From contig JABHUE010000145.1 of assembly GCA_018672825.1 (NCBI GenBank), positions 26,279 through 90,278 of the forward strand: a stretch of 64,000 nucleotides of DNA. The letters run 5' to 3'. Below are positions 1 through 64,000 of this stretch, piece by piece (positions within the stretch are counted from its first letter, which is position 1; each line of letters opens with the position of its first letter). Source of the DNA: Pseudomonadota bacterium (GTDB lineage Bacteria > Pseudomonadota > Gammaproteobacteria > Arenicellales > UBA868). A program made the position numbers and the translations under genes. The notes beneath the pieces were generated by a model that had not been told where the DNA came from, ran no database searches, and worked only from the letters and a program-made list of their open reading frames with translations.

Positions 1-14
1 CAATAAGTTGATCG

Positions 15-833
15 TTAACTCTGGCATACCTCGCAAACATAAAGTCGGCGCCCATTCGCGGATATTCGATTGATTTTCCCTCCACATCGATAACATGGCT
101 TCCCGGCACGGCCAAATACAGCAAACCGATAGTGTGACTTTGAAAAGCCCTTTTTTCTCAGCACCTTTACCGTACTCGGGTTATTCGTGACCCCTCCGGT
201 CTTGTAGCTTTGGGTCGATAGAATCAACGTCGTTCGAGCCAACTCATTCACCTGTCTTAACTCCAGATCTCTTGGCCGTAAAGCTGGGTTCACTTGAGCA
301 GCGAAAAGTATTTCTGAGCGCAAATAGTTTCCCAACCCCGCAACAAACGATTGGTCCAGAAACAAAGCCGAAACACTACGGCCAGAAAATCGTTTATCCA
401 GCAACTGACGTGAAATATCTCGCCAGACTATGGCCGGAGATAAAACGTCAGGCCCGAGCTTTGCGAGATAAGGAAATTGATCCAGTTCCAGCGCATTCAA
501 TAAAAAAATATCGGTCGCACTGTAAAGCAACGCGCTATGCGACGCCGTTGTTAATGCAACGCGAAGTGTTCTATTTGTTTTGGGTCGCTCACCAGCGGCT
601 TTGATATACCACCGACCATAGAGCTGGTTATGGGAGTAAAGCACGTTACCCGCATCAAAAAAAATCAGCAGGGCCTTGCCTTTTGTCGTCACGCTCTGAA
701 CGGTCGCATTCAAAAGTGCTTTACGATGCCGCTTGAGCCGCGTCGGACCCAAAAATACTTCGGTGAGCCTCTGATTGATCAAGACCTCACCAATTTGGTC
801 GGCCTCGCGACGGACCTCAGGACCCTCAGGCAT
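15..833 (-). CDS. nei: Endonuclease VIII / Fpg-Nei family DNA glycosylase
   Basis: N-terminal MPEGPEV catalytic motif and C-terminal CxxC...CxxC zinc finger (CYRCGGKI...CEVC). Confidence 0.93.
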   Translation of the reverse strand: MPEGPEVRREADQIGEVLINQRLTEVFLGPTRLKRHRKALLNATVQSVTTKGKALLIFFDAGNVLYSHNQLYGRWYIKAAGERPKTNRTLRVALTTASHSALLYSATDIFLLNALELDQFPYLAKLGPDVLSPAIVWRDISRQLLDKRFSGRSVSALFLDQSFVAGLGNYLRSEILFAAQVNPALRPRDLELRQVNELARTTLILSTQSYKTGGVTNNPSTVKVLRKKGFSKSHYRFAVFGRAGKPCYRCGGKINRISANGRRLYVCEVCQS

Positions 834-858
834 TAGTACTCAATGCACCCTATGTTTT

Positions 859-2196
859 CTACGCCGCGGTATGTTGCGGTGCACATACATCAATCGCTGA
901 CGCGAGCTTGCCAATGAGTTCTTCAATTTGAACATCATCAATAATAAAGGGAGGCGCAAGTAACACATGATCCCCCTTTACACCATCGCGAGTGCCCGCC
1001 ATGGGATAGCAAATCAAGCCATTTTCAAACGCGGCTTTCTTTATATTAGCGGCCAAACGTAGTGCAGGATCAAAGGGTTCTTTAGTTTCCTTATTTGATA
1101 CCAGTTCAATCGCCCAAAACAGTCCCCTGCCTCGGATATCTCCTACCATCTGATGATCCAGGAACTGTTCGCGAAGCGCACTTTCAAATCGAGGACCAAG
1201 ATCACGGACTCTCGAAACTAGATCTTTAGAGTCGATCTCTTTAAACACGGCACAGCCCGCGGCTGCAGCAACCGGATGACCCAAATAGGTATGCCCATGC
1301 TGGAAAAATCCGGATCCTTCTGAAATCGCTTGATAAATTTCAGATTGGCACAACATGGCACCGATGGGTTGGTAGCCCGCCCCAAGCCCTTTAGCGATAC
1401 AAACGATATCGGGAGCAATGTCATCATACTCTGAAGCAAATAGGTAGCCGGTTCGCCCCATTCCACACATGACCTCGTCCAAGATGAGAAGAACGCCATA
1501 TTTATTACAGATTTCCCGGACTCGCTTAAAGTATCCGTCGACTGCGGGAACCGCGCCCGACGTCGCACCAACAACAGGCTCCGCCAGAAAAGCAATCACA
1601 CTGTCCGGTCCTAGCCGAAGAATCTCATCCTCGAGCGCCTGCGCAGTACGTTGACCGTAATCCCAACTCGACTCTGAGTCCGCACGTTCTGCGTATTCAT
1701 AGCAAGGCGCAATATGACTAAAGTCAGTCAACAGCGGAGAGAATTGCTTTCGGCGCCACTCGTTTCCGCCCGCTGCGAGGGCGCCCAGCGTGTTGCCATG
1801 ATAACTTTGTCGCCGAGCGATGATATGGGTTCGATGCGACTCGCCTTTTTCGACAAAGAATTGACGAGCCAATTTTAGTGCTGCCTCTACTGCTTCTGAA
1901 CCACCTGATACCAAAAACGCTCGATCGATCCCTTTCGGCGCCTTTGATATAAGAAGGCTGGCTAATTCCTCAGCCGGGTCAGACGTAAAAAATCCCGTGT
2001 GGGCAAACGCAAAATGGTCGAGCTGTTCCTGAATTGCCAGCTTAACCGCTTGATTATCATGTCCAAGACACGATACTGCTGCGCCGCTAGACCCATCAAG
2101 ATATTGCTTTCCTGTGTTATCCACCAGATAACACCCATTGCCAGACGCGGCAACAGGCAATCTAACCCGAGTATGACGAGGAAATACGTTAGACAT
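859..2196 (-). CDS. Class-III PLP-dependent aminotransferase
   Basis: Fold-type I class III motifs: SGGSEAVEAALKLAR, LILDEVMCGMGRTG, IAKGLGAGYQPIGA. Confidence 0.92.
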   Translation of the reverse strand: MSNVFPRHTRVRLPVAASGNGCYLVDNTGKQYLDGSSGAAVSCLGHDNQAVKLAIQEQLDHFAFAHTGFFTSDPAEELASLLISKAPKGIDRAFLVSGGSEAVEAALKLARQFFVEKGESHRTHIIARRQSYHGNTLGALAAGGNEWRRKQFSPLLTDFSHIAPCYEYAERADSESSWDYGQRTAQALEDEILRLGPDSVIAFLAEPVVGATSGAVPAVDGYFKRVREICNKYGVLLILDEVMCGMGRTGYLFASEYDDIAPDIVCIAKGLGAGYQPIGAMLCQSEIYQAISEGSGFFQHGHTYLGHPVAAAAGCAVFKEIDSKDLVSRVRDLGPRFESALREQFLDHQMVGDIRGRGLFWAIELVSNKETKEPFDPALRLAANIKKAAFENGLICYPMAGTRDGVKGDHVLLAPPFIIDDVQIEELIGKLASAIDVCAPQHTAA

Positions 2197-2265
2197 TAAT
2201 GTCGTATATCAGCAACTGGGGTAACGCGGCATAAGGTATTTACTAACTCTGTCTCACGCTACTCA

Positions 2266-2550
2266 CTACATCGTCACCTTAACATCGGCACTCCAAGTTT
2301 CAATCGAAGCATCATCAATTGCCCCATCAGCAACCATCCCGCCAAAAATTCGTTGCGCAACAGAGGTAGCGGCTTCCATTGTCGCCGCATCCGGATAACG
2401 GGCGACAACAACGCCGTTTCCATTATCGTCAAATGCCATTTCAATAAAATCCGCGCCCACTGTCGCCACTTCTTCCCGAGCGGCTTGCGCCATCTCGGCG
2501 GCCTTCTCGGTATTTGAACTTGTGAAACGAGTGATTCTGTAAATCGACAT
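2266..2550 (-). CDS. Small 94-aa protein, possibly ABM-like dimeric alpha-beta barrel fold
   Basis: Intact ORF with purine-rich RBS (aggagata) upstream; composition resembles monooxygenase-like small proteins. Confidence 0.6.
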   Translation of the reverse strand: MSIYRITRFTSSNTEKAAEMAQAAREEVATVGADFIEMAFDDNGNGVVVARYPDAATMEAATSVAQRIFGGMVADGAIDDASIETWSADVKVTM

Positions 2551-2780
2551 ATCTATCTCCTTATCATTTTTTATTTTTCGTTTAGGCTTGTCACGTCTAA
2601 TTTTAATTCCGAAAACTGTAGGCCGTTAAATAAAAAGAAAACAATTATTCACTTGGATATGGCTCTAGAGCCCTTGGGTATTTTAATGCGCTTCACCCCA
2701 AACGGTACATTTAACCGAAACCTGACTCACTCATAAGGAAAACCCATCAAAGCGAATACTTTATCGCCAAAACCCATCTT

Positions 2781-3953
2781 TTAGCGAACATCGATGACGC
2801 TCCGCGGAAAATCGGTAAGGCAATCGACCCCTGAGTCTGTGACCGCAACCGTCTCACTAAATTCAATACCCCAGCCATCCATCCACATGCCGAGCATCAC
2901 ATGAAGAGTCATATTTTTTTCTAGCACTGTTGAATCATTAGCGCGTAGGCTTATCGTGTGCTCACCCCAGTCGGGTGAATAGCCAACGCCGATGCCATAC
3001 CCAATTCGGCTTTCTTTGACCAAGCCGTAACGGTTTAGTACCTTTTGCCAAGCCGCATGAACATCTCCTGCCGTGACACCTGGACGAACTGTCGCTAATA
3101 CCGATTCGAGGCCTTCGGTAACCGCATTCGCAGTATCGTAAACTTTTTGAGGACCGCTGCCTAATTGAAATGTTCGAGCGAGACCCGCGTTGTAGCGCTT
3201 GTGGGCGCCACCTAATTCGAGAGCAACCGTCTGGTTTTTCTCAAACGGTATATCTGTCCACATCGGATGCGCTGTCGCCGCAGCCTCGCCCGCCATAACG
3301 AGTGGACAGAGTGCCGGAAGGTCTCCTCCCGAGCCATTGATACCGCTTGTACCCGCCTCGAGAATTTTAGCGACAAGATCACATTGTCTGACCCCCGGCG
3401 CAATATGCTCTCGAGCAACTTGTTGCACATGGCTCGCAATTTGTGCCGCGATCCGCATGACTTCAACTTCTGCGTCACTCTTGATGAGTCGACACCAGTT
3501 TACAAGTCGATCTGCATCTTGCCAGTGAACCTCTGACAGCGTGCTTTGAAGACGCTCAACGGCTTTGAAGGAGAAAAAATAGGTATCACTCTCAAAACCG
3601 ACTCGCTTACCCGATAGATCAAAATTGCGTATCTCATCCGCAATCGCTTCCATAGGGTGGACATCATCACGCTGAACCAGATCTTCGGAGTACGGGCGAA
3701 CGCTTTCTTCGGACAAAAATGTTGTGAGGTAAACCGCGCCCGCGTCCATCTGGCGACCTAGCCATACGGGGGCATGGTCGTGTAATACCAGCATAACCTG
3801 AGGTACATAGAACGACCAGGCATCGAAGCCTGTTAGCCAATTCATGTTGGCGGGATCACCAATAACAAGCGCATCAAGATCTTGCTCCAGCATTGATTTT
3901 CGGACAAGAGTCAGGCGGCGGTGATACTCCAACAAATCAAACGCAGGTTTCAT
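2781..3953 (-). CDS. M24 family metallopeptidase, ectoine hydrolase (DoeA)-like
   Basis: Creatinase/aminopeptidase P fold; N-terminal GDPANMNWLTGFDAWSFYVPQ resembles DoeA-type hydrolases. Confidence 0.8.
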   Translation of the reverse strand: MKPAFDLLEYHRRLTLVRKSMLEQDLDALVIGDPANMNWLTGFDAWSFYVPQVMLVLHDHAPVWLGRQMDAGAVYLTTFLSEESVRPYSEDLVQRDDVHPMEAIADEIRNFDLSGKRVGFESDTYFFSFKAVERLQSTLSEVHWQDADRLVNWCRLIKSDAEVEVMRIAAQIASHVQQVAREHIAPGVRQCDLVAKILEAGTSGINGSGGDLPALCPLVMAGEAAATAHPMWTDIPFEKNQTVALELGGAHKRYNAGLARTFQLGSGPQKVYDTANAVTEGLESVLATVRPGVTAGDVHAAWQKVLNRYGLVKESRIGYGIGVGYSPDWGEHTISLRANDSTVLEKNMTLHVMLGMWMDGWGIEFSETVAVTDSGVDCLTDFPRSVIDVR

Positions 3954-4066
3954 TTCTTTAATTTCCGTTCGTTAAAACTTCTGTCGTTATTTAATCATAA
4001 CAAGGTGTCATCTCTATTGACGAAACTCTATACTTGCACTCCCGCCCCATTACTCAGGTCTCGAAT

Positions 4067-5344
4067 ATGTCTTCCATACGAAATCCGGCTATCGTGGCGG
4101 CATCTTGCATTCTCGCGGTTAGCTTTGTAGTAATGCTGCTTGCTTATGGCGTACGACATTCTTTTTCAGTTTTTTTTCCTTTCATTCTGGAAGACTACCC
4201 CTGGAGTCGAGGCGGCACAGCATTTATGTTCTCGCTGCACTTAATGGTCTACGGAATCTGTGCGCCCATTGCTGGATCTCTGACTACAAACTGGCCTACT
4301 AAGCCTCTTCTCATCTTTGGTATTTGCGTTCTGGGTGTCGCCGCAGCCGCTTGTGCCTTTGCAACAGAACTCTGGCATTTTTATCTATTATTTGGCGTGC
4401 TGGCACCTATTGGACTTGCTTGTGCAGGTTCACCCGTCCTTAATCCGACGATCATGAACTGGTTTCACGATCGGCGTGGCATGGCGCTTGGGCTTGCCCA
4501 AACCGGAGGCGGGCTCAGTTTTGTATTCGTATTTATGATGGAATCCATCATCGTATCGACGGGTTGGCGGTCAGCTTATCTTTTCATGGGAGCCCTTACG
4601 ATTGTCATCCTTCTGCCCATTGTAATTTTTGGCTATACGTTCTCTCCTGAGCATCGAAACCTTAAAGCAATTGGATCGAGTGACGTCAAACTGTCTGATG
4701 CCCCAAAAAAAATTAAACGCAGCGATTCACCAGTTCAATGGACACCTGCCACCGGAATTCGAAACCCTCGTATCTGGCTCTTATTTGTATCTAATATGCT
4801 GTTCTGGGGGACCGGGTGTTACCTGATCCTGGCGCATCAGGTTAAGTACGCAATCGACCTTGATTTCTCATCAACCGCAGCTGCTGCGACAACAGGGATC
4901 TTCGGGATTTGCATGGTGCTGGGTCAAGCAAGTTCGTTTATTTCGGACTACATCGGGCGAGAGAAGACCGTCCTAATCGCCACAGGCTTGACAACAACAG
5001 GCGCCCTTATTCTGTTATCGCTGAGTCCTGGCGCTTCTTTAATTTCGCTTTACAGTTTTGCCGCACTGTTTGGTTTTGGTGCCGGCATTTTTGCCGTTTG
5101 CGTCTTTGTAGGGACTGCGGATATTTTCTCAGGACGTTATTTTGGATTGTTCGGCGGAATCGTCACCGCTGGCATGGGCTTTGGTGGCGCCTTTGGGCCT
5201 TGGCTCGGAGGCTTGCTTTTTGATGTCTCTGGCTCTTATCAATATTCTTTTATCTTCTCAGCAAGCAGCTTTGTCCTATCCTTTATCTGCTTTTATCTCG
5301 CGGCGCCGCGGCGATCTGTAACCCCGCGTTGGTCAAAAATCTAA
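4067..5344 (+). CDS. MFS transporter
   Basis: 12-TM hydrophobic pattern, NWFHDRRGMALGLAQTGGG motif; ATG at 4067 preferred over the upstream TTG. Confidence 0.88.
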   Translation: MSSIRNPAIVAASCILAVSFVVMLLAYGVRHSFSVFFPFILEDYPWSRGGTAFMFSLHLMVYGICAPIAGSLTTNWPTKPLLIFGICVLGVAAAACAFATELWHFYLLFGVLAPIGLACAGSPVLNPTIMNWFHDRRGMALGLAQTGGGLSFVFVFMMESIIVSTGWRSAYLFMGALTIVILLPIVIFGYTFSPEHRNLKAIGSSDVKLSDAPKKIKRSDSPVQWTPATGIRNPRIWLLFVSNMLFWGTGCYLILAHQVKYAIDLDFSSTAAAATTGIFGICMVLGQASSFISDYIGREKTVLIATGLTTTGALILLSLSPGASLISLYSFAALFGFGAGIFAVCVFVGTADIFSGRYFGLFGGIVTAGMGFGGAFGPWLGGLLFDVSGSYQYSFIFSASSFVLSFICFYLAAPRRSVTPRWSKI

Positions 5345-5348
5345 ACTC

Positions 5349-5645
5349 TCAGCGACGCTTCAGCTCAACTTCGACAAATGAGATCGGCCTGTCTTCAATA
5401 TTGATCACATTGTGCTCAACCCCCTCGTTTCGAAAATATGCCTCCCCGGCAGGAATTGAGACCTCTCGCTGCTCGCCTCCCGGCTCTTCCAGACGCATTT
5501 TCAAATCACTAATGGCCGTAATGACATAGTCATGCTCATGGCGATGCCAACCCGTCTGGGCTTCTGGCGCGAAATCAAACCGCGTGACTCTCACCTGTCC
5601 GTTATCAATCAGTAATGTGGCAGTTGCCATTTTTTGATCACTCAT
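5349..5645 (-). CDS. Small cupin-domain protein
   Basis: GWHRHEHDYVI and NEGVEHNVINI cupin motifs. Confidence 0.82.
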   Translation of the reverse strand: MSDQKMATATLLIDNGQVRVTRFDFAPEAQTGWHRHEHDYVITAISDLKMRLEEPGGEQREVSIPAGEAYFRNEGVEHNVINIEDRPISFVEVELKRR

Positions 5646-5787
5646 CTTATTGTCTCAATGTAAAAAACGAAGGTTAAATCCACTATTGTCTGGGCGTCAT
5701 TCTAGCCCATCAGTTCTATAATCCATCCTAGCTAAAAATCTGTTTTACTAATAACTTTACTGATCAATCAAGACTGCGATATTTTTC

Positions 5788-6948
5788 ATGTCTCCAGACG
5801 TTGTCATTGTGGGTGCCGGTATTACGGGTTGCGTGACTGCCTATGAGCTATCGAAGAGTGGTCTTCGTGTCCAAGTCATTGAAAAATACTACCCCGCATC
5901 CATGGGATCAGGCTGGACGCTTGCTGGCGTGCGGCAATCCGGAAGACACCCGGCTGAATTGCCACTCGCCCAGTACTCTGTCGAAAAATGGCTAAACCTT
6001 GATGAGGCGCTTGATGCAGATACGGGTTATGTCCAAGCAGGCAATCTGCGTTTAGCACGCTCCGAAGAAGAAGTTAAAAAAGTTAAATCTCTTGTCAACG
6101 CGCAACAACAAGAAAATTTAAATATCATATTATTGTCGAACAATGAGCAAGTTCGTGATGTAGCGCCATGCGTATCAAAAAAAATACGTGCAGCCTCGTT
6201 CTGCCCAACCGATGGACACGCAGATCCTCAATCAACGGTCGATGCTTTTAAGCGAGCGGCGGAACGCCAAGGAGTCACGTTCCACATTGGAGAGTCTGCG
6301 CAAAAGCTTCTCATTAGAAACAACCAGGTCATTGGATTAAAGACAAGCAAAAGAAGAATCAATACATCAAAGTGTCTTTTAGCATGTGGCGTCAGTATTA
6401 ATGAATTAATTGAACCTATTGGCATCAAAATCCCACTTTCGATTTCAATTGCCACCGTCATTCAAACCACTCGACAAGAACCACTTCTGACACCTGTCCT
6501 TGGTGTAGTTGATGGTGCGGTCACACTTCGTCAACAAAGAAATGGTCGATTTCGACTATCAAGTGGAGTTGAAGCCTGGAGCGGCAAGATAACCGAAATA
6601 AATGGCCAACCATATGCCTTTCCAGCTATCTCAAAAGTCCAGTCCACTCTCGAGGCAGGATTAGATATTTTTCCGGCTCTCGAGCATTTTCAGATGCGCA
6701 GCTTCTGGGGTGGAATCATTGACCTAACCCCCGATGCGCTACCCGTTCTTGGTGAAGCGCCTAACGCTAAGGGACTGTTTCTCGCCAGCGGCTTTTCTGG
6801 GCACGGTTTTGGCATCGCTCCCGCTTCAGGCCATATTCTTTCCAAACTCATCCTTGAGCAAACGCCAGATCTTCCAATTAAAAGCTTCGCTTTTAACCGG
6901 TTTGATCAGAGATCAACACCCCAATCTCAAGCAACCCTGCATGGTTAA
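5788..6948 (+). CDS. FAD-dependent oxidoreductase, DAO family
   Basis: N-terminal VVIVGAGITGCVTAYELSKSG dinucleotide-binding motif and C-terminal DALPVLGEAP...GFSGHGFGIAPASG. Confidence 0.9.
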   Translation: MSPDVVIVGAGITGCVTAYELSKSGLRVQVIEKYYPASMGSGWTLAGVRQSGRHPAELPLAQYSVEKWLNLDEALDADTGYVQAGNLRLARSEEEVKKVKSLVNAQQQENLNIILLSNNEQVRDVAPCVSKKIRAASFCPTDGHADPQSTVDAFKRAAERQGVTFHIGESAQKLLIRNNQVIGLKTSKRRINTSKCLLACGVSINELIEPIGIKIPLSISIATVIQTTRQEPLLTPVLGVVDGAVTLRQQRNGRFRLSSGVEAWSGKITEINGQPYAFPAISKVQSTLEAGLDIFPALEHFQMRSFWGGIIDLTPDALPVLGEAPNAKGLFLASGFSGHGFGIAPASGHILSKLILEQTPDLPIKSFAFNRFDQRSTPQSQATLHG

Positions 6949-6986
6949 ATCCGCAATCAAAAGACTTGCGATATCATCTAACGTAA

Positions 6987-7352
6987 ATGAGTGATTCTAA
7001 AAAACTCGATACCATTATTGCCCAAGCCGTTAAGGGGCGTGACGCCCGTGAGCGGGACTATCGAGCACAGTCGTTAAAAATTCATCCTTGGGTATGTGGG
7101 CGCTGTGGTCGAGAATTCACCCGGGCGAATCTTCATGAGTTGACGGTCCATCATAGAGACCATGATCATGACAATAATCCGCCGGATGGATCCAATTGGG
7201 AAAATCTGTGCCTCTATTGTCATGATAACGAGCACGCGAGATACGTAGATGCCGTTCCTGGTGCTGAGTCCCGAAAATCAACTCAACTAACCCACAAAGG
7301 ATTAGCGGGCCTGAGCGATCTTTTAAAAAAAGATGGCCCTAAAAACGGATAG
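6987..7352 (+). CDS. yajD: YajD family HNH nuclease
   Basis: CGRCGREF...LTVHHRDHDHDNNPPDGSNWENLCLYCHDNEHAR. Confidence 0.9.
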   Translation: MSDSKKLDTIIAQAVKGRDARERDYRAQSLKIHPWVCGRCGREFTRANLHELTVHHRDHDHDNNPPDGSNWENLCLYCHDNEHARYVDAVPGAESRKSTQLTHKGLAGLSDLLKKDGPKNG

Positions 7353-7380
7353 CAGCCATACTGCTGTCACATATAAATTT

Positions 7381-7779
7381 TTATTTTGACTCCACCCAGG
7401 CGATTGCTTCTATTTCGACCAACATAGTTGCATCAGCCAATCTTGCCTCTACCGTTGTTCTTGCTGGCGGATCATTTGGAAAAACTTGGGCAAATTCTGC
7501 ATTCATCGCATCAAAGTCCCTCATGTCGGTCAAATAGACATTGCACTTTAAAACGTCATCAACCGTTGCCCCACCCTCGTGAAGAACCGAGACGACATTC
7601 TTTAGGGTCTGCCGGGTTTGAGCCGCAACATCACCAATAGCCGTAACTTCTCCACTTTCATCCCACGCGACCTGTCCCGCTGTGAAAATAAAACCCCCGC
7701 CCGCAGCACCGGGGGAGTAGGGATAGCTTGGTCTCGGTTGAAACTCAAGGTTTTCAGGCTTTAACGTTTTTCTTGGCAT
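7381..7779 (-). CDS. RidA family (reactive intermediate/imine deaminase) protein
   Basis: GGFIFTAGQVAWDESGEV...CNVYLTDMRDFDAMN...ARTTVEARLAD; start at internal MPRK preferred. Confidence 0.9.
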   Translation of the reverse strand: MPRKTLKPENLEFQPRPSYPYSPGAAGGGFIFTAGQVAWDESGEVTAIGDVAAQTRQTLKNVVSVLHEGGATVDDVLKCNVYLTDMRDFDAMNAEFAQVFPNDPPARTTVEARLADATMLVEIEAIAWVESK

Positions 7780-8174
7780 ATCACTTTCCTTAATCAACTG
7801 ATGACGAAATAGTTTGTGGTATTTTCCGGCAATCCGTCTACTATATTTTGAATCGCTATTGGTTGCATTACTTCACACAGGGAATTGAACTGTAAGCGAT
7901 TTGGAAACCCGACAACAGATTTTGCTGTATCGTAAATTGACGCATGCTCGATTACCCCAAGAAAAACCAGTCCGTTGAATTTCGGGGGCATCAGCGACTT
8001 GTACATAACAACAAAAATTAACTTTTGAAACGACGCCCATTGACGTAAATAATTTTTACCTCCTTACCTTATCTTTCACTGGTTGTTCAGCTCGGATTGC
8101 CTCTATTTTTTTAGATTGCTGTCTATAAAAATGTTAGGATTTGGCTTTGACGATCTCTACAGTACTCTGCGTTC

Positions 8175-8558
8175 ATGATAAAAATTTGGTTAGGCGTCTT
8201 TCTTGTCGCGCTTCTTTTAATAAGTGTTCTTGCATTTTTGCCAAACAATCGCTGGGTTCGTCGCGCTTTGCTTGGCCTCGCGCTGTCAGTTGTAATTTTT
8301 TCCTCTTATTTCTTCTTTTCTCCCTATGAAAACTGTTTACGAGGACTTGGCTATGTTGATGACTTCTCGCTCGAGGAATTCGTGGAGGAGATTGTGGACG
8401 AGTTTGCAGATGATCAGACCGATTCAGAACCAACACCAACCGACGCGAGCGAAACACCGTTTACCGATGCCATGGGTTCATTAAATACAACCAGCAATAT
8501 TAATGGACGTCCGTTTGGCGACATCGAAGGGGTCTGCGATTCCAGGACATGGTGGTAA
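8175..8558 (+). CDS. Hypothetical 127-aa membrane protein with acidic C-terminal region
   Basis: Two hydrophobic segments, then FSPYENC and terminal VCDSRTWW. Confidence 0.65.
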   Translation: MIKIWLGVFLVALLLISVLAFLPNNRWVRRALLGLALSVVIFSSYFFFSPYENCLRGLGYVDDFSLEEFVEEIVDEFADDQTDSEPTPTDASETPFTDAMGSLNTTSNINGRPFGDIEGVCDSRTWW

Positions 8559-8652
8559 TGACGAACACTTTCGGGATAGTTACAGGTAGAATCTAATCAG
8601 AATTTAAAGGCGTCCGTTTTTATTAAAATGAGGCGCTCAAACTAAGTTATAC

Positions 8653-8729
8653 GCGCCCGTAGCTCAGCTGGATAGAGTACCTGGCTTCGAACCAGGTGGT
8701 CGGGAGTTCGAATCTCTCCGGGCGCGCCA
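8653..8729 (+). tRNA. tRNA-Arg (anticodon TCG), CCA encoded
   Basis: Acceptor gcgcccg/cgggcgc, anticodon stem cctgg/ccagg with loop cttcgaa, T-loop gttcgaatc, encoded CCA. Confidence 0.96.
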
Positions 8730-8952
8730 TAATTTCAATGAGTTACGGCGCCCTTTAAAATCCCACTGTCTAATATTCTTGAGGCCTCCAAGGGGGTAAT
8801 TGGCTGCTTCAACGTTATTCCGCAGGAATATACGGGGCACCGACCCTTCATCTGGGCGCTAAGCACAAGGTTAGGGGTAATCCGAAAACCTTTAACCGGA
8901 AGATAGCTTGGGGATGAATAATCGATCACCATGTTCTGACTAACAACTCTGG

Positions 8953-10089
8953 ATGATTCCACGCATTGCGAGTTCTTCTATTGTTGCCTTACTGTTTATC
9001 GTCTTCGTGATTGTCGGCGCGACGGTATCCGCGGGAGAGACTATTCCGGTCAAGCGAGTCCCCGCTGAATGGGAGCCGCAGGAAGCTATCTGGCTGCAAT
9101 GGCCAGGCCGGTGGGAGAAATCCTATGAATCGAGCTTTGCCCGCTTATCTAATGTGATCGTGCAATATGAAACGCTTCACATCCTATATGACTCACCGTC
9201 GGTCCTGGCCGAAGCGCGGTCGTCCATCAAGCGAGAGAATGGTGACCCAGACCACCCCAATATCCGGTGGCATTGGATCGAGAACGACAGCGCCTGGATG
9301 CGTGACAATGGTCCGATCTATGTTATTGAGGATAACAAAATGCGAGTGCAGAACTGGGCTTTCAACGCCTGGGGAGGCGCCTTTGGCGCCGACATTCCCT
9401 TTCGCCTCGACAACCAGGTGCCAAGTAAGGTGGCCAAAACGGTGGGCTTACCAGTCGACGTGATCGACATCGTTCACGAGCGCGGTAATCTGGAGTTCAA
9501 CGGCGTCGATACCGTGATCCTGAACTGGAGCGTAATCGGAGATTCCCGGCGTAATCAAGGATACACGAAGGAGCGCGCCATTACTGACCTGAAGAAACAT
9601 TTCGGCGTCTCAAAGGTGGTGTTTATCGAGGGCGTGCCTGAAGGCGATCTGACCAACGGCCACATCGACGGTATCGCACGATTCATCAATCCGACCACTG
9701 TTGTCGTGGTTGACTGTATGGATAAGTCCCAGTGCGGCGCGTCAAACAACCTGACCCACGCTATTTTCGATGCCGCTGCCAAAACGATTGAGGCGGCCGG
9801 GTTTACCGTGATTCGCGAACCGATTGAGGGTACACGCGACTACCAGGGCTACACTTTCGACACGAACTATATGAACTGGTTAGTTGGCAATGGCTTCGTC
9901 ATCACGGTCGGTTTCGATAACCCAGAAACCGACTCGGCGGCTAAGGCGCGGCTCGAACAGTATTTCCCGGGCCGGGACGTTTATGTAATCGAGACCCTCA
10001 CTTCATGGGCCGCCGGGGGCGGTGTGCATTGCCACACTAGCGACCAGCCAGCGATACCGCCGATCAGGCCGTTTTCCGCTTTAGACTAG
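8953..10089 (+). CDS. Agmatine deiminase / Porphyromonas-type peptidylarginine deiminase family protein with signal peptide
   Basis: EPQEAIWLQWPG, WMRDNGPI, GHIDGIARF and GGGVHCHTSDQP motifs; hydrophobic N-terminus ending VSAGE. Confidence 0.9.
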   Translation: MIPRIASSSIVALLFIVFVIVGATVSAGETIPVKRVPAEWEPQEAIWLQWPGRWEKSYESSFARLSNVIVQYETLHILYDSPSVLAEARSSIKRENGDPDHPNIRWHWIENDSAWMRDNGPIYVIEDNKMRVQNWAFNAWGGAFGADIPFRLDNQVPSKVAKTVGLPVDVIDIVHERGNLEFNGVDTVILNWSVIGDSRRNQGYTKERAITDLKKHFGVSKVVFIEGVPEGDLTNGHIDGIARFINPTTVVVVDCMDKSQCGASNNLTHAIFDAAAKTIEAAGFTVIREPIEGTRDYQGYTFDTNYMNWLVGNGFVITVGFDNPETDSAAKARLEQYFPGRDVYVIETLTSWAAGGGVHCHTSDQPAIPPIRPFSALD

Positions 10090-10195
10090 AACCGAGTTCA
10101 TAAGTCGACGAACATAACCTAAGATTGTTCAACGCGGCACTCCACGAAAGGCATGACATGCATCAGCCCTCAAAAAAAGTTCGTCGTGCCCAATA

Positions 10196-10220
10196 AAAAT
10201 GGCCCCAGAGGGGCCATTTT
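10196..10220. terminator. Intrinsic terminator-like hairpin
   Basis: aaaatggcccc-aga(g)-gggccatttt perfect inverted repeat with flanking A/T tracts. Confidence 0.75.
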
Positions 10221-10292
10221 AAAGACGGTATAAAACTGCGCCCTAGACTACTTTTGGCAGCCAGCACGTCCCGCTTGTGACGTCACGAGAAC

Positions 10293-10445
10293 CTACCATT
10301 TATGCTCGCCGCAAACGATCTCTACACCCTTATCGCCCGCTACATTTTCATCCCACGCTCTCTTGCAATTTTGAAGTGGCGAAAAATACCAGTACGCCCC
10401 AATCAATATTACGGCAATGATTGCTATCTTGATTAAACTGCTCAT
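10293..10445 (-). CDS. Small membrane protein, 50 aa (not in the supplied ORF track)
   Basis: Translated by hand: MSSLIKIAIIAVILIGAYWYFSPLQNCKRAWDENVAGDKGVEIVCGEHKW; purine-rich tract (gtagagagagaa) upstream; one N-terminal TM. Confidence 0.65.
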   Translation of the reverse strand: MSSLIKIAIIAVILIGAYWYFSPLQNCKRAWDENVAGDKGVEIVCGEHKW

Positions 10446-10511
10446 TGAATTCTCTCTCTACTTTAAAAAATAACGGTCGCATTTTACTTGAAAAATTTTT
10501 TAACGCTAATA

Positions 10512-11810
10512 TTAAGCCGCTTTTTTAACTCGTGACACTTTAGAGCGCTTCCCTTTTGACTCCGCTTTTCGCCAATGGCCGGGCTTTCGGGCGGTTGACG
10601 GTTCAGTGGCCTTTCCAAAACGCCGACGTGGTTTTTGATTCGGCTTTCTCGCGCCAGGGCTCTTGGGCTCTGAAGACGTTGGCTCAAGCCCATCGATCGT
10701 TTCGCGTTTTATCTTGCGACTGGTCAGCTTCTCAATCTGGGATAACTTTTTCCAGTCCGCACTTCCCACCAAAGAGACCGCCTGACCGGTCGCGCCTGCA
10801 CGACCGGTGCGGCCAATTCGATGAATATAGTCTTCGGCCACCATTGGTAGGTCAAAATTAATAACGTGACTAATATCTTTAATATCGAGTCCGCGTGCCG
10901 CGACATCAGTAGCGACCAGCGTATTCAGTCGACCCTTGCGGAGATTTTCCACTGTCTGTCGTCGCTTGTTCTGGCTCATATCGCCATGTAACGCGCCGCT
11001 CTTGTGTCCCTTATCTCGCAAAATTTTGGATAACTGGTCAGCGCCACGTTTTGTTGCGGTAAAAATCAGAGATTTTGAAGACTCACCATTCGACAGCAAA
11101 TGTTCCAGAACTTTTTGCTTGTGGGCCTTGCTATCAACATGATGCATGCATTGCTCTATTGATTTATGCCGCTCATGGTTTGCAGCCAAGGAAACGCTCT
11201 GCGGAGTGTTCAAAAGGCGGTTTGCGATTTTAAGCACCGCGCCTTCAAGCGTCGCAGAGAATAAAAGAGTCTGTCGTTTTGTAGGCATCGCAGATGCAAT
11301 TTCTTTTACCGCATCGATGAATCCCATGTCTAACATTCTGTCCGCTTCGTCGAGCACCAGCATCTCAAGTCGGGAAAAATCGACCTTGCCCTGCTCCATG
11401 TGATCCATCAAGCGGCCTGGCGTGGCCACTAGCAGATCAAGACGTCCTCTCAGCATTCTAAGCTGAGGACCATAAGCGACCCCGCCTACAATAGAGCCAG
11501 ACGTCATCTTTAATCCGCGACTGAATTGCCTTATGTTTTCATTGACCTGCGTCGCCAGTTCTCGCGTTGGCGTCAGGATTAATACGCGTGGCCCTTGGCC
11601 GCGCATTTTTGATGGGCGCAACAGATGCTGCAAAGCGGGCAAAACAAACGCGGCGGTCTTGCCCGTGCCTGTCTGGGCAGAAGCCATTAGATCCTTCCCA
11701 GACAAAACGATTGGGATTGCTTCTTGCTGAATGTGCGTGGCTTGATGAAAGCCAGTTTGCTTTATTGCTGCGAGTATTCTGGGGTCGAGTTTAAGTTGTT
11801 CGAATTCCAC
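10512..11810 (-). CDS. DEAD-box ATP-dependent RNA helicase, RhlE-like
   Basis: AQTGTGKTAAF, PTRELA, LDEADRMLDMGF, SAT, HRIGRTGRAG; basic C-terminal tail. Confidence 0.95.
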   Translation of the reverse strand: MEFEQLKLDPRILAAIKQTGFHQATHIQQEAIPIVLSGKDLMASAQTGTGKTAAFVLPALQHLLRPSKMRGQGPRVLILTPTRELATQVNENIRQFSRGLKMTSGSIVGGVAYGPQLRMLRGRLDLLVATPGRLMDHMEQGKVDFSRLEMLVLDEADRMLDMGFIDAVKEIASAMPTKRQTLLFSATLEGAVLKIANRLLNTPQSVSLAANHERHKSIEQCMHHVDSKAHKQKVLEHLLSNGESSKSLIFTATKRGADQLSKILRDKGHKSGALHGDMSQNKRRQTVENLRKGRLNTLVATDVAARGLDIKDISHVINFDLPMVAEDYIHRIGRTGRAGATGQAVSLVGSADWKKLSQIEKLTSRKIKRETIDGLEPTSSEPKSPGARKPNQKPRRRFGKATEPSTARKPGHWRKAESKGKRSKVSRVKKAA

Positions 11811-12113
11811 GTGTTCTTCCTGACGTTATGCGTCGTTGTAGTAAAAAGGGAGACCTGAAAAAATATAGATTCAGGCTTATATCAACTGGCTTAGCCAGGC
11901 AACGGTCGTACCGCTTGAATACAAACCGCTGCACGCTGCTAACCAGGACATAATGAATGTGCGACGCACATCGGGGAGGTCAGAAACGTGATGCCTCTTT
12001 TTTAGAGGAGGCGCGACTATACACGTCGGGAGTGAAAAATACTATAACCATTCAGGCTATAACAAAAACCTCAGGAAATTCGTCTCGCGATAGCGTCAAA
12101 TCGCTCAAACTCA

Positions 12114-12365
12114 TTAATGGGTCGTAATCGTTTCGTCCATGCCCGATTCGGCTTGAATCCACGCTCTCATGAGTTCGGGGACTAGGTCTTCAAGGCTTTC
12201 AATATATGCTTTTGCATTTTCTATGTTTTCGTCAGCATCATATGCCTGCTTACTGACATCAACTGCAGCAATAAAATCATCAATCGTCAAAAATTTCTCT
12301 CCGGACACTGGGATAAGCAACTCCATAGATAAGTTAAAAAGTCTTCCGATCGGTCTTCCAGACAA
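12114..12365 (-). CDS. Hypothetical 83-aa protein
   Basis: Open frame in a large gap; no family recognised. Confidence 0.3.
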   Translation of the reverse strand: MSGRPIGRLFNLSMELLIPVSGEKFLTIDDFIAAVDVSKQAYDADENIENAKAYIESLEDLVPELMRAWIQAESGMDETITTH

Positions 12366-12584
12366 TCTTTAAATTCGAGAACCTCAACCGAGAGATCTAG
12401 TAACAGAAGTGAACCGAGTTCTGATCAAGCTTAATACTGAATCACCCGGACTCTACGAAAATAAGTCGCTGTAAGACCTATATTCTAACAGCATATGAAA
12501 AACGCCAGCATCTTACTAACCTCTTAGATAAGATTAATATCAAGGTTTAATCTGAAATCAATATTCGACAGCAGCCAAAATCTC

Positions 12585-13223
12585 ATGCCCAAAAAAACAA
12601 TTAATCCCAGACTCGCGCGCAATTATCACGAAGCCACTAGCGAGAAATCTCGAGAAGTCTATCGGCAATGGGCGTCGACTTATGACCGTGAGCTGATTGA
12701 AGATTTCGGCTATCGAGCGCCAGAAGCCGCAGTCGAGTGCTTACTCGAATATTTTCCATCTCGCCAAATTGAGATTCTGGACATGGGATGCGGTACGGGT
12801 CTGGTTGGACAACTGTTATGCGACGCCGGATATAAGCAGGTTGACGGATTAGATCTATCACCTGAGATGATTCTCAAAGCATCCGAAAAAGGAGTCTATC
12901 GACACTTAGGAGAAGCTGATCTATCAACTTCGATTTTGCTCGATCCGATATATGACGCCGTTCTATGTGTCGGCGTGTTCTCACACGGATCCCAACAACC
13001 GTTCGATCTCCCCAAGCTTTTTGCAGGGCTAAAGCCAGGCGGGGTGTTGATCGCGACCGTTAACGGGAAAGGCTGGCACGATATCGGCTGGAGCGCCCTT
13101 CTTGAAAAAAGCAGTCGGGAGAACAGTTTTCAAGTTGAATCGCTTCGAGATATTCCTTACCTCACCGGTGAGGGAATTCCTGGAAAATTACTAATCGCCC
13201 GACCCACGCCAGAGGAGCCGTGA
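12585..13223 (+). CDS. Class I SAM-dependent methyltransferase
   Basis: Motif I ILDMGCGTGLVGQLL, then VDGLDLSPEMI. Confidence 0.9.
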   Translation: MPKKTINPRLARNYHEATSEKSREVYRQWASTYDRELIEDFGYRAPEAAVECLLEYFPSRQIEILDMGCGTGLVGQLLCDAGYKQVDGLDLSPEMILKASEKGVYRHLGEADLSTSILLDPIYDAVLCVGVFSHGSQQPFDLPKLFAGLKPGGVLIATVNGKGWHDIGWSALLEKSSRENSFQVESLRDIPYLTGEGIPGKLLIARPTPEEP

Positions 13224-13298
13224 TCGTTCTCAAGCGCCATCGATCGATCAAAAAACAACTGCCAGCTTAGCGCGTCCAAATAATGCTTCGAAGAAGCA

Positions 13299-13556
13299 CT
13301 ATCGTCGACTGTATAAAACGGCACCCCGCAAAAAACATTCAAGGGTAGTGTGACCAGTTGCTTCCCAATTAAGGCCGTGTGGGCAACGAGTAGAGGTGCT
13401 GTAGATCGTATTAATCGCAGTCACGCCGATTGTTGCAGCACCCGTTAGGTTCGCACCACTTAAATCCGTCCAACTAATATCTGCGCCCTGTAAATTGACC
13501 TTAATCAGCGATGCGTCATTAGCAACGGCATCACTAAGATCTAAATCCGAAAAAAT
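13299..13556 (-). pseudogene. C-terminal remnant of a pentapeptide-repeat protein
   Basis: Minus-strand frame reads ...DLDLSDAVANDASLIKVNLQGADISWTDLSGANLTGAATIGVTAINTIYSTSTRCPHGLNW...; an in-frame TAA lies just upstream and no start codon is available. Confidence 0.65.
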
Positions 13557-13612
13557 TTAAATTGCTTCTTTTCTCCTTGTACGTGGCGCTTTAAGAAATC
13601 AATAGTATTTAA

Positions 13613-14332
13613 CTACCAATCACCATTGGCGCCCGCATCAACGATGCTCAGCATAGCGTCACGAATTCGCTTTCCGCCCTTTTTTAGCTCTTCGTCAAGC
13701 TGAGAATCAGGATGCCAGGCAAAATTTAGCCAAGAGACATCCCAATCCAGTGTCATCAGCCAAACATCACCCTTCGCATCCTCAAGAACTGAAATTCGAC
13801 AGGGCAGGAAGATAGAAAACTCCGGACTGTAATCAAGCACCATTCGAGCCACCATTGCATCGCAATACTGCAATATTTCAACTCGTGGCGTTGGGCGCCC
13901 AGTTTTCGCTTCCACCTCCTTCCAGATCATACTGTGACCTGACTTCTTTAGATTTTCGTCAATCGCCCGACTGTCCATCGCCTCAATTATTTCTTCAAAG
14001 GAGAGTCCTTCTTTCGCTTTGACTTTATGAGTCATAAAGTTAAAGACCTGGCGAAGGGACCAGGGATTCGACATCGCCCCACTCGTCATCATGGCCTGAC
14101 GAGATTCCCGCGGGAACGGCTGACTTACCGTGTTCGGCTCCCAATAAGTGTCGGTAGGATTGACCATCATTGGCACGGGAAATGGAAGACTGTTACTTTT
14201 TCTCAACGTCTCAATCGCTCTAGCAATTGATTCGGTATCCGATTGTGAAAAACTTGGGCCTGCGGACACAAGCAATGAAACAGCAACGACAATTAAATGG
14301 CTCGCTGTTTTTTTAAATGTTGCACACATCAT
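13613..14332 (-). CDS. Secreted DUF302-domain protein
   Basis: Signal peptide-like N-terminus (LIVVAVSLLVSAGPSFSQ); DUF302-like VEILQYCDAMVARMVLDYSPEFSIFLPCRISVLEDAKGDVWLMTLDWD; start at internal MM. Confidence 0.75.
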   Translation of the reverse strand: MMCATFKKTASHLIVVAVSLLVSAGPSFSQSDTESIARAIETLRKSNSLPFPVPMMVNPTDTYWEPNTVSQPFPRESRQAMMTSGAMSNPWSLRQVFNFMTHKVKAKEGLSFEEIIEAMDSRAIDENLKKSGHSMIWKEVEAKTGRPTPRVEILQYCDAMVARMVLDYSPEFSIFLPCRISVLEDAKGDVWLMTLDWDVSWLNFAWHPDSQLDEELKKGGKRIRDAMLSIVDAGANGDW

Positions 14333-14472
14333 GATCTTTTTCTGCCTTTTTGATTCGTCACAACACGTAATAACCTTTGTACGCCGACCTATTTTCAAAA
14401 GGTTTCTGCAACTCTATTTATGGATCTATCGAGTTAGATTATTTTCCGAAGGCTTTAAATAAAATGGGCTGA

Positions 14473-15045
14473 TTATTCACCGACGATGGTTAAGTCCTTT
14501 GCAGTGCTAGCTAAATCCGAGGCGGCATCTACCGTAGCGTCATACCACTGTGTATACATTTCCGGCGTCATCAACAGCTTTGTCATTTCGATGTAAGTGG
14601 TCGGATTAACCGCCTGTCCCATCATGGTCATGTAGGCCATCGGATTCATCAGCGGCGCATAAGTCGCAGGATTCATCATGGACATCCAGTTCATTGGATT
14701 CACTCTCGCGCCCATTGCCTGCGGACTCATCATGTAGGCATACGTTTGAGGATTCATCCAGTTAACCGGATTCATCATTCGCTGGGCCCCAAGTGGAGCC
14801 TGACCGCCCCAACCCATTCCACCCATCATGCTCATAGGGTTCATCATCGCCATTGGATTAAATCCACCCATCGCTGGTTGAGTCGTTTGCGTACCTGTAC
14901 CCAGTGAACTCATGTAGTCACTAAGCATTTGAGTATATTGATCGATCGCTGACGGCTGATCGGTAGCGGCTTCTTCAGCTTTCACAATACCGCCGAGGCT
15001 AGACAAACTGAATGCCAGCAGAAAAGATATAAAGTGCTTTTTCAT
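14473..15045 (-). CDS. Secreted Met/Asn/Pro-rich repeat protein
   Basis: Signal peptide (MKKHFISFLLAFSLSSLGGIVKAEEA), then degenerate MNPxxYxxMM-type repeats. Confidence 0.75.
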   Translation of the reverse strand: MKKHFISFLLAFSLSSLGGIVKAEEAATDQPSAIDQYTQMLSDYMSSLGTGTQTTQPAMGGFNPMAMMNPMSMMGGMGWGGQAPLGAQRMMNPVNWMNPQTYAYMMSPQAMGARVNPMNWMSMMNPATYAPLMNPMAYMTMMGQAVNPTTYIEMTKLLMTPEMYTQWYDATVDAASDLASTAKDLTIVGE

Positions 15046-15307
15046 TGGGTTTCCTTTCTATTTATGTTGTTTTTAATTTTATTTTTTAGTATTTAACTAT
15101 TTTCTTATTTAATAAGATACTATCCTTTAGAGATATAATTATCGAAACCCAAATTACCAATAAGTAATTGTTTTTATGATGTTTTCAAAAATAAATCACG
15201 GGTGCCGCCTGGGGACCCGATTCTGATAAATTATTATCGAGAAACCTATAAGCTAAAATTTTTCCCAGTGATTAATCGTATGTGTATTTTATTTTCCCGA
15301 GGCCTCT

Positions 15308-16123
15308 ATTAAAACGGTCAAAATTTCCGGCAACCCTGCAATCGCGCTCGACTATGACGGCAACGGACCGCTAGTCGTTTTTCTGCATGGCATTGGCGGG
15401 AATCGGACTAACTGGGCCGACCAGATTAAGTCCTTGTCACCCTATTACCGAGCCGCCGCTTGGGATGCTCGCGGATACGGCGCAAGCGATGATTACAGTC
15501 ATGAACTGAGTTTTGAAGATTTTTGCCATGATCTCGCTCGCTTACTCGATTATTTTGAAACTGACCAAGCTCATCTCTGCGGCCTTTCCATGGGAGGCCA
15601 GATTGTTCAACATTTTTATCGCCTTTATCCTCAACGAGTTGCATCCATGGTTCTCGCAGCAACATTTACGCATTGGCGTGCAGTATTAAGCGATGAAGCT
15701 CTCGCCCACTATCTGAGTCTACGAGAAACACCTCTCGTTACCGAAGGAAAGAGCCCTGCCGAAATGGCGCCTGCGGCGGCCAAAACAATCCTCGGTCCTC
15801 TTGCCACACCGCGCCAACGCGAGATAGTCGAGAAGAGCATGGCGGCCCTTCATAAAGAAAGTTTTCTAAAAACACTCAGAGCAGCGACCGCTTTTGAACC
15901 TGAACTCGCGCTCGAGAGTGTAACCATCCCAACAATGTTAATTTTTAGTGAATTCGATAACCTGTGTCCGGCTGACTACGGCCGGTCAATGGCAAGCCGA
16001 ATTCCGCGCTCGAGATTTGAGTACGTCGAGGGGGCAGGCCATTTAATCAATATAGAAAAGTCCAAGCAATTTGATACGCTTCTTCTAGATTTCCTGAGCG
16101 GACTGGATAGCGAAACCGAGTAA
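15308..16123 (+). CDS. Alpha/beta hydrolase (3-oxoadipate enol-lactonase-like); start uncertain, possibly ATT
   Basis: VVFLHGIGGN and LCGLSMGGQIVQHF nucleophile elbow; homology-like sequence extends upstream of the TTG at 15434 to about 15308. Confidence 0.82.
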   Translation: MKTVKISGNPAIALDYDGNGPLVVFLHGIGGNRTNWADQIKSLSPYYRAAAWDARGYGASDDYSHELSFEDFCHDLARLLDYFETDQAHLCGLSMGGQIVQHFYRLYPQRVASMVLAATFTHWRAVLSDEALAHYLSLRETPLVTEGKSPAEMAPAAAKTILGPLATPRQREIVEKSMAALHKESFLKTLRAATAFEPELALESVTIPTMLIFSEFDNLCPADYGRSMASRIPRSRFEYVEGAGHLINIEKSKQFDTLLLDFLSGLDSETE

Positions 16124-16207
16124 CCGTATCTCACGACCACTTACACCCGGTCTAGCAAGAATCGGGGGCTTCGGCTATTGTTCACCCTCTTTGCTCGGAA
16201 TTTTATT

Positions 16208-16981
16208 ATGACAATTGGTTTTATCGGAACCGGGGTAATTAGCGAAGCAATGATTCGCGGGCTATCCGACGTTGCAGGCTATACGGATCAGATCATGGTA
16301 TCGAAACGATCTTTTGATCGCTCAAAACGGCTGAGCGAAGCGTATTCAAATATAACGATCTGCGAAACCAATACCGAAGTGGTCGACCAAAGCGACTGGG
16401 TATTCGTTGGCGTTCTTCCCGATCAGGTTGCGATGGTATTGCAAGCGCTACCATTTAAAACAACACAAAAAGTCATTAGCCTAGTGGCAGGAGTCGGCCT
16501 TAAAGATTTAAAACGATATTTATATCCATGTGAGGATGTCATCAGGGCTATTCCCATGCCCCCGATCGAATTCGGAAAAGGACCTCTGGCAATTTGCCCG
16601 AGTGATGATGCATTCGAGACCTTTGCAAATAAAATTGGGGTTGTGGTCAGTATCGATGATGAGGATCAGTACAATCTTTTTGGTGCCGCCAGTGCCCTCA
16701 TGTCTGATTTTTTTGCCCAAATCGCAAGCGTCAGCAAATGGATGCAACTTCACGGTCTGGACCCAACGGCGTCGGCACGGTACGCTTCCGCCTTATACGA
16801 GTCCCTGGCTTTTCTTACGACCAAGGAGTCCGCTGAGTCACTTACACGAATGAGCGACGCCTGCCAAACCCCCGGTGGGTTGAACGAGCAGTTTTTTAAC
16901 TTCCGTCAATCATGCGGGGTAGATCAATCATTGCATGACGGGCTCAACCAAATCCTAAAACGCCTTGAATCCAGTGACTAA
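16208..16981 (+). CDS. Pyrroline-5-carboxylate reductase-like oxidoreductase
   Basis: MTIGFIGTGVISEAMIRGL Rossmann start; VIRAIPMPPIEFGKG; TPGGLNEQ near C-terminus. Confidence 0.8.
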   Translation: MTIGFIGTGVISEAMIRGLSDVAGYTDQIMVSKRSFDRSKRLSEAYSNITICETNTEVVDQSDWVFVGVLPDQVAMVLQALPFKTTQKVISLVAGVGLKDLKRYLYPCEDVIRAIPMPPIEFGKGPLAICPSDDAFETFANKIGVVVSIDDEDQYNLFGAASALMSDFFAQIASVSKWMQLHGLDPTASARYASALYESLAFLTTKESAESLTRMSDACQTPGGLNEQFFNFRQSCGVDQSLHDGLNQILKRLESSD

Positions 16982-17009
16982 CCGAGAAATCACGGGATAG
17001 CCCATTATC

Positions 17010-17198
17010 ATGACCGACTCCAAATTATCTAACCCAAAGAAAGCAGAGACGCCTGCCCCGGCCACTAACGACAAAAAGCAAGTAACGGGGTCACCCCCAA
17101 GGGGCCGCGGAAAAATGTACTGGAAATTTGCGGCAATTGAAGGCTGGAAAGCAAATAAACCGGAGCCAACCCCCGATATCTCGCAAAAAAAGAAATAA
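17010..17198 (+). CDS. Small basic Pro/Lys-rich hypothetical protein, 62 aa
   Basis: Tight same-strand placement between two genes. Confidence 0.45.
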   Translation: MTDSKLSNPKKAETPAPATNDKKQVTGSPPRGRGKMYWKFAAIEGWKANKPEPTPDISQKKK

Positions 17199-17660
17199 TT
17201 GGGTCAGCAAAGAAAAATATCGGTCGATCAATTCGTGAACTCATCAAAACGTCCAAAGCCTCGTGATCTTGAACCGCACGGCGGATTTCTGTTCGATCAT
17301 CTCGGTATGAAATTTTCGTTTTCAGAGGATGGCGCCGTGGTAGGCCAGATCAAACTTGAGGATCATCATTTTTCCTGGCCCGGGCGAGTTCATGCTGGCA
17401 CAGTGTTTGCACTCGCCGACTCATGCGCCGGGTTTGGTTGCTTAAAAACGCTTCCCGATGGTGCATCTGGCTTCGCAACGCTCGAAACAAAAACCAACTT
17501 CATCGCGACCACAGACGAAGGCGGCATTATTGCTTACGCCCACCCCGTCCACCTAGGGCGTTCTACCCAAACCTGGGATGTTGAGGTGCTCTCTGAAAAA
17601 GACGATCGGAAAATGGCGCTTTTTCGATGCACTCAAATGATTCTTTGGCCTGAAAAATGA
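17199..17660 (+). CDS. PaaI-type hotdog thioesterase
   Basis: VHAGTVFALADSCAGFGC...FATLETKTNFIATTDEGGIIAYAHPVHLGRSTQTWDVEV; TTG start. Confidence 0.85.
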   Translation: MGQQRKISVDQFVNSSKRPKPRDLEPHGGFLFDHLGMKFSFSEDGAVVGQIKLEDHHFSWPGRVHAGTVFALADSCAGFGCLKTLPDGASGFATLETKTNFIATTDEGGIIAYAHPVHLGRSTQTWDVEVLSEKDDRKMALFRCTQMILWPEK

Positions 17661-18853
17661 ACACCAGGATGCTCGATTACCAAGCCCACTCAAATTTACA
17701 GTTATTAAAAACCGTCGCCCAACGCAACGTTGATAACAATCAGTTTGCCAGCATTGAATGGCAAATCAAAAAAGATGGCGATCTTTTTAATGAAGGCAGC
17801 GTGACCCAATCTGATCTCGACTGGCGGTATCCGCAGAACCCGATCTATCGTATTTATTCGATGACAAAGCCAATCGTTGCGTTGATGGGTGTCATTCTGA
17901 TCGAACGCGGCCAACTCCATCTTTCGACCGCTCTGGCTGATATCCTGCCCGAATTCAGCAAAATGGAAGTGATGCGTCGAGATCGCACTACAGAACAGGC
18001 CCGTCCGATCATCATCGAACAACTTTTTACCCATCGAGCTGGTTTTAGCTATAACTTTTTCCCTGACTGCCCGGTCTCTTCATTGTATCGACAAGATGGG
18101 CTGATGAACGATGGTGAATGCTCTCTCGAAGATTTTGTGAGCCGGGCCGCTCAACTGCCTCTTGCGAATCAGCCTAACGAACGTTGGCACTACAGCATCG
18201 CTACCGATATTCTTGCGCGAGTTCTCGAGGTCGTCTCCGGAAAACCGCTCGGCGCGCTGTTACAGCATGAGATTTTTGACACACTTGATATGCCAGACAC
18301 ACAGTACTTTATTTCCCCATCGGAACGAGATCGCCTGCTGCCCATGTACGGTCGGTCACTCGATGAAATTCTTAATGCGCCAGATGCGACCTCAGAATTA
18401 AAAAAAATTGACGTCTCACACCAATACCCTTGCGATCGACCTGAGTCGTTTGCTCGTGGAGGTCACGGGCTTTTCTCGACCACCAAAGACTACATGCAAT
18501 TTGCTCAGTTCTGTCTAACTGGCCATTCGGCAATGGGTGTTCCACTGGTCTCAAGAAAAATGATGGATTTTATGTGGGCCAATCGGTTGCCTGCCGAACA
18601 GTTACCCTATTGGCTTGGCCCGTTTCCAGCACCCGGTTATGGATTTAACCTATTCGGCCGAATCATGATTGATCCGGGGCAGGCCATTTCACTCACAGGT
18701 CTCGGCGAAGGAGGATGGGGTGGCGCGGCATCGACTTTTTTCTGGGCCGACCGGAATGAAAATTTTACCGGCGTCGTAATGACCCAAAATCTGGGGACGC
18801 TTAGCAGCATGCGCACTGACATGATGGCGGCAGCGTATCAAGCGATCGCTTAA
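17657..18853 (+). CDS. Serine hydrolase, class C beta-lactamase family
   Basis: SMTK catalytic tetrad, YSIATDILARVLE, 4-bp overlap with upstream gene. Confidence 0.9.
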   Translation: MNTRMLDYQAHSNLQLLKTVAQRNVDNNQFASIEWQIKKDGDLFNEGSVTQSDLDWRYPQNPIYRIYSMTKPIVALMGVILIERGQLHLSTALADILPEFSKMEVMRRDRTTEQARPIIIEQLFTHRAGFSYNFFPDCPVSSLYRQDGLMNDGECSLEDFVSRAAQLPLANQPNERWHYSIATDILARVLEVVSGKPLGALLQHEIFDTLDMPDTQYFISPSERDRLLPMYGRSLDEILNAPDATSELKKIDVSHQYPCDRPESFARGGHGLFSTTKDYMQFAQFCLTGHSAMGVPLVSRKMMDFMWANRLPAEQLPYWLGPFPAPGYGFNLFGRIMIDPGQAISLTGLGEGGWGGAASTFFWADRNENFTGVVMTQNLGTLSSMRTDMMAAAYQAIA

Positions 18854-18854
18854 G

Positions 18855-19754
18855 TTATGATTCGCGGCGACCAGGCTTTTTCGCCCGGTATGTCGCAATC
18901 GCAGCGTCTATCCCAACTGCGGTCAGAATAATAAAACCGCCAAGTAAAGTGGCGTCCGAGGGGATTTCTGCAACAGTCAGCCACGCCCAGATGGGTCCCA
19001 GCACGGGCTCGATGAGCGCCAGTAACCCCACCTGAGCTGCCGGGACAAATCTCGCGCCCAGCACTAAAAGTATAAAACCCACGCCAACCTGAAAAACACC
19101 AAGATATACTGAGGCGCCAAGATCACGGCGGCTAATTGAAAAATCATCAATAAAAACGAGTGTAATCAGGGAGGCAATAATTGCCGCAAACAACAGTGCG
19201 AGCAGCATGTCTGGCTGCTTCGAGCGACGAACTAAGACGACCGAGATCGCGTAAGAGATCGGCAACCATAAGGCAATCAAGTTTCCGAATGCCCGACCGC
19301 CCATCAGTCCTGCTCCGACCATCACGCCAAGTCCAGACATTGCCACCAGTATCGCGATCCAGGTCCGCAGCGGCACCCGTTCACGCAGCACCACCCATCC
19401 AAGTGTTGCCGCGAAAAAAGGGGCCGCACTAAATACAAAAAGTGCGTTTGCAACCGTCGTATTAAGCAATGCAAATACGTACGCAACAAAACCCGTTCCC
19501 AGTACGATGGCAAGGAGAGTATCCTCGAAGCCAAGGTTTTTTACCCGCTCAAAAATATTCCGCTTTTCCCGCACGACGAGAACACACGCCAGAAGTGCAA
19601 CCATGCTCAGTGATCGATAAAACAAGATCTGCCAACCGTCAGCACTTTCAATTACCCGCAGACCGACCCCTGACGTGCTGAGGCATAACGCGGATCCTGC
19701 CACCATCAACATACCGCGAGCGTAATTTCCTGAAGACTTACGACTTACACTCAC
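18855..19754 (-). CDS. DMT family (EamA) transporter
   Basis: 10-TM pattern with two EamA-type repeats. Confidence 0.87.
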   Translation of the reverse strand: MSVSRKSSGNYARGMLMVAGSALCLSTSGVGLRVIESADGWQILFYRSLSMVALLACVLVVREKRNIFERVKNLGFEDTLLAIVLGTGFVAYVFALLNTTVANALFVFSAAPFFAATLGWVVLRERVPLRTWIAILVAMSGLGVMVGAGLMGGRAFGNLIALWLPISYAISVVLVRRSKQPDMLLALLFAAIIASLITLVFIDDFSISRRDLGASVYLGVFQVGVGFILLVLGARFVPAAQVGLLALIEPVLGPIWAWLTVAEIPSDATLLGGFIILTAVGIDAAIATYRAKKPGRRES

Positions 19755-20680
19755 GACGGCGAGCCTCTTTTAGTGGGTTGCCCCGCAGAGAGATCTCGCG
19801 CTAACCAAAGACCAATAATGACGAGCGTAAGCGATATCCCATGATAGAGCTGAAACAATTCACCTAACAGTAAGACCGCCAAAAGCGCGGAAAAGATCGG
19901 GGTAAGATTAACAAAGACACCACTTCTGCCAGGGCCAATCAAATCAACACTTCGAAGAAAAAATATTTGAGCCAAGAAAGAGGGAAAGATCGTTACATAG
20001 GCAATTACGACCCATCCGGTCGCTGTTGGCCAAATAATCGATCCATTCCACCATTCATAAATGGCAAAAGGCGCCGATAGAAACGCACCCGCAATAGCGA
20101 AATAGGTAAAAAGAACAATACCGGAGACCGTGGGCCTCGTTTTTAATCCCAATGTATATCCTGCATATAAAACACACGCACCCGCCATCATGAGGTCTCC
20201 ATGATTCAGTGAGAAGTCTGATAACTGCAGAGGCACCCCTCGAAGTGCTACCGTCACTACGCCAATAAGTCCAATAATGACGCCGATGATCTGAACACCG
20301 GATACACGAGCGCCATAAAGAAAAAAAGCCCCGATCAGCACGATGATCGGGATGGCGCCCTGAAGGATTCCAATATTGACAGCAGTCGTATAATGCGCAG
20401 AAACATAAAACAAAAGATTGAATGCGGCGAGCCCTAGCGCTCCCATCGCAAGAATATATAGCCGCTTTTGCCGCAAAACTGGCCAGGTCGAACGCATTTG
20501 TCGCGCATAAAAAAGCGGCAATACGATCGTCAGCAAACCCCACCGCGAGAAAGTCAGCAACGCAGGGGACACTTCTCCCACGGCCGCTTTTCCTGCCACT
20601 GTATTGCCCGCCCAAAAAAGTGTCGTGAGCGTGACTAATAATACCGGTTGAGACCAAAACCAGTTAATGGGCTTTTTCAT
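19751..20680 (-). CDS. DMT family (EamA) transporter
   Basis: FWAGNTVAGKAAVGEVSPALLTFSRW EamA motif; overlaps downstream transporter by 4 bp. Confidence 0.88.
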   Translation of the reverse strand: MKKPINWFWSQPVLLVTLTTLFWAGNTVAGKAAVGEVSPALLTFSRWGLLTIVLPLFYARQMRSTWPVLRQKRLYILAMGALGLAAFNLLFYVSAHYTTAVNIGILQGAIPIIVLIGAFFLYGARVSGVQIIGVIIGLIGVVTVALRGVPLQLSDFSLNHGDLMMAGACVLYAGYTLGLKTRPTVSGIVLFTYFAIAGAFLSAPFAIYEWWNGSIIWPTATGWVVIAYVTIFPSFLAQIFFLRSVDLIGPGRSGVFVNLTPIFSALLAVLLLGELFQLYHGISLTLVIIGLWLARDLSAGQPTKRGSPS

Positions 20681-20700
20681 TTAACACGGATGTATAGCGT

Positions 20701-22614
20701 TCAACTACGGAGGTCGCGCATTTGTTCGGCCATGTCTTCAAGCTCGGTCCAGCGCAAAATATGCCGCTCAAGTTCCGCTTCCAAAGCTGTCAGTTGGTCA
20801 AGAATCGGCTGGGTGTCGCCGTATGCCTGCTCATAAAAATTCGACTCAAGGGTTCGCGCTCTAAGGGTTTCAATCTTCTTCTCAACCGAATCAATGACCT
20901 GAGGCAAACTGTCGAGTTCGCGTTGCAGTATATACGAAAGCTTCCGAACTGATCCCACCTCCCGACTCTTCTCGATTTCTGACTGCCCCACGCATCCTTT
21001 ATTAGTCGCTGATTCACCAGTCGCGAGTGACCGACCCCGTCTTGTCCAATCAGTGTAATTGCCAACATAAGGATGAATCTCGCCATCTGATTCAAACGTC
21101 AAAATACTCGAAACTGTGTTATCCAAGAATGCTCGGTCATGGCTTACAACAATTAATGTGCCGGAATAGTCCTGAAGGCGCTCCTCCAGCACTTCAAGCG
21201 TTTCAACATCTAAATCGTTTGTGGGCTCATCAAGAATTAGTAGATTGGCGGCCTGTGTAAACAGTCTCGCAAGAATCACTCTGTTGCGTTCGCCCCCCGA
21301 CAGCGATTTAACCGGGGTTAGCGCCCGCTTAGCGGTAAACAAGAATCCACGAAGATATCCTACAACATGGCGGGGCTTTCCATTTAAAGTGACATATTCG
21401 CTTCCATCGCCAACAATTTGAGCGACCGTTTGGTCAAGATCAAGTTTCCGCCGGTGCTGATCGAAGTAACCCAAATGCACATTCGTGCCTCTCTTGATCG
21501 TGCCCGCGTTCGGCTCTATCTCTCCCAGCATCAACTTTAGAAGCGTACTCTTTCCAACCCCGTTATTGCCGACAAGGCCAATCCGATCTCCGCGCTGAAC
21601 CCGTAGCGAGAAATTCTGGATCAGCATGTGTTGATCGTAGCCAAAGGCAATATTTTTAATATCAAGCACTTTACGACCGGAATTTTCAGCTTCTTCAATA
21701 TGGACTCGGGCACGGGCATCGGGATTAACCCGCTGAGCGCGTTCTTCACGCATGCTTTCAAGCGCTCGAACTCTCCCCTCGTTACGCGTGCGACGCGCTT
21801 TGATTCCTTGACGAATCCAGGCCTCTTCTTCTCCCAGTTTCCGATCAAACTCGCTATTCGCTTCGCGCTCTGCTTTGAGTGCATCGTCTCTACGCCTCAA
21901 AAAATCTTTGTAATCCCCCGGCCAGCTTTTAAGCTTTCCCCGATCAATCTCGACAATTCGAGTAGCAAGGCGCTGTAGAAATGCCCGATCATGCGTAATA
22001 AAAAGCACCGCTCCCGAAAATACAGAAATACGATTCTCAAGCCAGGCAATCGTTGCAAAATCCAGATGGTTGGTTGGCTCATCCAATAACAATAAGTCGG
22101 GCTTGGCAACAAGAGCTCGAGCCAATGCCGCGCGGCGGCGCCAACCCCCTGACAGCGCTGCCATCGGCTGTTCAGCATCAAGCTCCATTTCAGAGCAAAT
22201 AGCCTGAACCTGCTGCTGGGGATGCCAACCACCATGGGCCTCGATATGGGTCTGTAGCTCCTGGAGCGCCTTAAGTCCATTGGCGTCCGCAACTGACTCT
22301 GATTGAATCCGATACTGATCGGTCAAAGTAATAATGTCCGACAAGCCTTCCGACACGAATTCACCCACAGCGCGACCTTCATCCTCCGGTAAGACTTGTG
22401 TGAGTTCGCTAATACAGATCTCTCCGATACTCTGTACCTCACCATCATCCGGGCCCTGCTCCCCGGTAACCAGTCTAAGCAAGGAGGTTTTCCCGGCGCC
22501 ATTTCGGCCAATCAGGCAAACCCGCTCTCCTGGCTCAATTGAAAAATCTGCCTCTCTCAGGATGTTTCGGGCGCCAAAAGCGAGGCTTACGGAGTCGAGT
22601 CTGATCAGGAACAT
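20701..22614 (-). CDS. uup: ABC-F family ATP-binding protein (Uup-like)
   Basis: Two ABC domains (GRNGAGKTSL, GNNGVGKSTL), LSGGWRRR and LSGGERNR signatures, coiled-coil C-terminus. Confidence 0.92.
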   Translation of the reverse strand: MFLIRLDSVSLAFGARNILREADFSIEPGERVCLIGRNGAGKTSLLRLVTGEQGPDDGEVQSIGEICISELTQVLPEDEGRAVGEFVSEGLSDIITLTDQYRIQSESVADANGLKALQELQTHIEAHGGWHPQQQVQAICSEMELDAEQPMAALSGGWRRRAALARALVAKPDLLLLDEPTNHLDFATIAWLENRISVFSGAVLFITHDRAFLQRLATRIVEIDRGKLKSWPGDYKDFLRRRDDALKAEREANSEFDRKLGEEEAWIRQGIKARRTRNEGRVRALESMREERAQRVNPDARARVHIEEAENSGRKVLDIKNIAFGYDQHMLIQNFSLRVQRGDRIGLVGNNGVGKSTLLKLMLGEIEPNAGTIKRGTNVHLGYFDQHRRKLDLDQTVAQIVGDGSEYVTLNGKPRHVVGYLRGFLFTAKRALTPVKSLSGGERNRVILARLFTQAANLLILDEPTNDLDVETLEVLEERLQDYSGTLIVVSHDRAFLDNTVSSILTFESDGEIHPYVGNYTDWTRRGRSLATGESATNKGCVGQSEIEKSREVGSVRKLSYILQRELDSLPQVIDSVEKKIETLRARTLESNFYEQAYGDTQPILDQLTALEAELERHILRWTELEDMAEQMRDLRS

Positions 22615-22862
22615 AAGCGCTTGTCTAAACGAGTAAAGTATTTTGGGGACGATGGAATATTAACCGAGGAAGTGCCTCCCTGTACGAAGTTAGCCAACTG
22701 CTGGGGAGAATTTGAGCGAGGGCGTTTCACACGAGGAGGCGAGTAAAACTTCAGTAGAAATTTTCTGAAAATTTCAGTCTCTTTTTTTAATTTTTTGCTT
22801 CTCATGCCGTCTTCAAAGGCGTAGACTCCGCGAGCCATAAAAGAGCTTTTTAGATTTCTACT

Positions 22863-24299
22863 GTGAGATTCGCACTTTCCATTCTTCGGACACTCTCCGC
22901 ACTGATGATCTCGGTGTCATTGCTCATGTTTGGGAACAGCATGACTTCGACTCTGCTGGCGCTTCGCGCAAACATCGAGAATTACTCAAATGAAATGATT
23001 GGTTTTATCGCATCAGGTTATTTTTTGGGATTCGCGATTGGTACTTTCCGCTCGGGACCGCTGATTAATCGGATCGGTCATATCCGCGCCTTCTCTGCTT
23101 TTTCTGCCGTCGCTGCGGCCTCGGTTTTACTCGTCCTAATTACGTCAAATGCATGGGCTTGGGTCGGTCTGCGGGCAGTCATGGGGGCTGCTGCCGCTGG
23201 TTTATTTGTTGTTGTTGAAAGCTGGCTAAATAACAGAGCAACAAATAATTCTCGGGGAATTTTGCTTTCCTTGTATATCATGATCGGGTACGTGGCTTCT
23301 GCGTTTGGGCAACAGACGATAAAATTTGGTGACCCGGGCAGCTACGAACTCTTTTTGCTTGTCGGCGTCGTTCTAACCCTTTCACTCGTTCCGGTAGCGC
23401 TCACCCGCGCAACCCATCCAGACCCCGTAGAAAAGCCCTTTCTAAATATTCGCAAGCTTTACACCGTCTCTCCGACGGCGTTCGGCGCCTGTTTTGTCGC
23501 CGGCCTGATTACCTCGAGCTGGTGGGGACTTGGCCCTGTCTATGCGAGAGAAGTTGGACTCAATATTGAACAAATTTCCGGCTTTATGACCGCTGGCCTT
23601 GTTGGCGGCATGCTCCTTCAAATTCCGATCGGGCGACTTTCTGATCGCTTTGATCGACGTTTCATACTGCTTGCAGTTACGATAGGACTGACCGGCCCCG
23701 CACTCATGCTTGTTCTCGGAGATCTGCTCGCGGGTTGGACGCTCATCGCAACCGTCGCTCTCTTTTTCGGGTTGAGCTCGACTTTATACCCGCTCAGCAT
23801 CGCCTACGCGAACGATTATCTCGACCCTGGAGATATCGTGGCCGCCACCGGCGGATTTGTGCTGGTTTATGGAATCGGTGCGGTATTGGGACCCCTTGCA
23901 TCCTCCTATTCCATGCGAATAATTGGCCCATCAGGGATGTTCATGTTTATTATTCTGACCGCAGGACTTTTGGTGCTGATGATACTGTCTCGAATGAGGA
24001 TTCGTCAGTGGGCTCCGGTTGTTGAAAAAGAACCTTATGTGCCTGCCGCTGAAACGCCAAGGGCCGTTGGTGATCTAGACCCACGCGCAGAGGTCGATGA
24101 CGGATATGATCAGGGTCCCGATATTCTGAACACGCTAGAAGTCAAAAAAGGCGAAGAAAAACCTTTCGCGTTCTGGCTCGGCCGTTGGGGAGAAAGTGCC
24201 GACGATGATGGCAAAACAAAGGAATCCGAAACTCTTGTCCAAGGCGCGGCAGAGGACGCTACCGATGAATCCGCCGAGAACACAACCTCTAAAGGCTAA
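22863..24299 (+). CDS. MFS transporter with long acidic C-terminal tail
   Basis: 12-TM pattern, GRLSDRFDRR motif; GTG start; about 80-residue acidic tail. Confidence 0.87.
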   Translation: MRFALSILRTLSALMISVSLLMFGNSMTSTLLALRANIENYSNEMIGFIASGYFLGFAIGTFRSGPLINRIGHIRAFSAFSAVAAASVLLVLITSNAWAWVGLRAVMGAAAAGLFVVVESWLNNRATNNSRGILLSLYIMIGYVASAFGQQTIKFGDPGSYELFLLVGVVLTLSLVPVALTRATHPDPVEKPFLNIRKLYTVSPTAFGACFVAGLITSSWWGLGPVYAREVGLNIEQISGFMTAGLVGGMLLQIPIGRLSDRFDRRFILLAVTIGLTGPALMLVLGDLLAGWTLIATVALFFGLSSTLYPLSIAYANDYLDPGDIVAATGGFVLVYGIGAVLGPLASSYSMRIIGPSGMFMFIILTAGLLVLMILSRMRIRQWAPVVEKEPYVPAAETPRAVGDLDPRAEVDDGYDQGPDILNTLEVKKGEEKPFAFWLGRWGESADDDGKTKESETLVQGAAEDATDESAENTTSKG

Positions 24300-24338
24300 A
24301 ATTTAAGGCGTCACCGACGGTAAGGAAATTTGAATCAG

Positions 24339-24824
24339 TTACGACTTGCCCGCGTTATAACGAACCGCTAAAACCTCGTAGCGACGCAAACCGCTTGGGG
24401 CTTGAAACTCAATCTCAACGCCCTCTGTCTTTCCAATAAGCGCCTTCGCGATTGGGGAACTATGCGAGATCAGTCCTTCATCAATATTAGCTTCCAACTC
24501 GCCTACGATTCGATAGGTTACCTCTCGATCGCCCTCCTCTTCCCAGAGATCAACCCAGGCGCCAAAAACAACTTTTCCATTGGCATTTAACTGCGCAGGA
24601 TTAATAACTTCTGCAACCGATAGCTTGGAGTCCAGCTCGGCTATTCGACCTTCAATGAAACCCTGCTGCTCTCGCGCGGCATGATATTCCGCATTCTCGG
24701 ATAAATCCCCGTGCGCGCGAGCTTCAGCAATAGCCTGAATAACGGCGGGTCTATCCTGCTTTTTTAGTCGGGATAGTTCATCCTGAAGTCGCTCAGCACC
24801 ATCGGGGGTCAGTAGGACTCTCAT
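24339..24824 (-). CDS. greA: Transcription elongation factor GreA
   Basis: [17 protein letters not shown]...[36 protein letters not shown]. Confidence 0.97.
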
Positions 24825-27800
24825 AATTTGACCGTTTGATGAAGGGACTGAAGTCTATTGATGCTTGGATTATCGCCTGCTTTGTGCGCCTCACAAGCTG
24901 CGCGTGCTCCCGCCAACGTAGTGAAATAGGCGACCTTATGGGTCAGCGCCTGCTTCCTGATGGTCTCTGAGTCAAGGCGACTATGTCTTGTAGCCGTTGT
25001 GTTCACAATTAAATCGTACTCACCATTCTTGATACTGTCGACCACGTGTGGTCGACCTTCACTGACTTTATTAACGACAGAAGCGGGTAGTCCAGCTTGT
25101 TCGAGCGCCATCGCCGTTCCTTCGGTTGCTTCCAAATCAAATCCATTCTCGCTCAGATACCGCGCGATGTCGACCACAGCGACCTGGTCCGGCGTTCGGA
25201 CACTGATCAACGCCTTTCCACTCGCCGGAATCAGTGTACCGGTCGCACGCTGGGCCTTTCGATACGCCTCCCCAAATGTCATGCCAATTCCCATCACTTC
25301 ACCAGTACTCTTCATTTCAGGTCCTAAAATTGGATCCACCCCGGGGAATTTTATAAAAGGAAATACAGCTTCCTTCACCGAATAATAAGAGGGACGAACC
25401 TCTCCATGAACGCCTTGCTGCGAAAGTGACTGACCTACCATCACCCGAGCACCTATCTTTGCAAGCGGTCTTGTGGTCGCTTTTGACACAAAAGGTACCG
25501 TTCGGGAAGCTCGCGGATTAACCTCAAGGACGTAAATCTCTTCCCCCTTAACCGCAAACTGTACATTCATCAGGCCATTTACATTTAGTGCCAAAGCCAT
25601 CTCACGCGTCTGACGCGTTAATTCTTGCTGCGTTTCGTCGCTTAATGCGAATGGTGGGAGCACACAAGCCGAATCACCTGAATGAACGCCAGCCTCCTCA
25701 ATATGCTCCATGATGCCACCAATCACTACATCGGTACCGTCACACACGGCGTCCACATCAACCTCAACCGCGTCGTTAAGAAAGCGATCGAGCAAAATCG
25801 GGGACTCGTTGGATACTCGAAAAGCATCGCGCAAGTAACGCTCAAGCTCTTCTTTGCCGTGAACAATCTCCATGGCACGTCCGCCAAGCACATAAGACGG
25901 TCGTACAACCAACGGATAACCGATCTCTTCCGCCCTTTCAAGCGCCTGCTGTTCAGTGCTCGCCGTTCGGTTAGGAGGTTGGAGCAGTCCTAGATTCTCT
26001 ATCAAGTCCTGAAAGTGCTCTCGATCTTCCGCTTGATGAATTGAGTCGGGAGAGGTGCCCAAAATAGGAACACCCGCCGCTTCCAATCCTCGGGAGAGTT
26101 TAAGCGGCGTTTGTCCGCCATACTGCACAATAACCCCTGTTGGCATCTCGACAGCACAAATCTCCAACACGTCTTCCAGAGTGAGTGGTTCAAAATAAAG
26201 TCGGTCGGACGTATCGTAGTCTGTGGATACTGTCTCGGGATTACAGTTAACCATTATTGTTTGGTAAGAGTCGGCCTGCAACGCCATAGACGCGTGGACG
26301 CAGCAGTAGTCAAACTCAATCCCCTGGCCGATTCGGTTTGGACCGCCGCCCAAGACAATAATTTTTGACGATTGCTCGGGTAAAGCCTCGCACTCAACCT
26401 CGTAACTCGAATAAAGATATGCCGTCGGCGTTTCAAACTCGCCAGCGCACGAATCAACGCGTTTATAGACAGGACGCACTCCCAATTCATGACGTTTTGT
26501 TCTGAGTTCTATTTCACCCACGTTGAGCAACGCGGCGAGCCGAACGTCCGAGAATCCATCCCGCTTAAAGGCGCGAAACATTTCCTGATCAATGCCCTCA
26601 AGGCTTAAATTTTCAATGCGCTTTTCTGTTTGAATAAGTTCTTCAATTTGAGCAAGAAACCAAGGGTCGATACCGGTCAGCTTTTGGACCTCGCCCAAGC
26701 TGAATCCTTGTCGAAAAGCGTCTCCAATAAACCACGCCCGGCGAGCCCCGGGAACTCGAAGATAACTGGCCATGTCATGAATGCCGGCCTGATCTTCCTG
26801 TTCATCCCAAACGGGGTCCAGTCCAAAACTACCAATCTCAAGACTGCGAAGCGCTTTTTGAAACGATTCCTTGAACGTACGACCAATCGCCATGACCTCA
26901 CCCACTGACTTCATTTGCGTGGTAAGCGTCGAATCTGCCTGGGGAAATTTCTCAAAATCAAACCGCGGGATTTTTGTAACGACATAGTCAATTGAAGGCT
27001 CAAATGACGCGGGCGTCGCGCCGCCCGTAATATCGTTATCTAACTCATCAAGCGTATAACCTACTGCCAACTTTGCAGCGATCTTCGCAATCGGGAAGCC
27101 CGTTGCCTTCGAGGCTAATGCGGAGGACCGGGACACTCGTGGATTCATCTCAATGACAATCATCCGCCCAGTGGCCGGATCAATCGCAAACTGGACATTT
27201 GACCCGCCAGTATCAACACCAATCTCGCGCAACACCGCAATGCTCGCGTTTCGCATCAGTTGGTATTCTTTATCTGAAAGTGTTAGCGCAGGGGCCACCG
27301 TGATCGAATCGCCGGTGTGAACACCCATCGCATCAAAATTCTCGATCGAACAAATAATAATGCAGTTGTCTCGGCTATCTCGAACGACCTCCATTTCATA
27401 CTCTTTCCAGCCGACAATACTTTCCTCGATCAGGAGTTCCGAAGTCGGCGATGCATCAAGTCCTCGAGCGCAAATTGCCTGATATTCTTCGGCGTTGTAG
27501 GCGATTCCCCCACCGCTACCCCCAAGGGTGAAAGACGGTCGAATGATCGCAGGAAAACCGATCTGCTCAAGAACCGTCATCGCATCGTCCATCGAATGCG
27601 CAAGATCTCCTTTCGCGACATCAAGACCAATTGCCTTCATCGCTACCCGGAAACGATCCCGATCCTCTGCTTTATCAATTGCATCTCGGGTTGCGCCAAT
27701 CATTTCGACGCCAAATTTTTCGAGGACACCATGTCGCACAAGATCTAACGAACAATTAAGGCCGGTCTGACCACCCATGGTAGGCAGCAGCGCGTCCGGG

Positions 27801-28045
27801 CGCTCTTTCTCAATAATTTGAGCCACAATCTCCCAGGTAATTGGCTCTATATAAGTTGCATCAGCAAACTCTGGATCTGTCATGATGGTTGCTGGATTAG
27901 AGTTGACCAGGACAACCCGGTAGCCCTCTTCTCGGAGCGCTTTGCAAGCCTGGACTCCTGAGTAATCGAACTCACACGCCTGGCCGATAACAATCGGACC
28001 TGCGCCAATCACTAAAACCGATTGAATATCTAATCGCTTAGGCAT
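24821..28045 (-). CDS. carB: Carbamoyl-phosphate synthase large subunit
   Basis: Full-length, [37 protein letters not shown]. Confidence 0.98.
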
Positions 28046-29168
28046 TGCAATTCTCCTTGTCCATCAAGGCGACAAACTGATCAAATAACCCAGTAATGTC
28101 TTGCGGGCCCGGGCTTGCTTCAGGATGCCCCTGAAAAGAAAACGCAGGCGAATCATTCAATGAAATGCCCTGAATCGAATCATCAAAAAGGGAGCGATGC
28201 GTAATTGATATATTTTCAGGGAGCGAATCCGGATCGACCGCGAAGCCATGATTCTGGCTCGTAATCATCACTCGACTCGTCGATAAATCAACCACCGGAT
28301 GATTAGCGCCATGATGACCGAATTTCATTTTTAGCGTCCGCCCACCCGCAGCAAGCGCTAATAACTGATGGCCTAGGCAAATACCAAAGGTTGGAATCTT
28401 GCGAGAAAGAATCTCCCTGATGGCCTCCACCGCATAAGTGCAAGGCTCCGGATCTCCTGGCCCATTCGACAGAAAAATACCATCCGGGTTTCGTGACAAA
28501 ACATCGACCGCTGTCGTCTCGGCAGGCACAACCTCTACAGCACAACCGCGATCCGCGAGCAGTCTTAAAATATTCTGCTTAACTCCAAAATCGTAAGCGA
28601 CTACACGAAATCTCTGTTGCGGAGCTTGTTGAAAACCCTTACCAAGTTGCCAACTGCCTTGGATCCATTGGTATGGCTTTTTTGTGGTCACGGTTTTGGC
28701 GAGATCCATTCCCTTCAAGCCGGCAAATTCACGCGCAATTGAAAGCGCCCGCACTTCGTCAATTGTTCCAGCTTGAATACAACCGTTTTGAGCGCCCTTT
28801 TGGCGAAGCAGTCGGGTTAATTTACGCGTATCTATATCGCTAATTCCCACCACGCCTTGTCTCGTCAAATAATCGGTTAGCGGTTCGGTCGCGCGAAAAT
28901 TACTCAGAAGATTTGGCAGGTCTCTCACAACAAGACCGCAGGCAAAAGCATATTTAGCTTCGATATCTTCGTCATTTGCGCCAACATTGCCAACGTGCGG
29001 ACAAGTTAACGTGACGATTTGCTGCGCGTAGGAGGGATCAGAGACGATCTCCTGATATCCTGTCATCGAGGTATTAAAAACCACTTCGCCGACTGTTTCG
29101 GCCAGCGCCCCAATTGACCGCCCGCGAAATACAGTACCGTCCTCCAGTACCAGAATCGCGGGTATCAC
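28038..29168 (-). CDS. carA: Carbamoyl-phosphate synthase small subunit
   Basis: [15 protein letters not shown]...[14 protein letters not shown]; glutaminase [20 protein letters not shown] start with gaggg SD. Confidence 0.98.
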
Positions 29169-29251
29169 GTTATCCCTCGATTAAATAGGCATAAAAAAAG
29201 GAGGATCTCCGGTGAGATTCTCCTTTTCGAAAAATTTTTTTGATGCCTCAT
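29165..29251 (-). CDS. Putative carAB leader peptide, 28 aa
   Basis: Hand translation [28 protein letters not shown]; stop overlaps the carA GTG start; the ORF spans the terminator hairpin. Confidence 0.55.
29193..29227 (-). terminator. Intrinsic terminator/attenuator before carA
   Basis: Minus strand aaaaggagaatctc-accg-gagatcctcctttt, 14-bp stem with one mismatch, followed by a run of 7 U. Confidence 0.8.
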
Positions 29252-29263
29252 TGCAAGAACGGC

Positions 29264-29292
29264 ATTCTATCGATTCCGACCCAAAACATCAA
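29264..29292 (-). promoter_or_regulatory. Putative sigma-70 promoter for carAB
   Basis: TTGATG - 17 bp - TAGAAT on minus strand, directly after the dapB stop. Confidence 0.65.
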
Positions 29293-30102
29293 TCATCCAG
29301 TGACATCTTTTATACCCAACACATCTTGCATATCGAACAAACCGACATCCTGGTCCGCAACCCAGATCGTGCTTCGAATTGCGCCCAAAGCATAAATCTC
29401 GCGACTTGTCGCTTTATGCACAATCTCCACGCGCTCGCCTGACCCTGCAAACCAAACGCTGTGCTCGCCGACAACGTCAGCCGCGCGAATCGTTGAGAAG
29501 CCGATCTCGCGATCCGCCCGCGGCCCAACAGCGCCCTCCCGCGCAAAAACCCCATGGTCAGATAGGTTTCTACCTAACGCTTTGGCAACCACTTCGCCCA
29601 TTTTCAGAGCCGTGCCTGACGGCGCATCAACTTTATGACGATGATGGGCCTCAATCACTTCAATATCTGCGTCGTTGCCGAAAGCTTTAGCGGCAACCTC
29701 AAGAAGTTTTAAGGTGATGTTCACGCCCACACTCATATTTGGCGCCCAAACGATGGCAATCTTTTCGGCAACACGGCGGATATGTTCCTGCTGATCAACA
29801 GTGAAACCGGTGGTTCCAATCACCGCCTTGATACCGTTGGCCGCACAGTAGTCAAGATTAATCAGTGTTGATTCAGGAGATGTAAAGTCAATCAGCACAT
29901 CAAAGGGAGGGCCCGCAATTCCCTCGCTAACACTGAGTTGAGACGATTGAATGGCCGCTAAAGCACAGGCAGAACGGCCAACTGACTCATGATCGGGACG
30001 CTCAAATACGTGCGCAACCGATACCCGATCGTCTGCGTCTCCAGCAGACAAAAGCGCTCGGCCCATTCGACCCGCGGCGCCTGCTATTGCTATACGAATC
30101 AT
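29293..30102 (-). CDS. dapB: 4-hydroxy-tetrahydrodipicolinate reductase
   Basis: IAIAGAAGRMGRALL; EAHHRHKVDAPSGTALKMGE. Confidence 0.97.
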   Translation of the reverse strand: MIRIAIAGAAGRMGRALLSAGDADDRVSVAHVFERPDHESVGRSACALAAIQSSQLSVSEGIAGPPFDVLIDFTSPESTLINLDYCAANGIKAVIGTTGFTVDQQEHIRRVAEKIAIVWAPNMSVGVNITLKLLEVAAKAFGNDADIEVIEAHHRHKVDAPSGTALKMGEVVAKALGRNLSDHGVFAREGAVGPRADREIGFSTIRAADVVGEHSVWFAGSGERVEIVHKATSREIYALGAIRSTIWVADQDVGLFDMQDVLGIKDVTG

Positions 30103-30137
30103 ATTGAAGCTCTCAATGAGTTGGGGGATACGGTAAA

Positions 30138-31118
30138 TTAACCTAGTAAACTTTTGACACCATCACGCTCCTCGCGTAATTCCTGCTCCGTTGCGTGCAT
30201 CCGCTCTTCACTAAACTCATTTATCTCCAACCCCGTAACAATCGAATACTTCCCGCCCGCGCAACGCACGGGAAAGGAATAAATCAATCCAGATTCGATC
30301 CCATAATCTCCCGTTGAAGGAATCGCCATACTCACCCAATCCCCTTCTGGTGTTCCATTAACCCAGGTATGCATATGATCGATCGCAGCAGACGCTGCAG
30401 ATGCGGCACTCGACGCGCCTCGGGCATTGATGATCGCTGCCCCTCTTTGCTGGACGGTTGGAATAAAATCTTTAACAATCCACTCCTGATCAACAAGGTC
30501 GATCGCATTCTTGCCTGCAACAATAGTGTGATGAATATCAGGATATTGGGTTGCGGAGTGATTTCCCCAAATCGTTATCCTTGAGATATCTGTTGTTGCG
30601 CTATCTGTTTTTTCTGCTAACTGGCTAATCGCCCGATTATGATCAAGCCGAGTCATTGCGGTGAATTGACCAGGATCAATGTCTGGCGCATTCGCCGAGG
30701 CGATCAAAGCGTTGGTGTTTGCAGGATTTCCCACAACCAGAACTCGAACATCACGGCTAGCGCTGTTGTTAAGCGCTTGACCCTGAACTGAGAATATTTT
30801 TGCATTTTCTGCCAGAAGATCTTTTCTCTCCATGCCGGGGCCTCTTGGGCGAGCGCCTACCAACATTGCAAAATTGATATCTTTAAACGCCGCTACAGGA
30901 TCATCCGAGCATTCAACAGATTGAAGAAGCGAAAAAGCGCAGTCGTCGAGCTCCATGACGACCCCTTTGAGGGCATCCATCGCAGGAGGAATCTCCAACA
31001 ACTGAAGAATAATGGGCTGATCGGGACCCAACATATCTCCCGCTGCAATTCTAAAAAGCATGGCATAGCTAATTTGCCCAGCGGCACCCGTGACCGCAAC
31101 TCTTACCGGTTTCTTCAT
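30138..31118 (-). CDS. mdh: Malate dehydrogenase
   Basis: [31 protein letters not shown]...[14 protein letters not shown] at 31118 preferred. Confidence 0.95.
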
Positions 31119-31429
31119 GAACAATGCTCCAGATTCTGAGATGAACTCGTTGTGATTGAGAATTAGGCTCTGGTTTCGGGTTAATAACCCGTCCTGGCTG
31201 CGACATCCGGGGGTATTGCCGACCACAGCACAACAACTTGGCTCAATTCATCAAACTCGCGAAATATTTAAGAAATAATCTAATCTGAAATTATAGCGTT
31301 TTCGTATGGACAATACGCTTCGTCGAACGTTGTCACATGGCGGGATAAAAAAACTTGATCAAGTTGGCGCTGGTATGTCCGAAATCCAAGAAAACGCTCG
31401 GGTTATGCTATCGGAGTGCTGATGAAACC

Positions 31430-32278
31430 TTAATGACAGAGAATGACAGGGCACTTTGCGTGGTTAAAAATTTCACTCGTCGGACCTCCAAAGACCAACT
31501 GACGAAGTCGACTGTGAGTGAATGCGCCTTTTATAATCAGGTCGGCGCTAAATTCCTCAGCTTCAGCAACAATCGTCTGGCCAACAGTTAAGCCAGAAGC
31601 ATCACGTTTTACAGCTTCGGCCTTAAAGCCACTCGCCCTAAGATGCGATGTAATCAGGTCGACATCAGGTCCAGAAGTCATCCCGCCCTCAACAGACAGG
31701 ACCCGTAACGCCTCACAGGCACCCAACAGGGGTCTCGCCGCACTAAGAGCTCGGGCAGTTTCAGTACTGCCATTCCAAGCAACAAGAATTCTTTTGCCAA
31801 TAGTTTCTGGAATATCATTGCTGACTAATAAAAGAGGGCGGCCACTTTCGAACAACAACGCCTCTGCCGTGCTTTTCCAATCGACGTTAGCACTTTCAAG
31901 GTCACGATGGAGCACGCTAATACCAAAAGCTCTCGCATACTCACCGATCCCCTCGGGACCGGTACCGATCATTTCTGTCCATCCGGCCCGGAGCCCTTCT
32001 CCGTCGATGTCGCTCACAGGAATATTGTGGGATTTTACTAATTCATCAAATTTCTGATGCGCCAGCGAGGCCTGTTGTCGACCTTCCTCTTCGAACTCAG
32101 CCAGATAATCTCCCGGTAGCGTAATTCCTTCGCCAGCGATTATGGGTAACACTTGCCGACAAAAAGCGCCCTCAAGATAAGCGCCATTCTCCGCTGCCAG
32201 TTTTTTAGCCGCGTCAATAGCCGACGTCGTCGGCTGCGTGTTATTAAAGGGTAATAATATTGTTCGTAATCCAGGCAT
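31430..32278 (-). CDS. Universal stress protein family, tandem Usp
   Basis: ILVAWNGSTETARALSAARPLL; C-terminal GAFTHSRLRQLVFGGPTSEIFNHAKCPVI. Confidence 0.88.
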   Translation of the reverse strand: MPGLRTILLPFNNTQPTTSAIDAAKKLAAENGAYLEGAFCRQVLPIIAGEGITLPGDYLAEFEEEGRQQASLAHQKFDELVKSHNIPVSDIDGEGLRAGWTEMIGTGPEGIGEYARAFGISVLHRDLESANVDWKSTAEALLFESGRPLLLVSNDIPETIGKRILVAWNGSTETARALSAARPLLGACEALRVLSVEGGMTSGPDVDLITSHLRASGFKAEAVKRDASGLTVGQTIVAEAEEFSADLIIKGAFTHSRLRQLVFGGPTSEIFNHAKCPVILCH

Positions 32279-32328
32279 GCTTTGACTCCATTAACTACTC
32301 TAATTACAAATATTGTACCAAGAGCTGA

Positions 32329-33444
32329 CTATTTAGTGCCCAATGCTATTTTAGACAGCAGTTCGCCCGCGAATTCTTTACGCCAACCAGACATTAATCG
32401 CAGGTCAAGACGGCCACCCGCGAGCGCACGAATGTCGTCCCGCCGCGCAACAAGTGAGGTTGGAATCGAAGCCGATTCACATAATTCACCGAGATGCTTC
32501 CATAGCCGGTTACCCAACGCCTTTGTCTCGGCGTCCTGCTGTGGCGACAGACTTAGAGGTTTAAACGATGGTGCAGCGTTTTCTCCTTCACGAATTGTTT
32601 TAAGAATCTGTTCCCCCTGATACTTGATCGTTCCTGGTTCAAGATCCTGGATGCTGTCCAGGGCATTGAGCATCTTGGGACGCATCTGTGCGAGCGAAAC
32701 AATTACACTTGTTCCCAGAAGCCATTCTCGAGGCCGATCTTTTCGGCGTGCACGCTCTTCCCGCCATCGAGCAAGGGCGTGAGCAACACTTTGAGTGGTC
32801 CGATCAAACTTACGACAGGCCTTAACAACTTTTTCTATTGCGACCGGGTCATTACCCGAAAGATCTCGAGAAACAAGAGCAGAACATTCCTCTGTCAGCC
32901 ATGTGGTGCGAGATGTCTTCTCAAGCATTTCCAGCAGGTGCGCATAAAGATCATCCAAGTACTCAACATCGTCCATTGCGTAAAGAATTTCATCGTCCGT
33001 TAATGGTCGACGGCCCCAAGGCGTACGGGTAAAAGCCTTGGAGAGCTGGACATCGCATATCTCTTTCACCAAATGGCCGTATCCGATCTGATCGCCATAA
33101 CCCGTTAATGCCGCTGCGACCTGGGTATCAAAAATGTTTGAGAGCGTAACGCCTAGTGAGTGCTGGAGAACTTCAAGATCCTGCCGAGCCGAATGAAAAA
33201 TTTTCAAAGTGCCTGGATCCTCAAAGAGCCGGCACAGGGGAGTCAAATCCAGATCCACTAACGGATCAACGCAAACAGAATGCCCGGGAATCGCAATCTG
33301 GATTAGGCAAAGCTTTGGGTAAAATGTGCGCACTCTTTCGAACTCGGTATCCACTGCAATCCATAAGGAACCGGTTGCCTTATTAACAAAGCCTTCAAGA
33401 GTGTCCTGATCATTGATATAAGTTTGTTTCTTAACGGTGCGCAA
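32329..33444 (-). CDS. rnd: Ribonuclease D
   Basis: WIAVDTEFERVRTFYPKLCLIQIA DEDD exonuclease, plus HRDC-like region. Confidence 0.92.
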   Translation of the reverse strand: MRTVKKQTYINDQDTLEGFVNKATGSLWIAVDTEFERVRTFYPKLCLIQIAIPGHSVCVDPLVDLDLTPLCRLFEDPGTLKIFHSARQDLEVLQHSLGVTLSNIFDTQVAAALTGYGDQIGYGHLVKEICDVQLSKAFTRTPWGRRPLTDDEILYAMDDVEYLDDLYAHLLEMLEKTSRTTWLTEECSALVSRDLSGNDPVAIEKVVKACRKFDRTTQSVAHALARWREERARRKDRPREWLLGTSVIVSLAQMRPKMLNALDSIQDLEPGTIKYQGEQILKTIREGENAAPSFKPLSLSPQQDAETKALGNRLWKHLGELCESASIPTSLVARRDDIRALAGGRLDLRLMSGWRKEFAGELLSKIALGTK

Positions 33445-33537
33445 AGGATCTCCTTGATCTCTAGGGATGCTAGAAATGCCTAAAAAATTTACCGCCTGAT
33501 GATATCATCGCCCATCCACAATCTGATCTGAATTCCA

Positions 33538-34068
33538 ATGATTCAAATTCTTCAATTGTTTGTTCGACTTTGTCTTTTTCAGGGTCAAGCACATGACGTG
33601 CCGCGCTCTGAAGTACTGCTATTCATTGCAGGTTTGGCGGCAATTATTAGCAACGCTGTAAATGCAATCCCTAATATGGGCGTTTTCAGCGGTATCCTTC
33701 TCTCAATTGGTCAAGTTCTACTCTTTGCAGTACTCATTAGCCTGATCCTGAAAATCCGCGGGATGGGGCAGCGCTCGATACAAGCGTTGACTGGCATGTT
33801 TGGTGCAACAACGCTTCTACAACTTATCGCACTACCCTTTTTTAGTTGGCATGAAAAATTGCTCCCTGACGATCCCAATATTGAAATGGCGCTAACTACT
33901 CCTTTGATTATTACAGCAGGAATTGCGATCTGGTCGCTCGCTGTTATGACATCAATTCTTCGTCAGACCATGGAAACAAAAAACGGCGTAGCGTTTATTA
34001 TCATTATTGGCTGCCAGTCTGTAGTGATGTTTGTCATTATGAATCTCAGCGGTAATGCATCGGGTTGA
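33538..34068 (+). CDS. Membrane protein, Yip1-like
   Basis: Multiple TM segments, no other motif. Confidence 0.6.
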   Translation: MIQILQLFVRLCLFQGQAHDVPRSEVLLFIAGLAAIISNAVNAIPNMGVFSGILLSIGQVLLFAVLISLILKIRGMGQRSIQALTGMFGATTLLQLIALPFFSWHEKLLPDDPNIEMALTTPLIITAGIAIWSLAVMTSILRQTMETKNGVAFIIIIGCQSVVMFVIMNLSGNASG

Positions 34069-35432
34069 ACACGCGTGTTCACATTGCCGGGATTGGCGGC
34101 ACCTTCATGACCGGACTGGCTCTTCTGGCGCGAGAGCGTGGCTTCGATATTCACGGTTCAGATCAGGCTATTTATCCGCCTATGAGCACCCTACTTTCGA
34201 ACGAAAAGATAGCAGTCACCGAAGGATACGAGCCAGAATCCCTGCTTCCCAATACCGACATGTGTGTTATCGGAAACGCGTTGTCCAGGGGAAATGCTCT
34301 GATCGAGCACATTCTTGAAAACCGGATTCCTTACACTTCAGGCCCAAGCTGGTTACGCGAATCGCTGATCCCCACCAGAAAAGTACTTGCTGTCGCCGGC
34401 ACACACGGTAAGACAACCGCAAGTAGCATGGCCACTTTCATTATGGATTGTTGTGGCGCCTCGCCCGGGTTTTTGATTGGCGGCATCCCTGGCAATTTTC
34501 CGGTCTCGGCACGACTAGGAGAAAGTAACTGGTTCGTGATTGAAGCCGATGAATACGATACTGCATTTTTTGATAAACGCTCTAAATTTCTGCACTATCG
34601 ACCCGATGTTTTGTTGATTGGCAATCTTGAATTTGACCATGCTGATATTTTCGCCTCACTTGGGGACATCAAAAAACAATTTTCTCATTTATTACGAAGC
34701 GTTCCATCCAATGGTATTGTTGTTATCAATAGCGATGACCTCAACCTCAGGGATGTTCTGGCGCAAGGATGTTGGTCGAAGGTTGTTGAATTCAGCTGTC
34801 AAGACGAGAGTTGCGAATGGTTTGCTCAGGCAGTGACTGAAGATGCGAGTCAATTTGATGTTTTCCAATCTGGTCGATTGTTAGGCCGTGTCACCTGGTC
34901 TCTATTTGGCGCACATAATATGGCGAATGCACTTGGCGCGATCGCCAGTTGTTCCCAAGCCGGCGTCAAACCCTTAGAAGCCTGTGGATGCCTAAGTGAT
35001 TTCGAACTCCCAAAGCGACGTCTTGAACGACTTAATTCTAGGGGTTCCATCGCACTGTTTGACGACTTTGCGCATCACCCTACCGCCATCAAAAGCACGC
35101 TTAAGTCAATACAATCAGCGGCGCCAGGAAAGCGCGTTATAGCAGTAATTGAGCCCCGATCGAACACGATGAAGCTTGGCAGTCAGCAGGATTTACTCTC
35201 AAGGGCACTTGTTCATTGCGATGTTGCTGTCATATTCCGTCGACCAGATTTGAGCTGGGACCCCGCAACGCTTGCGCTTCACTCACCCAAGACTAAACTT
35301 ATCGTTCTAGATTCAGTCGATGCGATACGCGACGCAGTTGTGAAAGAAGTCCGAATCGGGGACCAAGTCGTAATGATGACAAACGGTAATTTTGACGGAC
35401 TTAAAGACCTTTTGCAGAACGATCTCGCCTGA
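34065..35432 (+). CDS. mpl: UDP-N-acetylmuramate:L-alanyl-gamma-D-glutamyl-meso-diaminopimelate ligase
   Basis: VHIAGIGGTFMTGLALLARERG; AGTHGKTTASSM; EADEYDTAFFDKRSKF; TTG start. Confidence 0.95.
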   Translation: MNTRVHIAGIGGTFMTGLALLARERGFDIHGSDQAIYPPMSTLLSNEKIAVTEGYEPESLLPNTDMCVIGNALSRGNALIEHILENRIPYTSGPSWLRESLIPTRKVLAVAGTHGKTTASSMATFIMDCCGASPGFLIGGIPGNFPVSARLGESNWFVIEADEYDTAFFDKRSKFLHYRPDVLLIGNLEFDHADIFASLGDIKKQFSHLLRSVPSNGIVVINSDDLNLRDVLAQGCWSKVVEFSCQDESCEWFAQAVTEDASQFDVFQSGRLLGRVTWSLFGAHNMANALGAIASCSQAGVKPLEACGCLSDFELPKRRLERLNSRGSIALFDDFAHHPTAIKSTLKSIQSAAPGKRVIAVIEPRSNTMKLGSQQDLLSRALVHCDVAVIFRRPDLSWDPATLALHSPKTKLIVLDSVDAIRDAVVKEVRIGDQVVMMTNGNFDGLKDLLQNDLA

Positions 35433-35457
35433 ATGACACTTTTCGAAGGATGACGAC

Positions 35458-36087
35458 ATGAAAAACCTATTTAGCGCCCTCAGTATCTTTTTAGCATTCA
35501 CCCTGCCCAGCGGCGCTCAGGAATTCAAAGAGGATGTTAACTTTTTTCCATTACTTGTAGAACAGCCTGTTAGGACAGGCGACCGGATCGAAGTTTTGGA
35601 AATTTTCTGGTATGGCTGTCCACATTGCTATGCGTTAGAGCCCTACCTGAAAAAATGGCTCAAAAACAAACCCGAATTTGTTGAGTTTGTCCAATTGCCG
35701 GCTGTGCTCAATCGCTCTTGGGCGTTTGATGCAAGAGTTTTCTATACCTTCGTTGCCTTGGGTCTTATTGATGAGTTGCACGAGGCATATTTTGACGCGA
35801 TTCATAAGGATCGCAGGCGGATGAAAAAGGTTGAGCAAGTGGCCTCTTGGGCTCAAGAGCAAGGGGTTGACCCTCAATTGATTCTGGATACTTTTAATTC
35901 CTTTGGCGTTGATTCAATGCTAGCCAATGCAACGCAAATGTCAGGGCGATACGAAGCGGATGGTGTTCCGACGATTATTATCGATGGAAAATATCGTACA
36001 ACCGTTTCTCTTGCTGGCGGCCATAATGAAATCATTGACCTTATTAATTATCTCGCTCAAAGGGCTAAAAGCGAGCGCTCAGATTAG
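35458..36087 (+). CDS. dsbA: Thiol:disulfide interchange protein DsbA-like
   Basis: Signal peptide; EIFWYGCPHCYALEP active site. Confidence 0.92.
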   Translation: MKNLFSALSIFLAFTLPSGAQEFKEDVNFFPLLVEQPVRTGDRIEVLEIFWYGCPHCYALEPYLKKWLKNKPEFVEFVQLPAVLNRSWAFDARVFYTFVALGLIDELHEAYFDAIHKDRRRMKKVEQVASWAQEQGVDPQLILDTFNSFGVDSMLANATQMSGRYEADGVPTIIIDGKYRTTVSLAGGHNEIIDLINYLAQRAKSERSD

Positions 36088-36106
36088 CAGGGGGAAGATT
36101 CCAGTC

Positions 36107-36979
36107 GTGTCACGTCATCCACGGGAATATCAAATCTACTATCACGTCGGATTGGGAAAAGCAGCATCGACTTACCTACAAAATCGAATCTTCCCAGCGC
36201 TTGACGGCATTCGCTATATCCATCGCGATCGATATCGACGCTATCGATCAATAATTAAAAAATCGCACGATGCCCGTTATCTGGTCTCTCGTGAAGCAGC
36301 GTTCCGACTCGATCAGCGTCTTGAAGAGTTCGCTTCCTTCAAGTCAGACGCAAAAGTCATTCTTGTACTTCGCCGGCATGATCGCTGGATCGCATCACAC
36401 TATCGACGATACGTTAAAAATGGCGGCAGCCTTTCTTTTGATAAATATGTTGACCTTGACAGTGACTCGCCACTGATCTGGGACAAAAAGAAAATGTCTT
36501 TTTTTCCGATGATTCAGAAGATTGAAAATCGATTTAACTCAAAGCCTTTAGTCCTTTTTCATGAAAATTTACAAAACGACCCTTTCAACTTGATCGACCA
36601 GTTGTGCAGTTTCACGGGGGCAACTTATCAACGCGGGCGGATTGATCTTTCAGTTGTGCACCGGTCCTGGAGCGACAAACAGCTGAAGTTTTCAAAGGTG
36701 GTTGGGCGGTATCTATTTTCTGAAGTGCCAAAAGCTCATTCACATGCCGGATTCAATCGTATTCAGCGTCGATTAAAACTGTGGGCCTGTTACGCCATCT
36801 TAGGTGTGGCCCGATTGATCCCAGAGCGTTTATTGGGGGACGCACCACTTATTCCCCCAGAGGATCTGGAACAAATAAGGCGAACATTTTCTGATGACTG
36901 GCAAGCTTGCCAGCAATATGCAGAGATCAATAACCCTAAAATAGACGCAGCTAGGCCACTAGGAGGCCAGAACCTCTAA
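36107..36979 (+). CDS. Sulfotransferase family protein
   Basis: YHVGLGKAASTYLQNRIFP PAPS-loop-like motif; VILVLRRHDRWIASHYRRYV; GTG start preceded by agggggaa. Confidence 0.78.
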   Translation: MSRHPREYQIYYHVGLGKAASTYLQNRIFPALDGIRYIHRDRYRRYRSIIKKSHDARYLVSREAAFRLDQRLEEFASFKSDAKVILVLRRHDRWIASHYRRYVKNGGSLSFDKYVDLDSDSPLIWDKKKMSFFPMIQKIENRFNSKPLVLFHENLQNDPFNLIDQLCSFTGATYQRGRIDLSVVHRSWSDKQLKFSKVVGRYLFSEVPKAHSHAGFNRIQRRLKLWACYAILGVARLIPERLLGDAPLIPPEDLEQIRRTFSDDWQACQQYAEINNPKIDAARPLGGQNL

Positions 36980-37592
36980 TCCCGTCGAACACAAACTGTA
37001 CAGCAAGTGCTGTCAACAGTAACCCGAAAATTCGACTGACCACATTCATTCCAGTAACACCAAGAAGGCGTTGTACGGCGCTAGAAACCAGCATTAGGGC
37101 CAAAGTCATTAAAAGCACCAGCGTGAGACTGGACACGATCGCCAGTTGCTTTATTAAGTCGCCGTCAGTATTCGCCATCAACAAAATAACAGCACCAATC
37201 GCCCCCGGACCTGCGATCAGGGGAGTGGCTAGCGGAAAAACAGCGATATCCTTGCGCGCACGTGCCTCATGATCTTCATCCCGCGTCGTCGATGACACAC
37301 CCGAATGTCGCGCAAACACCATATCAAGACCTACCAGAAAAAGTAAGATACCCCCAGCCGTCCGAAGTGCGGGAAGAGAAATTCCCAACCGGTCTAGAAG
37401 CACTTGGCCAAAAAACGCAAACATATACAAAAGACAGGATGCCAACGCTACCGCCCTGAGTGCGGTGCGCCACCGCTGACTTGAAGGCATCTCCCGCGAC
37501 ATCGCTGCATAGACAACAGCAATATCTATCGGTCCAATAGTGGCAAAAAAAGTAGTGAACCCGATAATTAACGCGTCAGACACGCCGCTCAA
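36951..37592 (-). CDS. MarC family integral membrane protein
   Basis: FATIGPIDIAVVYAA, PLATPLIAGPGAIGAVILL. Confidence 0.9.
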   Translation of the reverse strand: MSGVSDALIIGFTTFFATIGPIDIAVVYAAMSREMPSSQRWRTALRAVALASCLLYMFAFFGQVLLDRLGISLPALRTAGGILLFLVGLDMVFARHSGVSSTTRDEDHEARARKDIAVFPLATPLIAGPGAIGAVILLMANTDGDLIKQLAIVSSLTLVLLMTLALMLVSSAVQRLLGVTGMNVVSRIFGLLLTALAVQFVFDGIRGSGLLVA

Positions 37593-37613
37593 CCCACGCT
37601 AAGGTGAAGGATA

Positions 37614-39011
37614 TTAGCTGAAACGCCCAACCCCTTCCCTCTCAAGATCATCCATCGTTCGCGAAATACCCTCGCGTAGAATTTTGACCATATCGTCAAT
37701 CTGTTCTGTGGTAATGCATAGCGGAGGCGACATGACACACATATTGATAAGTGGACGTACAAGCAATCCTAACTGTTGACAATATTTGTCAATCCGACTC
37801 CCCACGGCGTAATCTAAATCTAGCGGCTGTTTACTTTCTTTACTCACAACGCATTCAAGGCAGCCCATCAATCCGCGACCTCGAATGTCACCGACAATCG
37901 GCAAATCGGCTAGGCTTTGAAGTTGACTCTGCATATAGGGACCAAGCGTCCGTGCATTTTCCAGCAAACCATCGGATTCAAAAACATCCATATTGGCAAG
38001 GGCAGCGGCACAGGCTACCGGATGACCCGAATAGGTAAACCCGTTCGAGAACACCGCACCCCCCTCCACACTTTGACTCACTTCATCAATAAGTCGGTCC
38101 GATATGATCATCGCCGCTAGAGGCACATATCCGGAGGTCAACCCTTTGGCAGAAATAATGATATCGGGTGTAATGTCAAAGACAGGCTCAGAGGCATACC
38201 AATGCCCCAGGCGACCAAAACCGGTAACGACTTCGTCAGAAATGTAAACAACGTTGTGACGACGACAAACCTCCAGACATGCGGCATGATATCCCTCCGG
38301 CGGCACGATGACACCGCCGGAGGCTAAAATGGGTTCAGCGATAAATGCTGCCACCTTATTCGCTCCAACCTCCAGAATTTTGTCCTCAAGCTCAAGGACT
38401 AACTTTTCTCGAAACTGATCAACGGTCACCCCGTCAGGGCGACGATAGGGATTAGGCGACGAAATAAAGTGCACCGTATCGAGGCGAGTATCCAGCCAAT
38501 TCTTATCTCGGGATTTGCCTGATACTGCCGCTGATAAAAACGTGCTTCCGTGATAGGCATCTTCCCGCGAGATAATGTGCTTTTTCTGATCTCGACCGAG
38601 AACATTGTTATAAAACATGACAAATCGTAGTGCAGAGTCCACAGCGGTTGATCCACCCGTTGCATAAAAAACATTATTAAGATCACCCGGCGCGACAGAG
38701 GCTAAGCGCTCAGCCAGTCGGGCTGCCGGTTCGGTGGGATGACTCCATGGACTTGTATAAGAGAGCCTCATCGCTTGCTCGTTCATGGCGGTGACTATCT
38801 CTTTACGGCCGTGTCCGGCATTAACGCACCACATACCTCCCGGGCCATCTAGAAGACGATTACCTTCTGCATCGTAAACGTATGCTCCATGCCCTGCGCC
38901 AATAATCGTTTTGTTATTCGACGTGTCACCGAAAGATTCCCATGGGTGCACGACATGAGCGTCCATTTTTCGGACCGCTTCCAGGTCCATGTCGATTAGA
39001 TTTGAGGCCAT
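37614..39011 (-). CDS. Class-III PLP-dependent aminotransferase
   Basis: YATGGSTAVDSALRFVMFY, YISDEVVTGFGRLGHW, ISAKGLTSGYVPL. Confidence 0.92.
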   Translation of the reverse strand: MASNLIDMDLEAVRKMDAHVVHPWESFGDTSNNKTIIGAGHGAYVYDAEGNRLLDGPGGMWCVNAGHGRKEIVTAMNEQAMRLSYTSPWSHPTEPAARLAERLASVAPGDLNNVFYATGGSTAVDSALRFVMFYNNVLGRDQKKHIISREDAYHGSTFLSAAVSGKSRDKNWLDTRLDTVHFISSPNPYRRPDGVTVDQFREKLVLELEDKILEVGANKVAAFIAEPILASGGVIVPPEGYHAACLEVCRRHNVVYISDEVVTGFGRLGHWYASEPVFDITPDIIISAKGLTSGYVPLAAMIISDRLIDEVSQSVEGGAVFSNGFTYSGHPVACAAALANMDVFESDGLLENARTLGPYMQSQLQSLADLPIVGDIRGRGLMGCLECVVSKESKQPLDLDYAVGSRIDKYCQQLGLLVRPLINMCVMSPPLCITTEQIDDMVKILREGISRTMDDLEREGVGRFS

Positions 39012-39142
39012 ACTCTCTCCTTGATGACGAATTCTTTTTGCTTTTGATAATTAAAATATAGCTTCTTTTGAACAATCGGGAGTGAAACCAATAAACAGTC
39101 GCTACCCTTTTGACCACTCTAAAAGTTAAACTTCACCCTATT

Positions 39143-40519
39143 ATGGTTATTTCTTTTCCTGAAATTTTCAAGGCCTACGACATCCGAGGCATAGTAGACG
39201 TTTCGTTGACAACCGAAATTGTCGAGCAAATCGGCCGGGCAGTCGGTAGCGAAGCGCTCACTGCTGGCGACTCTTCAGTGGTAATCGGTCGAGATGGCCG
39301 GCTTTCAGGTCCCAGCATCTCAAACGCTCTGAAACAGGGCATTCATGACACCGGTTGCAACACTATCGATATCGGGATGGTGCCGACGCCCCTCACTTAT
39401 TTTGCAACCTATGAACTTCAAGCAGGCTCTTCGGTATCAGTTACCGGAAGCCATAATCCGCCAAACTACAACGGCCTGAAGATTATGGTGGGCACACACA
39501 CACTTGCGGCTGATCGCATTCAGGACTTACGCCGCCGAATTGAGACTCAAAATTTTCTGCACGGCGTTGGCACCGACTCTTCTTTTGATATTGTGCCGAC
39601 TTATCGAAATCGAGTCGTTAGCGATATCAAATTAGCTCGCCCTCTTCGAGTGGTTACGGACTGCGGCAACGGGGTTGCCGGTGTACTTGCGCCTCAACTA
39701 TTACGCGAACTCGGTTGTGAAGTTATTGAGCTTTTTACCGAAGTTGATGGCAATTTCCCAAATCATCACCCGGATCCTAGCGTACTTGAAAATATGGCGG
39801 ACCTCATCTCAGCCGTTGATGAGCATAACGCGGACCTCGGTCTGGCATTTGACGGCGATGGGGATCGACTTGGCGTCATCACAGATGCCGGCCAAGTGAT
39901 TTGGCCAGATCGACAAATGATCTTGTTTGCCCAAGACATTATCTCTCGAAATCCAGGGGCAGAAATTATTTACGATGTGAAATGTACGAGACTACTTCCT
40001 CAGGCGATCGAAAACGCCGGAGGTAAGGCCACCATGTGGAAAACCGGTCATTCTTTTATTAAAGCAAAACTGCGGGAGACTCAAGCCGCAATGGGTGGCG
40101 AAATGAGCGGTCATCTTTTTTTTAAAGAGCGTTGGTATGGATTTGACGATGCCCTTTATGCCGCTGCTCGGCTGTGCGAAATAGTCTCTCAGGGAAAAGA
40201 CTCCGCAAGCGAATTATTTGCCACAATACCGGACACCGTTAATACACCAGAGTTGAAACTCGAAATGAATGAGGGCGAGCATTATCAACTCATCGCAGAG
40301 CTTGTTGAGACGGGAGCGTTCCCTGGCGGGCATATTTGCGCAATTGATGGATTGCGTGTTGACTTCGAAGATGGATTTGGTCTGGCTCGAGCCTCCAACA
40401 CAACGCCAACGGTCGTTTTCCGTTTTGAGGCGGATACCGAAACCGCGTTGGAAAACATTATGGCGCTTTATCGACAACGGATCCTTACCCTTAGACCGGG
40501 ATTAACGCTACCTTTTTAA
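39143..40519 (+). CDS. algC: Phosphomannomutase/phosphoglucomutase
   Basis: FKAYDIRGIVD, SVSVTGSHNPPNYNGLK, LAFDGDGDRLGV. Confidence 0.92.
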   Translation: MVISFPEIFKAYDIRGIVDVSLTTEIVEQIGRAVGSEALTAGDSSVVIGRDGRLSGPSISNALKQGIHDTGCNTIDIGMVPTPLTYFATYELQAGSSVSVTGSHNPPNYNGLKIMVGTHTLAADRIQDLRRRIETQNFLHGVGTDSSFDIVPTYRNRVVSDIKLARPLRVVTDCGNGVAGVLAPQLLRELGCEVIELFTEVDGNFPNHHPDPSVLENMADLISAVDEHNADLGLAFDGDGDRLGVITDAGQVIWPDRQMILFAQDIISRNPGAEIIYDVKCTRLLPQAIENAGGKATMWKTGHSFIKAKLRETQAAMGGEMSGHLFFKERWYGFDDALYAAARLCEIVSQGKDSASELFATIPDTVNTPELKLEMNEGEHYQLIAELVETGAFPGGHICAIDGLRVDFEDGFGLARASNTTPTVVFRFEADTETALENIMALYRQRILTLRPGLTLPF

Positions 40520-40632
40520 GCGCGATTCCGGAGTCGGAATAATCTTGGTTCAGGTACCATCAGTCCCGGATCCTCGGGCTGAAAACCAGTTTACTGACGA
40601 TAAAAAAATTCCCTTTATTCGTTATTCCAATA

Positions 40633-42933
40633 TCAAGCGAGTATTATCTCAACCGCTGTGGCTCGCTTATATCCACGGGGCAGTGCTCTCCCACGTTGCG
40701 CGCGTGACCCGACAAATGTGTCGATATCTTTCGGCTTGAGTCTCATATGCTGCTTACCCGCGAAAAGCCGGAGAGAGTCTCCCTCTCGAAAAACCGCAAC
40801 ACTTTGTAATTTTTCATCGCCCGCTTTATGCCGCGCTGCCGGAATGTTAATTAACTTAACGCCCTTGCCCCTATTAAGCTGGGGTAACTCTGCTAACGCA
40901 AATATCAAGAGCCTACCGGTATCGGTAATTGCCGCTACCCAGTCATCTTCATATTCAAAAATACGTTGGGGTGGCAACACGCCTCCTGCTCGAACAGTAA
41001 GCGCAGACTTGCCCGATTTATTTCGAGTCAGTAAATCTTCAAGTGTTGCCACAAATCCATAACCGGAATCGGACGCAAGCAAAAATTGGCTCGAATTCTC
41101 ACCGATCATCACACCAGCAAAAGTGGCCCCCGGCGGCGGCTTAAGCGTTTTGCCCACAGGCTCGCCCAAGCTTCGCGCGGATGGCAGTTCATGAGAACGA
41201 AGCCCATAGACACGACCTGTCGAATCTAGGCAAAGTAACGGTTGATTGGTTTTCCCGGGGCCGGAGTGCAGATAGCCGTCATCTCCTCGATAAGCGAGTT
41301 CACGCGGATCAACCTCCAGACCCTTGGCGGCTCGAATCCACCCTTTTTTAGAGAGTACAACCGTGATGGGCTCTGAAGGAATCAGAGCGCTCTCGCTCAG
41401 GGCTTGAGCGGCCTCTCGTTCAACTAAAGGAGAGCGTCGGTCATCACCAAATTCCTCCGCATCTGCGACGAGTTCTTTTTTAACAACTGTTTTTAATCGA
41501 TCGCGAGACTTAAGTATTTTTTGCAGCTCCGCTTTCTCTCGAGATAATGCCTGTTGCTCTCCCGTAATCTTAATTTCTTCAAGTCTGGCAAGCTGGCGCA
41601 GCTTAAGCTCAAGAATGGCCTCCGCTTGAGTCTCGCTCAATTTAAAACGCTTTATCAGAACACCCTTTGGTTCATCCTCTTTGCGAATGATTTTTATAAT
41701 TTCATCAATATTTAAAAAGGCAATGAGCAGACCATCTAAAATATGCAGTCGTTTTACCACTCGATCCAAACGATACGATAACCGGCGCTTAACGGTCTCA
41801 AGACGGAAGTCCAGCCACTGTTTTAGCGCTTCTCGAAGATCAAAAACTTTAGGACGTCCATCAAGACCAATCATATTCATGTTGACCCGATAGGTTTGCT
41901 CTAGAGAAGTGGTCGCAAATAGATGGGTCATTAACACCGCGCGATCTACTCGATTTGAGCGGGGTTCGATAACAATTCGAATCGGATTTTCGTGATCTGA
42001 CTCGTCCCGGATGTCCCCAACCATGGGCAACTTTTTGGCATTCATCTGATTCGCGATTTGTTCGATCACCCGCTCACCAGAGACTTGATACGGCAACGCG
42101 GTGATTGCAATATCGCCGTTTTCATCTACCCATACGGCGCGTTGACGGATTGAGCCATAGCCCGTCCGGTAGATATCACGAATTTCCGCCTGCGGCGTTA
42201 CAATTTCGCCACCGGACGGGAAATCCGGCCCTTTCACGTGGTCGCACAAATCATCAAGGCTCGTCCTTGAATTATCAAGCAATCGAATGCACGCACTGAC
42301 GACCTCACGTAGGTTGTGCGGCGGTATATCAGTTGCCATTCCCACTGCGATTCCTGAACTCCCATTCAGCAAGACATTGGGTAAGCGGGCGGGCAGGAGG
42401 CGCGGCTCACGCAGGGTACCATCGAAATTAAGCCCCCATTCGACAGTCCCCTGACCCAGTTCCGAAAGCAACATCTCAGCAAATCCCGACAGTCGCGCCT
42501 CCGTGTATCGCATTGCAGCAAAGGATTTAGGATCATCTTGAGACCCCCAGTTGCCCTGTCCATCTACCAGCGGATAGCGGAAACTGAAGGGCTGCGCCAT
42601 TAACACCATGGCCTCGTAACATGCTGAATCTCCGTGGGGGTGGAATTTCCCGAGCACGTCCCCAACGGTCCTCGCCGACTTTTTATACTTTGAGCTTGCT
42701 GCGAGACCGAGCTCCGACATGGCATAAACAATCCGACGCTGCACGGGCTTAAGTCCATCCGTCAAGCTAGGTAACGCGCGATCAAGCACCACATACATTG
42801 AGTAATTGAGGTAGGAGCGCTCTGTAAATTCGGAGATCGCCACTGACTCAATGGGTCTTAATATCTTCTCTGGAGTCGATTTAGAACGTGTCGGCGTTTT
42901 CCGCTTTTGTTTTCGTCGAGTAGGTGCAGGCAT
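40633..42933 (-). CDS. parC: DNA topoisomerase IV subunit A
   Basis: [39 protein letters not shown] active-site Tyr region. Confidence 0.97.
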
Positions 42934-43022
42934 AAGTGAAATCAGTCTTCGGTGTGGCAGAATTGGCGCTTAATGCGAGTATCTAGCCGCCCATTATAAC
43001 GGGGTCTTCTGCGAAACTTCCT

Positions 43023-43562
43023 ATGAACCAGACTCAAATTCAAGCAAATCGCTTGATCGATGGCTCAACACCAATGAACTCCAATCAAATACTGGAGAAG
43101 CTTATCGAACTTGATATTGACTGTACGACCATCGACCACCCTCCTATGTTCTCCGTTAGTGACAGTAAATCCCTTCGAGCAACACCGGAGGGGCAAGGTG
43201 ATCTTAAAAATCTTTTTCTAAAAAATAAAAAGGGTCAAATGTGGTTGGTTAGTTGTCATGAAGATCAAATGGTTGACTTAAAAGAGCTTGCCCGAAGGCT
43301 TTCGGCCGGAAGGTTTTCTTTTGGATCCGAGCAGCGGTTAATGGAATATCTAGGCGTCCGTCCAGGTTCAGTCTCACCGCTTGCCCTCATCAACGATAGC
43401 GGTTGTGCCGTTAAATTTATTATCGACAGTAACCTCGTAAAAACCGAAAATCTCTATGTTCATCCATTAATCAATACCCGAACCACAACAATTCTCACCA
43501 AAGATCTGCTGATGTTTGCGTCTCATATTGATCATCCGGCTCAAGTGTTAAATTTTGACTGA
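43023..43562 (+). CDS. YbaK/ProX-type aminoacyl-tRNA editing domain protein
   Basis: IDHPPMFSVSDSKSL, KNLFLKNKKGQMWLV, LGVRPGSVSPLALIND. Confidence 0.88.
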   Translation: MNQTQIQANRLIDGSTPMNSNQILEKLIELDIDCTTIDHPPMFSVSDSKSLRATPEGQGDLKNLFLKNKKGQMWLVSCHEDQMVDLKELARRLSAGRFSFGSEQRLMEYLGVRPGSVSPLALINDSGCAVKFIIDSNLVKTENLYVHPLINTRTTTILTKDLLMFASHIDHPAQVLNFD

Positions 43563-43607
43563 AATCGCATAGACTCTGGGAGTCGTACTCCACCCGATGC
43601 TAAATAT

Positions 43608-44996
43608 ATGAACAGTCAACCTTCAAAATGGTCTCTCACTAAAATTAATCACGCGTTACGTGATGGCTCTCTCACTTCAGTCGAGCTAGTAGAAGATTGC
43701 ATTAATAACTTAAGACCAGAACTGAGCGCCTATCGAGAGTGGACACCTGAAAAGGCGATTATCCAAGCCCAAGCTGCTGATGATGCGCTAGCCCAAGCTA
43801 AAGATTTTGGCACCCTTCAGGGTATCCCCATCTCCGTTAAAGATCTTTACGGCGTTGACGGCACCCAGACTTTTGCCGGATCTCCCGCACCAATGCCAAG
43901 TCCATGGCAAAGCGAAGGTGATCTGATAAAAGCCTTGCGACAGCAACATTCAGTTTTTACAGGAAAAACACATACTGTCGAGTTCGCCTTTGGCGGGGTG
44001 GGTATTAACAGTCACTGGGGCACACCCCAGAATCCTTGGGATGAGCATAATCATCGCGCGCCTGGCGGGTCGAGTAGTGGCGCAGGCGTAAGTCTGTGCG
44101 AGGGTTCAGCTCTCGTTGCACTCGGCTCTGACACTGCCGGCTCTGTCAGAATTCCCGCGAGCGTGACCGGAAATGTGGGTTTAAAAACAAGTTACGGACG
44201 CTGGCCCGTTACTGGGGTTTTTCCATTAAGTCCAACACTAGACACAACCGGAATTCTGACCCGAACAGTCGAAGATGCTGTCGTCGCCTTCTCAGCTATA
44301 GACCCTCATCAACGAAGCTTTGGCCCAAGACTGACTCGTCAAGTCGCTCAATGCCAACCATCTGATTTTGTAATCGGTATCGGTGAGCGGTCGTTATGGG
44401 AGGGATGTGACCCTGGTATTTGTGAGACTGTTGATGACGCCATTAAGGAGTTATCTCAGGCCGGTGTTCGCGCTATCGAAGCAACACTGCCTGAGATCAC
44501 ACCAGCAATCGAGCTTCTAAAGATTGGCAGCGTTGCTGCAGCTGAAATAGATGAAATGCTTGAAACAACAGCACCTGATTCCCGGGACACCCTTGACCCA
44601 TTGGTGTCTTCACGGATTAAAGAAGGTGGATCGATAAGTGCGTCTGAGTATCTTCGACGCAGACGAAAACTTCGCAGTCTCAGTCGAGCGGCAAACGCCC
44701 GATTTGAGACTTGTCAAGTCATTGTGAGCCCAACCGTAGCGATCACCCCGCCGAAGGTTTCAGATGTTCAGACGATAGAAACTTACCGACCCAAAAATCT
44801 AGGTATGCTCAAAAATACATGTGGCGCGAACTACTTAAACCTTTGTGCGATCACAATTCCAATAGGCTTGGACAACGCCGGCATGCCCGTCGGCCTACAG
44901 CTTATGGCAAAACATAATCATGACGAGTCATTACTCGCGATTGCACGCTGTATGGAAAAAATTCTGGGCTCAGGCGCTTCTAGGCTGAATTCTTAA
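43608..44996 (+). CDS. Amidase signature family protein
   Basis: GIPISVKDLYGVDG; PGGSSSGAGVSLCEGSALVALGSDTAGSVRIPAS. Confidence 0.93.
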   Translation: MNSQPSKWSLTKINHALRDGSLTSVELVEDCINNLRPELSAYREWTPEKAIIQAQAADDALAQAKDFGTLQGIPISVKDLYGVDGTQTFAGSPAPMPSPWQSEGDLIKALRQQHSVFTGKTHTVEFAFGGVGINSHWGTPQNPWDEHNHRAPGGSSSGAGVSLCEGSALVALGSDTAGSVRIPASVTGNVGLKTSYGRWPVTGVFPLSPTLDTTGILTRTVEDAVVAFSAIDPHQRSFGPRLTRQVAQCQPSDFVIGIGERSLWEGCDPGICETVDDAIKELSQAGVRAIEATLPEITPAIELLKIGSVAAAEIDEMLETTAPDSRDTLDPLVSSRIKEGGSISASEYLRRRRKLRSLSRAANARFETCQVIVSPTVAITPPKVSDVQTIETYRPKNLGMLKNTCGANYLNLCAITIPIGLDNAGMPVGLQLMAKHNHDESLLAIARCMEKILGSGASRLNS

Positions 44997-45011
44997 GCTC
45001 GAGCATTTAAG

Positions 45012-45641
45012 ATGACTTCAAACTATCAAGAAATTAAAACACCGAAAGCCGTCACAACTGAAAGCGACAAAAAGATCAGCGATGGTTATCTAGAGATTCA
45101 TCGCTACCGGATCAGTCACGAAAAGTACGATGGAAATCAAACGCCCATTCTTTGTCGAGAGGTTATGGATCGAGGATCCGTTGGTGCCGTCATTCCTTTT
45201 GATCCCATTCGGCAAGAGTTGATTCTTATCGAACAATTTCGTATTGGTGCCTGGGCCGCCGGTTGGCCTCAACCCTGGCTGCTTGAGTGTGTCGCCGGGA
45301 TTGTTGAGGAGGGTGAGACCGCTGAAGAAGTAGTGTGTCGTGAGGCGCAAGAAGAGGCGGGGTGCGAAATATTGCAATTGGAGCCGATTGCTAAATATTT
45401 TTCGACGCCGGGCGCCTGCACAGAGTTAGTTAGCTTATTTTGCGGGCGAATAGATTCGACCGGTCTTGGCGGGATTCATGGTCTGGAGACAGAAAATGAG
45501 GATATATGCGCGACAGTCTGGTCTCTAGAAGATGCCTTGTCAGCCCTCCGAAACGGTGCGATCTGCAATAGTATGACCCTTATCGCATTGCAGTGGCTGT
45601 CAGGCCAACATGGCCGTATTACCGAAGAGTGGCTCGGGTAA
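45012..45641 (+). CDS. nudF: ADP-ribose pyrophosphatase, Nudix family
   Basis: Nudix box GIVEEGETAEEVVCREAQEEAGCEI. Confidence 0.92.
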   Translation: MTSNYQEIKTPKAVTTESDKKISDGYLEIHRYRISHEKYDGNQTPILCREVMDRGSVGAVIPFDPIRQELILIEQFRIGAWAAGWPQPWLLECVAGIVEEGETAEEVVCREAQEEAGCEILQLEPIAKYFSTPGACTELVSLFCGRIDSTGLGGIHGLETENEDICATVWSLEDALSALRNGAICNSMTLIALQWLSGQHGRITEEWLG

Positions 45642-45690
45642 CCGGGCTGCGGTCAGCAAGATACCCTGGCCTCCTTCAATATGATCAAGG

Positions 45691-46374
45691 TTACGGGTTA
45701 TGTGCGTAACCGGTCGCCAGACGAACCGCAGTAGCGGCCCACTCGACTGCCATTTTTTTTAATACTTCTCCGGTATCATTTATCTGGCGAAATTTATCTC
45801 CGGTTAGGGTAAAAACGCCCTCTCCCATAATGGCGCCCGTCAAACTGTCCCGCGCCTTTGCCTCGACAACGAGAACCATTGACTTGTTATCAAGGTCAGT
45901 TGCCTTCTTTACTGCAAATAAAACAGCAGAAACAGGCAGGATATTTCGGGGTTTGAAGCCTTCAGCCTCAACCTCCATGCCAGTAATTGCGATACTGAAT
46001 CGAAGCGTGCCCGGACCCGCCTCATAGACCACGGGGAAGCGCTTCTTTGCTCGCGCTTTCAACTCTGAGTCGATAAATTGTCGGGCTTGATAAAGGCGCT
46101 CCTCGGAAAGACTCTCACCACTCGGATCATCAAATGCGGTTTGATAAATCATGACAGAATCAATCATGATCTTTGAATATTGGCTCGCGTCGAACTCAGG
46201 ATTTAGATAGCGATATAACGTCACTCCCTTGTCGGGATCATCGACTTTTTTCAACCGCTGATAATCAGCGGAGGGTAAGAATCCGGTTTCTGCGGGCGCT
46301 TGCGCAAGCGCCCGGTAAGATGATCCAAGTAACATCACAAAAAAAGAAATATAAAGTATCGCTCGCGATTTCAT
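45691..46374 (-). CDS. DUF3313-like secreted/lipoprotein-type protein
   Basis: Signal peptide; region YSKIMIDSVMIY...FSIAITGMEVEAEGFKPRNILP resembles DUF3313 family. Confidence 0.7.
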   Translation of the reverse strand: MKSRAILYISFFVMLLGSSYRALAQAPAETGFLPSADYQRLKKVDDPDKGVTLYRYLNPEFDASQYSKIMIDSVMIYQTAFDDPSGESLSEERLYQARQFIDSELKARAKKRFPVVYEAGPGTLRFSIAITGMEVEAEGFKPRNILPVSAVLFAVKKATDLDNKSMVLVVEAKARDSLTGAIMGEGVFTLTGDKFRQINDTGEVLKKMAVEWAATAVRLATGYAHNP

Positions 46375-46441
46375 AAGATATCAGTCCGAATAAGAAAATT
46401 TTTAAATGTAATAAAGGTTTAGCGGTGGAAACCCTGTCCTG

Positions 46442-47335
46442 TCAATCTTTTAAAAGGGAAATCAGGCTGGATGTGTCCCAACGGCCCCCACCTCTCGCCT
46501 GCACTTGACCATAAAACTGATCAACGAGAGCGGTAACCGGTAAACGCGAACCTCTTCGGCGCGCCTCATCAAGACAGAGACCCAAATCTTTGCGCATCCA
46601 ATCAACCGCAAAACCAAAATCAAACTGATCATCTTTCATTGTGATTCCCCGGTTTTCCATTTGCCAAGACTGTGCGGCGCCTTTCGAAATCACGTCCAAT
46701 ACCTGTTCCATATCAAGTCCGCAGCGCTGACCGAAATTGATTCCCTCCGACAAGCCTTGTACGAGTCCTGCGATACAAATTTGATTTACCATTTTGGTCA
46801 ATTGGCCACTACCGACCGGCCCCATTAATCCAACCGCTCGCGCATAGCTTTTGATAACAGGCTGGGCGATTTCAAAAACCGCGGGGTCACCACCCACCAT
46901 TACGGTAAGAACGCCATTCTCAGCGCCTGCCTGACCGCCCGACACCGGTGCGTCCAAAAAATAAACCCCCTTCTCCTCAGCCTTAATCGATAATTCCCTA
47001 GCTATCTCAGCAGAAGCGGTAGTGTGATCAACAAAAATTGCACCCTCCTCCATTGAGGAAAAGGCGCCTTCGGGTCCAGCGCTGATTTCTCGGACATCGT
47101 CATCATTTCCTACGCATGAAAAGACAATCTGTGCCCCTAGTGCTGCCTGCTGCGGGGTTGGCGCACTCTTTCCCCCATATTCAGTAATCCACTGATCTGC
47201 CTTTTCCGCCGTTCGGTTATAAACAGTGACATCAAAACCTCGTTTAAGTAGATGTCCGGCCATGGGATATCCCATTACACCTAAGCCAATAAATGCAGCT
47301 TTGGTAATATGATCCTTAGGGTTAACTTGCGTCAT
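46442..47335 (-). CDS. NAD(P)-dependent beta-hydroxyacid dehydrogenase family
   Basis: AAFIGLGVMGYPMAGHLLKRGF; FLDAPVSGGQAGAENGVLTVMVGG; QLTKMVNQI. Confidence 0.93.
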   Translation of the reverse strand: MTQVNPKDHITKAAFIGLGVMGYPMAGHLLKRGFDVTVYNRTAEKADQWITEYGGKSAPTPQQAALGAQIVFSCVGNDDDVREISAGPEGAFSSMEEGAIFVDHTTASAEIARELSIKAEEKGVYFLDAPVSGGQAGAENGVLTVMVGGDPAVFEIAQPVIKSYARAVGLMGPVGSGQLTKMVNQICIAGLVQGLSEGINFGQRCGLDMEQVLDVISKGAAQSWQMENRGITMKDDQFDFGFAVDWMRKDLGLCLDEARRRGSRLPVTALVDQFYGQVQARGGGRWDTSSLISLLKD

Positions 47336-47391
47336 TAATCGAAATCCTCCGAAGGGTTCAAGCGTCTTTCACTACGGCATACAATACAGAG

Positions 47392-47853
47392 ATGAATTTA
47401 AAATCCACTATCATCAGAAGCGCCGGTCCCGACGATATTTCTGAGATCGCCCAGTTTAACATTGCGATGGCCCAAGAGACTGAGGAACGGCCACTTGATT
47501 CAGAGATCATTCGATCCGGCGTAGCCGGGGTTATCCAAGATCACGCCCGTGGCTTTTATTTAATTGCAGAACGAGGTCAAGCAACTGTTGGCTCGTTACT
47601 GATTACGTTTGAATGGAGTGATTGGCGTAACGGCACCCTTTGGTGGATTCAAAGTGTTTATGTCAAACCTGAACATCGGCGAACGGGTGTTTTTAAGACG
47701 CTTTATGAGGCCGTTATCTCGAGGGCTCGAGATACCGAGAATGTACGCGGCATTCGCCTTTATGTTGAACAAGAAAATCTGAGCGCGCAGTCTGTATACC
47801 AAAAATTATTGATGCAGAAAACACCCTATCAAATGTACGAGCGAATGCTCTAA
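47392..47853 (+). CDS. GNAT family N-acetyltransferase
   Basis: WWIQSVYVKPEHRRTGVFKTLYEAV acetyl-CoA motif. Confidence 0.88.
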   Translation: MNLKSTIIRSAGPDDISEIAQFNIAMAQETEERPLDSEIIRSGVAGVIQDHARGFYLIAERGQATVGSLLITFEWSDWRNGTLWWIQSVYVKPEHRRTGVFKTLYEAVISRARDTENVRGIRLYVEQENLSAQSVYQKLLMQKTPYQMYERML

Positions 47854-47885
47854 TTTTCAATTCACTCACGTACACGACATCATTA

Positions 47886-48644
47886 ATGGACTCGTCTGAA
47901 CAAAATCGATACAGTCGCCAAATCAAGCTGCCTCAGGTTGGCGAACAGGGGCAGGAACGTCTGCTCCGAAGTCACGCTTTAATCATTGGTATGGGAGGAT
48001 TGGGCTCTCCTGTCGCACTTTATCTCGCAAGTGCCGGCATTGGGAGCATGACCATATCCGATTTCGATCGTGTTGACGACTCAAATCTACAACGCCAAAT
48101 TATTCATACCGAGGCCGCAATCGGCGAATTAAAAGCCACCTCAGCGAGAGCGTCAATTGCTCAGATTAACCCCCGATGTAACGTATCCGTAATTGACTAT
48201 GAACTCGATGGAAAAGAGTTAATCGAGTGCATTCAATCTGTCGACATCGTGCTCGACTGCACGGATAATTTTCCGTCACGATTTCAAATCAACGATGCGT
48301 GCTTCGCAACGGGAACGCCGCTTGTCTCAGGTGCCGCCATACGATGGGAAGGTCAAATTGCGACCTTCAATCCGCGTGATAGTGAGTCTCCCTGCTATCG
48401 ATGCCTCTACCCCGACACAGGAGTTGAAAGTGCCACCTGTGCAATGGAAGGCGTTATCGCGCCCATTGTGGGCGTTATTGGCACGCTCCAGGCACTAGAA
48501 GCCCTTAACGTAATCCTGCAAACAGGAGAGGGACTTTCAGGTCGGGTATTAGCTTTTGATGGTATCGCGATGGAGTGGCAATCAATCGTGTTAAAACGAA
48601 ATCAGGACTGTCCTACTTGCAGCAGTCGAACTCAATTCATTTGA
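47886..48644 (+). CDS. moeB: MoeB/ThiF family adenylyltransferase
   Basis: RYSRQIKLPQVGEQGQERL; GMGGLGSPVALYLASAGIG; CxxC pairs (CYRC, CPTC). Confidence 0.9.
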   Translation: MDSSEQNRYSRQIKLPQVGEQGQERLLRSHALIIGMGGLGSPVALYLASAGIGSMTISDFDRVDDSNLQRQIIHTEAAIGELKATSARASIAQINPRCNVSVIDYELDGKELIECIQSVDIVLDCTDNFPSRFQINDACFATGTPLVSGAAIRWEGQIATFNPRDSESPCYRCLYPDTGVESATCAMEGVIAPIVGVIGTLQALEALNVILQTGEGLSGRVLAFDGIAMEWQSIVLKRNQDCPTCSSRTQFI

Positions 48645-48662
48645 AACAATAAGCCGAGATGA

Positions 48663-49697
48663 CTACCCGCCAATGTGGGACATCTCTACTTTTACCTTAC
48701 CCGAGTCTGGCATTGGGGCATTCATCCCCCGAAGTTCTGAGTACCGATCACTTCGCGTTTGCCAAATGTTCGTGATGGACTCGAGTAAATCAGAATCACT
48801 CGCGCCTGAACGGAGAAGCATTCGAAGATCATGGCCTTCAGTTGCAAACAAACAGGTATAAATTTTCCCAACGGCTGAAAGCCGAGCTCGTGAGCAGTCC
48901 CCACAAAAAGATTCCGTCACGGACGTAATAAAACCAATCTCGCCTTGATCATCGCGAAAGCGCCACCGCTTAGCCACCTCACCCTGATAATTAGGCGAGA
49001 TCGGCTCGACCGGATACTTGGCGTCAATCTGAGAAATAAGCTCTCGCGCTGGGATCACATCGTCGAGATTCCAGCCATTCGTCTCGCCAACATCCATATA
49101 TTCAATAAATCTGACGATACATCCTGTCCCGCGAAAATGATCCACAAGATCAAGAACCGCGTGCTCATTGAAACCCCGTCGGACAACGGCGTTCACTTTA
49201 ATCTCTGAAAAACCTGCTGATCGTGCGTTGTCGATACCGTCGAGGACGCGTGACGCAGGATAATCCACGTCATTGATCTGCTTGAACGTTTTATCATCAA
49301 GCGCATCCAGACTCACCGTCAACCGTCTAAGTCCTGCCTGTTTCAAAGCGAGGGCTCGACCTGTTGTTAACATCGATCCGTTTGTTGTCAGACTAATATC
49401 TTCAATCCCATTGGTAGCATTCAACATCTCAATAAGATGCTCAAGATTTCGCCGAATCAAGGGTTCGCCACCCGTAATACGCACTTTTCGCATTCCGAGT
49501 GCTGCAAATGCCTGTGCGATCCGAGCAATCTCCTCAAGTGTCAGTAAGTCCTTTCGAGGAACAAAGGCGTAACCGGGTCCAAACACTTCCCGAGGCATGC
49601 AGTAAACGCAGCGGAAATTACAACGATCGGTAACAGAGATTCGCAAATCTCTCAATGGCCTATTTAACTGATCAGAAACAGAATTCAATTTTTTCAT
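48663..49697 (-). CDS. moaA: GTP 3',8-cyclase MoaA
   Basis: Radical SAM DRCNFRCVYCMP; C-terminal SFCGDCSRARLSAVGKIYTCLF. Confidence 0.95.
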   Translation of the reverse strand: MKKLNSVSDQLNRPLRDLRISVTDRCNFRCVYCMPREVFGPGYAFVPRKDLLTLEEIARIAQAFAALGMRKVRITGGEPLIRRNLEHLIEMLNATNGIEDISLTTNGSMLTTGRALALKQAGLRRLTVSLDALDDKTFKQINDVDYPASRVLDGIDNARSAGFSEIKVNAVVRRGFNEHAVLDLVDHFRGTGCIVRFIEYMDVGETNGWNLDDVIPARELISQIDAKYPVEPISPNYQGEVAKRWRFRDDQGEIGFITSVTESFCGDCSRARLSAVGKIYTCLFATEGHDLRMLLRSGASDSDLLESITNIWQTRSDRYSELRGMNAPMPDSGKVKVEMSHIGG

Positions 49698-49710
49698 GTG
49701 GTTAACTCTA

Positions 49711-50001
49711 TCACCCGCCACCGCGCTGAAAGGTAAGATCAAAACGAGCCTGAAACTCCTCTTGCTCAACACCCGTCAGCCCCTTATATTGAAAATTTGC
49801 GGGCGTGTATGGGATTCGCATCAACGCGATACGGCGTTCACACTGCGCTTCTAACTCAATGTCGATTGTGCCTCTTTTATACGCTAGGGTCGCGCCGTCT
49901 GCCCACACCTCTGTGACCCAGCCATCAGGTAACTGCGCCAGGGACCTGAAGAACATTGTGTGGGTGACGCCCAACTCTCGTTTAATCTCGATTACAGACA
50001 C
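49711..50001 (-). CDS. Uncharacterised 96-aa protein ending in GGG, in AOR operon
   Basis: Intact ORF tightly placed between moaD-like and moaA genes; terminal FDLTFQRGGG. Confidence 0.7.
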   Translation of the reverse strand: MSVIEIKRELGVTHTMFFRSLAQLPDGWVTEVWADGATLAYKRGTIDIELEAQCERRIALMRIPYTPANFQYKGLTGVEQEEFQARFDLTFQRGGG

Positions 50002-50025
50002 AATATGGAAACCCCAAACTTGGCT

Positions 50026-50277
50026 TCAACCGCCCGCTACGGGTGGCCAGATTGCGAGGGTATCCCCGGCTTCCAGTACATAATCCATTCGTTCAGCATC
50101 GCTCAGATATTTGCCATTAACAAGAACAAGGTGGACCTCGGTAGAAGGCACCTTCTGTCGATGAATAAATTGATGCACGGTCTCGTCAGGCTCAAGATCA
50201 ATCGATGCCGAGTTTCTGACTGATCCAGATGGAAGATACTGACTCAAGCCCGCAAATAATTTAAAGGTAATCTGCAT
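50026..50277 (-). CDS. MoaD/ThiS-like sulfur carrier protein
   Basis: Beta-grasp-like sequence, ending GDTLAIWPPVAGG (C-terminal GG). Confidence 0.85.
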   Translation of the reverse strand: MQITFKLFAGLSQYLPSGSVRNSASIDLEPDETVHQFIHRQKVPSTEVHLVLVNGKYLSDAERMDYVLEAGDTLAIWPPVAGG

Positions 50278-50292
50278 TAACGCCTGTAGCAC

Positions 50293-51549
50293 TCACGAGG
50301 ATTTCAGACTCGCTTCATTTGCGCCCAAATATGCATCTGCAATCTGGACCGGATTTGCAATGAGGCGATCTTTCCATGGGCCCAGCGGTATTTTTGTTTC
50401 AATGAGTCCCCGCAACATCCCCAGGTGCTTATGGTACCCAACCGAATTGGCGCCGACCAGGATATCTTCTTTAAATTGAAGATTAATATATTGGAAGTTA
50501 TCCTGATTAAACATTTCCGCGCTATCGCCTCCATCAACACCCTCCCATGCACCGAATGAACACGTTACGAGGCCAAGGGTATCCAGAATATTCATATTCA
50601 GGCTGCCCTTATAAGGTAAATCATTATTGCTCACCATATTGGCAGCCGCTACCCGGCCATGCTCAGTCGCCGTAGGTTGCACCGCGTGAACCGCCGTCTC
50701 GCCCGTCGAGAAATCTAGGCCTTGCGCGCAATCCCCAGCGGCATAGATATCGGGCGCCGTTGTGCGCATGTGTTCATCAATCACAATCCCTTGATCAATT
50801 TTTATCTCGCAGCCCTGTAGATAACCAAGACGAGGCTTAACACCTGTCGACACAATGACGACGTCAGCAGGGCAAGTCTCCCCACTCTCGAGGACTACGT
50901 GCAATTCTTCAGGGGTCGATTCGATTGCCTTAACCTGTGTATTCGTATGCACCGACACACCTTTTGACTCACACCAGGTCTGGAGCAGGCCGCCCGCTTT
51001 TTCGCCGAGCATTCGCGGCACCATTCGCGGACCCATTTCGACTACGGTCAGATCAACCTCTCGTAACACCCAAGACTCAAGAATAATACAGCCGATAAAA
51101 CCAGCACCGACTTGAACCGCGCGAGCGCCTGGCTTTGCCAAATCAATAATTCGCTCGGCGTCTTCCAGATGCCAACACTGCTGCACACGAGGATCATCCA
51201 TCCCCGGTACGGGCGGAATAATGGGCTCCGCCCCTGTTGCCAGTAACAACTTGTCGTATTGAATTTTTTCGCCCGAGGCTAAGCTCAAACTGTGATCTTC
51301 CGGCTGAACTGACACTACCTCGTCATGGAGATAATCAATTCCTTTTTCAGCATAGTGATTATCCGATCGCCTGAGGTAGGTCCCTTTTTGCTCAACCTTG
51401 CCAGTCAAGAAATAAGGTATCGCCATTCGCGAATAAGGCGGTTGCGCCTGAGCGCCAATCATTGTGACTTTCGAGTCAGTATCTAGTTCTCGAATGTGCT
51501 CGGCAGCGGCAACAGCCGCCGGCCCTGCGCCTGCTATTACATAATGCAT
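50293..51549 (-). CDS. FAD/NAD(P)-dependent oxidoreductase associated with AOR
   Basis: YVIAGAGPAAVAAAEHIRELD; IYAAGDCAQGLDFSTGE. Confidence 0.9.
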   Translation of the reverse strand: MHYVIAGAGPAAVAAAEHIRELDTDSKVTMIGAQAQPPYSRMAIPYFLTGKVEQKGTYLRRSDNHYAEKGIDYLHDEVVSVQPEDHSLSLASGEKIQYDKLLLATGAEPIIPPVPGMDDPRVQQCWHLEDAERIIDLAKPGARAVQVGAGFIGCIILESWVLREVDLTVVEMGPRMVPRMLGEKAGGLLQTWCESKGVSVHTNTQVKAIESTPEELHVVLESGETCPADVVIVSTGVKPRLGYLQGCEIKIDQGIVIDEHMRTTAPDIYAAGDCAQGLDFSTGETAVHAVQPTATEHGRVAAANMVSNNDLPYKGSLNMNILDTLGLVTCSFGAWEGVDGGDSAEMFNQDNFQYINLQFKEDILVGANSVGYHKHLGMLRGLIETKIPLGPWKDRLIANPVQIADAYLGANEASLKSS

Positions 51550-51621
51550 TTTTTTTGCCTATCAGAACAGTGAACCCCGGTGATCATATGAATCACCGGG
51601 GAATCGCCGTAAGACTGAAAA

Positions 51622-53469
51622 TTAAAGACCCAGTCGGCCTAATGTTTCTGCAGTCGGCTCTCCTGAAGCGCTCCAACCGCGACTTTCATAGTACTCAGGC
51701 AGCATTTCGTTCAACCGGTTGACACTTCCTTCTGCCGGACCGGTTTTAGCCGCATCCTTGAGTAAGCGCTCTGGTAGCGTATCGTCCGCCCCGGTAAATC
51801 CTGCAGCGATGTTGTACTGTCTTTCCATATTCCAGATTCGCTCGCCGACTTCCACAAATCGCTCGACACTCCAATCACCCTCACAGGCCGCATCAACCAT
51901 TGGCGCGATGTCTTCTCCCGATAGTGCAAATGTGGTGAATACACAGGTGCCGCTGGAGTCAACCGCCGCGGTTGCATCTTGGAATGCCTTAACCAGTCCG
52001 GCTTTTCCTTCTGTTGCCAGAGGATCCGTCTTTTCAGGAATACCGAGCACCTCAGATGCCACGGTATAGCCCCGAAGATGGCAGGCCCCCCGGTTTGAAG
52101 TCGCATAAGCAAGCCCCATCCCCTGAATGCCTCGAGGATCATAAGCTGCGATCTCTTGGCTCTTCACCGTCATGGAGAAATCAGGATGACCATATTTTTC
52201 ACACAGTCGTCTCGAACCCTGACCCAGCTCTTTACCAAAGCCTTCCCCGCGTGCGGTCGCTTCGACCATCGCCACAAATGCCTCGGTGCTGCCAAACTCC
52301 AACGCAACGCCGCCCGTATCCTCCTGGCTAATGGCCCCTGCGTGATAAAGATCCATAGCCGCCCCAATCGTGACGCCGAGAGAAATCGGGTCCATACCCT
52401 GCTCATTACATACAAAGTTTGCGTAGGTCAGCGCTTCAAGATCATTTACACCATTTGCCGCACCCAGTGCCCAGGCCGCTTCATATTCCAAACCGCCACT
52501 GACACCCTGATATTGCGGTTTATCCTTGACTGTGAAATGGGTGGGATCAATTTTGGATCGACGAGCGCATGAAATCGGGCAACCAAAGCAAGCGTGATTG
52601 GATACCAGATTCGACTGACCATCTGACTCTCTCACTTCCGCCATTGCTTCAGCGCCAATATCATGGGCGCCGTCAAACTGCACATCTTGCCCATTGCGGG
52701 TCGGCAGCGCTCCCACTTCGTTAATGACATTCATTAAAATCTGCGTGCCATGGGTTGGCAAGCCTTCGCCCGTCACCGCATTCTCCGCAAGAATCTCTTT
52801 TGCCGCGTTTGAGGTTTTCATCATCGCCATAGGGTCATTCACCTTTACGCCAACAGTGCCTCTGACCACCACAGCCTTAAGATTTTTGGAGCCCATTACG
52901 GCACCGACACCTGATCGACCGGCAGCCCGGTCCATATCATTCACAACAGCGGCATAAAGGACGCCGCTTTCACCCGCTAAACCAATCGATGCGACTCGGA
53001 CATCCGGATCACCCCGACGTTCGCGAAGTGCAGTCTCGGTTTCCCAGACTGATTTACCCCATAAATCAGAAGCATCTTTCAGTTCTGCCTGATCATTAGT
53101 CATATCGAGGTAGACTGGAGACGCAGACTTGCCCTCAAAAATCACCATGTCCCAGCCCGCGTTCTTCAGTTCGGCGCCAAAAAAACCGCCCGAATTAGAG
53201 CAAGCAATAGCGCCGGTTAAAGGACCTTTGCAGACAACTGACCAGCGGCCTGAGGTAGGCGCAATCGTTCCTGTTAATGGACCCGTCGCGAATATCATTT
53301 TATTATCAGGCGAAAAAGGGTCGACTGTTGGATCGGTTTCTTCAACCAGATATTTAGTGGCTAAACCTCTCTGACCCATGTAATCATTTGCCCACTGCAT
53401 ATTTAAAGGCTCGCTTGTGCACGTGCCTGCACTTAGATCGATTCTCAAGATTTTTCCTGTCCAACTCAT
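51622..53469 (-). CDS. Aldehyde:ferredoxin oxidoreductase family (tungsten-pterin) catalytic subunit
   Basis: Typical AOR start MSWTGKILRIDLSAG, GPLTGTIAPTSGR, ACFGCPISC Fe-S cysteines. Confidence 0.95.
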   Translation of the reverse strand: MSWTGKILRIDLSAGTCTSEPLNMQWANDYMGQRGLATKYLVEETDPTVDPFSPDNKMIFATGPLTGTIAPTSGRWSVVCKGPLTGAIACSNSGGFFGAELKNAGWDMVIFEGKSASPVYLDMTNDQAELKDASDLWGKSVWETETALRERRGDPDVRVASIGLAGESGVLYAAVVNDMDRAAGRSGVGAVMGSKNLKAVVVRGTVGVKVNDPMAMMKTSNAAKEILAENAVTGEGLPTHGTQILMNVINEVGALPTRNGQDVQFDGAHDIGAEAMAEVRESDGQSNLVSNHACFGCPISCARRSKIDPTHFTVKDKPQYQGVSGGLEYEAAWALGAANGVNDLEALTYANFVCNEQGMDPISLGVTIGAAMDLYHAGAISQEDTGGVALEFGSTEAFVAMVEATARGEGFGKELGQGSRRLCEKYGHPDFSMTVKSQEIAAYDPRGIQGMGLAYATSNRGACHLRGYTVASEVLGIPEKTDPLATEGKAGLVKAFQDATAAVDSSGTCVFTTFALSGEDIAPMVDAACEGDWSVERFVEVGERIWNMERQYNIAAGFTGADDTLPERLLKDAAKTGPAEGSVNRLNEMLPEYYESRGWSASGEPTAETLGRLGL

Positions 53470-53548
53470 ACTGCTATCCTCCTTCCTTAGTAAACGATTT
53501 AAACCGCAATTGATTTTTGACGACCCAACTTGGATCGAAAATTACTAT

Positions 53549-53572
53549 CTTGTCTGTTAACTTGTCTATTAA
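53549..53572. repeat. Two tandem 12-bp direct repeats
   Basis: cttgtctgttaa cttgtctattaa, 11/12 identical, in the gap upstream of the AOR catalytic gene. Confidence 0.7.
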
Positions 53573-53656
53573 TTAAAATATTGTGCTGGTGCGAGCGATG
53601 TGCCCTAACCCTCCTGCCAACAACCTACTCCCTGCTTTTACCGATACCATCACCGT

Positions 53657-54136
53657 TTAAGCAATTCCTTCTTCGATACCCGCGGCCAGAATCGCATTCC
53701 GCCGCATTTTGTCGTATCCGGTACTATCCTCCGCGACAAAGGATAAGGCCGTTGTTGGGCATGCTTCAACACACATCGGTTCGCCGCCGCATAAGTCGCA
53801 CTTAGTCACAACGCCTGAGTCAACGTCATAATTTATTGCCCCAAAGGGACAGGCGATCGTACACACTTTGCAGCCCACACAAACTTCGGCTGAAACTTCC
53901 TTTGCACCTGTCGATGAATTGACGGTTATGGCCTCAACAGGACAAACCACCATGCACCAAGCGCCTTCACACTGTGTGCACGTGGAGGGAACGTTTACAG
54001 CTCCACCGTCGAAAATCGTGATATCTATCACCGACTTTGAAGGATTAAACGCGCCAACCTTGCCGTATGAGCACATCATTTCGCACTGGTGACAACCGGT
54101 ACACGCATCTGCTTCCATGACCAATGCTTTATGCAT
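53657..54136 (-). CDS. Polyferredoxin-like 4Fe-4S electron-transfer protein associated with AOR
   Basis: CTGCHQCEMMC, CTQCEGAWCMVVCP, CVGCKVCTIACP, CDLCGGEPMCVEACP. Confidence 0.93.
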   Translation of the reverse strand: MHKALVMEADACTGCHQCEMMCSYGKVGAFNPSKSVIDITIFDGGAVNVPSTCTQCEGAWCMVVCPVEAITVNSSTGAKEVSAEVCVGCKVCTIACPFGAINYDVDSGVVTKCDLCGGEPMCVEACPTTALSFVAEDSTGYDKMRRNAILAAGIEEGIA

Positions 54137-54369
54137 ATCGAATTCCTTTAAAATACACTCAAATTACGTTTAAGAAGTCTGCGACATCTCCTTTCGCTGA
54201 CCCCAATACCACCACTATATTACATTAGACGCGCTCAGTGAAACAGCTTCTGGGACGATACTGATCCCAAAATCATCAGTCGAAATTCCACATTGATTAC
54301 ATGATTATTTTGGCTTATCACTCACGCCAACCCATAAACGTTTTAGAACCTTAAACACTTTCAGGATAG

Positions 54370-55557
54370 GTGCAAATGTCAGACGCCAAGAAAATGATCT
54401 TAATGACTCTGAAGCTGCTGATTGTGGCGGCTCTCTTCGGGATTATTTTCTATAACGTCAACTGGATTGATACGGTCACGCATACCGATTTAAACGGGCA
54501 TACCAATAAGCGCGAAGGCGCCGTCATTGGACCCTGGGATCAAAATCAAATCCAGTTTCAATTTAAGGACACTGAACAACAAGTTTCGATCAAAACGGGG
54601 GTCCAGGCCAATGGCTCTATGCTCTCCGTTTCGCCCGGTCTGCCGACTTATGTCCGAAATCTAGATGGCCCACTGTTCGCCGCGGGCGCCTTTTTGTTTT
54701 TTCTTTTTTTCTTGATTATTAACTCAAGATGGTGGTTTTTACTCCGCGCCAACGGATTAAACGTGCGATTTCTCGAGGCGCAGAAATATGGGTGGATCGG
54801 ACTTTTTTTTAGCAACGCGCTACCGGGCGCCACAGGCGGAGATGTTATTAAGGCGGTTTACATTGCCCGGCACTGCTCCGGCGATAAAGTGCGCGCTATT
54901 GTCTCGATATTTGTTGATCGAGTTATTGGGCTTGTGTCTTTACTTTTCGTAGGCTTTATGGCCAGTCTTATGGCGATGGATCGCTTTCCTGTGTTTGCGA
55001 GCACAATCTGGCTTACTGGTATCGGTGTCTTATTTTTCTGCTTTTTATTAGTGAGTCCTAGCCTGCGAAAATTGATCCGATTTGATGCCATCGTCTCATG
55101 GCTGCCGCAGAAAATTGGCAAACTGATAAGTGAGCTTGATCAGGCGATCCTTTATTATCGTGAACATCTACAGGGAATCGGCCTTTGGATTCTCGCGAGC
55201 CCGCTGATCTACACATTGTTTATTGGTAGTTTTTACCTGATGTCGGAGAGTCTCGGGGTCGGCATTTCGCTCAAAGATTTATTTTTTATTGTGCCCGTAG
55301 CATCAGTTATTCAGGGAATTCCTATTGCGCCCGCAGGCTGGGGTATCGGGGAAGCCGCCTACGGCGCACTCATCGGAAAATTTGGGGCTGTCAGCCTTCC
55401 GGAAACCGTTGACGCCGAACAGATTATGAGAACCCGGGGCGTTGCGCTTTCAATTTTGCACCGAGTTCATGTCGTAGCATGGTCACTTCTGGGCGGGCTC
55501 TTCGTATTACTTGATAGAAAGCGTGAAGTTGAAAACCCGCCTAAAACGCCTCAATAA
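54370..55557 (+). CDS. Lysylphosphatidylglycerol synthase TM region/UPF0104-type flippase-like membrane protein
   Basis: FSNALPGATGGDVIKAVYIAR; VIQGIPIAPAGWGIGEAAYG. Confidence 0.85.
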   Translation: MQMSDAKKMILMTLKLLIVAALFGIIFYNVNWIDTVTHTDLNGHTNKREGAVIGPWDQNQIQFQFKDTEQQVSIKTGVQANGSMLSVSPGLPTYVRNLDGPLFAAGAFLFFLFFLIINSRWWFLLRANGLNVRFLEAQKYGWIGLFFSNALPGATGGDVIKAVYIARHCSGDKVRAIVSIFVDRVIGLVSLLFVGFMASLMAMDRFPVFASTIWLTGIGVLFFCFLLVSPSLRKLIRFDAIVSWLPQKIGKLISELDQAILYYREHLQGIGLWILASPLIYTLFIGSFYLMSESLGVGISLKDLFFIVPVASVIQGIPIAPAGWGIGEAAYGALIGKFGAVSLPETVDAEQIMRTRGVALSILHRVHVVAWSLLGGLFVLLDRKREVENPPKTPQ

Positions 55558-55577
55558 ATCCAAACGAGAGCAATATT

Positions 55578-56177
55578 TTGACAGTATCTGACTCCTATCC
55601 TCACTTCGCGACCCGGCCGAAGCCGCACGCCGACGGCACGCTATCAGTGACGATTACGCATCTAGAAATGAAGCGGGCGCCATCGGGGCGCGCACTTGAA
55701 TCTCCAGGCAGCGGGCTTGCGATTCTTCGAATCAAGCGCCCTACCGCTCCTTTTTATCGCTTCCTTTACAACCAAGTCGGTGCACGCTGGCTGTGGTACG
55801 AACGACGCGCGATGTCGGATAAAACGCTTAATGAAATTTTGAGTCACGAGAAGAACCATGTTTACGTCTTGCATCATGATGGTGATCCAGCGGGTTTCGT
55901 GGAGCTGAATCACCGGGATCAAAATGAAACCGAGCTGGCCTATTTTGGTCTTTTGCCAGCGCATATCGGAAAACGGCTGGGGCCCTGGTTTCTGGATTGG
56001 GCGGTTCGAACTGCTTGGCATACCCGTCCCAAACGAATCATCGTCAATACCTGCAATCTGGATCATCCTAAAGCCATCATCGTCTACCAACGAGCAGGCT
56101 TCAGGCCCTACCACCAAGAAGAGAAAACGATATCAGACCCACGTCAATCGCCGTTATGGAACACACCACCCGAGTAA
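55578..56177 (+). CDS. GNAT family N-acetyltransferase
   Basis: LAYFGLLPAHIGKRLGPWFLDWAV...NTCNLDHPKAIIVYQRAGF. Confidence 0.87.
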   Translation: MTVSDSYPHFATRPKPHADGTLSVTITHLEMKRAPSGRALESPGSGLAILRIKRPTAPFYRFLYNQVGARWLWYERRAMSDKTLNEILSHEKNHVYVLHHDGDPAGFVELNHRDQNETELAYFGLLPAHIGKRLGPWFLDWAVRTAWHTRPKRIIVNTCNLDHPKAIIVYQRAGFRPYHQEEKTISDPRQSPLWNTPPE

Positions 56178-56238
56178 GGGAAATCAATGAACCTGGAGAT
56201 CGGTTCACGACTAGAAAATTCAGATAACGGTGTTCTCT

Positions 56239-58131
56239 TCAGGAGACCTCTGCCTGATCTCCTCTCCGGCTCAGCCACTCCTTTCGGTCTGGCGATCGTT
56301 TGCGTGCAAGCAGAAGATCAAGCATTGAGTCGGTCTTCTTTCCAGCATCCAGGCTGAGCTTAATGAGCCTCCGGGAACTTGCATCCATCGTCGTTTCTCG
56401 CAATTGCGCAGGGTTCATCTCGCCTAATCCCTTAAATCGCTGAACATTTACCGCACCCCTAATTTTTTCATTTTTTATCCTCTCAAGCGCTAATTCTTTT
56501 TCAGCGTCATCAAGTGCGTAAGCCACATGTTTGCCCACGTCAATTCGATAAAGAGGCGGCATTGACACGCATATTCGACCCGTCTCTACAAGCGGTCTGA
56601 AATGCCGGACGAAAAGTGCGCACAACAAAGTCGCAATATGCGCCCCATCCGAATCGGCATCAGCGAGAATGCAAACCCGTCCGTAACGAAGACCGGATGT
56701 ATCGGTCGAGCCCGGATCAACCCCTAAGGCAACCGCGATATCATGAACAGACTGTGATCCGAGCACTTCTGCGGAATCAACTTCCCAGGTATTCAAAATT
56801 TTTCCCCTCAGGGGCAAGATCGCCTGAAACTCCCTATCCCGCGCCTGCTTGGCTGAACCACCAGCAGAATCACCCTCAACCAGAAAAATTTCTGTCCTCT
56901 CCAGATCTTCGCTCGTGCAATCTGCGAGTTTGCCGGGTAGTGTTGGCCCCGTCGTCGCCTTCTTCCGCTCAACCTGTCTCGCAGATCGCATCCGTAATTG
57001 CGCGCTTTCGATTGCAAGATTTGCAATCTGTTCTCCTTTTTCGGAATTTTGATTAAGCCAAAGACTAAATTGATCCTTAACAACGGCGGCTGTGACTGAT
57101 GCGGCATCACGAGACGAAAGACGGTCTTTGGTTTGGCCGCTAAACTGGGGGTCTTTCATTCGCAACGATAGTACATAGGCACACTTCTGCCAGACGTCTT
57201 CAGGCGCAATCTTTACGCCGCGAGGAACCAAAGAACGGAACTCGCAAAATTCACGAATAGCCTCGGTCAGTCCAGTTCGAAATCCACTGACATGACTTCC
57301 CCCTTGGGTGGTCGGGATCAAATTAACATAGCTTTCCTCAAATCGCTCCGATCCCTCGCTAAACCAAGTTAGCGCCCAATCAACCTGTTGCTCTTTTTGC
57401 ATGACATGCCCGACATGGGGCGGGTCTGGCACCAGCGCCGAACTGCCCAGTTGGGCCACCAAATAATCGAGCAGTCCATCCTCGTATTCCCAGCTTTCAT
57501 CATTTTTCTTGTTCCCTTGATCAAAAAAGTCGATTCGAAGGCCGGAACAGAGGACTGCTTTTGCGCGAAGCAGTCTTTTAAGGCGCGAAACTGAGATCGA
57601 CGGAGAATCAAAAAAGATCGGATCTGGCCAAAATTGAATCGTGGTGCCTGTATTTCGGGCACCTACCTTGCCAACAGGCTTTAACGGCCCTGTCGGCACA
57701 CCATCTCGAAAACGCATAGCGAACTCTTTACCATTTCGCTTTACCTTAACCTCGAGACTGCTCGAAAGCGCATTCACCACCGATACGCCGACCCCGTGAA
57801 GACCGCCGGAGAAAGTATAAGATTTATCCGAAAACTTTCCACCTGCATGGAGTCTGGTCAAAATGACCTCAACCGCACTGACCTTCTCCCCTTTATGTTG
57901 ATCGACCGGCATACCCCGACCATCATCTGAAACTGAGACAGAATCGTCTTTGTGTAACGTGACTGAAATTCGCCGCGCGTAACCGCCAATGGCTTCATCG
58001 ACACTGTTGTCCACCACCTCCTGAATAAGGTGGTTAGGTCGATCGGTCTGGGTATACATCCCGGGGCGTTTGCGCACCGGCTGTAGCCCTGTAAGGACTT
58101 CAATCGCAGAAGCGTCGTAATTTGCCGCCAT
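56239..58131 (-). CDS. parE: DNA topoisomerase IV subunit B
   Basis: GHKL ATPase EVVDNSVDEAIGGYA; EGDSAGGSAKQARDREFQAILPLRGKILN. Confidence 0.97.
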   Translation of the reverse strand: MAANYDASAIEVLTGLQPVRKRPGMYTQTDRPNHLIQEVVDNSVDEAIGGYARRISVTLHKDDSVSVSDDGRGMPVDQHKGEKVSAVEVILTRLHAGGKFSDKSYTFSGGLHGVGVSVVNALSSSLEVKVKRNGKEFAMRFRDGVPTGPLKPVGKVGARNTGTTIQFWPDPIFFDSPSISVSRLKRLLRAKAVLCSGLRIDFFDQGNKKNDESWEYEDGLLDYLVAQLGSSALVPDPPHVGHVMQKEQQVDWALTWFSEGSERFEESYVNLIPTTQGGSHVSGFRTGLTEAIREFCEFRSLVPRGVKIAPEDVWQKCAYVLSLRMKDPQFSGQTKDRLSSRDAASVTAAVVKDQFSLWLNQNSEKGEQIANLAIESAQLRMRSARQVERKKATTGPTLPGKLADCTSEDLERTEIFLVEGDSAGGSAKQARDREFQAILPLRGKILNTWEVDSAEVLGSQSVHDIAVALGVDPGSTDTSGLRYGRVCILADADSDGAHIATLLCALFVRHFRPLVETGRICVSMPPLYRIDVGKHVAYALDDAEKELALERIKNEKIRGAVNVQRFKGLGEMNPAQLRETTMDASSRRLIKLSLDAGKKTDSMLDLLLARKRSPDRKEWLSRRGDQAEVS

Positions 58132-58325
58132 GATTCAAATACGCAGGTCTTAGGATGCGGGCAATCATACACGAACCGATCTTTGTTTTAGAGCATTTAA
58201 AAGGGGTATCATTGGAATTCGTCACAGATTTTTGCAACTCTGGAACGCGGCGCCAGTGCTGAGATAAAATCTACCCGATTTAAACGAGTTGCAGCACTCT
58301 GTTCATCGACAAACGAGGCTTGGCC

Positions 58326-58571
58326 ATGGCCAAACAAACCCCATCACGGGTTGGTGATTTTGAAAAATCCTTATCGGAGCTCGAGAAGATCGTCGAGCGC
58401 ATGGAGGACGGCGAACAATCTCTGGAGATATCTCTCAAAGATTTTGAGCGCGGGATGACGCTCGTACGACAGTGCCGAGACAGTCTCGTAAGCGCTGAGG
58501 CCAAAGTCCAGCAACTGATCGAAAAAAATGGGAAACTGGAATCGGTCTCTCTTGATTCAGATAAAACATAA
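58326..58571 (+). CDS. xseB: Exodeoxyribonuclease VII small subunit
   Basis: FEKSLSELEKIVERMEDGEQSLEISLKDFERGM. Confidence 0.95.
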   Translation: MAKQTPSRVGDFEKSLSELEKIVERMEDGEQSLEISLKDFERGMTLVRQCRDSLVSAEAKVQQLIEKNGKLESVSLDSDKT

Positions 58572-58573
58572 TC

Positions 58574-59467
58574 GTGGATCATGACCTCAGCGTAAATTGG
58601 TCACGTTGGCGGGAGCGCGTAGATAACCAGCTCAACACGCTGATCCCCCAGCCCCATATCTCTCCTGTCACCCTGCACGAAGCGATGCGTTATGCCAGTA
58701 TTGGAGCAGGTAAACGCTACCGTGCTGCTCTGGTTTATGCCTCAGGACAAGCCTTGGGAGCTGAGGATGCCCAACTTGATAACGCCGCCTGTGCGGTAGA
58801 GCTTACTCATGCATTCTCTTTGGTTCATGACGATTTACCCGCAATGGATGACGATGATCTAAGGCGGGGTAAACCGTCGTGCCATCGCGCTTTCGACGAA
58901 GCAACTGCGATTCTTGCCGGTGATGCACTCCAGACGCTAGCCTTCGAAGTGCTAAGCGCAAAAAATGACAGTGCCAGTTTTACTGAAAATCAACTGGAAA
59001 TGATTCGAACTTTGGCCATTGCTACCGGATCACTCGGTCTCGCAGGTGGGCAGGTTATTGATTTGAGCCTAGTTTCGCAATCCGCGAAGACGGATACGTT
59101 GAAAACAATGCACCAAATGAAAACAGGCGCGCTCATTGAAGCATCTGTTCAACTCGGCGGCCTAAGCGCATTTGCCGACTCAAAACAGCTTGAGAGACTG
59201 CGCCACTTTTCAAGACCGCTCGGGCTCGCGTTCCAGGTTGTTGATGATATTTTAGATGGCGCGGCGGATACGGCAACACTGGGGAAGCCCGCTGGCGCCG
59301 ATCAGGAGAAAATGAAACCCACCTATCTCAGTGTTATGGGAGAAACAGCTGCGAGGGACTATGCCAAAGAGCTTATTGATAGTGCAATTCAGGCGCTTGA
59401 CGGGGCTAATCTTGAAGGTAGACTGCTGACCGCTCTGGCTAAGTTCACTTTAGAACGATCGTTCTAG
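58574..59467 (+). CDS. ispA: Farnesyl diphosphate synthase
   Basis: VHDDLPAMDDDDLRRGKPSCH (FARM) and FQVVDDILDGAAD (SARM); GTG start. Confidence 0.95.
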   Translation: MDHDLSVNWSRWRERVDNQLNTLIPQPHISPVTLHEAMRYASIGAGKRYRAALVYASGQALGAEDAQLDNAACAVELTHAFSLVHDDLPAMDDDDLRRGKPSCHRAFDEATAILAGDALQTLAFEVLSAKNDSASFTENQLEMIRTLAIATGSLGLAGGQVIDLSLVSQSAKTDTLKTMHQMKTGALIEASVQLGGLSAFADSKQLERLRHFSRPLGLAFQVVDDILDGAADTATLGKPAGADQEKMKPTYLSVMGETAARDYAKELIDSAIQALDGANLEGRLLTALAKFTLERSF

Positions 59468-59526
59468 CGATAATGTTCTGGAAATAATCTTCGTCTTCAT
59501 ACTTTTATCTGACGACTTTCAGTCCT

Positions 59527-61404
59527 ATGCCTTCCAAACAATCCAGCTCTTTTCTAAATCAGATTGATACACCTGCTGACCTGCGCGCGCTGCCGACGAA
59601 GGCGCTAGAACCTCTAGCTGATGAACTCAGGGAATATCTAATCGATATCGTTTCTGAGACGGGTGGACACCTCGCACCTGGCCTCGGCACTGTCGAACTT
59701 GCGATCGCACTGCACTATGTATTCAACACACCTGTCGATAAATTGGTATGGGATATTGGTCACCAAGCCTATCCCCACAAAATTCTGACGGGTCGACGGG
59801 AACAAATGCAGACCATTCGAAAAGCGGGCGGGCTATCCGGCTTTTTGAAACGAACCGAAAGCGAGTTTGATAGTTTCGGTGCTGGTCATTCGAGCACGTC
59901 GATTAGTGCCGCTCTTGGAATGGCAATCGCCGCAAAAATAAAGGGGGAATCAAACCAGGTCGTCGCGATTATTGGCGACGGTGCGCTTACCGCGGGTCAG
60001 GCCATGGAGGCGCTCAATAATGCTGGTGATCTCGACGCCAATTTACTCGTGGTTCTGAATGACAATGAAATGTCGATCTCAAGAAACGTCGGCGCGCTAT
60101 CCAATTACCTCGCTCGAATCCTTTCAGGCCGAGCTTATACATCGGCTCGCGAAGGAAGCAAAACCGTGCTCGGCACCGTGCCGCCGGTGCAAGCTTTTGC
60201 TCGCCGATGGGAAGAACACCTGAAAGGCATGGTCATGCCGAGCACGTTGTTTGAAGAGCTTGGTTTTAACTATATCGGGCCAATCGATGGGCATGATATC
60301 CATACGCTCGTTGCGACTCTTACGAACATGAAATCGATGACCGGGCCACGCTTTCTCCACATCGCCACTCAAAAAGGTAAAGGTTTTAAACCTGCTGAGG
60401 GCGAGCCCATCGCCTATCATGGCATTGGACCTTTTAATCCAGACACCGGAAAAGTTGAAAAGAAGCCTAGCCAAAGAACATATACCCAGGTTTTTGGTGA
60501 CTGGCTCTGCGATATGGCAGCAGAAGACAACCGACTCATCGGAATAACGCCTGCGATGCGCGAGGGATCAGGGCTTGTTCGATTTGCCGAGCAGTATCCT
60601 GATCGATATTTTGACGTTGGAATTGCTGAGCAACATGCCCTCACATTTGCTGCAGGAGCCGCATGCGACGGACTCAAGCCCGTCGTTGCGATTTACTCGA
60701 CTTTTCTACAACGCGCCTACGATCAGTTGATTCACGACATTAGCGTTCAGAATCTTGATGTCACTTTTGGGATTGATCGCTCGGGAATTGTTGGGGCAGA
60801 CGGTCCCACTCATCAAGGTGCTTTTGATCTGAGTTTCTTGCGTTGCGTGCCTAACATGGTTCTGCTCGCACCCTCTAACGAATCAGAATGTCGCGATATG
60901 CTCTACACCGCCTTTCTTTACAACGGTCCGGCAGCGGTAAGGTATCCCCGTGGATCCGGGCCCGGTGAAGTTGAATCTACAGAAATGAGGGCTATTCCCA
61001 TCGGGAAAGGTGTTGTAAAACAATCGGGCACCCGTGTCGCTTTGCTTGCGTTTGGCACAATGGTCAATCCTGCTCTTGCAGCAGGCATCGAGCTGGATGC
61101 GACTGTGGTCAACATGAGGAGCGTGAAACCCTTGGACAACGAGCTCATTCTGGAAATGGCCGAGTCTCATGAGATCGTCGTTTCGATAGAGGAAAATACT
61201 ATTAAGGGTGGCGCAGGTGCAGGGATCGCTGAGGTGTTATCCGCAGCCGGATGTCCCACTCCAATTCTTATCTTGGGACTGCCTGATCAACATGTCGATC
61301 AAGGTGAGACGGGGCCAGTCCTTACTGATTTAGGCCTAGATGCGGCCGGGATCGTTGCTTCTGTTAGAAAAAGAATGGCGCTGAAGACAACGGCTTCACG
61401 CTAA
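59527..61404 (+). CDS. dxs: 1-deoxy-D-xylulose-5-phosphate synthase
   Basis: [36 protein letters not shown]. Confidence 0.98.
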
Positions 61405-61462
61405 GCTGTTTGTTTTTCAGATAAAATACTCCAATACCATCAAACTATTCCTGAAACCTCAC

Positions 61463-62278
61463 ATGCTCGAAATAGAAACCGAATCTCACAACGTGAACGA
61501 AATCGAGGACGTCCAGGGGAGTCCTGACACTCGAAATATCACCATAGACAAAGTCGGCGTTAAAGATCTCCGTCACCCGGTCCGTATTCAGGATAGGAGT
61601 GGTCATGATCAGCACACTGTTGCTAACTTCAGTATGTTTGTTGAGCTGCCCCATAATTTCAAGGGCACTCACATGTCACGATTTGTTGAGATATTGAGTC
61701 GTCATGAAAGGGAAATATCGGTTCAATCTTTTCGCTCAATGTTGCAGGAAACTCGTGATCACTTGGATGCCGGCACGAGTCATATCGAAATGGCGTTTCC
61801 ATTCTTCCTCGAAAAAGCAGCGCCAATAACCGGCGTCAAAAGTTTAATGGACTACCAGGTGACGTTCGTAGGCGAGGCGATTGATGATGAAGTCTCGACG
61901 GAGGTTAGAGTCGTAGTGCCGGTCACCAGCTTGTGCCCATGTTCAAAGAAAATTTCTCAATACGGCGCTCACAACCAGCGGTCTCACGTCACCGTCGCGG
62001 TAAAATCTAAGGCGTTCATCTGGATCGAGGAAATCATCGATATTGTGGAGCAAGAAGCCAGCTGTGAGCTCTACGGACTGTTAAAACGTCCTGATGAAAA
62101 ATATGTCACTGAAAAAGCTTACGAGAATCCCAAATTCGTTGAGGATATGGTTCGTGACGTTGCCGGAAGACTCAATAGCGACGATCGCATTTTAAAGTAC
62201 ACGGTAGAAGCTGAGAACTTCGAATCCATCCATAATCACTCAGCCTACGCGCAGATCAATTTCTCTCGCGATCTCTAA
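61463..62278 (+). CDS. folE2: GTP cyclohydrolase I type 2 (FolE2)
   Basis: [25 protein letters not shown]. Confidence 0.95.
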
Positions 62279-62338
62279 CGTTACTAAAACACGGATTGAT
62301 TTTTTGGTGACTATTTGGCGTCACGATCGGTTTAACAA

Positions 62339-63376
62339 TTAATCGATCGGCGTCGGCCACGTATCGGAAAGACGATATCCAGTGGGCCAGGGGTCTTTCG
62401 GATCTATCATGTGTTGATGGGTGCCCGTAATCCAGGCGCGGCCTGCAACAGACGGTACGATCGCAGATTTTCCATTTGCTAATTGAGTCACCGCTTCGAT
62501 TTGACAATTAAATTCAGAATCAATCACTGATTCACCCACAAATCTATCCCCCGGCATCAGTAGACCGCGCTCATGCAACACCGCCATCCTCGCACTACAG
62601 CCAGTGCCGCACGGGGATCGATCTAATTTACCCGGTTGGATCACAACAGTATGCCGACCCCTGATTTGCCCCCCTTCTTCCTTAATTGGGCAGGTGAGCA
62701 TACAAAAAGAGAGGTGTGACCAGTTTTTATTCTCAGGGTGCGAAAAACCGATTTGCTCATTGGCCGCTCTTATGATTTTTTGTCCAGACGCAACCATGTC
62801 ACGTGCCTCGTCCGGCGAGACTGAAAAGCCAATTGACTCGGCATCAACTAAACAAAAACTATCCCCTCCGTACGCGGTATCGACCGAAATTGATCCCAGG
62901 CCTTCCACCTCAATCACTTGATCGAGCTTGTCGACGAATGATGGCACATTGGTAATTTGAACCGACGACACAACGCCATCCGAACAAAATGCCTTAGCTT
63001 TTACCAATCCGCCGGGTGCTTCCAATAGAACCTCAGTTACCGGCTCTTGCATCGGCAGAATTCCAGTCTCCAGAAGCACGGTCGCGACGCAAATCGCATT
63101 TGATCCAGACATCGGCGGGAAAAACGCCGCCTCCATGATAATAAACGCGGCATCAGCTCGAGGATCCACGGGAGGAACTAAAAGATTCGCGTGGCGAAAG
63201 ATTCCGCCTCGGGGCTCGTTGAGTAAGAAATCCCGCAAATCACTTTGCTGCTCCAGTGCGCGAGATTGGGTCCACAAGGTATCACCCTTCGGAGGCGACA
63301 CGCCACCAACTATGACGTCTCCAGGCTCCCCTTCTGCGTGACAACTAACAACCTGAATATTTTTTGAGCTGCGCAT
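62339..63376 (-). CDS. Proline racemase family (hydroxyproline epimerase/dehydratase-like)
   Basis: [46 protein letters not shown]. Confidence 0.9.
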
Positions 63377-63419
63377 GACAGTAACTCCATTTTATTAATT
63401 TTCAATCTGAACTGACTTA

Positions 63420-63767
63420 TCAGATTAACGGGGGATCGAGCATTTGATCTGCCCACCAACTTTGATCGGGGCCTTGCCACTGAAAACGGATTAGATCAAC
63501 ACGGCCCTTGGAATCGAATTGTATCCCTTCATTATCAAGCAACCGCTGCTGTTCAGCATCAATTAATCCATCGGAGCGGATACTGATCTGGCCTCGACTA
63601 TTGATGACCCGATGCCACGGCACTGTGTCAGTAGGAGCGACCGCCATCGCGTAACCCGCCTGCCTCGCCGAACATCCCGCTAGTTTTGCAATCTGTCCGT
63701 AAGTCGCCACCTTCCCCCGCGGCACCCCCATCACCAACGTATAGATTCGTTGATAAACCCCGAGCAT
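63420..63767 (-). CDS. MGMT-fold alkyltransferase-like protein
   Basis: VPRGKVATYGQIAKLAG...VPWHRVINSRGQIS; no PCHR catalytic Cys (PWHR instead). Confidence 0.88.
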   Translation of the reverse strand: MLGVYQRIYTLVMGVPRGKVATYGQIAKLAGCSARQAGYAMAVAPTDTVPWHRVINSRGQISIRSDGLIDAEQQRLLDNEGIQFDSKGRVDLIRFQWQGPDQSWWADQMLDPPLI

Positions 63768-63790
63768 CTTAAAGTATCAGGATCAGCTGG

Positions 63791-64000
63791 CTAAGCGATT
63801 ACTTCCAGTCCGCCATCACCAAACAATATCTTGGCGAGCGTAACTATCGGCACCTTAAGGTCTGCCAATGCCTCACGACCGCCCTCCGAAGGTTTTTCAA
63901 TCGCACACCCGATCCCGCAAAGACATGCCTGGCTCTCATGGACCAACGATGACAACGCGCGTAAAGTTGCCCCCGTCGCCAAGAAATCATCGATAACTAA
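63791..64000 (-). CDS. Phosphoribosyltransferase, xanthine PRTase-like (partial, runs off window end)
   Basis: PRPP loop [34 protein letters not shown]. Confidence 0.75.

What the first reader, a model, noticed from the sequence alone, without database searches (positions are those of the whole stretch)
29165..29292. Compact pyrBI-style leader/attenuator controlling carAB
Seen directly on the minus strand in the 124-bp dapB-carA gap, in order: TTGATG-17-TAGAAT promoter; ATG leader ORF of 28 codons ([28 protein letters not shown]); AAAAAAAUUUUU tract (U5 at 29230-29234); then a 14-bp terminator hairpin with U7. The leader ORF passes through both arms of the terminator and its stop (TGA 29167-29165) overlaps the carA GTG start (29168). 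Established knowledge: in E. coli pyrBI and pyrE, UTP-sensitive pausing at a U tract lets a ribosome translating the leader disrupt the terminator. carAB in E. coli is instead known for promoter-level control (ArgR, PepA and others). Inference: this carAB operon uses translation-coupled UTP-sensing attenuation, with possible translational coupling of leader stop to carA start. The predicted 5' UTR is only about 6 nt with no clear SD, so leader translation would be close to leaderless.
Basis: partly seen in the sequence, partly recalled or inferred. Interest (0 to 1): 0.76.

Follow-up and report, generated by a model that had tools for sequence, protein, structure and literature searches.

The report
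Ribosome-read attenuator ahead of carAB
Just before the carAB genes, which make a precursor of pyrimidines and arginine, a tiny reading frame at the very start of the transcript runs through a transcription terminator; comparison with about 100 related genomes supports this as a conserved on/off switch worked by a translating ribosome, a variant of a known kind of control.

Summary
Minus strand, dapB-carA gap: TTGATG-17-TAGAAT promoter, a 28-codon ORF starting 12 nt after the -10, A7U5, a 14-bp hairpin with U7, and an ORF stop overlapping the carA GTG (GTGA).
It is a real conserved element, not chance. In 26 readable relatives of the same family, the AUG lies exactly 12 nt after the -10 in all. 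The ORF is open through the terminator in all, and its stop lies within -4..+5 of the carA start in 23. Two further families keep a near-5' AUG (+10, +8) with shorter ORFs. Their stops mostly abut the hairpin, lie 8-15 nt before it, or fall in its loop.
So ribosome-mediated attenuation of carAB is well supported. UTP sensing itself is inferred. A better candidate is the terminator's all-pyrimidine 3' arm plus U run: 12-15 consecutive pyrimidines, unlike 39 control terminators.
This is a compact, near-leaderless variant of that, working like E. coli pyrBI.

The parts
29287..29292 (-). -35 element TTGATG of the carA promoter, directly after the dapB stop codon
   Evidence: TTGATG with a 17-nt spacer is also seen in genus relatives such as L003 and L007
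29264..29269 (-). -10 element TAGAAT
   Evidence: a -10-like hexamer lies exactly 12 nt before the leader AUG in 26 of 26 family sequences
29254..29257 (-). Predicted start region CTTG (C7 Y8 Y9 R10 counted from the -10); predicted 5' UTR only 3-6 nt
   Evidence: pattern C-YY-R read from the aligned sequences and, for L112; start sites not mapped
29165..29251 (-). Leader ORF, 28 codons, no Shine-Dalgarno sequence, crosses both arms of the terminator; stop TGA overlaps the carA GTG
29230..29241 (-).
29195..29228 (-). Terminator hairpin of the attenuator, 14 pairs with one mismatch
   Evidence: covariation
29193..29205 (-). Unbroken 13-nt pyrimidine tract UCCUCCUUUUUUU: 3' arm of the hairpin plus U run; candidate pyrimidine-sensing stretch
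28038..29168 (-). carA (carbamoyl-phosphate synthase small subunit), GTG start
   Evidence: TIGR01368, 479.6 bits, over the cut-off
24821..28045 (-). carB ORF (large subunit), overlapping the end of carA
   Evidence: named from its sequence and position, no profile search run
29293..30102 (-). dapB, the upstream gene
   Evidence: named from its sequence and position; homologues found next to carA in relatives

Best explanation
A cis-acting transcription attenuator of carAB that is switched by a ribosome translating a near-leaderless ORF. Transcription starts a few nt upstream of the AUG. By default RNA polymerase makes a leader RNA of about 60-65 nt and stops at the hairpin/U7. When pyrimidine nucleotides are scarce, polymerase slows; a ribosome that loads at the 5' AUG then has time to enter the hairpin's 5' arm, the terminator cannot fold, and carAB is transcribed. 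The ribosome ends at the TGA that overlaps the carA start and may re-initiate there. Supported by sequence comparison: promoter, AUG spacing, open frame, stop placement, paired hairpin, ownership by carA. Inferred: actual translation, sensing of UTP/CTP, and re-initiation. The likeliest slow point is the 13-nt all-pyrimidine 3' arm plus U run, with the window's own U5 tract as an extra, species-specific aid.
For: Anatomy. Family conservation, 26 sequences: AUG exactly 12 nt after the -10 in 26/26, AUGAG in 25/26, AUG to end of U run 55-59 nt in all, ORF without a stop before the end of the U run in 26/26 (offset frames carry stops in 13/26 and 5/26), stop within -4..+5 of the carA start in 23/26 against 17/52 in the offset frames. 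Third-position excess in one clade before the hairpin, 16/8/74 pairwise differences at codon positions 1/2/3, peptide MSEHLIQK. Other families: f2 has AUG at +10 or +11 and a 9-codon ORF whose stop abuts the hairpin in 6/9 against 0/18 control frames; f10 has AUG at +8 and a stop 8-15 nt before the hairpin in 10/15 or in the loop in 3/15, with ORFs of 8-23 codons. Hairpin arms covary. The promoter, ORF and terminator persist where the upstream gene is not dapB (L021, L111, L112). Experiments in E. coli show that a terminator a few bp after a stop codon is repressed by ribosomes (PMC4824070) and that a coupled ribosome lowers termination (PMC10135430). In P. aeruginosa the carAB stem-loop is needed for the pyrimidine response (PMC4997734).
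Against: No expression data from this organism; translation is not shown. The predicted 5' UTR of 3-6 nt has no ribosome-binding site. A terminator about 30 nt from an AUG was not repressed by ribosomes in E. coli unless polymerase is held back (PMC4824070). The U5 tract is not conserved. In family f8 and some others the same terminator stands without a near-5' AUG, so ribosome control is not universal for this terminator, and a leader start codon was not found in P. syringae either. Relatives are not independent data points, so the Fisher values are only indicative. Stop/start overlap is partly favoured because many of these carA genes begin NTGA.
Confidence: 0.62

Rival explanations
1. Arginine-codon attenuation: the ribosome stalls at the AGG AGA codons in the hairpin's 5' arm when charged Arg-tRNA is short, blocking the terminator. 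CarAB also feeds arginine synthesis.
For: Window ORF reads AAA AGG AGA in the 5' arm; family clade g6 has several Arg codons. No E. coli-type ArgR (PF01316) was found in this 93%-complete genome.
Against: Arg codons are not conserved: in L003 and L114 the ORF has no Arg codon in or before the 5' arm and L005 has one only in the loop; family f2 9-codon ORFs have at most one Arg. AGG/AGA here follow simply from the purine-rich arm.
Confidence: 0.1
2. Pyrimidine sensing happens at initiation (start-site choice at C7-YY-R10, as in E. coli pyrC/pyrD, or slippage as at pyrBI/carAB P1); the terminator only sets a fixed yield.
For: C7, Y8, Y9 and R10 after the -10 are kept in all 26 family sequences.
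Against: Pattern not shared as such by families f2 and f10, which keep the same terminator; it does not explain stop-codon placement or the conserved hairpin. May act in addition.
Confidence: 0.12
3. The terminator is controlled without the leader ORF (for example by polymerase speed alone, or by 30S binding to the Shine-Dalgarno-like GGAG in the 5' arm); the ORF is incidental.
For: Terminator conserved in families without a near-5' AUG; the P. syringae leader has no start codon. 5' arm is GGAG-like in most family members.
Against: Fixed AUG position and stop placement in three families and the third-position excess would be unexplained.
Confidence: 0.12
4. It is simply the dapB terminator, with an ordinary carA promoter nearby.
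For: It lies directly after dapB.
Against: The carA promoter lies upstream of the terminator, and the whole element follows carA where dapB is absent. In 26 genomes of the order the conserved stem sequence occurs once per genome, at carA (the G108 copy checked).
Confidence: 0.04

Closest known systems
Pseudomonas aeruginosa carAB attenuator (Kwon et al. 1994, as described in PMC4997734) and the P. syringae P32 leader RNA
   Same: Single promoter in the dapB-carA gap, stem-loop terminator before carA, pyrimidine response that depends on the stem-loop, leader peptide in P. aeruginosa, short RNA ending at the terminator in P. syringae.
   Different: Primary P. aeruginosa sequence and paper could not be read here, so peptide and spacing could not be compared. 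The P. syringae leader lacks a start codon; here the ORF is conserved, near-leaderless and ends on the carA start.
E. coli pyrBI (pyrL) attenuator
   Same: Leader ORF runs into and past an intrinsic terminator ahead of a pyrimidine operon, so a closely following ribosome can block the hairpin (description of pyrBI from general knowledge).
   Different: Here there is no leader ribosome-binding site, the 5' UTR is a few nt, the AUG is only 23 nt from the hairpin base, and a U-rich pause stretch before the hairpin is not conserved. Gene controlled is carAB.
E. coli carAB P1/P2
   Same: Same operon; pyrimidine-dependent control.
   Different: E. coli uses repressors and UTP-dependent slippage at initiation (PMC6245113); no attenuation is described there.
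carA motif RNA of Polynucleobacter (PMC8632094)
   Same: A structured element directly upstream of carA.
   Different: That motif is an extended hairpin ending at the ribosome-binding site in betaproteobacteria, a riboswitch candidate, not a terminator with an ORF.

Membership tests
pyrBI-type (UTP-sensitive, translation-coupled) attenuator | Leader ORF that extends into or through an intrinsic terminator preceding the structural genes | tested here: met
   open through the terminator in 26 of 26
pyrBI-type (UTP-sensitive, translation-coupled) attenuator | U-rich pause stretch between leader start and hairpin | tested here: inconclusive
   U5 present in the window and its nearest relatives, absent in most of the family
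pyrBI-type (UTP-sensitive, translation-coupled) attenuator | Leader ORF with its own ribosome-binding site | tested here: not met
   AUG 12 nt after the -10, predicted 5' UTR 3-6 nt
pyrBI-type (UTP-sensitive, translation-coupled) attenuator | Expression rises when UTP is low, through the terminator | not testable with these tools
   needs expression assays
Pseudomonas carAB attenuator | Promoter and terminator hairpin between dapB and carA | tested here: met
Pseudomonas carAB attenuator | Pyrimidine response lost when the stem-loop is removed | not testable with these tools
   known for P. aeruginosa from PMC4997734; no data here
Pseudomonas carAB attenuator | Homologous leader peptide | not tested
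   P. aeruginosa paper not held; its sequence was not fetched
Known RNA families (Rfam 15) | Match to a covariance model | tested here: not met
   no match in 29000-29450 at E up to 5
Amino-acid (arginine) leader-peptide attenuator | Conserved run of codons for the sensed amino acid | tested here: not met
   Arg codons not conserved among relatives

The most novel reading that the evidence does not exclude
The sensor is the terminator itself: its 3' arm and tail form 12-15 consecutive pyrimidines, so a shortage of UTP and CTP stalls RNA polymerase inside the hairpin it is making, while a leaderless-type ribosome entering at the 5' AUG takes the purine-rich 5' arm. That would be a minimal switch of about 65 nt without a separate pause site, ribosome-binding site or antiterminator.
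Probability: 0.3. Interest if true: 0.62.

Novelty: new variant of a known kind. Interest (0 to 1): 0.5.

Why it matters
It extends ribosome-read attenuation of carAB beyond Pseudomonas to at least three families of one gammaproteobacterial order, with an unusually small design in which the reading frame starts at the 5' end of the transcript. It gives a clear case to test whether a near-leaderless AUG can support transcription-translation coupling within about 60 nt, which experience with E. coli suggests is hard. It also offers a simple hypothesis for how a terminator could sense pyrimidines by its own sequence.

Tried and rejected
U5 tract as the general pause site: not conserved. Arginine codons: not conserved. 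Inverted repeat flanking the AUG (ATGCC/GGCAT in the window, other arms in relatives): its left arm would lie in the untranscribed -10 region and the pairing is broken in the close relative L113, so not pursued. Long-range pairing of the 5' AUGAG region with sequence after the terminator: seen in some relatives only. Rfam: no match. Other pyrimidine genes of the genome: pyrB follows ruvX directly and pyrE follows a divergent gene, with no similar leader. MAFFT alignment of hairpins misplaced short loops, so arms were paired by fold instead. P. aeruginosa primary paper and the pyrimidine review were not held.

Full report
What is there. On the minus strand, between the dapB stop (29293) and the carA GTG (29168), the window holds a sigma-70-type promoter (TTGATG, 17 nt, TAGAAT), an ATG 12 nt after the -10, a 28-codon ORF, an A7U5 tract, a 14-pair hairpin with one mismatch and U7, and a leader stop that overlaps the carA start as GTGA. 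The hairpin alone folds at -16.6 kcal/mol, z -4.2, with none of 200 shuffles as stable.

Relatives. The window's genome (2.57 Mb in 167 contigs) was compared with 193 others through carA; the family holds 33 genomes and 26 sequences gave a readable upstream region, the window's own included. In all 26 the leader ATG stands exactly 12 nt after a -10-like hexamer, the ORF (21-28 codons) has no stop before the end of the U run, and the distance from ATG to the end of the U run is 55-59 nt. ATGAG is kept in 25 of 26. The two offset frames carry stops before that point in 13 and 5 of 26. The ORF stop falls within -4 to +5 nt of the carA start in 23 of 26, against 17 of 52 for the offset frames (Fisher about 2e-6; relatives are not independent, so this is only indicative). 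In one clade of nine the codons before the hairpin differ mostly at third positions (16/8/74), again inflated by shared ancestry. A caution: indels inside the hairpin shift the frame in that clade, so the peptide past the hairpin is not conserved; what is conserved is that the frame stays open.

Other families. Family f2 has its ATG at +10 (once +11), with a 9-codon ORF (for example MRSQLQNES*) whose stop directly abuts the hairpin in six of nine; the other three read through. Family f10 has its ATG at +8, ORFs of 8-23 codons mostly beginning MKRP, and a stop 8-15 nt before the hairpin in ten of 15, or in the hairpin loop in three. Although ORF lengths differ, a ribosome finishing there would in nearly all cases cover the 5' arm. 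In control frames such placement is rare (0 of 18 in f2; 5 of 30 in f10). Most members of families f8 and f7 keep the terminator but have no near-5' AUG, so the ribosome step is not universal.

Ownership. In three family members the upstream gene is not dapB, yet promoter, ORF and terminator are retained. The stem GGGAGAARCC..GGYTTCTCCCT7 occurs in 26 of 109 genomes of the order, once in each and at carA (the one ambiguous contig was checked); the window's own family has variants of it. Stem positions vary with pairing kept, for example base pair 3 as A-T, G-C and C-G. The element therefore belongs to carA.

What could sense pyrimidines. More striking, the 3' arm of the terminator consists of pyrimidines: 12-15 in an unbroken run up to the end of the U run in all 26 family sequences (13 in the window), and 7-8 directly before the U run in 59 of 66 carA leaders of the order. 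In 39 control terminators from other places in the fetched loci the number before the U run is at most 3. The control set is modest and the carA sequences are related. That this run slows polymerase at low UTP/CTP is inference; no experiment here bears on it. Start-site sensing at a conserved C-YY-R is a possible addition.

Mechanism. In E. coli a terminator a few bp beyond a stop codon is repressed by ribosomes, whereas one 30 bp after an AUG is not, unless polymerase is held back (PMC4824070); a coupled ribosome lowers termination in vitro (PMC10135430). The conserved geometry therefore fits a switch in which slow polymerase lets a ribosome occupy the 5' arm. The lack of a ribosome-binding site means that initiation would have to be of the leaderless kind. 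Translation, pyrimidine response and re-initiation at carA remain to be shown.

Known systems. In P. aeruginosa carAB has a single promoter after dapB, and its pyrimidine response depends on a stem-loop in the leader, with a leader peptide reported; in P. syringae the terminated leader is the small RNA P32, without a start codon (PMC4997734). The E. coli operon uses repressors and slippage at initiation (PMC6245113). The finding is thus a compact variant of a known kind, working like pyrBI, but lacking a leader ribosome-binding site and a conserved upstream U tract. The genome has no detectable E. coli-type ArgR (genome 93% complete), and neither pyrB nor pyrE has a comparable leader.

Noticed in passing
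window 24339-29168 (-): carA, carB and a greA-like ORF lie in a row, as in the carAB-greA operon of Pseudomonas.
   Followed up: no
L021, L111, L112 upstream of carA: The carA leader sits behind genes other than dapB (a uraD-like decarboxylase ORF in L021, a different ORF in L111/L112), showing that the element moves with carA.
   Followed up: partly
L119, L133, L144, L158, L166, L169, L194 upstream of carA: Moritella, Thalassotalea, Vibrio, Shewanella, Aeromonas and Kangiella share AATTTGCC/AATTTGTC just after the -10, resembling the E. coli carAB P1 start region tied to UTP-dependent slippage.
   Followed up: no
window 29192-29187 and 29249-29243 (-): The 5' GAGGCAU can pair with AUGCCU just after the U run, so read-through RNA could fold the leader start away; similar pairings appear in some relatives (L021, L111) but not all.
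   Followed up: partly
L026, L030, L035, L047, L076, L094, L095, L148 upstream of carA: Many more distant relatives have a CGGGAG..CTCCCG-like hairpin with a short U run some 25-35 nt before carA, often followed by GGAGGT and TTG: a carA attenuator may be widespread in Gammaproteobacteria.
   Followed up: partly
window 8653-8726 (+): tRNA gene, the only Rfam match in the window.
   Followed up: no
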